From Gemmatimonadota bacterium (GTDB lineage Bacteria > Gemmatimonadota > Gemmatimonadetes > Longimicrobiales > RSA9): a DNA stretch of 38,397 nt. The stretch spans positions 1 through 38,397 of the forward strand of contig JBDLIA010000025.1 in assembly GCA_039715185.1 (NCBI GenBank). Direction: 5' to 3'. Below are positions 1 to 38,397 of the stretch, piece after piece. Every line of letters starts with the position of its first letter. Within the stretch, counting starts at the first letter, position 1. The notes beneath the pieces are model-generated. The model was given only the letters and a program-made list of their open reading frames with translations. It searched no databases and was not told where the DNA came from. The position numbers and the translations under genes are program-made.

Positions 1-2
1 GC

Positions 3-95
3 GAGCGGATCACCGAGGTGGTGGATCACCTGATCCGCGCTGAAGAGTTCGAGTCAACGTTCGAGTATTCCGATCATGGAGAGGAGCCGGTGTGA
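3..95 (+). CDS. C-terminal tail of an unknown protein (5' end outside window)
   Basis: An open frame enters from the left edge and stops with TGA at 93-95. It encodes about 30 residues, acidic and probably helical, ending EFESTFEYSDHGEEPV. I do not recognise the family from so short a piece. It ends only 17 bases before the left end of the IS481 element, so it could be a complete C-terminus or one created by the insertion. There is no start codon in the window, so length and function cannot be judged. Confidence 0.45.
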   Translation, partial: ERITEVVDHLIRAEEFESTFEYSDHGEEPV

Positions 96-107
96 GGCGT
101 GAACGTT

Positions 108-150
108 TCACCTGATGGTTTACAGAAGATTGTCACCTGATGGTTTACAG
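108..150 (+). repeat. Left IS end: two copies of an 18-bp box, 25-bp period
   Basis: TCACCTGATGGTTTACAG is repeated exactly at 108-125 and 133-150, separated by seven bases. The same pair in inverted orientation closes the element on the right. The transposase stop codon lies two bases inside the inner copy, so the boxes are the transposase binding ends. Confidence 0.85.
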
Positions 151-151
151 G

Positions 152-1318
152 TCAGGTGAGTGTTGAACGTCGGCGAAGCTTCATAATGCGAAAGTCGGAT
201 TCGTCGAGCCAGCCGAGGTGGCGGGGCCCGAAGTAGACCGCCCAGAGGTCGTCCGCGATTCGTTCGAGTCCGATCTCGCAACGGGCGAGTAGTTCGCTCA
301 CCCAGACGGTTCGGGACTTCCAGCGGATACCGCCGATCGAGGAGACCAGGCGCACCTCGAAATGGGCTGGGTAGGTCAGGGGCAGCGGTGTGGGCGTGTA
401 GGATCGCTCCGAGGGTTCGTAGCATGCGGCGGGAGTCTTCTGGTCGAGCGCCTGGTGAGGCCGGACGTCGTTGAAGGTCCGGCGGAAGGTGTTGAACGCC
501 GTCTGCTGGGCAGCGAGGTGTTTGCGGGCGGGCCGGGTCGCTTCGCGCTTGAGCGTGCGGTGCATACGTTCGTGGCGGCCGTTCTGCTGCGGCTTGCCGG
601 GCTGGGTCAGCTCGGGGGCGATGCCGAGTTCGATCCACCAGACGGAGAGGCGGCTGAGGCGCCCGAGGGTGACCGCTGAGGCGAAGGGTTGTCCGTTGTC
701 GGTGCGGATGCGGTCGGGGACGCCGTAGGTGCGGAAGAGTCGTCGGAAGACGGGCATCGTTTTGTCGATCGTGGGTCTTAGCAGGCCGCGGCAGTCGAGG
801 AGGAAGCGGCTGTAGGCGTCCTGGACGGTGAGTGGGTAGCAGAGCTCCCCGTCCTGAGTTCGGAACTGGCCCTTGAAGTCCGCGGTCCACAGGGCGTTGG
901 GTCGATCGGCGACGAAGGGCGTCCTCCCGGGCCGCTCGGAGTGGCGGCGAGGCTTGCGGCGCCGTACGAGGTCGTGACGCTCGAGGATCCTGTGAATCGT
1001 CGAGATGGACGGGACGGAATCGAACTCTCGCGCGAGGAGCGTCCGGAGCTTCGGAGCCCCCCAGCGTCGTCGCTTCCGGAGCTCGATGATGCGCTTCTCG
1101 ATCTGGGGCGGTGTCGCGTGCGGGCAGGAGTGGGGCCGATGCGAGCGGTCCTCCAGGCCAACTACGCCGTCGTCTCTACGGCGGTCCACCCACTTATACC
1201 CGGTGGGACGGCTGATCCCGTAGCGCCGGCACAACTCGGCGAACGGCAGGTTGCTACGCTCGGCCTCGAAGACGAAGCGGGCTCGTTCGTCCATGATGGT
1301 CTGGGTCCTCCACGGCAT
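152..1318 (-). CDS. IS481-family DDE transposase
   Basis: This 388-residue protein catalyses cut-and-insert movement of the surrounding element. An N-terminal helix-turn-helix (about residues 10-50, FAELCRRYGISRPTGYKW) is followed by a second HTH region and an rve/RNase H-like integrase core. The catalytic triad is visible as D in WTADFKGQF, D in RTDNGQPF and E in QNGRHERMHRTLK. A C-terminal strand-rich domain follows. The length and motif order are those of intact IS481 transposases. The ATG start (complement of 1316-1318) has a strong AAGGAGG site five bases upstream. No frameshift is seen, so the element may still be active. It is the only gene in the element. Confidence 0.95.
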   Translation of the reverse strand: MPWRTQTIMDERARFVFEAERSNLPFAELCRRYGISRPTGYKWVDRRRDDGVVGLEDRSHRPHSCPHATPPQIEKRIIELRKRRRWGAPKLRTLLAREFDSVPSISTIHRILERHDLVRRRKPRRHSERPGRTPFVADRPNALWTADFKGQFRTQDGELCYPLTVQDAYSRFLLDCRGLLRPTIDKTMPVFRRLFRTYGVPDRIRTDNGQPFASAVTLGRLSRLSVWWIELGIAPELTQPGKPQQNGRHERMHRTLKREATRPARKHLAAQQTAFNTFRRTFNDVRPHQALDQKTPAACYEPSERSYTPTPLPLTYPAHFEVRLVSSIGGIRWKSRTVWVSELLARCEIGLERIADDLWAVYFGPRHLGWLDESDFRIMKLRRRSTLT

Positions 1319-1357
1319 TGGCGCCTCCTTGCAGGAGGACCTAGCCTACGCCGGGAC

Positions 1358-1395
1358 CTGTAAACCATCAGGTGAGAACGATCTGTAAACAATCA
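1358..1395 (-). repeat. Right IS end: inverted copies of the 18-bp box
   Basis: CTGTAAACCATCAGGTGA (1358-1375) is the exact complement of the left boxes. The outer copy, CTGTAAACAATCA (1383-1395), has one mismatch and lacks the last five bases. Spacing between copies is 25 bp, as at the left end. Confidence 0.85.
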
Positions 1396-1418
1396 ACCCG
1401 GAACGTACCTAGCTCGCC

Positions 1419-1482
1419 GCCTAACAGCCGGCTTAAGCTGCCAGCGCGACCTGTCACGGCCCTGGCCGGGACGAGCCGGCTT
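1419..1482 (+). other. Imperfect palindrome starting GCCTAAC (weak attC-like half)
   Basis: GCCTAAC at 1419-1425 resembles the 5' core box of integron attC sites, and GCCGGCT (1427-1433) pairs with AGCCGGC (1474-1480). No matching GTTRRRY box closes the structure, so it is at most a degraded site next to the IS insertion. Confidence 0.2.
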
Positions 1483-1489
1483 GATCGAG

Positions 1490-1507
1490 TATACTAAATC
1501 TAGTATA
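1490..1507 (+). promoter_or_regulatory. Palindromic operator over a -10 box, toxin-antitoxin promoter
   Basis: TATACTA and TAGTATA form a perfect 7-bp inverted repeat with a four-base spacer, in an AT-rich island within GC-rich DNA. TATACT is also a good -10 hexamer. The position just ahead of the toxin frame fits autorepression by the HTH antitoxin encoded two genes' length downstream. That function is inferred. Confidence 0.6.
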
Positions 1508-1515
1508 TTGGGTCG

Positions 1516-1885
1516 ATATCAGACGCCCTCAAGCCGATTCTGTGGGTTGGATCCTCACTAGACGCTCTGCGGCGGTTCCCAGCGGCGGTGCGTCAGAACG
1601 TCGGCTACGCTCTCTACGTCGCGCAGAAAGGGGAAAAAGGGCGGGGGCACGAAGCCGCTCAAGGGAATCGTCACGGGAGCGGGTGTTCTCGAGATCGTCG
1701 AACAGCGAGAGGGAAACGCGTACAGGGCGGTGTACACGGTCCGGTTTGAGGGAGTCGTCTACGTCCTACACGCATTCCAGAAGAAGTCGCGGAAGGGGAT
1801 CAAGACACCGAAGCAGACGATCGACTTGATCCGAGCGAGGTATGACTTAGCACAGCAGGACTACGAGACGAGAGAGACGAGATGA
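1516..1885 (+). pseudogene. HigB/Gp49-like toxin, frameshifted and without a normal start
   Basis: Two frames together encode a phage-derived Gp49/HigB-type (RelE-fold) mRNA interferase. The first frame gives LKPILWVGSSLDALRRF and on to GYALYVAQKGEK. The second begins with the family's KPLKGIVTGAGVLEIVEQ and continues through YRAVYTVRFEGVVYVLHAF and FQKKSRKGIKTPKQ to a TGA at 1883-1885. The +1 shift falls in the A/G-rich run at about 1628-1647, where one extra G would explain it. The expected start position carries ATA (1516) or ATT (1507) and no ATG/GTG/TTG is in frame. The stop overlaps the antitoxin ATG by four bases. It is either a decayed toxin or a sequencing error in a homopolymer; two independent lesions favour decay. 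Confidence 0.8.
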
Positions 1886-2217
1886 GCACGCGCAAACAGG
1901 AAGCGGTCCGAGGTGGCAGCGGCAATGTCTTCGCCGACCTGGGGCTTCCCGAGGCCGAGGAACTCCTGGCGAAGGCGGAGCTGGCTTCCCGAATAGGCCG
2001 GATCATCAAGGGGAGGCATTTGACGCAGGCTGAGGCCGCGACCGTGCTCGATACGACGCAGCCGAGTGTCTCGAATCTGATCCGCGGAAGGATCGACGGC
2101 TTCTCGATGGAACGACTGATTCGGTTTCTCAACGCGTTGGATCGCGACGTGGAGATCGTGGTCAAGCGTCGGCCACGCAGCCGGGCGGTGGCGCGGACTC
2201 GAGTAGCCCCCGCGTAG
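1882..2217 (+). CDS. HigA-like XRE-family antitoxin
   Basis: A 111-residue DNA-binding antitoxin with an XRE/HTH_37-type domain at about residues 25-90. The helix-turn-helix is visible as LTQAEAATVLDTTQPSVSNL followed by IRGRIDGFSMERLIRFLNAL and DVEIVV. The arginine-rich C-terminal tail is unstructured. The ATG overlaps the toxin stop (ATGA), the toxin-first order usual for HigBA. It is expected to neutralise the toxin and repress the operon through the palindrome at 1490-1507. The gene is intact although its toxin partner is broken, so it may now act only as a repressor or against related toxins elsewhere. Confidence 0.88.
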   Translation: MSTRKQEAVRGGSGNVFADLGLPEAEELLAKAELASRIGRIIKGRHLTQAEAATVLDTTQPSVSNLIRGRIDGFSMERLIRFLNALDRDVEIVVKRRPRSRAVARTRVAPA

Positions 2218-2237
2218 CTCGTCGGCCCGGGCGCTTC

Positions 2238-2296
2238 ATCTAACAGGTCCACTGGCGGCGCTGCGCGCGGCGGCGCCAGTGGCCGAGACGTTATCT
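2238..2296 (+). repeat. 59-bp attC-like imperfect palindrome
   Basis: The segment begins ATCTAAC and ends GTTATCT, with CCACTGGCG (2249-2257) pairing perfectly to CGCCAGTGG (2274-2282). TAAC/GTTA and GTC/GAC pairs lie outside the core, separated by unpaired spacers. Its 59-base length and the box-spacer-box-loop layout match the classical integron 59-base element. The 3' box GTTATCT does not fit the GTTRRRY consensus, and no integrase is in the window. It could instead be a terminator-like hairpin after the antitoxin gene. Confidence 0.4.
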
Positions 2297-2303
2297 GACA
2301 TCG
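2290..2303 (+). repeat. Left arm of 14-bp inverted repeat around the GH5 gene
   Basis: GTTATCTGACATCG here matches the complement of CGACGTCAGATAAC at 3605-3618 at 13 of 14 positions. The pair encloses 1.3 kb that holds only the GH5 gene. The first bases are also the 3' end of the attC-like palindrome. This would fit a cassette whose start and own attC box are complementary, or a small non-autonomous transposable unit. Confidence 0.55.
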
Positions 2304-2420
2304 TTTCAGCACCACCGTAGCTTATCTGCCAACGGACGGGTGCTGTGCAGCACAGTTTTCCAGTCGGCGGCATGACAAGCACGAGGGCCAGTTTCCGGGC
2401 CCGGAATCGCGGAGCACAGG

Positions 2421-3530
2421 ATGGACCCAGGTAGCGCGCGGCTCGCGGTGGCGTCTCTCGGCATCACGGCAATGGTACTTGCCTCCTGCAGGCAGGCTCC
2501 CCAGCCACCCTCGGAAACGGAGCAGGTCGACACGCAGGCAGAATCGCTCTCGGGTGCCCCGGAACCTCTGGCGGAGCTGCGGCGGGGCATGAATGTGCTG
2601 TACTACGACCCCGGGTGGGGTGAGCGGGGGCCGATACCGCTTGGCGATACCGTTACGGCAGCCTGGCGATTCCAACAGTCACACTTCGAAGCGATACGCG
2701 GCGGCGGCTTCGACTTCGTCAGGGTGAATCTTCGCGCGTTCCCCCATATGGCCGTCGATTACGACTACTACACCATGGACGCCGAGTACGGCATCAACCC
2801 GGCGTTCCTCGAGCTGGTGGACTGGGTTGTGAACAGCGCTACGGAAGCGGGTTTGTCGGTCATTCTCGACGGCCACGACTATGAGGTCTGTGGGGAAAGC
2901 GCAGCCCTGTGCCGCCAGCGCCTCCTGTTCTTCTGGGGACGGATCGCGTCGCGCTACCAGGATGCGCCGCCTTCCGTGCTGTTCGAGCTGCTCAACGAAC
3001 CGCTCGGTGAGCTGGACGTCGACACGTGGAACGCTCTTTTCCCCGAGATTCTCGCTGTGGTCAGGGAAACGAATCCCACACGCCGCGTGATCATCGGTTC
3101 GGTCAGGTGGAGCGACTTCAGCACGATTCCAACGCTCGAGCTGCCCGAGGGCGATCCCAACATCATCGCCACCTTCCACTACTATCATCCGACCCGGTTC
3201 ACGGCGCAGGGCAACCCGAGGGTTTCGCGGAGGACTGGCGTCACTTGGGGGAGCGATGCGGACCGGGCGCAGATCGCATCGGACTTCGACACGGTGGCCG
3301 AGTGGTCGCGCCTGACGGGACGCCAGGTACTGCTCGGTGAGTTCGGTGTGGCGAGCCGCGTGCCGATGGACCTGCGGGTCGACTGGACCGCGGCCGTCGC
3401 GCGGGAGGCCGAGCGCCGCGGCTTCGCCTGGGCATACTGGGCGTTCCATGGCAGCCGCCCTGCTTGGGACGCGGACCGCGACGGCTGGGTTGAGGAGATC
3501 CACGGGGCCTTGATTCCGCGGACCCCGTGA
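2421..3530 (+). CDS. Lipoprotein glycoside hydrolase family 5 (cellulase-like)
   Basis: A 369-residue secreted glycosidase, predicted to be lipid-anchored. Residues 1-23 form a lipoprotein signal with lipobox LASC (Cys at 23). The GH5 TIM barrel spans about 50-365. The acid/base glutamate is E193 in FELLNEPLG and the nucleophile is E307 in LLGEFGV, the two hallmark motifs of clan A retaining enzymes. RGMNVLYY, FDFVRVNLR and FHYYHPTRFT are further family landmarks. The ATG follows GGAG with a six-base spacer. The substrate is probably a beta-1,4-glucan or mannan; the sequence cannot decide. The gene stands alone between inverted repeats in the accessory region, which suggests acquisition. Confidence 0.9.
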   Translation: MDPGSARLAVASLGITAMVLASCRQAPQPPSETEQVDTQAESLSGAPEPLAELRRGMNVLYYDPGWGERGPIPLGDTVTAAWRFQQSHFEAIRGGGFDFVRVNLRAFPHMAVDYDYYTMDAEYGINPAFLELVDWVVNSATEAGLSVILDGHDYEVCGESAALCRQRLLFFWGRIASRYQDAPPSVLFELLNEPLGELDVDTWNALFPEILAVVRETNPTRRVIIGSVRWSDFSTIPTLELPEGDPNIIATFHYYHPTRFTAQGNPRVSRRTGVTWGSDADRAQIASDFDTVAEWSRLTGRQVLLGEFGVASRVPMDLRVDWTAAVAREAERRGFAWAYWAFHGSRPAWDADRDGWVEEIHGALIPRTP

Positions 3531-3604
3531 TGAAGACAGACGACGCTGGGCGCCGCCGCTCGTCACACACGCGTTAGACCTGTGCGGGCGTGCTTGGAGG
3601 GCTA

Positions 3605-3618
3605 CGACGTCAGATAAC
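3605..3618 (-). repeat. Right arm of the inverted repeat around the GH5 gene
   Basis: CGACGTCAGATAAC pairs with 2290-2303. Next to it GATAAC (3613-3618) and GTTATC (3626-3631) make a second, local 6-bp hairpin. The rest of the 199-base gap before the convergent hydrolase gene shows GTTAGAC at 3573-3579 and no gene. Confidence 0.5.
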
Positions 3619-3729
3619 TAGCAACGTTATCAAACATGCGCCTTTGGGTCCGGTGTGGTGGGCCAGCAGGCTGGACGTCCGGGTAGGCGAGATCCGAGCT
3701 TCTTGGCGCAGCTGGCTCACCGTAACAGC

Positions 3730-4719
3730 CTATCTTCGTCCTCCCTTCGATCCCGCGACGAACGCCCTGATCTCCTCCAACGCATCCTCGCGGAAGATGC
3801 TGTTGCCTTGCTCCGGCGGGTCCTCGAGCGCGTGCCCCGATCCCTCGAAGACCCGCACCGCGATGTTCGGCTTGCCCAGCGACCGAAGACGCGCGGCGCT
3901 CGCGGCGGAGGGCACGTTCGTGTCGAGCTCCCCGTACAGGACGAGCCCGTCCACGCTAAGGGCCCGCCAATGGGGCAGGACGTCGAAGTTCCCGACAGCG
4001 TCCCAGAATGCGCGCTTCGATCCCTTCCTCAGCGCGTACGCGGTCCCGATCGCCATGAGGTCCGACAGGCCGGGAAGGACGCCGAGCTGGCGGAGGTTGT
4101 GCGTCTCCTCATAGACGAGCAGCTCGTGCATCGGCACCGCAGCGCCCACCACGTTCACCACGAAGTCGACGCCGGCGGACCGGGCTGCCGCGAGGGGTGC
4201 GATGTGTCCCCCCTCGCTCAACCCGACGAGGCCGACGCGGGTCGTATCCACCCTGTCCTGCTCGCTGAGAAAACGGAGCGCCGCGAGCGCGTCGGTCGCG
4301 AGCTCCTCGTAGCTCGAGGTGCGCCAGTCGCCCCCGGACTGCTCCGATCCGCGTTTGTCGGGGAGGAGCACGGCGACGCCGCGTTCCCGCAGGTAGCTCA
4401 CGAGGGTGAGGTACCACCCGTTGTCGCGCTGACTGGTGCCGGAGCCGTGGATGATCACGGCGCCCGGGAACGGACCGGGTCCTTCGGGCACGAAGAGCAG
4501 CCCGGCGAGGCGCAAGCCCGCCGCGGGGTTGGCGAAATCAACCTCCTGGTAGGCGCCGGAGGGGATCTCGGAGAGCCGTACACCCGAGAAGCGACGGTCG
4601 CCGATCGGAAGGAGCGCCCATGCCACCGAGACCCCCTGGGCCGCCGCCACGAGAATGACGAGGCCCGCCGCCGCTCTTCGGAGTCTCGCCTTCCCGCCGG
4701 ACGATCGCTTCCCGCTCAA
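3730..4719 (-). CDS. Alpha/beta hydrolase, membrane-anchored or exported
   Basis: A 329-residue serine hydrolase of the dienelactone hydrolase/S33-like group. An N-terminal hydrophobic stretch (about residues 14-36, AAAGLVILVAAAQGVSVAWA) is a signal anchor. The catalytic triad is visible: nucleophile serine in GLSEGG, aspartate in GELDTNVP, and histidine in GSGHAL. The oxyanion strand IIHGSGTS and the LLPDKRGSEQS loop are typical of the family. The start is a TTG (complement of 4717-4719) preceded by GGGAGG, which decides it over internal methionines. It is convergent with the GH5 gene and divergent from the membrane protein at 4804. The ester or peptide substrate cannot be named. Confidence 0.85.
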   Translation of the reverse strand: MSGKRSSGGKARLRRAAAGLVILVAAAQGVSVAWALLPIGDRRFSGVRLSEIPSGAYQEVDFANPAAGLRLAGLLFVPEGPGPFPGAVIIHGSGTSQRDNGWYLTLVSYLRERGVAVLLPDKRGSEQSGGDWRTSSYEELATDALAALRFLSEQDRVDTTRVGLVGLSEGGHIAPLAAARSAGVDFVVNVVGAAVPMHELLVYEETHNLRQLGVLPGLSDLMAIGTAYALRKGSKRAFWDAVGNFDVLPHWRALSVDGLVLYGELDTNVPSAASAARLRSLGKPNIAVRVFEGSGHALEDPPEQGNSIFREDALEEIRAFVAGSKGGRR

Positions 4720-4752
4720 ATCCCGCCTCCCGCCCTGGCTGGCACGTATGCT

Positions 4753-4765
4753 GTAATTAAATTAC
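4753..4765. promoter_or_regulatory. AT-rich palindrome between divergent genes
   Basis: GTAAT-TAA-ATTAC is a perfect 5-bp inverted repeat with a 3-base centre, standing out in GC-rich surroundings. It lies 34 bases from the hydrolase start and 39 bases before the membrane protein start. It is a plausible operator or promoter core for one or both, and the RHH protein of the downstream pair is a candidate binder. Confidence 0.45.
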
Positions 4766-4803
4766 TCTGTACGCAGACGGCAACAAGCAGGGAGGCTCGC
4801 GGC

Positions 4804-5295
4804 GTGGTAGAAAGCGTAGAGCGGGGGATTCGGGCGAGACCCGTGGGGAGGGCGCTCCGCCTCGTCGTCGGTATCGCACTGACGGTGGAGGGTGGTCGCC
4901 ATCTTGTCGGCACCAGTGCGGCGCTCATGCTGAAAACCGCCGGCGTCATCGTGGGCGTGGCGGCGTTTTACGCGGCGATGCATTTCGTCATCGACCGGTA
5001 CTTCAGACGTCTCAACCCCTGGATCGGGGCCATGCTGGCGGTGGCTCCGGTGGCCGCGGTCTTTCTCATGAGCGACGCCCCGGGCCGGCTCGGATCCCTG
5101 ATCTTCCTCGGTGTATCGTTGGTGCTCGCCTCGATCCGCGCCGACGGCGGCTGTGAGGTGATGACCGTGCCCGGGATGATGTTCGGGAGGCACACACACC
5201 TGTTCTGTCTGGCGTTCTCCCCCGTCGACTGGGCCGAAGCAACCTGGGCGGGACGGGGGACACACGCACATCCCTCGCGCGACTCCGACGAATGA
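4804..5295 (+). CDS. Small integral membrane protein with conserved-looking GCEVMTVP tail
   Basis: A 163-residue protein with about four hydrophobic segments (roughly residues 17-35, 39-60, 73-92 and 96-110), then a short cytoplasmic or periplasmic tail. The tail carries the pattern DGGCEVMTVPGMMFGRHTHL and FSPVDWAE, which looks conserved rather than random. I do not recognise a named family. The GTG start is chosen because AGGGAGG lies eight bases upstream; the open frame extends far upstream only as the shadow of the hydrolase gene. The TGA overlaps the ATG of the next gene, so the two are translationally coupled. Confidence 0.75.
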   Translation: MVESVERGIRARPVGRALRLVVGIALTVEGGRHLVGTSAALMLKTAGVIVGVAAFYAAMHFVIDRYFRRLNPWIGAMLAVAPVAAVFLMSDAPGRLGSLIFLGVSLVLASIRADGGCEVMTVPGMMFGRHTHLFCLAFSPVDWAEATWAGRGTHAHPSRDSDE

Positions 5296-5723
5296 TCGAA
5301 CGCGAAGACAAGGGGCTCTGGGCCACGATCCAGAAGAAGCTGAACCAAGCCGGTCTCGAGGTCGAGCTCCCTGACCTTTCGGGACTCGATCCGATGAACT
5401 GTAAGATGATCTGCATGCCGTTCGGGCTGTCCGCCTCACTCCGTGAGATGGCGCGGGAATCACGAGACAACGTGGTCATGGTCCGGGTGGACGACGAAAC
5501 GGTGAAGAGCCTCGACGCCTGGATCGAGACGGGTGCTGTGAAGAGCCGCTCCGAAGCGGCCGCCCTGTTCATCCGGGAGGGACTCACCGTGCGCGCCGAG
5601 GAGCTCAGGGAGCTGGAGGACGCGCTCCGGGACGTCGAGCGGGCGAAGGAGCGACTCCGCAAGAAGGCTCGCACCGTGCTCCGTGAAGACGAGGAAGCGA
5701 CGGAAGCCGAAGACGAGGGGTGA
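5292..5723 (+). CDS. Ribbon-helix-helix domain protein with coiled-coil tail
   Basis: A 143-residue protein. Residues about 60-98 (NVVMVRVDDETVKSLDAW then SRSEAAALFIREGL) form a CopG/Arc-type ribbon-helix-helix motif. The N-terminal 55 residues, with NCKMICMPF, are not recognised. Residues 100-143 are a highly charged helix (ELRELEDALRDVERAKERL), probably a coiled coil for oligomerisation. The ATG overlaps the stop of the membrane protein gene (ATGA). The pairing suggests the protein regulates, or works with, its membrane partner. It could also be a gas-vesicle or partition accessory protein, which cannot be told here. Confidence 0.8.
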   Translation: MIEREDKGLWATIQKKLNQAGLEVELPDLSGLDPMNCKMICMPFGLSASLREMARESRDNVVMVRVDDETVKSLDAWIETGAVKSRSEAAALFIREGLTVRAEELRELEDALRDVERAKERLRKKARTVLREDEEATEAEDEG

Positions 5724-6085
5724 AGACCTGCTGACGGGTTGAGCGGGCCCGCAACGACCGGCCAGCCGATTCGTTACGTCGACGCTGGCGCGGGAGCCGT
5801 GGGCGCTCTGCGTGTGTAGGCTGATGAACGGACTGGCGGTGTGGGGCGGTGGATGGTGAGTCAAGCATGCGAGCCGCGCCGGTTCGCGGCAGCTCACGGA
5901 TCGCTGGATGGCTTTCCGCCCACCTGCACCGCCCGCACGTTGTCGAAGCGCTCGCGCTGGATCAGTCTCAGGTGCGGGTCGATTCCGGCACGCGCCGGCG
6001 GTCGGGGGGGTTGGTGTGACGCGGATTCGGTGCTTCGGTCGTAGGAGGGCCCTACTTCACGTCTCGAGCGCCTATATCCCCCGAC
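5724..6085. other. 362-base stretch without an intact gene
   Basis: No frame here looks like a complete gene. It holds the minus-strand relic described at 5894-5993 and otherwise GC-rich sequence. No good terminator or promoter hexamers were found. Confidence 0.5.
5894..5993 (-). pseudogene. Relic of the C-terminus of a larger protein (possibly M1 peptidase/ABC-2 type)
   Basis: On the minus strand a short frame ends at a TGA (complement of 5894-5896). It reads ARAGIDPHLRLIQRERFDNV and continues RAVQVGG. The GIDP..LI.R...DN pattern resembles the end of ABC-2-permease/M1-aminopeptidase proteins known from Gemmatimonadota and Bacteroidota. No start or upstream domain is present and a run of seven C precedes it. 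The assignment rests on memory of the motif and is weak. Confidence 0.3.
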
Positions 6086-6496
6086 TCACCTCAGCACATG
6101 CGGCCGTACCAACTCCACCACGCGTCGCGACTGCTCCGCGGCCCGGGCGGCGTCGTCCGCCGAGTAGAACGCGGTCGGGGTGAGGTCCTCGGCGCCGTAG
6201 AAGGCGAGCTCTCGGTCCCGACGCAGTTGCCGGGAGATGTCCGCCAGGGCTTCCACTTCATCGGCGAGCTCGGCCGGGAGACGGGCGCGCTCGGCGAGGA
6301 GAACGTCCGACACGTCGTGAATGCGCGGTGGGTGGACTCCGACGCTGCGCAGGAGCCCCTTCAGAGCCAGCTCGACGAGCTCCTGCGACTCGCGAACGAC
6401 GTCGGCCCAGCTCTCGGCCGCGGCCAGCACCTCGAGGGTCGTCAAGCGTACGGCCGCGCGGCGCACGTAGTCCCGGGCGAGGTCGTCGTTGCGCAC
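6086..6496 (-). CDS. HEPN-domain protein, partner of the MNT protein
   Basis: A 136-residue all-helical protein of the HEPN superfamily. The family-like segment is SQELVELALKGLLRSVGVHPPRIHDVSDVL (about residues 37-66). RSVGVH (R50, H55) could serve as the R-x4-H nuclease motif of HEPN RNases. The GTG start follows directly on the stop of the upstream nucleotidyltransferase gene, so the two form an operon. In characterised MntA-HepT systems the HEPN protein is the toxin and the MNT protein blocks it by nucleotidylation. The same roles are inferred here. Confidence 0.85.
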   Translation of the reverse strand: MRNDDLARDYVRRAAVRLTTLEVLAAAESWADVVRESQELVELALKGLLRSVGVHPPRIHDVSDVLLAERARLPAELADEVEALADISRQLRRDRELAFYGAEDLTPTAFYSADDAARAAEQSRRVVELVRPHVLR

Positions 6497-7048
6497 TCAG
6501 CCGGCCCCCACCCAGTACGGCTGACCGTGGACCTCGCGCCGGATCAGCTCGCCCCCCTCCATGATGCGGCGGCGCAGCGCCAGCAGCGTTCTGGATATCG
6601 CGAGGTCGGGATCGAACAGAACGATCCCCTCCAGGGCGACGTCCGCCCACAGGGCCGAAATCGCCGCGCCGGCGTGCGGCAGGTGCGAGAAGTGGGCGTC
6701 GACCCGCCGGCCTTCCCACGCGAGGGGCTCCGCGTCCCACCTCCGGTACAGCGAGCGGTCGATTGCGGTCTGCTCGCCCACCACCACGAGCACATCCAGA
6801 TCGGAGTCTTCCGTCGCGTCGCCCCGTGCCCAGGATCCGAACGCGACGACCCCGAGCGGTGTGCTGTCGAGCACCTCGGTGGAGCGCCCGAGAACCACGC
6901 CTCCCGGGCCGAACGACTGCGCCGCGGGAGACTCGAGCCGACCCGCGCAATGGGCGTTCAGCGACACACCGGCTTTCTCGGCCTCTGCGCGGAGTCGCGC
7001 GTGCAGCCGAGGGGCGATACGCAGCACGAACCGGCCCGATGGCATCAC
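6497..7048 (-). CDS. Ribbon-helix-helix/minimal nucleotidyltransferase fusion (MNT antitoxin)
   Basis: A 183-residue protein with two parts. Residues about 5-38 (GRFVLRIAPRLHARLRAEAE then AGVSLNAHCAGRL) are a HicB/Arc-like ribbon-helix-helix. Residues about 60-180 are a minimal nucleotidyltransferase, with G71-S72 and the metal aspartates D83 and D85 in GSWARGDATEDSDLDVLVV. Most MNT antitoxins lack a DNA-binding domain; here one is fused, so the antitoxin could repress its own operon directly. The start is GTG at 7048 or the adjacent ATG at 7045; AGAGAG lies six bases before the GTG. The HEPN gene follows without a gap. Confidence 0.88.
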   Translation of the reverse strand: MMPSGRFVLRIAPRLHARLRAEAEKAGVSLNAHCAGRLESPAAQSFGPGGVVLGRSTEVLDSTPLGVVAFGSWARGDATEDSDLDVLVVVGEQTAIDRSLYRRWDAEPLAWEGRRVDAHFSHLPHAGAAISALWADVALEGIVLFDPDLAISRTLLALRRRIMEGGELIRREVHGQPYWVGAG

Positions 7049-7060
7049 GGCGTGCTCTCT

Positions 7061-7091
7061 GATAGTATCATTTGCATTTCAAATAGTATCA
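7061..7091. promoter_or_regulatory. Direct-repeat operator ahead of the RHH-MNT gene
   Basis: ATAGTATCA occurs at 7062-7070 and 7083-7091, exactly 21 bases apart (two helical turns), around the inverted repeat ATTTG-CATTT-CAAAT (7070-7084). This AT-rich island is the only one nearby and sits 13 bases upstream of the GTG. The spacing is what ribbon-helix-helix dimers bound side by side would need, so autorepression is likely. Confidence 0.6.
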
Positions 7092-7185
7092 CTGTCGACG
7101 CGACCACGTCAACGCGCCTCGGCCCAGCGCCGCCTGTAACAGCAGGACCTCTCCACTCGTCCCACGGTGTACAAGGAGTGCATCG

Positions 7186-8019
7186 ATGAGCAAGACGATT
7201 CTGGTCCTGGGCGGCGGCGGTACCAAGGGCATCGCCCACGTGGGCGCATGGCGCGCCATCGAGGAAGCCGGCCTCGCGGTCGACGAGGTCGTGGGCACCA
7301 GCATCGGCTCCCTCATAGGCTCGCTGATCGCCCACCGCATGCCGCTCGACGAGATGGAGCGCCGCGCGCGCCTGCTCCGCAAGGAGCAGATCATCGGCAT
7401 CAACCGCTGGGCGCTCCTGTTCAACGGCATCCGCCAGGCGTCGGTGTTCCGCGACGACCCCTTCCGGGGCTACCTGGCCGAGGTGCTGCCCGCCGAGCGC
7501 TTCGAGGAGTTGCCCATCCCGCTCGCCGTGAACGCCGTGGATCTGGAGACGGGTCTCGCCGAGTGGTTTGGCGCGGACGGCCGCCACGACGTAACGCTGG
7601 CCGAGGCCATCTACGCTTCGAGCGCTCTGCCGCCGTTCTTCCCCCCGGCGACGATCGGCGGCCGGCTTTTCGTCGACGGCGGAGTCCGCGAGGTTCTTGC
7701 TCTGTCGCGAGCCAAGGAGCGTGGCGCGGACCTGGTGATCGCGATCGACGTGGGCGCGGGCCCCGTGAAGGACGCCCTCGACGTCGTGTCGAAGGGCATG
7801 ATCGCCATCCAGCACCGGGTCAACGACATCGTGACCTACACGCGCCGCCAGGCGCGCCTGCAGCTCTGGTCGGGTGCCCGGCTGGTGTACGTGCGGCCGC
7901 GCCTCGACGGCTACTCGACTTTCGACTTCGACTCGACCGACTACTTCCTGGAAGAGGGCTACCGGGCGACATGTGAGGTGCTGAAGCGCCAGGGCATGGG
8001 GAGAAGGGCGGCCGGGTAG
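7186..8019 (+). CDS. Patatin-like phospholipase
   Basis: A 277-residue serine lipid acyl hydrolase without a signal peptide, so probably cytoplasmic. The oxyanion loop GGGGTKG is at residues 9-15, the nucleophile is S39 in GTSIG, and the dyad aspartate is D164 in LFVDGGV. SSALPPFFPP is another patatin landmark. It is a stand-alone domain of about 280 residues, like bacterial RssA-type proteins. AAGGAG lies nine bases before the ATG. Its last 61 bases overlap the 3' end of the convergent DUF2007-like gene. Possible roles are membrane phospholipid turnover or stress response; no partner genes define it. Confidence 0.93.
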   Translation: MSKTILVLGGGGTKGIAHVGAWRAIEEAGLAVDEVVGTSIGSLIGSLIAHRMPLDEMERRARLLRKEQIIGINRWALLFNGIRQASVFRDDPFRGYLAEVLPAERFEELPIPLAVNAVDLETGLAEWFGADGRHDVTLAEAIYASSALPPFFPPATIGGRLFVDGGVREVLALSRAKERGADLVIAIDVGAGPVKDALDVVSKGMIAIQHRVNDIVTYTRRQARLQLWSGARLVYVRPRLDGYSTFDFDSTDYFLEEGYRATCEVLKRQGMGRRAAG

Positions 8020-8258
8020 CTCGACTGCGAGACGTCGATACGCGCGGCGAGCAGTACCTGCACGGCGCGCGCATGATCGTCCGAGCGGACCCACAGACGA
8101 GCGGGAGACGCCGTGGACATGCCGACATGGGTGCTGCCGGCGTCGTTGATCTCCAACATCGCGTCGATCCCACCATCCCTGAGGAAGCCCTCGGCCATCT
8201 CCGCCTCGTGGCGGTAGGAAAACTCGGCGACCACCTTTGGGCTGTCGTTCGTGTCCAT
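7959..8258 (-). CDS. DUF2007-like putative signal-transducing protein
   Basis: A 99-residue protein. The first 75 residues (VVAEFSYRHEAEMAEGFLRD then GIDAMLEIN, LWVRSDDHARAVQVL) match the small alpha/beta fold of DUF2007-type proteins, which are predicted to be PII-like regulators. The last 20 residues read through the end of the patatin gene on the opposite strand and look unrelated to the family. The original stop may therefore have been lost. The start is ATG (complement of 8256-8258). No ligand or partner is known. Confidence 0.7.
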   Translation of the reverse strand: MDTNDSPKVVAEFSYRHEAEMAEGFLRDGGIDAMLEINDAGSTHVGMSTASPARLWVRSDDHARAVQVLLAARIDVSQSSYPAALLPMPWRFSTSHVAR

Positions 8259-8326
8259 GCTCAGGATCGGAATTCGGGGACTGGTGTCCTAACTCTGCGA
8301 GGAACCCGGCTACGGAAGGTAATCGT

Positions 8327-9748
8327 GTGAAACGTTCGGGTCAGGTCGTACGATTCGGACCGTTCGAGTTCGACTTCGACGAGCGGGTCCTGCGGCGCGA
8401 TGGGGAGCCCGTGCCCCTACAGCCGCAGCCGACGGAGGTGCTCGCTGCCCTTCTGGACAAGCCGGGGCGATTGGTCCCGCGCGCCGAGCTTCAGGAGGCC
8501 GTCTGGCGGTACCGCAGCGCCTCGCTCGACCCGGGACTCAATTTCCTCGTGCGCCAGGTGCGGCGGGGCTTGGGAGACCGCGCCAACCCTGCCGTGTACG
8601 TGGAAACCGTCCACCGCCGCGGCTACCGGTTCATCGCCCCGGTGGAATCGGCCGGCGCGTCGAGCCACGCCTCGTCTCCCTCCAACCGTTCGAGGGCCGT
8701 GTTTGGGTCAGCCGCGGCAGTCCTGGTGGTCCTTGCCGGTGCCTGGGCGGGTTGGGGTCACTGGAACAGAGGCGTGGCGGGCGAACTGAGCGGGGCGACA
8801 CTCCAGGAGCCGACCCGCACCACCTTCGAGGCGGCACGCTGGCTCTATGAGCAGGGCGAGTTCGCGCGCAGCCTCGTTCGCCTGGATTCCGTGCGCATGG
8901 CGGAGCCGACCTTCGGGGAGGCCTGGTCACTGACCGCGCGCGCCCGCATCCAACTCGACGAGCTCGAAGCCGCGCGATCCGCCGCCGAGCGGGCGATCGC
9001 GATCGATGACGAAGACGCCGCGGCATACGATGCGCTTGGCGTCGCCCTGTTCTACCTCAGCCGAGGCGCGCTCGCCCTTCGGGCCTTCGAGCGCGCCGTC
9101 GAACTCAAGCCTCGAACCGCGCGCTACCGGCAGTGGTACGCCCAGACGCTCGCGAACGCGCTCCGCTTCGACGAGGCGATCTTCCAGTTGGAGGAGGCTC
9201 GCCGAGTCGATCCCGTGGCAAACCTCGTCGGGGTCGACCTGGCCGGGGTCTACCTGGCTGCGGGTCGCTACCAGGACGCCCTGGCCTTCTGCTCCGCCTC
9301 CCTGGAGCTGGCGCCGGACGGAGAGCGCTGGGCCCGGGACTGCCTCATGTCCGCCCACTATTTCCTGGGCGAATCCGGCCAAGCGCTAGGGCAGTCGCGC
9401 GGCCTCATGCGCCTCGAGGGGGCCACCGACGCCGAGGTGGCCGGGACGCGGAGCATGCCCGCGTACTTCTCGTGGGACCTGGCGAGAATCGACCGGGCAC
9501 GAGAGGAGGGAGCGGGGTTCAACCCGTTTACCCGCGCGCGCGCCACGGCCCGGCTCCGGGACCGCAGGGCGACCCTGGACGGGCTCCAGCGTCTCGGCGC
9601 CGACCGCGATCCCGGTCTCCAGTGGGCGCCGAGGGACGCGTGGTTCCGTTTTCTGCACGGCGACCCTGAGTTCGAAGCCATCCTTCGCGAAGCAGGCCTT
9701 CCGGTGCCGCGGCCCGAGTCCCACCCCCGGACGTTGGCTCGTCAGTGA
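8327..9748 (+). CDS. Membrane-bound winged-helix regulator with TPR sensor domain (CadC-like)
   Basis: A 473-residue one-component regulator. Residues about 5-105 are an OmpR/CadC-type winged helix (VRFGPFEFDFDERVLRRDGE, with RRGYRFIAPVE as the wing). One transmembrane segment follows (about 123-145, AVFGSAAAVLVVLAGAWAGW). The rest is a periplasmic array of TPR helices (for example AAYDALGVALFYLSRGALAL and YRQWYAQTLANALRFDEAIF). The GTG start has GGAAGG seven bases upstream; the open frame further upstream belongs to other genes. Such proteins bind DNA while membrane-tethered. Likely targets are nearby genes, perhaps the convergent MBL-fold gene, but no binding site was identified. Confidence 0.88.
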   Translation: MKRSGQVVRFGPFEFDFDERVLRRDGEPVPLQPQPTEVLAALLDKPGRLVPRAELQEAVWRYRSASLDPGLNFLVRQVRRGLGDRANPAVYVETVHRRGYRFIAPVESAGASSHASSPSNRSRAVFGSAAAVLVVLAGAWAGWGHWNRGVAGELSGATLQEPTRTTFEAARWLYEQGEFARSLVRLDSVRMAEPTFGEAWSLTARARIQLDELEAARSAAERAIAIDDEDAAAYDALGVALFYLSRGALALRAFERAVELKPRTARYRQWYAQTLANALRFDEAIFQLEEARRVDPVANLVGVDLAGVYLAAGRYQDALAFCSASLELAPDGERWARDCLMSAHYFLGESGQALGQSRGLMRLEGATDAEVAGTRSMPAYFSWDLARIDRAREEGAGFNPFTRARATARLRDRRATLDGLQRLGADRDPGLQWAPRDAWFRFLHGDPEFEAILREAGLPVPRPESHPRTLARQ

Positions 9749-11283
9749 CTTCCTGAGTCGATCAAGGCCTCCAGCTCCGCCATGGGCATCGTGTAGCGAT
9801 GAGCCCGGACCAGGGTCGTCGCGTTGGGTACCGCCGACTTGAGGGCTCTCAGATTCGCGACCGCCAGGTCGTGGTAGTAAGCCCCCACCGTCGGAGGAAT
9901 CGCCTCCGGGTTGAATTCGAACAGGTCGGCGGTAAAGACGATCCCCTCTTTGGGGAGGTACGCCACGTACATGTCATCGGCGTGACCCACGGGACCGATG
10001 TTGATGATCTCCAGGCGCGTCGTCCCGTCGTCGAACACGTGCCGATCGTCGACGATCTGGAAGACGGGCTCGCGCGGGTCCAGGCTCTGCGCGTCCGGAT
10101 CCAGATCGAAACGGGCGCGCGCAAGTTGGTCGAAGTATGCGCGGTTGCGTGCGGTCGTCATGATGGGGATCCCGGCCTTCACGAAGGCCCGCATCCCGGC
10201 CACATGCTGGTCGTGGTGGTGGGTCGGGATCCCGACCCGGATCGGCTTCTCTCCAACCACCTCGCGGATCTTCTCCAGGACGTCGAAGGGGAGGCCGACC
10301 ACGACGACCTCGCTCTCGAACTCGACGATCATCGTTTGAGTGGGCCCGTAGATGTGGACGTTGCCCGTGAGTGAGCGGAGCCTGCGGCCGGGGAAGGGCG
10401 TGTTTCTGATGATCTCGTAGCCCGGAGGCGGCGAGTAGACGCTGTCGGAGATCGCGGCCGACAGGTCGTACTCGTCGTACTGGTAGTCGTAGAACGTCTC
10501 TTTGTCCGAGCCAGCCGTGAATCTCCCGGGCACGTCTTGTCCGGCGACGGTGTGGTACCCGGTGATTCGCACTCGTTGAACGATGTCACCCCGCCGCGCG
10601 TCGACGGCCGGCCGCTCCAGCCCTACGAGGTGGCCGGTGTCCGACCTGAACAGGAAGATCCGGTAGCCGGAGAGCCCGGTCGCGTAGTGGATGCGGTCGA
10701 CGGGGTGACCATCCAGCGTACCCTCGCCGACCCACGTCAGCTGGTCCCGATTCGCGGCAAGCTCCGCCACGATGAGATGGGGGACGTAGAACCTCGCCGA
10801 GCCCGCAATGGAGGCCGGCGCGAATCCGCTCGTGGACTTCCTGATCTTGGGGAAGTACAAGAACCGGCTGTCCGGTGTGTAGATGAAGGTGAAGTTCGAA
10901 TTGCTGCCGTTCAGCGTGCTGTTGATGTCGGCGTTGTCGAAGCGCGATCCGTATGAATAGCGATCCGCCTTCTTCTGGATCGTGATATCGAGATGACGGG
11001 TGATATGCGGTGGGGAGCCGTTGGGGCTCGGGTTCTCGCCCGCGTATGCCGTCGAGTACGGACCGGAGAGTCGGACCCGCACCTGATCGAGGTCCGACAG
11101 TAAGCTCTCACCGCCCTGAGCGGCGATCGCGCGGTCCAGCACCTGTTTCGTCCTGAACGCGTCTCGCAGGGTGGCTGGGTCCTGCGCGCGAATTGGGCTA
11201 GCACCGCACAGGTTTGCGGCGCTCAGAGCAAGAGCCGCCCCCACGGTGTGCAATGCGTATCTCCGCCTCCGGCATCTTCTCAT
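9742..11283 (-). CDS. Secreted metallo-beta-lactamase-fold hydrolase
   Basis: A 513-residue exported protein. A basic start (MRRCRRRR) and hydrophobic core (TVGAALALSAANLCGA) give a signal peptide cut near IRAQ. Residues about 35-300 are a strand-rich domain of unknown function. The C-terminal MBL domain has the zinc motif THHHDQHVAG, then GPVGHADDM and FTADLFEF. The layout recalls the SoxH/quinoprotein-relay MBL proteins. ATG at 11283 is preferred over the GTG at 11289, because GGAGG lies five bases before the ATG but abuts the GTG. Its 3' end overlaps the convergent TPR regulator by seven bases. The substrate is unknown. Confidence 0.85.
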   Translation of the reverse strand: MRRCRRRRYALHTVGAALALSAANLCGASPIRAQDPATLRDAFRTKQVLDRAIAAQGGESLLSDLDQVRVRLSGPYSTAYAGENPSPNGSPPHITRHLDITIQKKADRYSYGSRFDNADINSTLNGSNSNFTFIYTPDSRFLYFPKIRKSTSGFAPASIAGSARFYVPHLIVAELAANRDQLTWVGEGTLDGHPVDRIHYATGLSGYRIFLFRSDTGHLVGLERPAVDARRGDIVQRVRITGYHTVAGQDVPGRFTAGSDKETFYDYQYDEYDLSAAISDSVYSPPPGYEIIRNTPFPGRRLRSLTGNVHIYGPTQTMIVEFESEVVVVGLPFDVLEKIREVVGEKPIRVGIPTHHHDQHVAGMRAFVKAGIPIMTTARNRAYFDQLARARFDLDPDAQSLDPREPVFQIVDDRHVFDDGTTRLEIINIGPVGHADDMYVAYLPKEGIVFTADLFEFNPEAIPPTVGAYYHDLAVANLRALKSAVPNATTLVRAHRYTMPMAELEALIDSGSH

Positions 11284-11343
11284 CTGCACCTCCGTTCGGA
11301 CCGACTCGACCGCATCGCCTTGCGTGCCACGGGCGCGCTACGC

Positions 11344-11376
11344 GAACAGTTACGGGCGTTGCGTGAACAGTTACGG
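11344..11376. repeat. Direct repeat GAACAGTTACGG, 21-bp period
   Basis: GAACAGTTACGG occurs exactly at 11344-11355 and 11365-11376. Each copy holds the small dyad AAC-A-GTT. The pair lies about 60 bases upstream of the MBL-fold gene on the opposite strand, a fitting place for a regulator bound on one face of the helix. Confidence 0.5.
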
Positions 11377-11467
11377 CCCACGATGCCCTCGCGGCGGTGC
11401 CGGACAAATGAGAGGCTTCTGAGAGGGTGCTTAGAGACGGATTGCGGCCTATAACTGCATACAGAAC

Positions 11468-11578
11468 ATGGACATGACCCCCGACGATGTCGGGAAGCCG
11501 ATGGAGGACATCTTCGCGGACTTCGACCGGCTCGTCGTGCCTGCCACGGGTCGGTCGATTGAGTCTCGTGTAGTCTAA
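11468..11578 (+). pseudogene. Truncated 5' fragment of a PLP-dependent decarboxylase
   Basis: The frame encodes MDMTPDDVGKPMEDIFADFD and then RLVVPATG before running into unrelated sequence and a TAA. It matches the N-terminal region of the intact decarboxylase downstream (MSPADF, then EPLEDILADFDRLVVPAT). About 70 residues are deleted between the start and the shared block. The shared block of some 50 bases (11499-11548 against about 12405-12454) differs at only three positions. So a second decarboxylase copy was broken here, with the VapBC genes now between fragment and intact gene. Confidence 0.8.
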
Positions 11579-11580
11579 GT

Positions 11581-11593
11581 GTACTTTGAGTAC
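11581..11593. promoter_or_regulatory. Palindrome abutting the antitoxin start
   Basis: GTACT-TTG-AGTAC is a perfect inverted repeat ending on the base before the antitoxin ATG, with a TAGTCT -10-like box ten bases ahead (11571-11576). There is no ribosome binding site, so the transcript may be leaderless. The palindrome is a likely autoregulatory operator. Confidence 0.5.
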
Positions 11594-11827
11594 ATGGCCG
11601 TCAAGACAATCACCATCGACATGCCCGCTTACGATGCCCTCAAGAGGCGCAAGCGCCCGGGGCAGTCGTTCTCGGACGTCATCAAGGAGCACTTCACGCG
11701 AGGGGTCACGGGAGCCGAGTTGCTGCGCGCCCTGGTTGATCTCCCGGTCGACGCCTCCGCTCTCGATGCCGCCGACGAACTGGTGCGGGGCCGGGCGTCC
11801 GATCAGGCGACGGCGCCCGAGCTGTGA
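11594..11827 (+). CDS. VapB-type antitoxin (DUF217-like)
   Basis: A 77-residue protein. The N-terminal strand KTITIDMPAYDALKRRKRPG and QSFSDVIKEHF resemble DUF217-type ribbon-helix-helix antitoxins. The C-terminal half (ELLRALVDLPVDASALDAAD) is the toxin-binding helix region. ATG at 11594 is preferred to the GTG at 11579, since the operator palindrome would otherwise be inside the gene and the family begins at this methionine. The last bases overlap the toxin start (GTGA). It should bind and inhibit the PIN toxin and repress the operon. Confidence 0.85.
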   Translation: MAVKTITIDMPAYDALKRRKRPGQSFSDVIKEHFTRGVTGAELLRALVDLPVDASALDAADELVRGRASDQATAPEL

Positions 11828-12228
11828 CCCACCTCGATACCTCCTACCTGATCGACCTTCTTCGAGAGAACGGACGCGGGATCGAGGGTCCGGCTACCCG
11901 AGCGCTCGAGGAACTCTCGGAGGACGAGTTGGGCGTCTCGGTTCACGTTGCGTGCGAGCTCCACGCGGGCGCCGCTCAGTCCGCGGACCCGCAGCGAGAG
12001 CACGGACGGGTCGAGGCGCTCTTGTCGGCCCTGTGGCGGGCTGAGCCAGGTGAGGCGTTCCCTATCGCGTATGGGAGAACGCTCGCGAAGCTTCGTCGGC
12101 GGGGTGAGACCGTGTCCACCACGGACCTTCTCATCGCGACCGCGGCGCTCGTCGACGGAGCCGCGCTCGTAACGCGCAACGTGCGAGACTTCGAACGGAT
12201 CCCGGGCCTCACGGTGATCTCATACTGA
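11824..12228 (+). CDS. vapC: VapC-type PIN-domain toxin
   Basis: A 134-residue PIN-domain ribonuclease. The acidic metal-binding residues are seen in order: D5 in HLDTSYLIDLL, E in ACELHAG, D in STTDLLIATAAL and D in TRNVRDFERIPGL. All four are present and the length is normal, so it should be active. VapC enzymes usually cleave tRNA or rRNA; the target here is unknown. The GTG start overlaps the antitoxin stop. The pair sits between a broken and an intact decarboxylase, so it probably arrived by an insertion linked to that duplication. Confidence 0.93.
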   Translation: MTHLDTSYLIDLLRENGRGIEGPATRALEELSEDELGVSVHVACELHAGAAQSADPQREHGRVEALLSALWRAEPGEAFPIAYGRTLAKLRRRGETVSTTDLLIATAALVDGAALVTRNVRDFERIPGLTVISY

Positions 12229-12248
12229 CGGGTTTGCCCACGCCCGAC

Positions 12249-13727
12249 ATGTCCCCCGCCGACTTCCGTCGCCACGCCCGCGCGGTCGTCGATCGGATCG
12301 CCGACTACCTGGCAAACGTGGACGGTCTGCCGGTGCTGGCGCCGGTGCGGCCGGGCGAATTCCGGGCCCAGGTCGCCGCGTCGATGCCCACCGACGGCGA
12401 GCCGCTGGAGGACATCCTCGCGGACTTCGACCGGCTCGTCGTGCCCGCCACTACGCACTGGAGCCACCCCGCGTTCTTCGCCTACTTCTCGAGCAGCGGC
12501 TCGGGCGCGGGGATCCTGGGGGAGATGCTGGCCGCGGCGCTCAACGTGAACGCCATGCTGTGGCGCACGGGGCCGGCGGCGACCGAGCTGGAGGACGCCT
12601 GCCTGGACTGGATCCGCCAGGCGCTGGGGCTGCCGGCGACCTTCGCGGGCGAGATCACCGACACCGCCTCGACGTCCATCCTCTACGCGCTGGCGGCGGC
12701 CCGCGACGCGGCCATGCCCGAAGCTCGCGCGGGGGGCATGGCGGGGCTGCCGCCGGGCCGCATCTATTGCAGCGCCGAGACGCACTCGGCCACGCACAAG
12801 GCCGCGGCGACGCTGGGGCTGGGCCTGGACGGCGTCCGGCACGTGGCGCTGGACGACGCCTTCCGCATGGACCCGCGCGCGCTCCGGGAGGCGATCCGGG
12901 AGGACAGGGCGGCGGGGCGCGTACCGGTCGCGGTGGTGGCCACGGCCGGATCCACCGGTACGGCGGCGATCGACCCGCTGCGCGACATCGCCGGGGTGTG
13001 CGCGGACGAGGGCGTGTGGCTGCACGTCGACGCCGCGTACGGCGGCTCGGCGGCGCTGGTGCCCGGCATGGAATGGGTGCTGGACGGCGCGGAGCTGGCC
13101 GACTCGATCGTGGTGAACCCGCACAAGTGGATGTTCGTGCCGCTGGACTGCTCGGCGCTGCTGGTGCGCGACCGCTCGCGGCTGGCGCGGGCGTTCTCGC
13201 TCACCGCCGCGTTTCTCACCGTGCCTTACGACGAGGCAGGCGCGGCCAACCTCATGGACTACGGCATCTCGCTGGGCCGGCGCTTCCGCGCGCTCAAGCT
13301 GTGGTTCGTGCTGCGCTACTTCGGCGCGCGCGGTTTGGCCGAGCGCATCGGCGAGCACGTCCGGCTGGCGGGTCTCTTCGAGTCATGGGTCGATGCGGCG
13401 GAGGAGTGGGAGGTGCTGGCGCCGCGCCACCTGTCGCTCGTGGTGTTTCGCTGGCGGGGCCCGGCGGGCGATGACGGGCGGCCCGAGAGCGGCGCCCGGG
13501 AGCTCAACGAGGCCAACGAGCGCATCCTGGAGCGCGTGAACGCGGGCGGGCGCGCGTTCCTGTCGCATACGGTGCTCGACGGGCTCGGCGCGGAGCCCGT
13601 GTACGCGCTCAGGCTGGCGGTCGGCAACCTGCGCACGCGCGAGGAGCACGTGCGAATCGCCTGGGAGGCGTTGGGCGGGGCCTCTAGTGTGCCGGCGCGG
13701 AAGTCCCGTGTGCACCGAGGCGCGTGA
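12249..13727 (+). CDS. PLP-dependent aromatic-L-amino-acid decarboxylase family
   Basis: A 492-residue group II decarboxylase (fold type I). The PLP lysine is in NPHKWMFVP, and HVDAAYGGSAAL supplies the cofactor-contacting aspartate. TDTASTSILYALAAARDAAM is the phosphate-binding region, and WSHPAFFAYF is typical of the family. I start at ATG 12249 (MSPADFRRHARAVVDRIADY), which matches the usual family N-terminus; a TTG at 12234 is possible and neither has a clear ribosome site. The substrate may be tryptophan, tyrosine, phenylalanine or DOPA, or a related aldehyde-forming reaction; it cannot be read from the sequence. It begins 20 bases after VapC. Confidence 0.9.
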   Translation: MSPADFRRHARAVVDRIADYLANVDGLPVLAPVRPGEFRAQVAASMPTDGEPLEDILADFDRLVVPATTHWSHPAFFAYFSSSGSGAGILGEMLAAALNVNAMLWRTGPAATELEDACLDWIRQALGLPATFAGEITDTASTSILYALAAARDAAMPEARAGGMAGLPPGRIYCSAETHSATHKAAATLGLGLDGVRHVALDDAFRMDPRALREAIREDRAAGRVPVAVVATAGSTGTAAIDPLRDIAGVCADEGVWLHVDAAYGGSAALVPGMEWVLDGAELADSIVVNPHKWMFVPLDCSALLVRDRSRLARAFSLTAAFLTVPYDEAGAANLMDYGISLGRRFRALKLWFVLRYFGARGLAERIGEHVRLAGLFESWVDAAEEWEVLAPRHLSLVVFRWRGPAGDDGRPESGARELNEANERILERVNAGGRAFLSHTVLDGLGAEPVYALRLAVGNLRTREEHVRIAWEALGGASSVPARKSRVHRGA

Positions 13728-13746
13728 TGCGCCCGCGGGGCAAGGC

Positions 13747-13787
13747 GGAACGACGCGCCGTAGCCGTAGCTACGGCAAGGAGTTCCA
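13747..13787. repeat. REP-like palindromic element
   Basis: GGAAC (13747-13751) and GTTCC (13783-13787) enclose the 14-bp perfect palindrome GCCGTAGCTACGGC (13763-13776), itself preceded by an extra CCGTAG. It lies 20 bases after the decarboxylase stop. It has the look of a dispersed extragenic palindrome, though no second copy is in the window. Confidence 0.45.
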
Positions 13788-13837
13788 ACGCAGCATCCGC
13801 GCGATGCAGCGCGCGCCGAATGCCTACGGGACTTCTG

Positions 13838-13852
13838 CAACGGTACACTAGA
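13838..13852. repeat. Shared 15-mer GCAACGGTACACTAG, copy 1
   Basis: The same 15 bases recur exactly at 26712-26726, 13 kb away and also just after the 3' end of a gene. TACACT resembles a -10 box, but no matching -35 was seen. In both places it lies in a short intergenic gap. Confidence 0.4.
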
Positions 13853-13917
13853 CGGGGTCCGAGCGCCGCGTCCCGTTGAGCACGTCCTGCGCGGCCTTCG
13901 GTCACGCCCTCAGCGTC

Positions 13918-14037
13918 GTTGCGTCTGCGGAGCAGCCGGCTTCGCCGACAGGCAGAAGGAGAGGACGCAACACGGTTCGGTGCTGCGCCCTCTCTTGCTT
14001 GCACCGAACCTCGCAAGGAGTGCCTATCCCCGCGAGG
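13918..14037. ncRNA. Three consecutive strong stem-loops (possible structured RNA)
   Basis: Hairpin 1: GTTGCGTC (13918-13925) pairs with GACGCAAC (13964-13971). Inside it TCTGC/GCAGA and CGGC-TTC-GCCG form further stems. Hairpin 2: GGTTCGGTGC (13974-13983) pairs with GCACCGAACC (14001-14010) around a 17-base loop. Hairpin 3: CCTCGC (14009-14014) pairs with GCGAGG (14032-14037). No protein frame explains this. It lies just downstream of the small minus-strand gene at 14053-14214, so it could be that gene's 3' UTR, a small RNA, or a mobile-element end. No known RNA class was recognised and the strand is undecided. Confidence 0.45.
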
Positions 14038-14052
14038 ATCGCGCTGTTGGAG

Positions 14053-14214
14053 TTAGACCCCGCCGCCCATGCCGCCTCCCCACGGGGCGATGCGCTCTTC
14101 GAGCTCCTCGGCGGTAAGCTCGATGGCCTTGGCGTCAGTGCCCACTTGCTCCTTGAGTCGCTTGCGCTGCTCCTCTGTGAGTTCGATGAGTACGCGCCTC
14201 TCCTTCTGCTCCAT
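14053..14214 (-). CDS. Small 53-residue protein with glycine-rich tail
   Basis: A complete short gene. ATG is the complement of 14212-14214, TAA is at 14053-14055, and a strong GGAGGG lies about four bases upstream. The protein is a charged amphipathic leader, EQKERRVLIELTEEQRKRLK and then IELTAEELEERIAP, followed by the tail WGGGMGGGV. The helical, acid-rich leader with an ELTxEELEERIAP segment and Gly-rich C-terminus is reminiscent of RiPP precursor peptides, with the tail as a possible core. It could equally be a small regulatory protein. No modifying enzyme gene is adjacent. Codon use and ribosome site both argue that it is real. Confidence 0.7.
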   Translation of the reverse strand: MEQKERRVLIELTEEQRKRLKEQVGTDAKAIELTAEELEERIAPWGGGMGGGV

Positions 14215-14434
14215 GGGTCCCTCCGTGCCTAGAGTTGGTGGACCGGCGTCAGCCCGAGGTTGGAAGCTTCAAGATGCCGACACGGAGAGTGGTCGCGCCG
14301 TAACCAGGGTTACATGCCCGGGCTACGACGCCGAAGTGAGCCTCGCAGGCGCGCAGGTAGGCGCCCGCGGGACACGGACAGGATACAGCTCGATGCCTTA
14401 GGTTTTGGTTGTAAGCGGTTGGCGTTGCGGATCG

Positions 14435-14922
14435 ATGCGCAAGAATATCCAACTCGTACTGTCGGGCCTGGTTGCCCTCATCGCGCTCGCGGCCAGCCGC
14501 TCGGCTGGGAGGTGACGAATTCGCGGTCGTTCTTTCCGGCACGACGCGCAGGGCGCGGCCCTGTTCTCGGAGCGGGTGCGCGAGACGTTCAGGGCGCGGG
14601 CGCAGAAAAATTGGGCGACCCGCCGCTGGACATCAGCGTCGGCGTGGCGGCTTACGCGCCAGACATGGAGTCGCACGAGGGCCTGATCGCCGCGGCCGAC
14701 GAGGCGCTCTACCGGGCGAAGGCCGGCCGCAAAGCCGCCGCGGGCGAGAAGTTCGTCGCCGGCGCGCCACCCGAAGCCGATGAGGCGCGAGGCTGGGACA
14801 AGGCGCTCGCGGACGCGGGGCCTGAAGCGGAGGTCAGCGGCGACTTCAACCTCACCGACCTGGACCGCACGCTGGACCTCACGCCCCATTTCGAGGGCGA
14901 CGGCGAGGGCGCGGGAGGGTAG
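14435..14922 (+). pseudogene. Decayed diguanylate cyclase (GGDEF) gene
   Basis: Three frames together encode pieces of one protein. A short N-terminus with a hydrophobic segment (MRKNIQLVLSGLVALIALAA) is followed after a frame change by LGGDEFAVVLSGTT. A second shift gives QGAALFSERVRETFRARAQK, and a third segment gives DPPLDISVGVAAYAPDMESH through AADEALYRAKAGRKA to a TAG at 14920-14922. The GGDEF signature itself survives, but the sensor part and first half of the cyclase domain are missing and at least two frameshifts follow. The gene cannot make active enzyme. Its 3' end overlaps the convergent menC gene. Confidence 0.85.
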
Positions 14923-16042
14923 CGTCCACGCCGCAGCCGGCTCCCGCGGGGCCCACCAGTAGCCCGTCGGCGTTCAGGCTCGCCGCGGGCGACGCGACGT
15001 CCCGCTCCCAGTACCGCTCGGAGGCCGACAGGTCCGCGCCCAGCGTGAGCGCCGGGTGGCGCGCGAAGGCGATGGCGTGCGCGCGGCCCACGCCGGCCTC
15101 CAGGTAGCCGCCGCACCAAGCCCGCACGCCGGCGTCCCGGCACGCCGCCAGGATGCGCAGCGCTTCGCGGTGGCCGCCGCACAGCGCCGGCCGGACGTTC
15201 AGCGCGTCGCAAGCGCCCGCCTCGATCGCCCGGCGCGCCGCGGCGTGGCCGACGGCGGACTCGTCGAGGCCGATGGGGGTGCGCAGCTCGCGCCGCAGCT
15301 GTGCGTGGCCGGCCAGATCGGCGGGCGCCAGAGGCTGTTCGATGAACTCCAGCCCCAGCGCGTCGAGCTCCGCCAGGCGGGCAGCGGCCGCCGCCGCGCC
15401 TCCAGACGCCGGCGCCGCGAACGAGCCGTTCGCGTCCACCGCCAGCGGCACCCCCGGAAACGCCTTGCGGACCGCGCGCGCTCCGTCCAGGCCCGCCTCC
15501 GGCGACACCTTGAGCTTGAGTCGCCGGTAGCCCGCCTCCACCAGCTCGGTGGCCGCGCGCACGGCGTCATCGGCTCGCTCCGCCAGGCCGATCACGGCGC
15601 GCGCCTCGGCGCCCGCGCGCGGCGTCCGCGCGCCGCCCGCGTCGGCCGCCGGCCCCTCCGGCTGGCGCACCAGCCACTCCGCCAGCGGCAACCCCGCCGC
15701 GCGCGCCTCCAGGTCCTCCAGCGCCATGAGCGCCGCGGATACCGCCATCGGCGCGTCGGGGGCCAGGCCGCGGAGCGCTGCGAGCGACGGTTCGCCGGGG
15801 GCGCGCCCCCACGGCACCAGCGCCGGCACGAGCGCTTCGCGCAGCGCCGCCAGCGCGGTGGCGTGGTCATCGGCTCCGTGGGTCGCGACGGGGAGCGCCG
15901 GGCACTCGGCGACGCCCGTCAGGTCGCCGGCGTCAAGCTCCAGCAGGATGGTGGGGCGGTCGTGGGTTTCGCCGGCTGCGGTCCTGAACGGCCGCCGCAG
16001 CCTCAAGGGCGCGACGTGGACGCGCGCGGCGTCGATCCTCAA
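14879..16042 (-). CDS. menC: o-Succinylbenzoate synthase (MenC) / enolase-superfamily epimerase
   Basis: A 387-residue member of the enolase superfamily (muconate-lactonizing subgroup). MenC dehydrates SHCHC to o-succinylbenzoate in menaquinone synthesis. The capping domain covers about residues 1-125 and the barrel follows. Visible active-site elements are K-x-K in RRLKLKVSP, metal ligands in AVDANGSF, EFIEQPL and GLDESAV. The second catalytic lysine (usually NIKPGR) appears as arginine in LNVRPALCGGH. An N-acylamino-acid racemase or dipeptide epimerase role is the alternative. The ATG overlaps the stop of the MBL gene, making it the last gene of a four-gene operon. Confidence 0.75.
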   Translation of the reverse strand: MRIDAARVHVAPLRLRRPFRTAAGETHDRPTILLELDAGDLTGVAECPALPVATHGADDHATALAALREALVPALVPWGRAPGEPSLAALRGLAPDAPMAVSAALMALEDLEARAAGLPLAEWLVRQPEGPAADAGGARTPRAGAEARAVIGLAERADDAVRAATELVEAGYRRLKLKVSPEAGLDGARAVRKAFPGVPLAVDANGSFAAPASGGAAAAAARLAELDALGLEFIEQPLAPADLAGHAQLRRELRTPIGLDESAVGHAAARRAIEAGACDALNVRPALCGGHREALRILAACRDAGVRAWCGGYLEAGVGRAHAIAFARHPALTLGADLSASERYWERDVASPAASLNADGLLVGPAGAGCGVDATLPRPRRRPRNGA

Positions 16043-16821
16043 GGCGCCGACTCGAGGTGCTCCAGGTACGCCATGACTGCGGCGGTCGCGGGCCCCAGCA
16101 GCGCCCCCGGCAGAGAGTCCCCGTACACCAGCGCGACCACGTCGGCGGGCTCGCTCAGCCCCGCGGCGAGCGCTTCGCGCACCTGCGCCAGGCGGGACCG
16201 GCGGTGCTCCAGGTAGGTGGCGATGGCGCCCTCGGGCGAGTCCGCGAACGGCGGGCCGTGCGCCGGGAAGATCGCCCGCGGGCTCAGCGCGCGCAGCCGC
16301 TCCAGCGAGGCCAGGTAGTCGCCCAGGTGCCCCTCCGGCGAGGCCACCAGGGCGGTGTCCAGCCCGCCCGTCATGAGGTCGCCGCAGAAGACCACGCCGG
16401 CGCCCGGCCAGTAGAAGGACGCATGGTCACGCGTGTGGCCGGGCGTGGCGAGGGCCACAAGCCGGCCCACGTCGGTGTCCAGCGTGTGGGCGTCCTCCAG
16501 GGTGCCGTCCGCCAGGGCGAGGACGCGCCCGGCGTCCTCCAGGCCCGCAGTCACGAGGCGCTCGGCCAGCCCCGCGGCGCCCTCGGCGTGGTCGGGGTGG
16601 TCGTGGGTCAGCGCGATGGTCGCGGCTTCGGCGCCGGCCAGCGCGGCTGCCACGCGGTCCAGGTGGCCGGAATCGGCCGGCCCCGGATCGATCACCACGC
16701 ACCGCTCCCGCCCCACCACGTGGGTGCGCGTGCCGTCCAGGGTGAGGTGGGAGGGGTTGTCCGCGCGGATCACGCGGAGCCCCGGGAAGCCGTCCACCTC
16801 CCGGGGCGCGTACGACGTCAT
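16039..16821 (-). CDS. MBL-fold metallo-hydrolase (LACTB2/glyoxalase II-like)
   Basis: A 260-residue cytoplasmic hydrolase. Zinc ligands are visible in THDHPDHAEGA (HxHxDH), in LATPGHTRDHASF (H) and in VVFCGDLMTGG (D), followed by IFPAHGPPF (H). A C-terminal helical domain (about residues 185-260, ATYLEHRRSRLAQVREALAA) matches the winged-helix lid of LACTB2-like proteins. The ATG is the complement of 16819-16821. It lies ten bases after the GAF gene and overlaps menC by four bases. The substrate could be a thioester or an RNA end; context with menC mildly favours a thioester. Confidence 0.85.
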   Translation of the reverse strand: MTSYAPREVDGFPGLRVIRADNPSHLTLDGTRTHVVGRERCVVIDPGPADSGHLDRVAAALAGAEAATIALTHDHPDHAEGAAGLAERLVTAGLEDAGRVLALADGTLEDAHTLDTDVGRLVALATPGHTRDHASFYWPGAGVVFCGDLMTGGLDTALVASPEGHLGDYLASLERLRALSPRAIFPAHGPPFADSPEGAIATYLEHRRSRLAQVREALAAGLSEPADVVALVYGDSLPGALLGPATAAVMAYLEHLESAP

Positions 16822-16831
16822 GGCCGGGCGA

Positions 16832-17302
16832 TCACCTGCGGTCGGCCATCAGGACCTCGGCGAGCTTGTCGGCGATGATCACGACCGTCGCCTCGTCCTC
16901 GTCGGTGAACGCCGCCGGCCTGTTGGAATCGATGTCGATCTGGCCGAGGATCTCGTCGCCGGCGCGGATCAGCACCACCAGCTCCGACTGCACGTCGGGG
17001 GTGCAGGCGATGTAGTTCTCGATCGCGTGCACGTCCGGCACGTTCTGGTTCTCGCCGGACTCCACCGCGGCTCCGCACACGCCCTGTCCCACCGGGATCT
17101 TGGCGTGCTCGGTCGACTCGCCGCGGTAGTTGTGCAGCCACAGCTCGTTGTTCTCGGTGTCCAGCAGGTAGACGCCGACCCAGTCGAAGCGCTCGTCGGC
17201 CTCCTCGATCTGGCGCACGGCCTTCCGGATGATGGGGTCGGAGAGGTAGCCCTCCTCGCGCATCGTCTGCAGGTCCTTCAGCGTGTTCGTCGCGTCGAGC
17301 AT
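16832..17302 (-). CDS. GAF-domain protein, free methionine-R-sulfoxide reductase-like
   Basis: A 156-residue single GAF domain. The region PVGQGVCGAAVESGENQN, then VPDVHAIENYIACTPDVQSE, matches fRMsr (YebR/MsrC), which reduces free methionine-R-sulfoxide. Two of the three family cysteines are present (in GVCG and YIAC). The position of the third, usually shortly before RIP in family members, is taken by the stretch STEHAKIP. So it may be an active enzyme with altered recycling, or a GAF sensor derived from it. The ATG follows AGGGAG by about five bases. It is second in the operon, 32 bases after the M42 peptidase. Confidence 0.82.
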   Translation of the reverse strand: MLDATNTLKDLQTMREEGYLSDPIIRKAVRQIEEADERFDWVGVYLLDTENNELWLHNYRGESTEHAKIPVGQGVCGAAVESGENQNVPDVHAIENYIACTPDVQSELVVLIRAGDEILGQIDIDSNRPAAFTDEDEATVVIIADKLAEVLMADRR

Positions 17303-17334
17303 CGATCTCCCTCGTTGGTCGATTCGCGCGCCGC

Positions 17335-18408
17335 TCAGCGCGGCACGAAGTCGTCGTCGGCCGTCAGGTCACGGCAGAAGGCCGCGATAAGATTCGCGGC
17401 CGCGTCCAGGTCGTCCAGCGCCACGATCTCGTTGGGCGAGTGCATGTAGCGGTTGGGCACCGACACCAGCCCCGTCGCCACGCCCGCACGGGTCAGATAG
17501 ATGGCGTCGGCGTCCGTGGAGGTGTAGCGCGGCGACGCCGTGATGCTGTGCGCGATCCCTTCGCGCTCGGCCACCGCCGCCAGCCTTTCGAACACCATCG
17601 GGTGCGCCGCCGACCCCCGCGCCAGCACCGGCCCGCCGCCCAGCTCGTGCTCGCCCAACTCCTTCTTCTCGATCCCCGGCGCGTCGGTCGCGAAGGTGAC
17701 GTCCACCACCAGCGCCACGTCCGGCTCCAGCCGGTAGGCGCTCGTGCGCGCGCCGCCGCCGGAGTGGCCGATCTCCTCCTGGGTGGTCGCCACGGCCGTC
17801 ACGGACGCCGCGGGAGCGGGGTCTTCGGCGAGCTTGCGCAGCGCCTCCAGCACCACGAACGCGCCGATCCGGTTGTCGATCGACCGGCTCGCGATGCGGC
17901 CGTTGCCGAGATCGAGCAGCGGCGCGTCTATCACCGCCGAGTCGCCCACGCGCACTCCCCGCTCGGCCACCTCGTCGCTGTTGCTCGCGCCGATGTCGAT
18001 CCACAGCTCCGTGAGCTTCGCGGCCTGCTTGCGCTCGTCCTCCTTGATGAGGTGGATGGGCTTCCTGCCGACCACCCCGCGCACCTCCCCTGCGCGCGTG
18101 AGCAGGACCACGCGCTGCGCCACGGCGACCTGCGGGTCCCACCCACCGATGCCGTTGAAGTAGAGGAAACCGTCCTCGTCGATGTGGGTCACCATGAACC
18201 CGATCTCGTCAATGTGGCCGGCGAGCATGACGCGCGGCGCGCCGTCCCCTTTGAGCGTCGCCAGCGAGTTGCCGCTTACGTCGGCTCGCACGTCGTCGGC
18301 GAACGAGCTCGCCTCCTCCCTCCACACTGCGGCGGCGGCGGCCTCGTGGCCGCTGGGCCCGGGCGTGCTCAGCAGGCGGTCCAGAAATGTGCGTGATGTA
18401 TCGTTCAC
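17335..18408 (-). CDS. M42-family aminopeptidase (co-catalytic metallopeptidase)
   Basis: A 357-residue cytoplasmic metallopeptidase of the TET/PepA (M42) type. The metal ligands are all visible: H in LAGHIDEIGF, D in SIDNRIGAF, E-E in TTQEEIGHSGGG, D in LVVDVTFATD and H in NRYMHSPNE. These enzymes usually form dodecamers that trim peptides after proteasome or protease action. I start at GTG (complement of 18406-18408, encoding NDTSRTFLDRLLSTPGPSG), which fits the family. An open frame continues upstream to a TTG at 18486, but that extension is low-complexity. It is first of the operon M42-GAF-MBL-menC. Confidence 0.92.
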   Translation of the reverse strand: MNDTSRTFLDRLLSTPGPSGHEAAAAAVWREEASSFADDVRADVSGNSLATLKGDGAPRVMLAGHIDEIGFMVTHIDEDGFLYFNGIGGWDPQVAVAQRVVLLTRAGEVRGVVGRKPIHLIKEDERKQAAKLTELWIDIGASNSDEVAERGVRVGDSAVIDAPLLDLGNGRIASRSIDNRIGAFVVLEALRKLAEDPAPAASVTAVATTQEEIGHSGGGARTSAYRLEPDVALVVDVTFATDAPGIEKKELGEHELGGGPVLARGSAAHPMVFERLAAVAEREGIAHSITASPRYTSTDADAIYLTRAGVATGLVSVPNRYMHSPNEIVALDDLDAAANLIAAFCRDLTADDDFVPR

Positions 18409-18672
18409 CGATGTGCGCGTCCGTTTTGCCTTCGGTAAGTCGGCGTCCGGCGATCGCGGCGGGCGGGCCGCGCGCGGGGGCGTCAAAAGCCCGTAAATGT
18501 AAAACGATCCCGCGAAATGGCGAGCCCGGCCGGCGTCTTTCCGTCGGGCGGGGAACGAATCCGTTGACCGCGGGCGTTATTGGTCCGCATCGTGCTTTGG
18601 CCCCGACACGTGGATCGAACGGGATCGATCCGGCGTATCAACTCGGGGAACGTGGCAACTGGAGTCATCTTC

Positions 18673-19410
18673 ATGCGGTGTTCGATGAAAGAAACCGGGC
18701 GGAGCTCGATAGCGGTGGGAGTCGCCGCCGGCGCGCTGGCGGCGCTGACGCTCGGAGTGAGCGGAGGCCCGGCGAGCGCGCAGACCGAGATTCGTGTCTC
18801 GCTGGAAGAGAAGCGGCTTACGTACGTGGACGAGGGCGGCGACACGATCATGTCGGCGCCCATCGCGATCGGCCGTGGCGGGCTGTGGGAGCTCAACGGC
18901 AGGGTCTACGACTTCCGCACGCCGAAGGGGACGCGAGAGGTGCTCGCGAAGGCCGAGGATCCCGACTGGATTCCGCCCGACTGGCACTACCACGAGCGCT
19001 CCGTGCAGCGCGGCCTGGAGCCGGTTCAGCTCAAGACGGGTGACCGGATAGAGCTGTCGGACAGGACGATCATCGAGGTCCGCAACAACATCGTCGGGCG
19101 CCGCACCTGGATCTTCAACGGCGAGGAATGGGGCCACTCGCCCTTCAGCCCCACCACGCCTGGCTTCGACCTGGTGGGGGACGGCAAGCTCTTCATTCCG
19201 CCGCTCGGTTCGCCGCAGCGGAAGGTGCCGAACGCGCTCGGCCCGGTGAAGCTCGTGCTGGGCGACGGCTACCTCATCCACGGAACGCACGACTTCAACG
19301 AGAGCTCCATCGGCCTCGCCGCCAGCCACGGCTGCATCCGCATGAGCAACGCCGACGTGGAGCAGCTGTTCAGCATCGTGCCCGTGGGGACACCGGTACG
19401 CATTTTCTGA
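18673..19410 (+). CDS. Secreted L,D-transpeptidase (YkuD domain)
   Basis: A 245-residue exported cell-wall enzyme. A signal peptide (residues 1-36, SSIAVGVAAGALAALTLGVS, ending ASA) precedes the YkuD domain. The catalytic motif is HGTHDFNESSIGLAASHGCI followed by RM, with the cysteine nucleophile at about residue 221. YkuD enzymes form 3-3 peptidoglycan cross-links or anchor proteins to the wall. The ATG at 18673 follows GGAG by eight bases and gives a proper signal peptide. An upstream in-frame GTG at 18580 would add a non-family stretch. A strong terminator follows. Confidence 0.93.
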   Translation: MRCSMKETGRSSIAVGVAAGALAALTLGVSGGPASAQTEIRVSLEEKRLTYVDEGGDTIMSAPIAIGRGGLWELNGRVYDFRTPKGTREVLAKAEDPDWIPPDWHYHERSVQRGLEPVQLKTGDRIELSDRTIIEVRNNIVGRRTWIFNGEEWGHSPFSPTTPGFDLVGDGKLFIPPLGSPQRKVPNALGPVKLVLGDGYLIHGTHDFNESSIGLAASHGCIRMSNADVEQLFSIVPVGTPVRIF

Positions 19411-19467
19411 CGGCGTCGGCCCGCTCCTAGTGCACCGTAACAGAAGTATCGATGGCATTCAGCGCGC

Positions 19468-19502
19468 GGGGCGGCCTTTCCGTTGGGAGGGCCGCCCCTT
19501 TT
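19468..19502 (+). terminator. Rho-independent terminator of the L,D-transpeptidase gene
   Basis: GGGGCGGCC (19468-19476) pairs perfectly with GGCCGCCCC (19490-19498) around a 13-base loop and is followed by TTTT. It ends transcription 60-90 bases after the L,D-transpeptidase stop. Confidence 0.88.
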
Positions 19503-19585
19503 GCGTCCTGGTCCGGGTGCGACGGGTAAGTAATCGCTAGCTTGTGCCGCGACCTTTTTCAGTTCCACGAGACGGGGAGTCGCCC

Positions 19586-20626
19586 GTGTACCAAGCCATC
19601 CACCGCCTGACCCTGACGTCCATCGCGCTCGTCGCCTTCGCCGCCGTGCCGCTCGCCGCGGCCACGCAGGTCGAAGCCGGCCCACCCACGGTCGAGTGGG
19701 GGCTCGTGATCCACGGCGGCGCGGGCAACGGCGTCACCCGCGAGAACATCAGCCCGGAGCGGGACGCGGAGTACCGAGCCAAGCTCCAGGAGGCGCTGCG
19801 CGCGGGACACCGGGTGCTGGCCGACGGCGGCAGCGCGGTGGACGCCGTGGTGGCGGCGATCACCATCATGGAAGACTCCCCCATGTTCAACGCGGGCAAG
19901 GGCGCCGTGTTCACGAGCTCGGGGACCAACGAGCTGGACGCATCGATCATGAGCGGCGCCGACCTGAACGCCGGCGCCGTGGCGGGCGTAAAGCGGGTGA
20001 AGAACCCCATCGTGCTGGCGCGCGCGGTGATGGAGCACTCGCGCCACGTCATGTTCGCGCGCGAGGGCGCCGAAACCTTCGCGGAAGAGCAGGGGCTGGA
20101 GCTGGTGCCGGAGAGCTACTTCTATACCGAACGGCGCATGCGCGCGCTGGAACGCGCGAAGGAGCGCGAGGCCGAGCGCAGCTCGGCGCTGCCGCGGGAG
20201 ACGGAGAAGTTCGGCACCGTGGGCGCGGTTGCGCTGGACCGGGCCGGCAACCTGGCGGCGGGCACTTCCACGGGCGGCATCACCAACAAGCGCTGGGGCC
20301 GCGTGGGCGACTCCCCAGTCATCGGCGCGGGCACGTACGCGAGCAACGAAAGCTGCGGCGTTTCGGCCACCGGGCAGGGCGAGTTCTTCATCCGCAACGT
20401 GGTGGCGCACGACATCTGCGCGCGCGTTCAGCACGCCGGCGCGAGCGTGAAGGAGGCCGCCGACGCGGTCGTCATGGACCGGCTCGTGCGCCAGGAGGCG
20501 GGCGGCGGCGTGGTGGTGCTCGGCGCGAACGGAGAGATCGCCATGGCGTTCAACACCGCCGGCATGCTGCGCGGCTGGATCGGACCGGACGGCGCGCCCA
20601 CCGCCAAGCTCTACGGAGACGAATAG
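19586..20626 (+). CDS. Exported isoaspartyl peptidase/L-asparaginase (Ntn hydrolase)
   Basis: A 346-residue Ntn hydrolase. The N-terminus LTLTSIALVAFAAVPLAAAT is a signal peptide, so it acts in the periplasm. The precursor should self-cleave before T211 in KFGTVGAVALD, giving the catalytic N-terminal threonine of the beta subunit. HGGAGNG, NAGKGAVF, ELDASIM and GTSTGGITNKRWGRVGDSP are family signatures. It hydrolyses isoaspartyl dipeptides and asparagine. GTG at 19586 is chosen because GGGGAG lies six bases upstream; the frame extends to 19544 without a ribosome site. The DUF456 gene follows 16 bases later. Confidence 0.93.
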   Translation: MYQAIHRLTLTSIALVAFAAVPLAAATQVEAGPPTVEWGLVIHGGAGNGVTRENISPERDAEYRAKLQEALRAGHRVLADGGSAVDAVVAAITIMEDSPMFNAGKGAVFTSSGTNELDASIMSGADLNAGAVAGVKRVKNPIVLARAVMEHSRHVMFAREGAETFAEEQGLELVPESYFYTERRMRALERAKEREAERSSALPRETEKFGTVGAVALDRAGNLAAGTSTGGITNKRWGRVGDSPVIGAGTYASNESCGVSATGQGEFFIRNVVAHDICARVQHAGASVKEAADAVVMDRLVRQEAGGGVVVLGANGEIAMAFNTAGMLRGWIGPDGAPTAKLYGDE

Positions 20627-20642
20627 GACGGCTGCCCTCACC

Positions 20643-21137
20643 ATGAGCGGACTGCTGGTTGGATCGATCCTGACCGCCGTGCTGGTGGCGGGGCTGCTGG
20701 CCATCCCCTTCGGGCTGCCCGGCCTGTGGATCATGGTCGGGGCGCTGGCGGTGGGCTGGCTGGCGGGGCCCGTCGGCGGCGGCGTCATGCTCCTGTGCCT
20801 GGCGCTGGCGGGCGCCGCCGAGCTGGGCGAGTGGCTTCTGCTGCGGGACATGAGCGCGCGCTTCGGCGGCAGCCCCCGGGCTTTCTGGGGGGCGATCGGG
20901 GGCGGCTTCCTGGGCCTGTTGATCGGCGCCCCCGTACCGGTGGTCGGCTCGCTCATCGCGAGCGTCGCGGGCACCTTCGCGGGCGCCGCTGCGGTGACCT
21001 ACTGGGAGTCGCGCCGGGCGGGCGCGGCGGGGCGCGTGGGCATGGGGGCGGTCCTGGGGCGCGCGGCGTCGGTGGTGCTCAAGGCCGGCGCGGGCGTGGC
21101 GATCCTCGCGCTGGGCGTATCCGCCCTGGTGCTGTGA
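20643..21137 (+). CDS. DUF456-family membrane protein
   Basis: A 164-residue integral membrane protein with about four to five hydrophobic segments, rich in glycine and alanine. The typical segments are IPFGLPGLWIMVGALAVGWL, GEWLLLRDMSARFGGS and GFLGLLIGAPVPVVGSLIAS, with TFAGAAAVTYWES. These match DUF456. The function of the family is unknown. The ATG is 16 bases after the isoaspartyl peptidase stop, and its TGA overlaps the GTG start of the next gene, so all three are likely co-transcribed. Confidence 0.87.
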   Translation: MSGLLVGSILTAVLVAGLLAIPFGLPGLWIMVGALAVGWLAGPVGGGVMLLCLALAGAAELGEWLLLRDMSARFGGSPRAFWGAIGGGFLGLLIGAPVPVVGSLIASVAGTFAGAAAVTYWESRRAGAAGRVGMGAVLGRAASVVLKAGAGVAILALGVSALVL

Positions 21138-22354
21138 CCGAGCCAGAGCGCCCGCGCGACGACGACATGGACGCGGACGCGCCCCGCTGGCGCGAATTCG
21201 CCTCCGACGCGGCGGGCGAGCTGCGCAAGCAGCTCGGCGGCGTCACCGACCGGCTCAGCGAAGAGGACGTGGACCGCGTCGCGAAGCGCCTCGCGAACGC
21301 CATCGACGACGCTCTGGAGGTCCCCGACGACCTGCCGCTGAGGATCGCCGGAGACGTGTCCCGGCTGCGCGCCGAGGCGTCCGCCGGGGCGGACCCGGTG
21401 GCGCTGGCCTGGGCGCGCACCCGCGAGCGCGCTCGCCGCGCCGCGGCGATCGGCGCGGTGACCACCGTCCCGTCCATGATCCCCGTGTTCGGCCCCGCCA
21501 TCGCCGCGCTGGGGATCGTCGCCGACTGGCGCTACGTGGCGGCGCAGCAGCGGGACCTGGTGCTGGAGATCGCCGCGCTCTTCGACGTCCGGCTGGACGA
21601 CCCCACGGCGCGCGTGCGCGCGCTGTTCCTGACCTCCACGGGGGCGGCGCTGGCCGGCTCGGCCGTGGGCGAGGCGGTGGGGCGATCTGCCGCGCGGCAC
21701 GTGGCCAGGCGCGGCGTCGCGCGGCTGGTGCCCGGCGTCGGCGCGATCGTGGCGGGCGCGCTGAACTACGCGTCCACGGTGGCGATCGCGCGCGCCGCGA
21801 TCGGCCGATTCGCGGCCGAGGCCGGCGTGCAGGTGAGCGGCATGGTGCCCGCCTCGGTGCACCCCGCGATGGCCGCGCTGCGCGTCTGGATCACCCAGCC
21901 GGAGGAGGGCGCGGCGATCCCCGCGGAAGCGTCGGCGCTGCCCGAGCTGTCGGCGTCGGAGCGAGAGGAGCTGCTGGACCTGGCGGTGCTCGCCACCAGC
22001 GCGCGCGACGGAGGCGAGGAACGGCTGGCCGAGATCGCGCGGGCGCTGGGTTTCGGAGCGGAGGAGGTGGCCGAAGCGCGGGGTTCGTTCGCGGCCAAGG
22101 TGCGGGGCTTCGGACGGCGCTTCAGGGACAGGCTCGCTCGCGCCGGAGGCGAAGGGCGCGAAGCCGCCCGGTCGGCGTGGGAGAACGCCCGGCGGCTGGC
22201 CGCCCGGGCGAGGCCGTGGAAGCGCAATGGCGGCTCGGAAGACTCGGCGGTCGGCGCCGAGCTCGAGGGCGACGCGCTCGAGGACGCGGCCGCGATTACG
22301 GAGAAGAGGCCGGTACCTTCAGCGTCTGCCCCGGATAGATCCGACTCGTCCTGA
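21134..22354 (+). CDS. Large alanine-rich membrane-associated protein (EcsC/DUF697-like)
   Basis: A 406-residue protein. Residues about 1-95 are charged and helical. A central block (about 100-240) contains hydrophobic, glycine-rich segments such as VPSMIPVFGPAIAALGIVAD, RALFLTSTGAALAGSAVGEA and VPGVGAIVAGALNYASTVAI, resembling the EcsC or DUF697 type. The C-terminal 160 residues are charged helices with a likely coiled coil. The function is unknown. GTG at 21134 overlaps the DUF456 stop (GTGA); a longer open frame upstream is only the shadow of that gene. Its last 59 bases overlap the convergent LysM gene. Confidence 0.7.
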   Translation: MTEPERPRDDDMDADAPRWREFASDAAGELRKQLGGVTDRLSEEDVDRVAKRLANAIDDALEVPDDLPLRIAGDVSRLRAEASAGADPVALAWARTRERARRAAAIGAVTTVPSMIPVFGPAIAALGIVADWRYVAAQQRDLVLEIAALFDVRLDDPTARVRALFLTSTGAALAGSAVGEAVGRSAARHVARRGVARLVPGVGAIVAGALNYASTVAIARAAIGRFAAEAGVQVSGMVPASVHPAMAALRVWITQPEEGAAIPAEASALPELSASEREELLDLAVLATSARDGGEERLAEIARALGFGAEEVAEARGSFAAKVRGFGRRFRDRLARAGGEGREAARSAWENARRLAARARPWKRNGGSEDSAVGAELEGDALEDAAAITEKRPVPSASAPDRSDSS

Positions 22355-23054
22355 GCCCGTTCGCCGCCTTGATGCTCTCCACCGAGGCGCCCACCTGCTT
22401 GGCGATGTCCCACAGCGTGTCGCCGCGCCCCACCGTGTACTGCCCGGACCCGGACCCCGACACGGCCGAGGCGAGGCGAGGCTGCTGCTCCTGTCGGCGC
22501 CGCAGCGAAGCCACGTAGCCCTCGTACTGGCGCGGGTAGATCGCCACGTGGTAGTGCGGCGGTCGCCTCTCCCTGGTCGCCTCCAGGACCCGCGCCTGCT
22601 CCAGCGACAGTAGCGTGTTCTCGAGCCAGCGCCGGCACGCGCGGCTCCGGCTGCGGCGGATGTCGAGCGCCATGCCCGTGGGGTGCACGGAACGCGGTGA
22701 CGCGTTGCGCGGCTGGCTGGCGTTCGGACGGGTCAGGCTGGTGACCACCAGAGTCTCGCCACACGCCGAGTGGTACTGAGCCGACAGGCGATCGATGAAG
22801 AGCTTGACCTCGGGCCGGGTGTAGGGGAACGACACGGCGCCCAGATCCAGGTGCCGCGTGGGCCGGACACGCACCAGCAGCCCCAGCCCTACGAACTTCC
22901 GCACGTGTGAGCGATTGCGCAGATAGGTGTAGTCGTGCTGCTGCGCGATGCGATTCTGCCGGTCCAGGGATGCCGGCGACCCGCGCAGGGACTGCGCCTG
23001 CGCGGGGACGACGCCCGCGACTACGAGCAGCGCTGAGAGTAGAGCGTTGCGCAC
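22296..23054 (-). CDS. Exported murein protein: DUF5715/M15-like domain plus LysM
   Basis: A 252-residue periplasmic protein. A signal peptide (LLSALLVVAGVVPAQAQS) is followed by a D,D-peptidase-like region. SVHPTGMALDIRRS and PPHYHVAIYP supply the H-x6-D and H-x-H zinc pattern of M15/DUF5715-type proteins. A C-terminal LysM domain (QYTVGRGDTLWDIAKQVGAS to LRTSRIYPGQTLKVP) binds peptidoglycan. It probably trims murein. The GTG start (complement of 23052-23054) has GAGGCGG upstream. The 3' end overlaps the convergent membrane-associated gene. The following 283 bases up to 23338 show no gene. Confidence 0.85.
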   Translation of the reverse strand: MRNALLSALLVVAGVVPAQAQSLRGSPASLDRQNRIAQQHDYTYLRNRSHVRKFVGLGLLVRVRPTRHLDLGAVSFPYTRPEVKLFIDRLSAQYHSACGETLVVTSLTRPNASQPRNASPRSVHPTGMALDIRRSRSRACRRWLENTLLSLEQARVLEATRERRPPHYHVAIYPRQYEGYVASLRRRQEQQPRLASAVSGSGSGQYTVGRGDTLWDIAKQVGASVESIKAANGLRTSRIYPGQTLKVPASSP

Positions 23055-23337
23055 CGATCCGCCTCGATCGATTCAGGTCACACCAATAAAAAACGGCCAG
23101 CCACGGCGCGGCGGCCGCCGCCCGCTCGCGGGTGGGTCATCCTCGGACAGGATGTCCACGGTACCGCGGGCGCGTGCCGACCGTCAATAGGGTTGGTCCT
23201 ACACGGCGACCTCCGCCTGGGTTTCGCGACCGCCCCCGGTTCACTTCGGCGCGGCCGCCGGGTGGTTTCGCGCGGAGGGTCGTCGACCGCATCTTCCCCG
23301 CCACGCGAAACTCCAGCCTCCACGAAGGACAGCGCCG

Positions 23338-24585
23338 ATGGCCCAGACCCCACCGCTTCGTTCGGTCGCCCTCATCGCCGCGCTGGCGACGACCGCGTGC
23401 GCCCAGGACGACGGGCCCGCGCTGACCCGCGTGGAGCTCGGGGCCGGGCCAGGTGCGGCCGAACCGAACCTGGCGCTGGACGCCGACGGCGCGGTCCTGG
23501 TGAGCTGGCTCGAGCCCGCCGGGCCGGACACCCACGCGCTTCGCTTCGCCCGGCGCCCGGCCGGCGGCGCCTGGTCCGAGCCGAAGACGATAGCCTCCGG
23601 CCCCCACTGGTTCGTCAACTGGGCCGACTTCCCGAGCGTGGTGAGGGTGGACGACGGCACCCTGGCGGCGCACTGGCTGGTGCGCTCCGGCCCCGGCACC
23701 TACGCCTACGACGTCGCCATGGCGCTGTCGACCGATGACGGCGCCACGTGGTCCGAGCCCTTCCGGCCGCACACCGACGGCACCCAGACAGAGCACGGCT
23801 TCGTGTCGCTCTTCGAGGCGCCGGCCGGGGGCGTGGGCGCGGTCTGGCTGGACGGCCGCGAAATGGGATCGGCCGAAGACGCGTCCGAGCCGGACGGCGG
23901 ACACGGTGGCGGGGCCATGACGCTGCGTTACGCGCGCTTCGCGGACGCGGGCGGGGAGCCGCTGGACGGCTTCCTGCTGGACGGGCGCACGTGCGACTGC
24001 TGCCAGACCGACGCGGCGCGCGCCGGCGACGCGGTGCTGATCGCCTACCGCGACCGCGGCGACGATGAGGTGCGCGACATCGTGGTGCGCCGAGGCACGC
24101 GCGACGGCTGGGAGGAGCCCACCAGGGTTCACGCCGACGAGTGGCTCATCCCGGCGTGTCCGGTGAACGGGCCGGCCATCGCGGCCTCGGGTGATCACGC
24201 GGCCATCGCGTGGTTCACCGCGGCGCGCGACACGCCCAGGGTCAACGTCGCCTTTTCGGGCGACGGAGGGCGCTCGTTCGGAGCGCCCGTGCGCGTGGAC
24301 GGTGGCTCGCCCGAGGGCCGCGTGGACCTCCAGCTCGTGGGGACCGCCGCGGCCGTGAGCTGGCTGGAGCGCACCGCCGACGGCGCGGAGGTGCGCGTGC
24401 GCCTGGTCGAGGAGGGCCGGATCGGCACCCCGCTCGTGATCACCCGGACCGGCGCCGAGCGGGCCAGCGGCTTCCCCCGGTTCGTGCGCGCCGGGGACGA
24501 GCTGGTGTTCGCCTGGACGCGCGCGGGGGACCCCTCGCGGGTGCTCACCGCGGCTCTGCCGCTCGACCGATTGCCGCGCCCGTGA
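23338..24585 (+). CDS. Sialidase-like beta-propeller lipoprotein with CDCC motif
   Basis: A 415-residue exported protein. The signal region SVALIAALATTACAQ has a possible lipobox (TTAC, Cys at about 21). The rest repeats strand patterns with Asp-box-like turns (STDDGATWSEP and SGDGGRSFGAP), typical of six-bladed sialidase/BNR propellers. An unusual cluster DGRTCDCCQTDAA lies near the centre and could bind metal or form disulfides. The sialidase arginine triad is not obvious, so enzymatic activity is doubtful. Its TGA overlaps the GTG of the histidine kinase gene, which suggests a joint role, perhaps as an extracytoplasmic sensor. Confidence 0.78.
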   Translation: MAQTPPLRSVALIAALATTACAQDDGPALTRVELGAGPGAAEPNLALDADGAVLVSWLEPAGPDTHALRFARRPAGGAWSEPKTIASGPHWFVNWADFPSVVRVDDGTLAAHWLVRSGPGTYAYDVAMALSTDDGATWSEPFRPHTDGTQTEHGFVSLFEAPAGGVGAVWLDGREMGSAEDASEPDGGHGGGAMTLRYARFADAGGEPLDGFLLDGRTCDCCQTDAARAGDAVLIAYRDRGDDEVRDIVVRRGTRDGWEEPTRVHADEWLIPACPVNGPAIAASGDHAAIAWFTAARDTPRVNVAFSGDGGRSFGAPVRVDGGSPEGRVDLQLVGTAAAVSWLERTADGAEVRVRLVEEGRIGTPLVITRTGAERASGFPRFVRAGDELVFAWTRAGDPSRVLTAALPLDRLPRP

Positions 24586-25907
24586 GTCACCTGTCCGACC
24601 CGCGCATCCTGCTCGACGCGAGCAGCATCCTGGATTCTTCGCTGGACTGGGTGGAGGGGCTGCGGCGGCTCGCCGATCTGGTGTCGCCGGCGCTGTCGGA
24701 CTGGTGCTGCCTGGACATCCTCGAGCCCGGAGAGCCGCCGCGCCGAATCTGCGGCGCGGGTGGTCGGCCCGATCGAGACCCTCTGCTGCGCGAGTTGGAG
24801 GCGGATTTCCCTCTGGATCCGGACTCGCCGCATCCCGCGGCGCTCACCATCCGGACCGGCCAGCCCGTGATCATGGAGAACCTTTCGCCTCCCGCGCTCG
24901 CACGCTACGGCCTCAAGCCGCGACACCTGGAGATCCTCGGCCGGGTGGGCGTGTCGTCGGGGGTGTCGGTGCCAATCACCGCGCGCGGCAGGGTGTTGGG
25001 GGCCATGACGCTGGTCCAGGTGACCCACACGACGGTGGCCGAGGACACCGTGCTCGTGGCCCGGGAGCTGGGACAGCGCGCCGGCCTGTCCATCGCCAAC
25101 GCGATGCTGTACCGCGACGCGCAGGCGGCCAGCAAGGCGAAATCGGACTTCCTGGCGGTCATGTCCCACGAGCTGCGCACGCCGCTGAACTCGATCCTGG
25201 GCTACGTCGATCTGATCCAGGCGGGCATCGGCGGGCCGGTCACCGATGAGCAGGGCGCGCACCTGTCCAGGATCCGGATCAGCTCGCGCCACCTGCTGCA
25301 GATCATCGACGAGATCCTGACGTACTCCCGCATGGACGCGGGGCGAGAGACCCTGCGCGTCGAGCCGGTCGAGCTTGCCGGCGCCTGCGCGGACGTGGTG
25401 GCGCTGGCGGAGCCGCTGGCGCGAGAGCGGGGCCTGGAGTTCCGGATCGACCCCGTCCCGGAGGCGACCCTGCTCACGGACCCGCAGAAGATCCGCCAGA
25501 TCCTGCTCAACCTGCTCACCAACGCGGTCAAGTTCACCGACACGGGTTGGGTCAAGCTCGCGGCCGGCGTGAGCGGGGAGTGCTGCGTGTTCGAGGTGTC
25601 GGACAGCGGCAGGGGAATCGCGGGCGAGGACCTGCAGCGCGTCTTCGAACCCTTCTGGCAGGTGGAGCAGGCGCGCACGCGAAGCCGGGGCGGCACCGGC
25701 CTGGGCCTGGCCGTCTCGCGCCGGCTGTGTCAGTTGCTGGGCGGGGACCTCTCGGTCTCCTCCGAGCCGGGGTCGGGCGCCACGTTCCGGGCGGCGATAG
25801 CGCTGAAGCTGGATCCGGAAGCGGCCGGCGGCGGGCGGCGGCCGGTGCACACAGAACCCTGCGCCGAGGCGGTCGCGCGAACCGTGTCGGCCAGGCATGG
25901 GACTTAA
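24582..25907 (+). CDS. GAF-domain sensor histidine kinase
   Basis: A 441-residue soluble kinase. Residues about 15-180 form a GAF domain (GVSSGVSVPITARGRVLGAM). The HisKA domain follows with phosphoacceptor H196 in MSHELRTPLNSILGYVDLI. The HATPase_c domain has the N box (LLNLLTNAVKFTD), G1 (VSDSGRGI), F box (FEPFWQ) and G2 (GGTGLGLAVS). No transmembrane segment or receiver domain is present. GTG at 24582 overlaps the stop of the preceding lipoprotein gene. No response regulator is adjacent, so the partner is elsewhere or the kinase feeds a phosphorelay. Confidence 0.93.
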   Translation: MSHLSDPRILLDASSILDSSLDWVEGLRRLADLVSPALSDWCCLDILEPGEPPRRICGAGGRPDRDPLLRELEADFPLDPDSPHPAALTIRTGQPVIMENLSPPALARYGLKPRHLEILGRVGVSSGVSVPITARGRVLGAMTLVQVTHTTVAEDTVLVARELGQRAGLSIANAMLYRDAQAASKAKSDFLAVMSHELRTPLNSILGYVDLIQAGIGGPVTDEQGAHLSRIRISSRHLLQIIDEILTYSRMDAGRETLRVEPVELAGACADVVALAEPLARERGLEFRIDPVPEATLLTDPQKIRQILLNLLTNAVKFTDTGWVKLAAGVSGECCVFEVSDSGRGIAGEDLQRVFEPFWQVEQARTRSRGGTGLGLAVSRRLCQLLGGDLSVSSEPGSGATFRAAIALKLDPEAAGGGRRPVHTEPCAEAVARTVSARHGT

Positions 25908-25975
25908 CGACCCTCAGCCACCGTCCGTCAGAGATCTTCGGGGGCCGGCTCCACCGCCGAAGAGGAGCAGGAGAC

Positions 25976-26674
25976 ATGAGGACACACACCACACCCGCCG
26001 CGGGGATCGCGGCCAGCCGTCTCTGGGCGATCCCGGCGCTCCTGGCGCTGATGCTGGCGGCTTGCGGCGAGGACCCGACCGTCCCGCAGCCGAGCGCGGA
26101 CGGCATAGAGGCCGACCTGACCCGGCTGGACTCGGAGGCGCTCGGCGAGGGCGACGGCCAGTTGGCCATGGAGTCCGACGTGGCGGCGTTCGTGGGACCG
26201 CCGCGGGACCGCCCACCGGTCGACTCCAGGTCGCTCCTGGTTGGTCTGACGCACCGCGCCATCCGCATCGTGGCCGAGGAGGAAGGCCCGGAGGCGGCGC
26301 GTGCGCTGCTGGCCCCCGTATTCGAGGCGCTACAGAGCGCGCGGCGCGCGCGCCAGGCGGGCGAGCTCGAGCTGGCGCGGGAGTTCCTGCTGGAGGCGCG
26401 CCTGCGCATGGCGCAGATCGTGGTGCACGTGCTCGGGCCCGAGGTGTCCGTGCGCGTGCTGAACGGCGTCTCCGAGCGCGTGCACGCTCTCTTCACGCGG
26501 CTCGAGGAGGCCGAGGCCAACGGCGAGGAGCACCCGCGCGTGCGCGCGCTCCTGGAGCGCGCCGCTGAGCTGCTGCGGCAGTCGGCGCGGGCTCTGGAGG
26601 GCGGCCACCCGGCGCTGTCGCTGGAGCGTTCGACGCGCGCCGCTGATCTGCTGCATCACTGGCTGGACGGGTAG
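25976..26674 (+). CDS. Helical lipoprotein of unknown function
   Basis: A 232-residue protein with a lipoprotein signal (SRLWAIPALLALMLAACGED, lipobox LAAC, Cys at about 30). The mature part is almost wholly alpha-helical and charged (EAARALLAPVFEALQSARRA, then RQAGELELAREFLLEARLRM), with spacing like TPR or helical-bundle repeats. No family is recognised. The ATG follows CAGGAGAC. It is 68 bases after the histidine kinase and may share its transcript. Confidence 0.8.
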   Translation: MRTHTTPAAGIAASRLWAIPALLALMLAACGEDPTVPQPSADGIEADLTRLDSEALGEGDGQLAMESDVAAFVGPPRDRPPVDSRSLLVGLTHRAIRIVAEEEGPEAARALLAPVFEALQSARRARQAGELELAREFLLEARLRMAQIVVHVLGPEVSVRVLNGVSERVHALFTRLEEAEANGEEHPRVRALLERAAELLRQSARALEGGHPALSLERSTRAADLLHHWLDG

Positions 26675-26711
26675 CGGAGGGCTGCTCGGCGCGGAGCGAC
26701 GCTGTGTGCCG

Positions 26712-26726
26712 GCAACGGTACACTAG
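26712..26726. repeat. Shared 15-mer GCAACGGTACACTAG, copy 2
   Basis: Identical to 13838-13852. It lies 38 bases after the lipoprotein stop and 30 bases before the long hairpin. Confidence 0.4.
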
Positions 26727-26756
26727 CCGGCGTGACGCGCGCCGCCGGGATGCAGA

Positions 26757-26788
26757 GCGCCCCGGCCGGGGAAACCCGGTCGGGGCGC
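26757..26788. terminator. 14-bp hairpin with GAAA tetraloop between convergent genes
   Basis: GCGCCCCGGCCGGG (26757-26770) pairs with CCCGGTCGGGGCGC (26775-26788), with a single G-T wobble, closed by a GAAA tetraloop. It sits between the 3' ends of the lipoprotein and DUF4097 genes and may stop transcription from both sides. There is no T tract on either strand, so it is not a classical terminator. Confidence 0.55.
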
Positions 26789-26848
26789 CAGTGCGTGAGG
26801 CGGGCGCGCTGTCTCAGCCGCCCTCCGGCACGTGAATTCCAGCCGACA

Positions 26849-27772
26849 TCAGCGGCTGCGGATTTCCACCGAACCCGAGAAGCTGCTGGCGTCCACCCGC
26901 GCGCTCCCGTCGCCCACCCTGAAGTGCGCCTCGCGACCTGGGGTCCAGCGGCTGGTGCGCTCTACTTGATCCGAAATGTCGAGGTCTCTCAACCGGCCCC
27001 GGATGGAGCCGCTGAAGGTCGACAGGGAGAACTCGGCGTTCACGTCACCGGTCAGCACGAGCACCACGCGGCCGCTGTGGCTCTCGAAGTCGAAGTCGCC
27101 GCCGTCGGCGAGCTCGCCGGTGAACGCGACCGATCCCGACACCGTCTCGAAGTTGCCGTCCAGGAAGGTGCCCCCGCGCACGTCCACGTCCCCGCTGACC
27201 GACCCGGCGCGGATGCTCGCGCCGTCCACGCCGCTCACGACCACGTCGCCACTGACTGATTCCAGCCGCAGGTCGGGGCTCGTCCCCTCGACCTGGATGG
27301 TGCCGCTGACCGACTCCGCGCGGACCTCACCGCCGGCGCCGCGGATGTCTACGTCGCCGCTCACGGCCTCCAGGTCGAGGCGGCCGTTGACGCCCTGCAC
27401 GTCGATGTCCGACGACACGGTCTCGACTCTCAGTCGCGCTCCGGCCGGCATGCTGATCTCCAGCGCGGTGCCCGAGCTGCGCCAGGATCCGCCGCGCCGC
27501 GGGTGCCGCACGCGGATCGACACGCGGCCGCCCGACGCGACGATGTCCACGTCCTCCACGTTGCGCCCGAGCGTGCCCGTGACGCGCACCTCGTCGCGGT
27601 TCCAGCCGCGCACCTCGATGGAGCCCGCGAGGTTCTCCACCTCGACCCTGCCGTTCGCGCGCAGGGCCCTGGTCTCATCGATCTCGCGCTGGGCCAGCGC
27701 CTCGCCGGGGTTCGCGGCCAGCAGCAAGCCGAACACGGCCAGGCTCGTCGCAGCTCTCATTGTGGGTCGCAT
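26849..27772 (-). CDS. DUF4097-family exported beta-helix protein
   Basis: A 307-residue exported protein. The signal peptide (AATSLAVFGLLLAANPGEAL) is cut near ALA-QR. The rest is a regular series of strands about 19-20 residues apart with the recurring pattern V-x-S/A-V-S-G-D-V-D-V (for example LEAVSGDVDIRGAGGEVRAE). This is the DUF4097 solenoid, also called a putative adhesin. Serine and glycine in the turns would stack on one face. The ATG (complement of 27770-27772) is nine bases after the anti-sigma stop, so it is third in the sigma operon. It may be an envelope-stress effector. Confidence 0.88.
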   Translation of the reverse strand: MRPTMRAATSLAVFGLLLAANPGEALAQREIDETRALRANGRVEVENLAGSIEVRGWNRDEVRVTGTLGRNVEDVDIVASGGRVSIRVRHPRRGGSWRSSGTALEISMPAGARLRVETVSSDIDVQGVNGRLDLEAVSGDVDIRGAGGEVRAESVSGTIQVEGTSPDLRLESVSGDVVVSGVDGASIRAGSVSGDVDVRGGTFLDGNFETVSGSVAFTGELADGGDFDFESHSGRVVLVLTGDVNAEFSLSTFSGSIRGRLRDLDISDQVERTSRWTPGREAHFRVGDGSARVDASSFSGSVEIRSR

Positions 27773-27781
27773 GGTGCGCTC

Positions 27782-28498
27782 CTATATCGTCCGAGGCAGG
27801 CCGACGGCCCGCTCCAAAAGTTCAACCTTCCGCCCGTAGGCGCTGTGCAGCATATCCGGCAGCACCGGATCCCCGGGCGACTCGTCGAAGGCGGCTCGCG
27901 CCGCCTCGATCGCCCGGTCCACGATCTCCAGGTTCCGCTCTATTTCCACCACGATCTCCGGCGCCAGCTCGCCGCGCCGGCGCTCCAGCTCCGCCTGCAG
28001 CTCGGCCACCGGACTCTCGTACTCCTTCACCAGCTCGGCGCGCGGGTCCAGGTCATCGTCGCTGACCAGCACCGCGCCGTCGGCATCGACCGACGTGACC
28101 GCGGGCTGTGCCACCGGCGCCTGTCCCGCGCGGGCGATGATCACGCCCGTCACCCCGCCCACCAGCAGCAGCGCCACGGACGCCGCCACGCGCAGCGCCG
28201 GCGACCACGTAGCGCGCCGCTCCGCCACCGCGACGCCCGTCCGGTCGGCCGGGAAGGCAATCTCCTTGTGCGCCGCCGCGCGGATGCGCGCCTGGATTCC
28301 GTCCCACAGCTCCCGCTCGGGCTCCACCGGTCCGCCCAGCTCGCGCGCCCGCTCCAGCAGGTCGCGTAGCTCCCGCACCTGCGCGGCACACCGGACGCAC
28401 CCGTCCAGGTGCGCGCGCACGGCCTCGGCTTCCCGTGGAGCCAGCGAGCCGTCCGCGGCGTCGTGCAGCCGCGTCTCGTTCAGGTGCATGTCGCTCAT
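27782..28498 (-). CDS. Anti-sigma factor with zinc finger and membrane segment
   Basis: A 238-residue regulator. The N-terminal anti-sigma domain has the zinc motif H-x3-C-x2-C in RAHLDGCVRCAAQVREL (about residues 29-45). One transmembrane segment follows (about 102-122, VAASVALLLVGGVTGVIIAR). A periplasmic helical domain (about 150-238) would sense the signal. It is expected to hold the adjacent ECF sigma factor inactive. The ATG overlaps the sigma stop by four bases (ATGA), as is usual for such pairs. Confidence 0.9.
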   Translation of the reverse strand: MSDMHLNETRLHDAADGSLAPREAEAVRAHLDGCVRCAAQVRELRDLLERARELGGPVEPERELWDGIQARIRAAAHKEIAFPADRTGVAVAERRATWSPALRVAASVALLLVGGVTGVIIARAGQAPVAQPAVTSVDADGAVLVSDDDLDPRAELVKEYESPVAELQAELERRRGELAPEIVVEIERNLEIVDRAIEAARAAFDESPGDPVLPDMLHSAYGRKVELLERAVGLPRTI

Positions 28499-29043
28499 GC
28501 CAGTACCTTTTTCAGCAGCTTCCGGGCGCGGTGCAACTGGGCCTTCGATGTGCCCACCGCCGTGCCCGTCATCTCGGCGATCTCCGCGTGCTTGTAGCCC
28601 TCGATGTCGTGCAGCACGAAAACCCTCCTCGCTCCCTCGGGAAGCGTCGCCATCGCCCGTTCCAGATCCAACTTCGCTCCGGTGGACGCGGGCCTCGTCG
28701 ATCCCGCCAGTCGACCCACGTCGTCTGTCAGGGTGACGCGGGCTTCGCGGCGCTTCTGCGACCTCAGGTGCTGGAGCACCACGTTGACCGCCAGCCTGTG
28801 CAACCACGTGGAGAACGCGCTGTCCCCGCGGAACAGGGAGAGCTTCTCCCACGCCCGCACGAAGACGTCCTGCGTGAGTTCTTCGGCGGCGGCCTGCTCG
28901 GCGACCATGCGCAGGCAGAGGCCGTGTACTCGCCCCACGTTGCCCCGGTAAAGGGCCTCGAAGGCCGCCTCGTCGCCTGCTCGGGCCCGCTCTATCAGGC
29001 CGCTCGTTTCGCCGTGTCGGTCCGCCGCGATCGTCCTCTTCAC
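28495..29043 (-). CDS. ECF-family RNA polymerase sigma factor
   Basis: A 182-residue RpoE-like sigma factor. Region 2 (about residues 22-95) is marked by AFEALYRGNVGRVHGLCLRM, ELTQDVFVRAWEKLSLFRGD and FSTWLHRLAVNVVLQHLRSQ. Region 4 (about 125-180) is marked by LPEGARRVFVLHDIEGYKHA and GTAVGTSKAQLHRARKLLKK. The start is GTG (complement of 29041-29043), without a strong ribosome site. It heads the operon sigma, anti-sigma, DUF4097 and probably drives its own promoter. I could not identify that promoter with confidence. Confidence 0.94.
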   Translation of the reverse strand: MKRTIAADRHGETSGLIERARAGDEAAFEALYRGNVGRVHGLCLRMVAEQAAAEELTQDVFVRAWEKLSLFRGDSAFSTWLHRLAVNVVLQHLRSQKRREARVTLTDDVGRLAGSTRPASTGAKLDLERAMATLPEGARRVFVLHDIEGYKHAEIAEMTGTAVGTSKAQLHRARKLLKKVLA

Positions 29044-29343
29044 CGCGCTCGCTGACGCCAGTGGTCCATTCCCTTCGGTGGATTGGCCGCTCAGCCTGTG
29101 CGCGACCTCCCGGGGTCGCCGCGTCGTCCTGTCGGTTTTTGAGATGCCGACCGCAGGGGCGGGGTTTACGCGGGCTGAAGCTACCTAGCGGCCGCTGGTG
29201 GACATTATGCGAGAGGGCGCCCGAGGGCTACCGGGCGCCGACCGTGGCGCCACGCGCCCGAGCGGCGTAGGCTTCAGGCGCGCGGACCCGCCGTCGGAGC
29301 GCCGCGCGGTTCATAGCGTCGCTCGTGAGGAGGAGGGGAGCAG
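29044..29343. other. 300-base divergent intergenic region
   Basis: It separates the sigma operon (leftward) from the AAA ATPase (rightward) and must hold both promoters. The palindrome AGCGGCCGCT (29187-29196) and the hairpin GGCGCCCG/CGGGCGCC (29216-29239) are visible. No convincing -35/-10 pair was found for either direction, and no small gene is seen. Confidence 0.5.
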
Positions 29344-31695
29344 ATGAAGCGGCCGAGCGCCCGCCTTCAAGTCGCCGGGGCCAAACCGCAGGACGTGGGC
29401 AAGGGCGTGGCGCGCCTGGGCTCCACCGAGCTGGAGCAGCTCGGGGTCAAGGAAGGCGACGTCATCGAGCTCGAGGGGAAGCGCACCACGGTGGCGATCG
29501 CGCTTCCGCCCTACGCCGAGGACGAGGGCCTGGAGGTCATCCGACTCGACGGCCTGCAGCGCGCCAACGCCGACGTGGGCATGGGCGATCACGTCGTGGT
29601 ACGACGCGCCGAAGTCAGCCCGGCGCGCAAGGTGACGCTGGCCCCGGCGCAGACCAACGTGAAGCTGTCCGGCTCGCCGGAGCTGCTCCGCCGCACGCTC
29701 TTCCAGCGACCCCTTACGGCGGGCGACGTGATCTCGACGGCGGTCTACCGGCCGTCCTCCAGCGCCGAAGGCGTCGGCTTCCCGGAGGACGTCTTCCGCA
29801 CGTTCTTCCAGCAGCCCGCCTACGCGCTGCAGGAGATCCGACTCATCGTCGTGTCGACCACCCCGCGCGGCGTGGTCAGGGTGGCCGAGGACACCGAGAT
29901 CGAGCTGCTGCCCGAGTACACCGAGCCGCAGGAGGCGCGGCGCATCGACGTCACCTACGACGACGTCGGCGGGCACGGGGACGCGGTCGACCAGGTGCGG
30001 GAGATGGTGGAGCTGCCCCTCAAGCACCCCGAGCTCTTCCACCGGCTGGGCATCGACCCGCCCAAGGGCGTGCTCCTGTACGGCCCGCCGGGAACAGGTA
30101 AGACGCTGCTCGCGCGCGCCGTGGCCAACGAGTCCGACGCCGCGTTCTTCCACATCGCCGGCCCCGAGATCATGGGTCGCTACTACGGCGAGTCAGAGGG
30201 CCGGCTGCGCGAGGTCTTCGAGCAGGCCGAGCAGCAGGCCCCCTCCATCGTCTTCATCGACGAGGTCGACTCCATCGCCCCCAAGCGCCAGGAGGCCTCG
30301 GGCGAGGTGGAGCGCCGGGTGGTGGCGCAGCTGCTCACCCTGATGGACGGGCTCAAACCGCGCCAGAACGTGATCGTGATCGCCGCCACCAACCGGGTGG
30401 ACGCGATCGACGAGGCGCTGCGCCGGCCCGGCCGCTTCGACCGCGAGATCGTCATCGGCGTGCCGGACGCCGTCGGCCGCCGCGAGATCCTGTCCATCCA
30501 CACGCGCGGGATGCCGCTGGACTGGCGCGTCGAGCTGGCCCGTCTGGCGCGCCGCACCTACGGCTTCGTGGGCGCCGATCTGTCCGCGCTGTCGCGCGAA
30601 GCAGCCATGGAGGCGTTGCGCCGCACGTTGCCCGACCTGGACATAGCCGCGGGTGAGGTACCCTCCGAGGTGCTCGAGGCGCTGCGCGTGACGACCGAGG
30701 ACTTCGACAACGCTCTGCACCGGGTCCAGCCGTCGGCGCTACGCGAGATCATGATCCAGGTCCCCGACGTGACCTGGGGCGACATAGGCGGACTCAAGGA
30801 GGCGCAGGAGCGGCTCATCGAGGGCATCGAGCTGCCGCTGCGCTTCCCGGAGGCGTTCCAGCGCCTGGGCATCCGGCCGGCGCGCGGGTTCCTGCTGTTC
30901 GGCCCCCCGGGCACCGGCAAGACGCTGCTGGCGAAGGCGGTCGCGCGCGAGGCGGAGGCCAACTTCATCGCCACCAAATCCTCCAGCCTGCTGTCCAAGT
31001 GGTACGGCGAGTCGGAGCAGCAGATGAGCCGGCTGTTCGCGCGCGCGCGCCAGGTCGCCCCCACGGTGATCTTCATGGACGAGATCGATTCGCTGGCGCC
31101 GCCCCGGGGCGGGTTCCGGGGCGAGCCGGCGGTGACCGAGCGCGTGGTCAACACGCTGCTCTCGGAGATGGACGGCCTGGAGACGCTGCGGGGCGTGGTG
31201 GTCATCGGCGCCACCAACCGGCCGCTCCTGGTCGACCCGGCGCTGCTGCGGCCGGGCCGGTTCGACGAGCTGATCTACGTCTCCGTGCCGGACGAGGACG
31301 GACGCCGCCGGATCCTGGGCATCCACACTTCGGACATGCCGCTCGCGGCCGACGTGGACCTGGACGCGCTGGCGGGCGACACCGAGGGCTATACGGGCGC
31401 GGACCTGGAAGACCTGGTCCGGCGCGCGGGCCTGGAGGCGCTGCGCGAGGACCTGGAGATGGCCGAGGTGTCGATGGAGCTCTTCCTGCGCTCGCTCAAG
31501 TCGACGCGACCCTCGGTCACCCCCGAGATGGAAGAGGAGTACAAGCAGATCCTCGCGACGCTCAAACAGGAGAGCCCGCTGGGCACGGGCAGGATCGGGT
31601 TCGAGGTGGTCCAGCGGCCGGAGGGGCGGCCGATGGCCGCTCGGTCCGAGTCAGAGTCCGGAGACGCCGAGGACTACGAGGGCCCGATCTCGTAG
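29344..31695 (+). CDS. CDC48/VAT-type double AAA+ ATPase
   Basis: A 783-residue hexameric unfoldase of the CDC48/p97/VAT family, rare in bacteria. The N domain spans about residues 1-185 (RLQVAGAKPQDVGKGVARLG). D1 has Walker A GPPGTGKT at 247-254 and Walker B IVFIDEVDS. D2 has Walker A at 520-527 and Walker B VIFMDEIDS. Both modules keep arginine fingers in the RRPGRFD and LRPGRFD regions. It should extract or unfold proteins using ATP, perhaps for a protease or the M42 peptidase. A GGAGGAGGGGAG run before the ATG gives strong initiation. Its last 22 bases overlap the convergent rmuC. Confidence 0.95.
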   Translation: MKRPSARLQVAGAKPQDVGKGVARLGSTELEQLGVKEGDVIELEGKRTTVAIALPPYAEDEGLEVIRLDGLQRANADVGMGDHVVVRRAEVSPARKVTLAPAQTNVKLSGSPELLRRTLFQRPLTAGDVISTAVYRPSSSAEGVGFPEDVFRTFFQQPAYALQEIRLIVVSTTPRGVVRVAEDTEIELLPEYTEPQEARRIDVTYDDVGGHGDAVDQVREMVELPLKHPELFHRLGIDPPKGVLLYGPPGTGKTLLARAVANESDAAFFHIAGPEIMGRYYGESEGRLREVFEQAEQQAPSIVFIDEVDSIAPKRQEASGEVERRVVAQLLTLMDGLKPRQNVIVIAATNRVDAIDEALRRPGRFDREIVIGVPDAVGRREILSIHTRGMPLDWRVELARLARRTYGFVGADLSALSREAAMEALRRTLPDLDIAAGEVPSEVLEALRVTTEDFDNALHRVQPSALREIMIQVPDVTWGDIGGLKEAQERLIEGIELPLRFPEAFQRLGIRPARGFLLFGPPGTGKTLLAKAVAREAEANFIATKSSSLLSKWYGESEQQMSRLFARARQVAPTVIFMDEIDSLAPPRGGFRGEPAVTERVVNTLLSEMDGLETLRGVVVIGATNRPLLVDPALLRPGRFDELIYVSVPDEDGRRRILGIHTSDMPLAADVDLDALAGDTEGYTGADLEDLVRRAGLEALREDLEMAEVSMELFLRSLKSTRPSVTPEMEEEYKQILATLKQESPLGTGRIGFEVVQRPEGRPMAARSESESGDAEDYEGPIS

Positions 31696-32729
31696 GGCCG
31701 CGCGGGCTCCGTCGGCTCGTCGAGCGCGAGGCTCGAGTCCAGGCGGCGCCCCACATCGGCCAGCGCGCCGTCCACCTCGTCGAGGTTCTGGCCGGCGTGC
31801 CGGAATTGCCGGGCCGCGCGCTCCAGCAGGCCGCGCGCGCGGTCCACGTCGGTCCGCAGGTGCTCCAGGGTCCGGTGCAGTCCGCGCGCCCGCTCGGCCA
31901 CGCGCACTCCCTTGAGCCCCAGCAGCACCGCCTGCAGGTAGGCGTACAGGGTGTTGGGGGAGCACGGCACCACGCGCCGCTCGCGCGCGTAGGCCAGGAA
32001 GCTGCCGCCGTCGGCGTCGCGCACCGCCAACTCGTAGTAGACCGCCTCCGACGGCACGAACATGAACGCGAAGTCGAGGGTGCCGTCCACGGGACAGATG
32101 TAGCGCTCGGCGATCTCGTCCACGCGTCCCTTCACGGCTCCGCGCAGCTCGCGTTGCGCCGCGCGCTCGGTGTCCTCGTCCGCGCCTGCCTCGCGCGCCT
32201 CGAGCAGCCGCTGGAACGCCTCGAGCGGGAACTTGCTGTCCACGCAGATCAGCCGTCCGTCCGCCGCGCGCACCGCGAAGTCCACTATGGTGCCACGCGA
32301 CGCGAGGGTGTGCTGGCGCAGGATGTGCTCGTCGGGCAGGACTTCGGCGAGCAGCGCCTCGAGGGTCCACTCCCCGAGGCCTCCGCGCAGCTTGGGCGCG
32401 GCGAGCAGCTTCTCCAGGCCCGCGATGGAGCGGCCCACCGACTCGACCTGGCGGGTGGCCTCGTCCAGCCGCGCCAACTGCGTCTGGACCTCCGCCAGGG
32501 AGCGGCCGGTGTCGCGCAGGCGTCCGTCCACGAGCGTGGTCAGGCCGCGGGCGGCCTGGGCGGAGTCCTCCAGCCGCCCGCCCAGGTGGTCGGACAGGTC
32601 CCGCAGTCGGAGCTCGAGTTGGCGCACGGGCTCGGCAGCCGCGCGCGCCGCGCGCCGTACCTCCAGCAGCGCGACGAGGGCGATGACCACGGCGACGGCG
32701 CCGAGCGCGATGGTCAGCGAGCTACCCAT
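31674..32729 (-). CDS. rmuC: RmuC-family protein
   Basis: A 351-residue protein. One N-terminal transmembrane anchor (SLTIALGAVAVVIALVALLE) is followed by a coiled coil (about residues 25-105) and the RmuC nuclease-like domain. That domain carries RGGLGEWTLEALLAEVL, IVDFAVR, CVDSKFPLEAFQRLL and TLDFAFMFVPSEAVYYE. RmuC limits rearrangement at inverted repeats and has a PD-(D/E)xK-like fold; the D in VDFA and D-x-K in VDSKFPL fit this. The ATG overlaps nothing and lies three bases from the stop of the beta-barrel gene upstream on the same strand. It may be the last gene of that run. Confidence 0.92.
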   Translation of the reverse strand: MGSSLTIALGAVAVVIALVALLEVRRAARAAAEPVRQLELRLRDLSDHLGGRLEDSAQAARGLTTLVDGRLRDTGRSLAEVQTQLARLDEATRQVESVGRSIAGLEKLLAAPKLRGGLGEWTLEALLAEVLPDEHILRQHTLASRGTIVDFAVRAADGRLICVDSKFPLEAFQRLLEAREAGADEDTERAAQRELRGAVKGRVDEIAERYICPVDGTLDFAFMFVPSEAVYYELAVRDADGGSFLAYARERRVVPCSPNTLYAYLQAVLLGLKGVRVAERARGLHRTLEHLRTDVDRARGLLERAARQFRHAGQNLDEVDGALADVGRRLDSSLALDEPTEPARPYEIGPS

Positions 32730-32732
32730 CGC

Positions 32733-33446
32733 TCAGAATCGGTAGGCCAGCCCCGCGCGCAGCGTGAGGACGTTCGACGAGTCGGCGTCGCGCTCTCCGG
32801 CGGCTCCGATCGGGGAGGTGGCACGGGACGGCAGCTTGTCCGCGTCCCAGAACATGATGTAGTCGTCCGCGGCGAGGTACACGTGCGCGCCGGAATTTCC
32901 CAGCGGGACGAACGCTTCGGCGCCGATCGCCGCCCCCCAGTGCCACTCCGGGTCGGCGGCGATGAGGTCGCCCGGGTCCGCGCGCACGAACACGGGTCCC
33001 GCGCTCAGCACCGCCGCCACCGTGCGCACCCGCGACTCCGGCTCGGTGTCCACGAACTGGTAACCCAGCCCGGCGCGCGTGAAGAGAAGCGTGCCGGTGT
33101 CGGAAATGTCTGTGACCCCGCTGCCTTCGTCGCCCGTCGTGGTGAGCGTCCCCTCCTCCGCAAAGGACCAGGTCGCAGACCCCACCACGGACAGGCGCCC
33201 GCCGAGCGGCACGTTCACCGCTGCGCCGACCGTCGAGCCCCCATCGACGTCCAGGGTCTCGGTCCGCGAGGTGGTGGCTCCGGGCGCCCCGACGCGCTCG
33301 GTGAACTCCACGGTGTGCCCTATCCTCAGCCCTACGAACGGCGCCACCGAGAGGCGTCCCGCCGGAACCGGCTGCGCGATCTGGGCCCCGGACATGGCTG
33401 GAAGCAGCGCCGTGAGCAGTGCGACGGCGGCTGTGATTCGCGCCAT
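32733..33446 (-). CDS. Small outer-membrane beta-barrel protein
   Basis: A 237-residue exported protein. The signal peptide (ITAAVALLTALLPAMSGAQI) is followed by alternating strands typical of an eight-stranded outer-membrane barrel. Strands include LSVAPFVGLRIGHTVEF, TLLFTRAGLGYQFV and the last, NVLTLRAGLAYRF. The terminal phenylalanine is the classical BAM signal. AGGAGA lies seven bases before the ATG (complement of 33444-33446). A longer open frame upstream is not coding in this frame. The function is unknown. Confidence 0.85.
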   Translation of the reverse strand: MARITAAVALLTALLPAMSGAQIAQPVPAGRLSVAPFVGLRIGHTVEFTERVGAPGATTSRTETLDVDGGSTVGAAVNVPLGGRLSVVGSATWSFAEEGTLTTTGDEGSGVTDISDTGTLLFTRAGLGYQFVDTEPESRVRTVAAVLSAGPVFVRADPGDLIAADPEWHWGAAIGAEAFVPLGNSGAHVYLAADDYIMFWDADKLPSRATSPIGAAGERDADSSNVLTLRAGLAYRF

Positions 33447-33583
33447 TGCGGCTCTCCTGGTTTCTCGAGTGTGGGGGTCTGTCGCACCGCGTCCTCGCGG
33501 AGACGTGGCCCCAAGATAAGGCGTGTGACCGGGCGCCGGCATCCCCACCCGGGACGCGCGCGCCGCAGCCGCTTCACGCCTGC

Positions 33584-34789
33584 TCATCCGATCAAGGCGC
33601 GCCAGACGGCGCGCGCGCCGAGTACGACCGTTACTCCAATCACCCCCATCGCCAACATGTTCGCGCCCTGCCGGTTGCTCCACCCGCCCATCCTGCGCAG
33701 GTCGTTGACCGCCGCCAGCAGGAAGAGCGCTACGGCCGGCAGCAGAAGGCCGTTGGCGACCTGGGCGAACAGTATGGCCGGGACCGCCCGCACGCCGGTT
33801 ACGGCGAACGCGACGCCCACGAGCAGCACCGCGATCCACACCGCGCGCGTGCGCCGGTCGTCGGGCCCGGTCGACCAGCCCAGCGCCCCGCCCACGGCCC
33901 ACGCGGCCGCCAGGGGGGCGGTGATGGAGGACGTGAGGCCGGCCGCCGCCAGCCCCAGCGCGAACAGCACGTTGGCCCAGTCGCCGAGCAGGGGGCGCAG
34001 TTGGCGGGCCATGTCCGCGGCGTCCCGTACGGTCGCGACGCCCGCCGACGCGGCGGTCACCACGATCGCCGCGCTCACCGCGCCGCCGATCAGGATCGCG
34101 ACCACCAGGTCCCAGCGCGCCGCGGGCAGCGCCTCGGGGCCATCCCAGCGGCGCGACACGGCGGTGGCGTGCAGGAACAGGTTGTAGGGCACGACGGTCG
34201 TCCCGATCAGGCCCAGCGCCACCAGCAGCGCGTCCTCGTTGCGGCCCGGCAGCGACGGCACGAAGCCCGCGGCCAGGTCCGTGAGCGAGGGCCTGGACGC
34301 CACCGCCGTGGTCACAAACGCCACCGCCATGAGCCCGACCAGGATCACCAGCGTGCGCTCGATCGCGCGGTAGCGGCCGGTCCACAGGAGCGCCGCTGCC
34401 AGCGCCGCCGTGGCGATCGCCCAGGCGCGCGCCGAGCCACCCAGGAGCTCGCTGGCGCCGAGCGCGGAGCCCAGCAGGTTGCCGGTCTGGAAGGCGGCGT
34501 TGCCCACGCCGATCGCCGCCACGACGAGGCCCACCGCGAGCACCCGCGTCAGGCCCGACCAACGGGCGCGAATGGCCTCGCCCAGGCCGGCGCCGGTCAC
34601 CAGGCCCAGCCGCGCCGACATCTCCTGCAGCACCAGCGTCGCGCCGACCGAGAACGCCAGCGCCCACAGCATGCGGTACCCGAACTGGACCCCGGCGAGG
34701 GTGCAGGTGGTGACGGTGCCGGGGCCGATGAACGCGGCGACGACCAGGCTCCCGGGCCCGCTGCCCCGGCCGGCGCGCGCGCGGCTCAC
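33584..34789 (-). CDS. Nramp-family-like transporter with altered metal motifs
   Basis: A 401-residue protein with about 11 transmembrane helices. It is related to Nramp metal transporters. The TM1 motif, normally DPGN, reads GPGT (VAAFIGPGTVTTCTLAG). The TM6 motif, normally MPHN, reads VPYN (GTTVVPYNLFLHATAV). Loss of the aspartate and methionine that bind Mn/Fe suggests another substrate such as Mg2+ or Al3+, or a non-metal. This is known for NRMT-type relatives, but the specific substrate here is inferred. The GTG start has no strong ribosome site and lies six bases after ygfZ, so translation is probably coupled. Confidence 0.85.
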   Translation of the reverse strand: MSRARAGRGSGPGSLVVAAFIGPGTVTTCTLAGVQFGYRMLWALAFSVGATLVLQEMSARLGLVTGAGLGEAIRARWSGLTRVLAVGLVVAAIGVGNAAFQTGNLLGSALGASELLGGSARAWAIATAALAAALLWTGRYRAIERTLVILVGLMAVAFVTTAVASRPSLTDLAAGFVPSLPGRNEDALLVALGLIGTTVVPYNLFLHATAVSRRWDGPEALPAARWDLVVAILIGGAVSAAIVVTAASAGVATVRDAADMARQLRPLLGDWANVLFALGLAAAGLTSSITAPLAAAWAVGGALGWSTGPDDRRTRAVWIAVLLVGVAFAVTGVRAVPAILFAQVANGLLLPAVALFLLAAVNDLRRMGGWSNRQGANMLAMGVIGVTVVLGARAVWRALIG

Positions 34790-34795
34790 GCGCGG

Positions 34796-35794
34796 CTACG
34801 CGCGCGGGAAGGGTAGACTCACCACGCGCACTGCGTCGGACGCAGGCCCAGCCGCGGAGGCCAGCGCCGTCCCCGGCGCGATCTCCCTGCGCGCGTACCC
34901 GAGGGCGATCCTGCCCAGACGTGGTGAGTCCGCGGCGCTGGTGATCCGCGCGACCACTTTGGGCCCGCCCGGCTCGACCAGCTCGGCCCCCGCCACGAGC
35001 GCCTCCGCGGCCTCCGCGGTCGAAGCCAGGTCGGCGGCTCCCGCCGCCTCGAACCCGCGCAGGTGCCAGTTCACGTGTCCGCGGTGCAGGATACGGATGA
35101 TCACCTCCTGCCCGGTGTAGCAGCCCTTTGTCTGGCTGATCGCGCGATCCTCGATGCCCGCCTCGATCGGGATCCGTTCCTCGTCCAGCTCCGCGCCCCA
35201 CGCCGGGTTGCCCGCCTCCACCCGGAGGGCCTGCAGCGCCGCGTCGTCCAGCCGCGCCGCTCCGTCGGCCTCCAGCCGCGCCTCCAGGGTCGCGATCGAC
35301 ACCTCCGGCCCCACCGCATCCACCCCCGGGACGCCGGCGAAGTCGGTGCCGGCGACGAGTAACCCGTCCGGGGCCCGCGTGAGCGCGTCGGGCGAGTCAT
35401 CGACGTCGACGTCCAGCGTCGCGGCGAGTCGAGAGGCGGCGGCGGGCCCGTACACGCCCAGGACGCGGCCTTCGAACGCGCTCGCGCGGGCCATGCGCGG
35501 AGGCACGTAGCGGCCGAAGTGCTCGAGCACCGCATGCCGCGCGGCGGCGGGCACGTCCAGGAGGAGCGCGCCGTCGGGGCCCGGCAGGACGCGCAGGTCG
35601 GACACCATGCGACCCTTCGGCGTGAGGAGCGCGCTGTAGACGCACGCCCCCGCCGCAACGCCGCTCACGTCGTTCGTCGCCAGCCCCTGCAGCATCGCCG
35701 TGGGGTCGCGGCCCTCCAGCAGGAGCAGCGTTCGGTCCGAGCGGTCGGCCAGCGCGAGCGACTCCCGCGCGGCGTCGTAAGCGGCCCGGCTCAA
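34796..35794 (-). CDS. ygfZ: YgfZ/GcvT-like folate-binding protein
   Basis: A 332-residue member of the COG0354 family, which helps assemble or repair Fe-S clusters with folate. The signature KGCYTGQEVIIRI (about residues 236-248) is intact, including the cysteine. N-terminal LQGLATNDVSGV and LTPKGRMVSDLRV are also typical. It starts with TTG (complement of 35792-35794), overlapping the stop of the SirB1-like gene, so translation is coupled. The Nramp-like gene follows after six bases. Confidence 0.92.
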   Translation of the reverse strand: MSRAAYDAARESLALADRSDRTLLLLEGRDPTAMLQGLATNDVSGVAAGACVYSALLTPKGRMVSDLRVLPGPDGALLLDVPAAARHAVLEHFGRYVPPRMARASAFEGRVLGVYGPAAASRLAATLDVDVDDSPDALTRAPDGLLVAGTDFAGVPGVDAVGPEVSIATLEARLEADGAARLDDAALQALRVEAGNPAWGAELDEERIPIEAGIEDRAISQTKGCYTGQEVIIRILHRGHVNWHLRGFEAAGAADLASTAEAAEALVAGAELVEPGGPKVVARITSAADSPRLGRIALGYARREIAPGTALASAAGPASDAVRVVSLPFPRA

Positions 35795-36639
35795 GGCATG
35801 CCCCGCTGGCGGAGCTCGCGCAGGATCCCGCGCACGCGCCGCCGGTCGGCCGCTCCGGGCGCCACCTCCAGGTAGCGCTGCAGGTCTTCTATGGCTTCGG
35901 AAAAGCGCCCCGAGCGCGCTAGCAAGATGCCCCGGTCGCGCAGCTCGTCCGCCGCGTCGGGCACGACGAGCAGCAGCCGGTCCACGGCCTGGAGCGCCCG
36001 CGTGTCATCCCGGGCGTTCAGGTAGATCGCCTTGAGGTTGGTGAGAAGGCGCGCCAGCATCTCCCGGCGACCGGCCTCCTCGAGGAAAGACGGGTTCATG
36101 CGCACGCTGCCGCCGTACACGCGGTCCAGCAGCGCCTGGGCCTCGTCCTCGAAGCGGATCGCGCCGCCGGCGAAGGGGTCGATCAGCAGGCGCGTGCCCT
36201 CGCCCTCGTAGGCCACCAGGAAGTGCCCGGGGAAGTTCACCCCGACCAGCGGCAGTCCCAGCCGCCACCCCACCTCCAGCAGCACGATGGACAGGGTCAG
36301 CGGGATGCCCAGGCGGCGATCGAGCACGTCGTTCAGGAAGGAGTTGCGCGGGTCGTAGTAGGCGTCCGCGTTGCCGCGCAATTCCTCTTCCTGAAACAGC
36401 ACGCGCAGCGCCGCCTGAAGCACGACCGGCGGCGCGTTTTCGTCGCCGAGTCGGTCCCGGGCGCGCTCGGCGAGGATGTCGAGACGGCCCAGATAGGCCG
36501 CGACCGGGAGCTGCGGATACTCCTCGGCGGCGATCAGCAGCGCCGCGGCGGCGAGGTTCACTTCCGCGTCGGGTACGTCCACGGCCCTGTGAAACTGAGA
36601 CCGCGGACTAGGCACGAGACCGCTTACCACGCTTGCCAC
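35791..36639 (-). CDS. SirB1-like transglutaminase-fold/TPR protein
   Basis: A 282-residue protein of the SirB1/UPF0162 type. The transglutaminase-like core covers about residues 25-180 (YYDPRNSFLNDVLDRRLGIP, LSIVLLEVGWRLGLPLVGVN and FPGHFLVAYEGEGTRLLIDP). A C-terminal TPR pair (about 195-270, LLTNLKAIYLNARDDTRALQ) follows. The protein is soluble. The exact function of the family is unsettled. The start is a GTG (complement of 36637-36639) with a weak GGGGG run upstream. It leads the run SirB1-YgfZ-Nramp. The same gene order SirB1 next to selenium or Fe-S functions was not assessed. Confidence 0.87.
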   Translation of the reverse strand: MASVVSGLVPSPRSQFHRAVDVPDAEVNLAAAALLIAAEEYPQLPVAAYLGRLDILAERARDRLGDENAPPVVLQAALRVLFQEEELRGNADAYYDPRNSFLNDVLDRRLGIPLTLSIVLLEVGWRLGLPLVGVNFPGHFLVAYEGEGTRLLIDPFAGGAIRFEDEAQALLDRVYGGSVRMNPSFLEEAGRREMLARLLTNLKAIYLNARDDTRALQAVDRLLLVVPDAADELRDRGILLARSGRFSEAIEDLQRYLEVAPGAADRRRVRGILRELRQRGMP

Positions 36640-36810
36640 CCCCCTGACCGCCCTCGATCTTGCAGCCCGTGATCATCGGTTAACGCCTGGCGTCAGCGTC
36701 GTGCCGCGAGCCCGAGAACGGCCTCCGCCACGCCGTGCGCCAGAACAATAACCCGATCCGGGAGCGCCGCGCGACGTTGCGCGGCATCGTTCGACCCCCG
36801 CGCCGAGTCC

Positions 36811-37893
36811 ATGGCAGACACCACTGACGACCGCGACCAGAGAGAGCGCATCCGCCTGAGCCACCTGTCCCACGGGGCCGGTTGAGCGTGTAAGCTCGGT
36901 AGCGCCGAGCTGACGCAGGTTCTGCGTCACCTGGTGCCGTTCGACGACCCCGCGGTCCTGGTGGACGCCTCCACCGCGGACGACGCGGCAGTCTATCGGC
37001 TCTCCAACGACCGCGCGCTGGTCGCGACGGCGGATTTCTTCACGGCCATCGTAGACGACCCCTACGACTTCGGCCGGATCGCCGCGGCGAACGCGCTCTC
37101 GGACGTGTACGCCATCGGCGGGCGCCCGCTGTTCGCGCTCAACCTCGTGGGGTTCCCGCGCGGTCTGCTCGCGAAGCAGGACTTGCTGTCGGAGATCCTG
37201 CGCGGCGGCGGCGACGCGGCCGCGGAGGCGGGGGTCCCGATCGTGGGCGGACACACGGTCGACGACCCGGAACCCAAGTTCGGGCTGTGCGTCGTGGGCG
37301 AGGTCCACCCGGACCGCATCGTACGCAACTCCACCGCCCGGCCCGGCGACCTGCTGGTGCTCACCAAGGCGCTGGGGACCGGCGTCATCGCGACGGCTGC
37401 CAAGGCCGATGCGGCGCCCAGCGCGGTGCTGGCGGGCGCCGTGGAGAGCATGCGCACGCTCAACCGCGGCGCCGCCGAGGCCATGGTCGAGGTGGGGGTA
37501 CACGCCGCCACCGACGTGAGCGGCTTCGGCCTGCTCGGGCACCTCGCCGAGATGATGCGCGGTGCGCATACCACCGCGCGCCTGAGGGCCTTCGCCGTCC
37601 CGGTGCTGGCGGGAGCGCAGGAACTCGTCGCCGCGGGACACGTTCCGGGCGGCACGCGGCGCAACCTCAGAGACCTGGAGCCCGAGCTGAGCTGGGATTC
37701 GGACGTGCCGGAGAGCCGGCGGACGCTGCTGGCGGACGCGCAGACATCGGGAGGCCTGCTCATCAGCGTGGGCCCCGACCGCGTGGACGGGCTGCTCCGG
37801 CGGCTGGAAGAGTTCGGGCCGCACGCGCCGGCGGTGGTCGGCGAAGTCGGTGCCCCCGAGGACGTGCGCATCGTGATCCACGGAGACGATTGA
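36811..37893 (+). CDS. selD: Selenide, water dikinase (SelD), selenocysteine-containing
   Basis: A 360-residue enzyme making selenophosphate from selenide and ATP. From ATG 36811 the frame reads RIRLSHLSHGAG, then TGA (36883-36885, codon 25), then ACK, and continues without interruption to the TGA at 37891-37893. The classical motif is HGAGCGCK, so the TGA stands exactly at the catalytic Cys17 position (E. coli numbering) and should be read as selenocysteine. The second Cys and the catalytic Lys are kept. Further landmarks are TADDAAV, TADFFTAIVDDPYDFGRIAA, ALSDVYAIGG, GHTVDDPEPKFGL and DVSGFGLLGHL. The ribosome site is weak. If TGA is treated as stop, a false GTG start at 36934 truncates the gene. 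Confidence 0.93.
36886..36929 (+). promoter_or_regulatory. Candidate bacterial SECIS: two tandem hairpins after the selD TGA
   Basis: Hairpin 1 pairs AGCTCGG (36893-36899) with CCGAGCT (36905-36911) around TAGCG. A lower stem GCGT (36886-36889) with ACGC (36913-36916) can extend it. Hairpin 2 pairs TGACGCAG (36911-36918) with CTGCGTCA (36922-36929) around GTT. Hairpin 2 starts its loop with G, has an 8-bp stem, and its loop lies 33 bases after the TGA. That fits the bacterial SECIS rules as I know them; hairpin 1 is closer (14 bases) and has G only third in the loop. The hairpins share bases, so they may exclude each other. Confidence 0.7.
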
Positions 37894-37987
37894 TACGGGC
37901 GCCGTAGCTGGTTGACGCGCCCCACGCGTATTGGCGACGCGGGCTCCGAGCCGTTCGGGGCCCTTCACCCGAAGCCGGGGTGTCGCC

Positions 37988-38397
37988 GTGACCAGAAGGA
38001 CCCCGCCGGGCCCCACCGTCCTCGCCACGCGCCGATCCGTGTCCAGGGTTCTCGCGTTCGCCACCGCGCTCCTGGGGACGATCGCGCCGCTTTCCGCACA
38101 GGCCGATCGGGCGACTCATCCCGATGCCGACTCCGTACCCGGTGCGATGGCGGAGTCGCTGCCACCCGAGTACGATCCCGGCGCGGACCACCACTTTCTG
38201 CTGCCGACGGGGGAGATCGCCCCACATATGACCGGAGGCGGGGGAGTGGCGACCGCCGCGCTTCCGGTTGGAGGGCTGCCTTTCGCCACGGCCAGCGTCC
38301 TGCCGCGAACGTCGTTCCGCTTCTCCGCCTTGCTGACGTTCGAGGGGCTCGATGTACCGATGGCCGGCTTCGGCTCGGTAACGGTTCAGCCGATCGA
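37988..38397 (+). CDS. Secreted protein, 5' part (runs off the window)
   Basis: An open frame begins at GTG 37988 and continues to the window end without a stop (about 136 residues). The N-terminus ATRRSVSRVLAFATALLGTI then APLSAQA is a signal peptide with a twin-arginine-like start. The mature part begins acidic (ATHPDADSVPGAMAESLPPE), then turns strand-rich and Gly-rich (VATAALPVGGLPFATASVLP). This suggests an outer-membrane or surface protein, possibly a barrel or beta-solenoid. The family is not recognised. It starts 94 bases after selD. Confidence 0.65.
   Translation, partial: MTRRTPPGPTVLATRRSVSRVLAFATALLGTIAPLSAQADRATHPDADSVPGAMAESLPPEYDPGADHHFLLPTGEIAPHMTGGGGVATAALPVGGLPFATASVLPRTSFRFSALLTFEGLDVPMAGFGSVTVQPI

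Follow-up and report, generated by a model that had tools for sequence, protein, structure and literature searches.

The selD gene at positions 36811–37893 (plus strand) encodes, with very high confidence, a selenocysteine-containing selenophosphate synthetase (selenide, water dikinase), in which an internal UGA is almost certainly read as Sec and an ordinary TGA serves as the stop. The window spans the entire contig C25 (38,397 bases), which belongs to a genome of 3.66 Mb, assembled in 252 contigs and 96% complete. Translation of the gene gave 360 residues, with a single internal TGA at codon 25 (36883–36885, plus strand), placed in the motif LSHGAG-U-ACKLG, and a terminal TGA. When Cys was put at codon 25, the product matched the SelD family over its full length (TIGR00476, E=2.8e-115, 384.8 bits against a cut-off of 125 in NCBIfam), and a second NCBIfam model, NF002098 SelD, was also matched (E=2.5e-110, 368.6 bits, cut-off 299). 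In the alignment to E. coli SelD (PDB 3u0o; SHGAGCGCK), with positions counted along the alignment, codon 25 corresponds to Cys17. The second Cys is intact, as Cys27 (36889–36891) at the position of Cys19, and the catalytic Lys20 is present as Lys28 (36892–36894). The earlier note had located the TGA exactly at the catalytic Cys of SelD and had taken the intact Lys, the second Cys and the conserved flanks as arguments against a random stop; the alignment of the translation with known SelD, which it had proposed as a check, agreed with this on each count, and the flanks are conserved in relatives from the phylum that carry the same TGA.

Under the standard code, open reading frame calling returns only 36934–37893 (plus strand), with a GTG start and 319 amino acids, and this shortened frame is without Sec25, Cys27 and Lys28, confirming the earlier remark that an annotation starting at 36934 drops the active site. 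That call is what would be expected if the TGA were a real stop, the locus then being a pseudogene or the source of a protein that starts at 36934 and has no active-site residue. Against this, relatives of about 60–68% identity with the same TGA have kept the frame and the residues that precede it, a pseudogene would not retain a single TGA in a fixed place throughout the phylum, and tRNA-Sec, selA and selB are present in the genome. We consider a real stop extremely improbable.

The codon was then followed in a sample of 395 Gemmatimonadota genomes, which are related to each other and include many drafts. A SelD match was found in 286 of them, and among the 149 matches listed, 135 had an internal TGA and 14 had no stop at all. 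Where the codon was read directly, 29 of the 30 loci from the phylum, including the query, had TGA and one had TGC, while the 59 named loci were divided between TGA (30) and TGC or TGT (29). The named relatives belong to Gemmatimonadota, including Longimicrobiales, followed by Chloroflexota, Actinomycetota and others, which places the window most likely in Gemmatimonadota. Because homologues of 53–68% identity elsewhere in the phylum carry the internal TGA, chance and sequencing error were excluded as its origin. A sequencing or assembly error at 36883 would need to have changed just one base of a true TGC or TGT, and Cys-type SelD does occur in the same family (one locus with TGC), but TGA occupies the SelD codon in independent genomes of many genera, which leaves such an error with hardly any probability.

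Some members of the phylum have the other form of the enzyme. SelD without an internal stop (G349 and G146 of the same family, genus g5; L030, where the codon was read as TGC) occurs in genomes that have kept tRNA-Sec, and likely represents a change from Sec to Cys. The hosts of all 14 stop-free SelD genes among the matches listed retain tRNA-Sec.

The machinery for reading UGA as Sec is encoded in the same genome, at three loci outside the window. The gene selA is in contig C32 at 11162–12511 (557 bits, cut-off 268), selB is in contig C36 at 26261–28084 (347 bits including its C-terminal piece, cut-off 242), and tRNA-Sec is in contig C82 at 7897–7989 (75 bits, cut-off 47), with the anticodon TCA (UCA) as read by ARAGORN. 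The earlier note had suggested a search for these three genes and had staked its reading on their not being absent; all of them were found. The presence of the decoding machinery, together with a codon common to relatives across the phylum, is the reason why we infer that the UGA is read as Sec. Across the 395 genomes, related as they are and many of them drafts, SelD and tRNA-Sec were both detected in 268 and neither in 98, with SelD only in 18 and the tRNA only in 11; owing to the relatedness, a Fisher test on these counts gives too strong an association. Among the matches listed, tRNA-Sec was found in 126 of the 135 genomes with TGA-type SelD, and all but one of the nine genomes in which it was not detectable are draft assemblies in many contigs. 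The 11 genomes with tRNA-Sec and no SelD match at E <= 1e-20 (G142, G318 and nine others of the phylum), some of which are 92–98% complete, could be explained by assembly gaps, by the search filter or by a diverged SelD.

A changed code, in which TGA would stand for an ordinary amino acid such as Trp or Gly, was also considered, and nothing was found in its favour. The stops of 662 long, confidently predicted genes were TGA in 387, TAG in 249 and TAA in 26. TGA is thus the commonest ordinary stop of the genome and has not been reassigned. It also terminates selD, and internal TGA codons that combine a redox motif with coding-like sequence on either side are rare, with three clear cases in 2.59 Mb. 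The probability left for a reassigned codon is negligible.

Two hairpins follow the UGA. The published model of the bacterial SECIS element has an apical loop of 3–9 nt with a G in its first two positions, a stem of 4–16 bp, a distance of 16–37 nt from the UGA and a minimum free energy of at most −7.5 (PMC13188914). The hairpin H2 (36911–36929, plus strand), a bSECIS candidate with a stem of 8 bp, the apical loop GUU (36919–36921), a distance of 33 nt from the UGA and −10.8 kcal/mol, meets all of these constraints. H1 (36893–36911, plus strand) is closer to the UGA and has 8 pairs and the loop AGC; its spacing of 15 nt misses the published range by a single nucleotide, and its role is uncertain. 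No match to Rfam at the gathering threshold was obtained within the window.

The model was matched in 54 of the 59 UGA-type SelD genes (40 of 42 in the phylum, nearly all at 32–33 nt, and 14 of 17 in other phyla) and in 3 of the 30 Cys-type genes, a contrast that is partly one of composition, as the Cys-type set comes mostly from other phyla and many of its members are lower in G+C. The model alone is weak, being matched at 354 of 2346 random coding positions (15%) and after 98 of 467 genuine TGA stops (21%). The outer pair of H2 (28–42) shows change on both sides, as GC in 22, AT in 16 and GT in 8 of 49 distinct sequences; H2 also overlaps the conserved codons for Gln-Val-Leu-Arg, which alone favour a stem. 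Compared with synonymous shuffles, the 42 nt that follow the UGA did not have an extreme folding energy (z of −1.17 in the window, phylum mean of −0.75); the position-specific model and the pair counts were more informative. The one Cys-type SelD among the 30 loci of the phylum, L030, still has the hairpins after its Cys codon. Its retained hairpin may be a remnant of the Sec-type state or a consequence of the protein sequence that the two types have in common; hairpin remnants have been reported for other changes from Sec to Cys (PMC1794560).

Of the two structures, H2 is the better SECIS candidate, and binding of SelB to it is predicted. There is a lesser chance that H1, or both hairpins, rather than H2 alone, form the SECIS, which would leave the Sec reading unchanged. 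H1 is conserved in UGA-type SelD. Among the sequences listed, 43 distinct UGA-type ones have Leu at one codon within it, and every one of these uses CTC, the codon that pairing with GAG would call for, while the genome prefers CTG (0.58 against 0.31). Its loop, however, is not constant and lies outside the 16–37 nt range, whereas H2 fits every published constraint and has G-U at loop positions 1 and 2. More doubtful is the idea that H1 and H2 make up one composite Sec-insertion signal in this and related phyla, unlike the single-stem bSECIS, and connected with a self-regulation of selD that depends on the selenium supply; we regard it as rather unlikely.

With H2 as the preferred candidate, the following course of events is proposed. 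With the ribosome at the UGA (36883), SelB carrying Sec-tRNA-Sec would recognize the downstream hairpin (most likely 36911–36929), and Sec would be inserted at codon 25 in place of termination. Sec25 would then act like Cys17 of E. coli, taking part in the conversion of selenide and ATP to selenophosphate. SelA makes Sec-tRNA-Sec from selenophosphate, so the making of SelD would require selenophosphate formed by SelD, and the enzyme would also supply two or more redox selenoproteins in that cell.

These further users of selenium were sought by a scan for TGA codons with coding-like flanks on both sides, covering 2.59 Mb (71% of the genome), which returned selD together with two other convincing cases. 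The probable second selenoprotein is an AhpC/TSA peroxiredoxin-like protein with a UxxC motif (RGRW-U-SHC), encoded in contig C37 (L235) at 18427–18942 on the minus strand, with the TGA at 18769–18771 (Pfam E=9.2e-21). The probable third is a peroxidase-related protein of the AhpD/CMD type with a CxxU motif (CRY-U-TEGH), in contig C38 (L237) at 385–1077 on the minus strand, with the TGA at 754–756 (TIGR01926, 114 bits, above the cut-off). Both Prx-like UxxC proteins and TIGR01926 AhpD-like CxxU proteins are present in published selenoprotein lists (PMC13188914). Judging from these sequences, the cell probably has selenoproteins besides SelD, and yet others may lie outside the scanned 71%. The claim of the earlier note that the organism makes and uses selenocysteine is therefore supported by selA, selB, tRNA-Sec(UCA), the SECIS-type hairpin and at least two further UGA-interrupted redox genes.

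The formate dehydrogenase alpha subunit FdhA (contig C7, 56399–58450) has no internal stop and is a Cys form with the motif RLCHASS. The selenouridine synthase MnmH/YbbB gave no match to TIGR03167 at E <= 0.001 in the 96% complete genome, which does not point to the SeU trait. These two observations had suggested a closed loop with SelD as the sole selenoprotein, an idea that was rejected because of the two further candidates in the 2.59 Mb.

Elsewhere in the window, a VapB-type antitoxin gene overlaps a PIN-domain gene by 4 bases (11579–12228, plus strand), forming a probable VapBC toxin–antitoxin pair, and a regulator of the HTH_37 family, a kind found as antitoxin in such pairs, is encoded at 1882–2217 (plus strand). 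An IS481-type transposase lies near the contig end (152–1318, minus strand), and a double AAA ATPase of the CDC48/VAT type with CDC48 N-terminal domains, here in a bacterium, is encoded at 29344–31695 (plus strand).

Selenoproteins of the Sec-containing SelD family are abundant and have long been known (PMC13188914, PMC1794560); among prokaryotic selenoprotein families, only one is described as more widespread. Sec-SelD, changes from Sec to Cys in SelD and species with SelD as the single selenoprotein were all discussed by Zhang et al. 2006 (PMC1794560). The protein described here shares with the Sec-SelD/SPS2 family (TIGR00476; Zhang et al. 2006, PMC1794560; Mariotti et al. 2015, PMC4561486) the enzyme family, the Sec at the same active-site position, the conserved Lys three residues on, a bSECIS directly downstream and a genome with selA, selB and selC; it differs in sequence and host lineage only, and nothing functionally distinct was found. 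The alignment with E. coli SelD (PDB 3u0o) is nearly full length and includes the SHGAG-x-x-CK motif, with Cys17 in that enzyme in place of Sec25. A SelD domain is also shared with the Ndh-SelD and NifS-SelD fusions (PMC2398784), but SelD here is single-domain, with no fusion partner, and the Ndh-type fusions are Cys forms with CxxC. A text search found no mention of Sec-SelD from Gemmatimonadota in the main texts of papers; the supplementary tables of large surveys probably have entries, and absence from main texts is not evidence of its being unrecorded.

This is thus a known type of protein, and the general picture of SelD biology is unchanged. For the organism, the finding means that its lineage very probably decodes selenocysteine, and the same pattern is seen throughout the phylum sample. 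For the gene, an annotation under the standard code would shorten selD by 41 codons with loss of the active site, which the Sec reading corrects. For the family, the coexistence of Sec-type and Cys-type SelD within one phylum provides a usable natural set for studies of the exchange of Sec for Cys.
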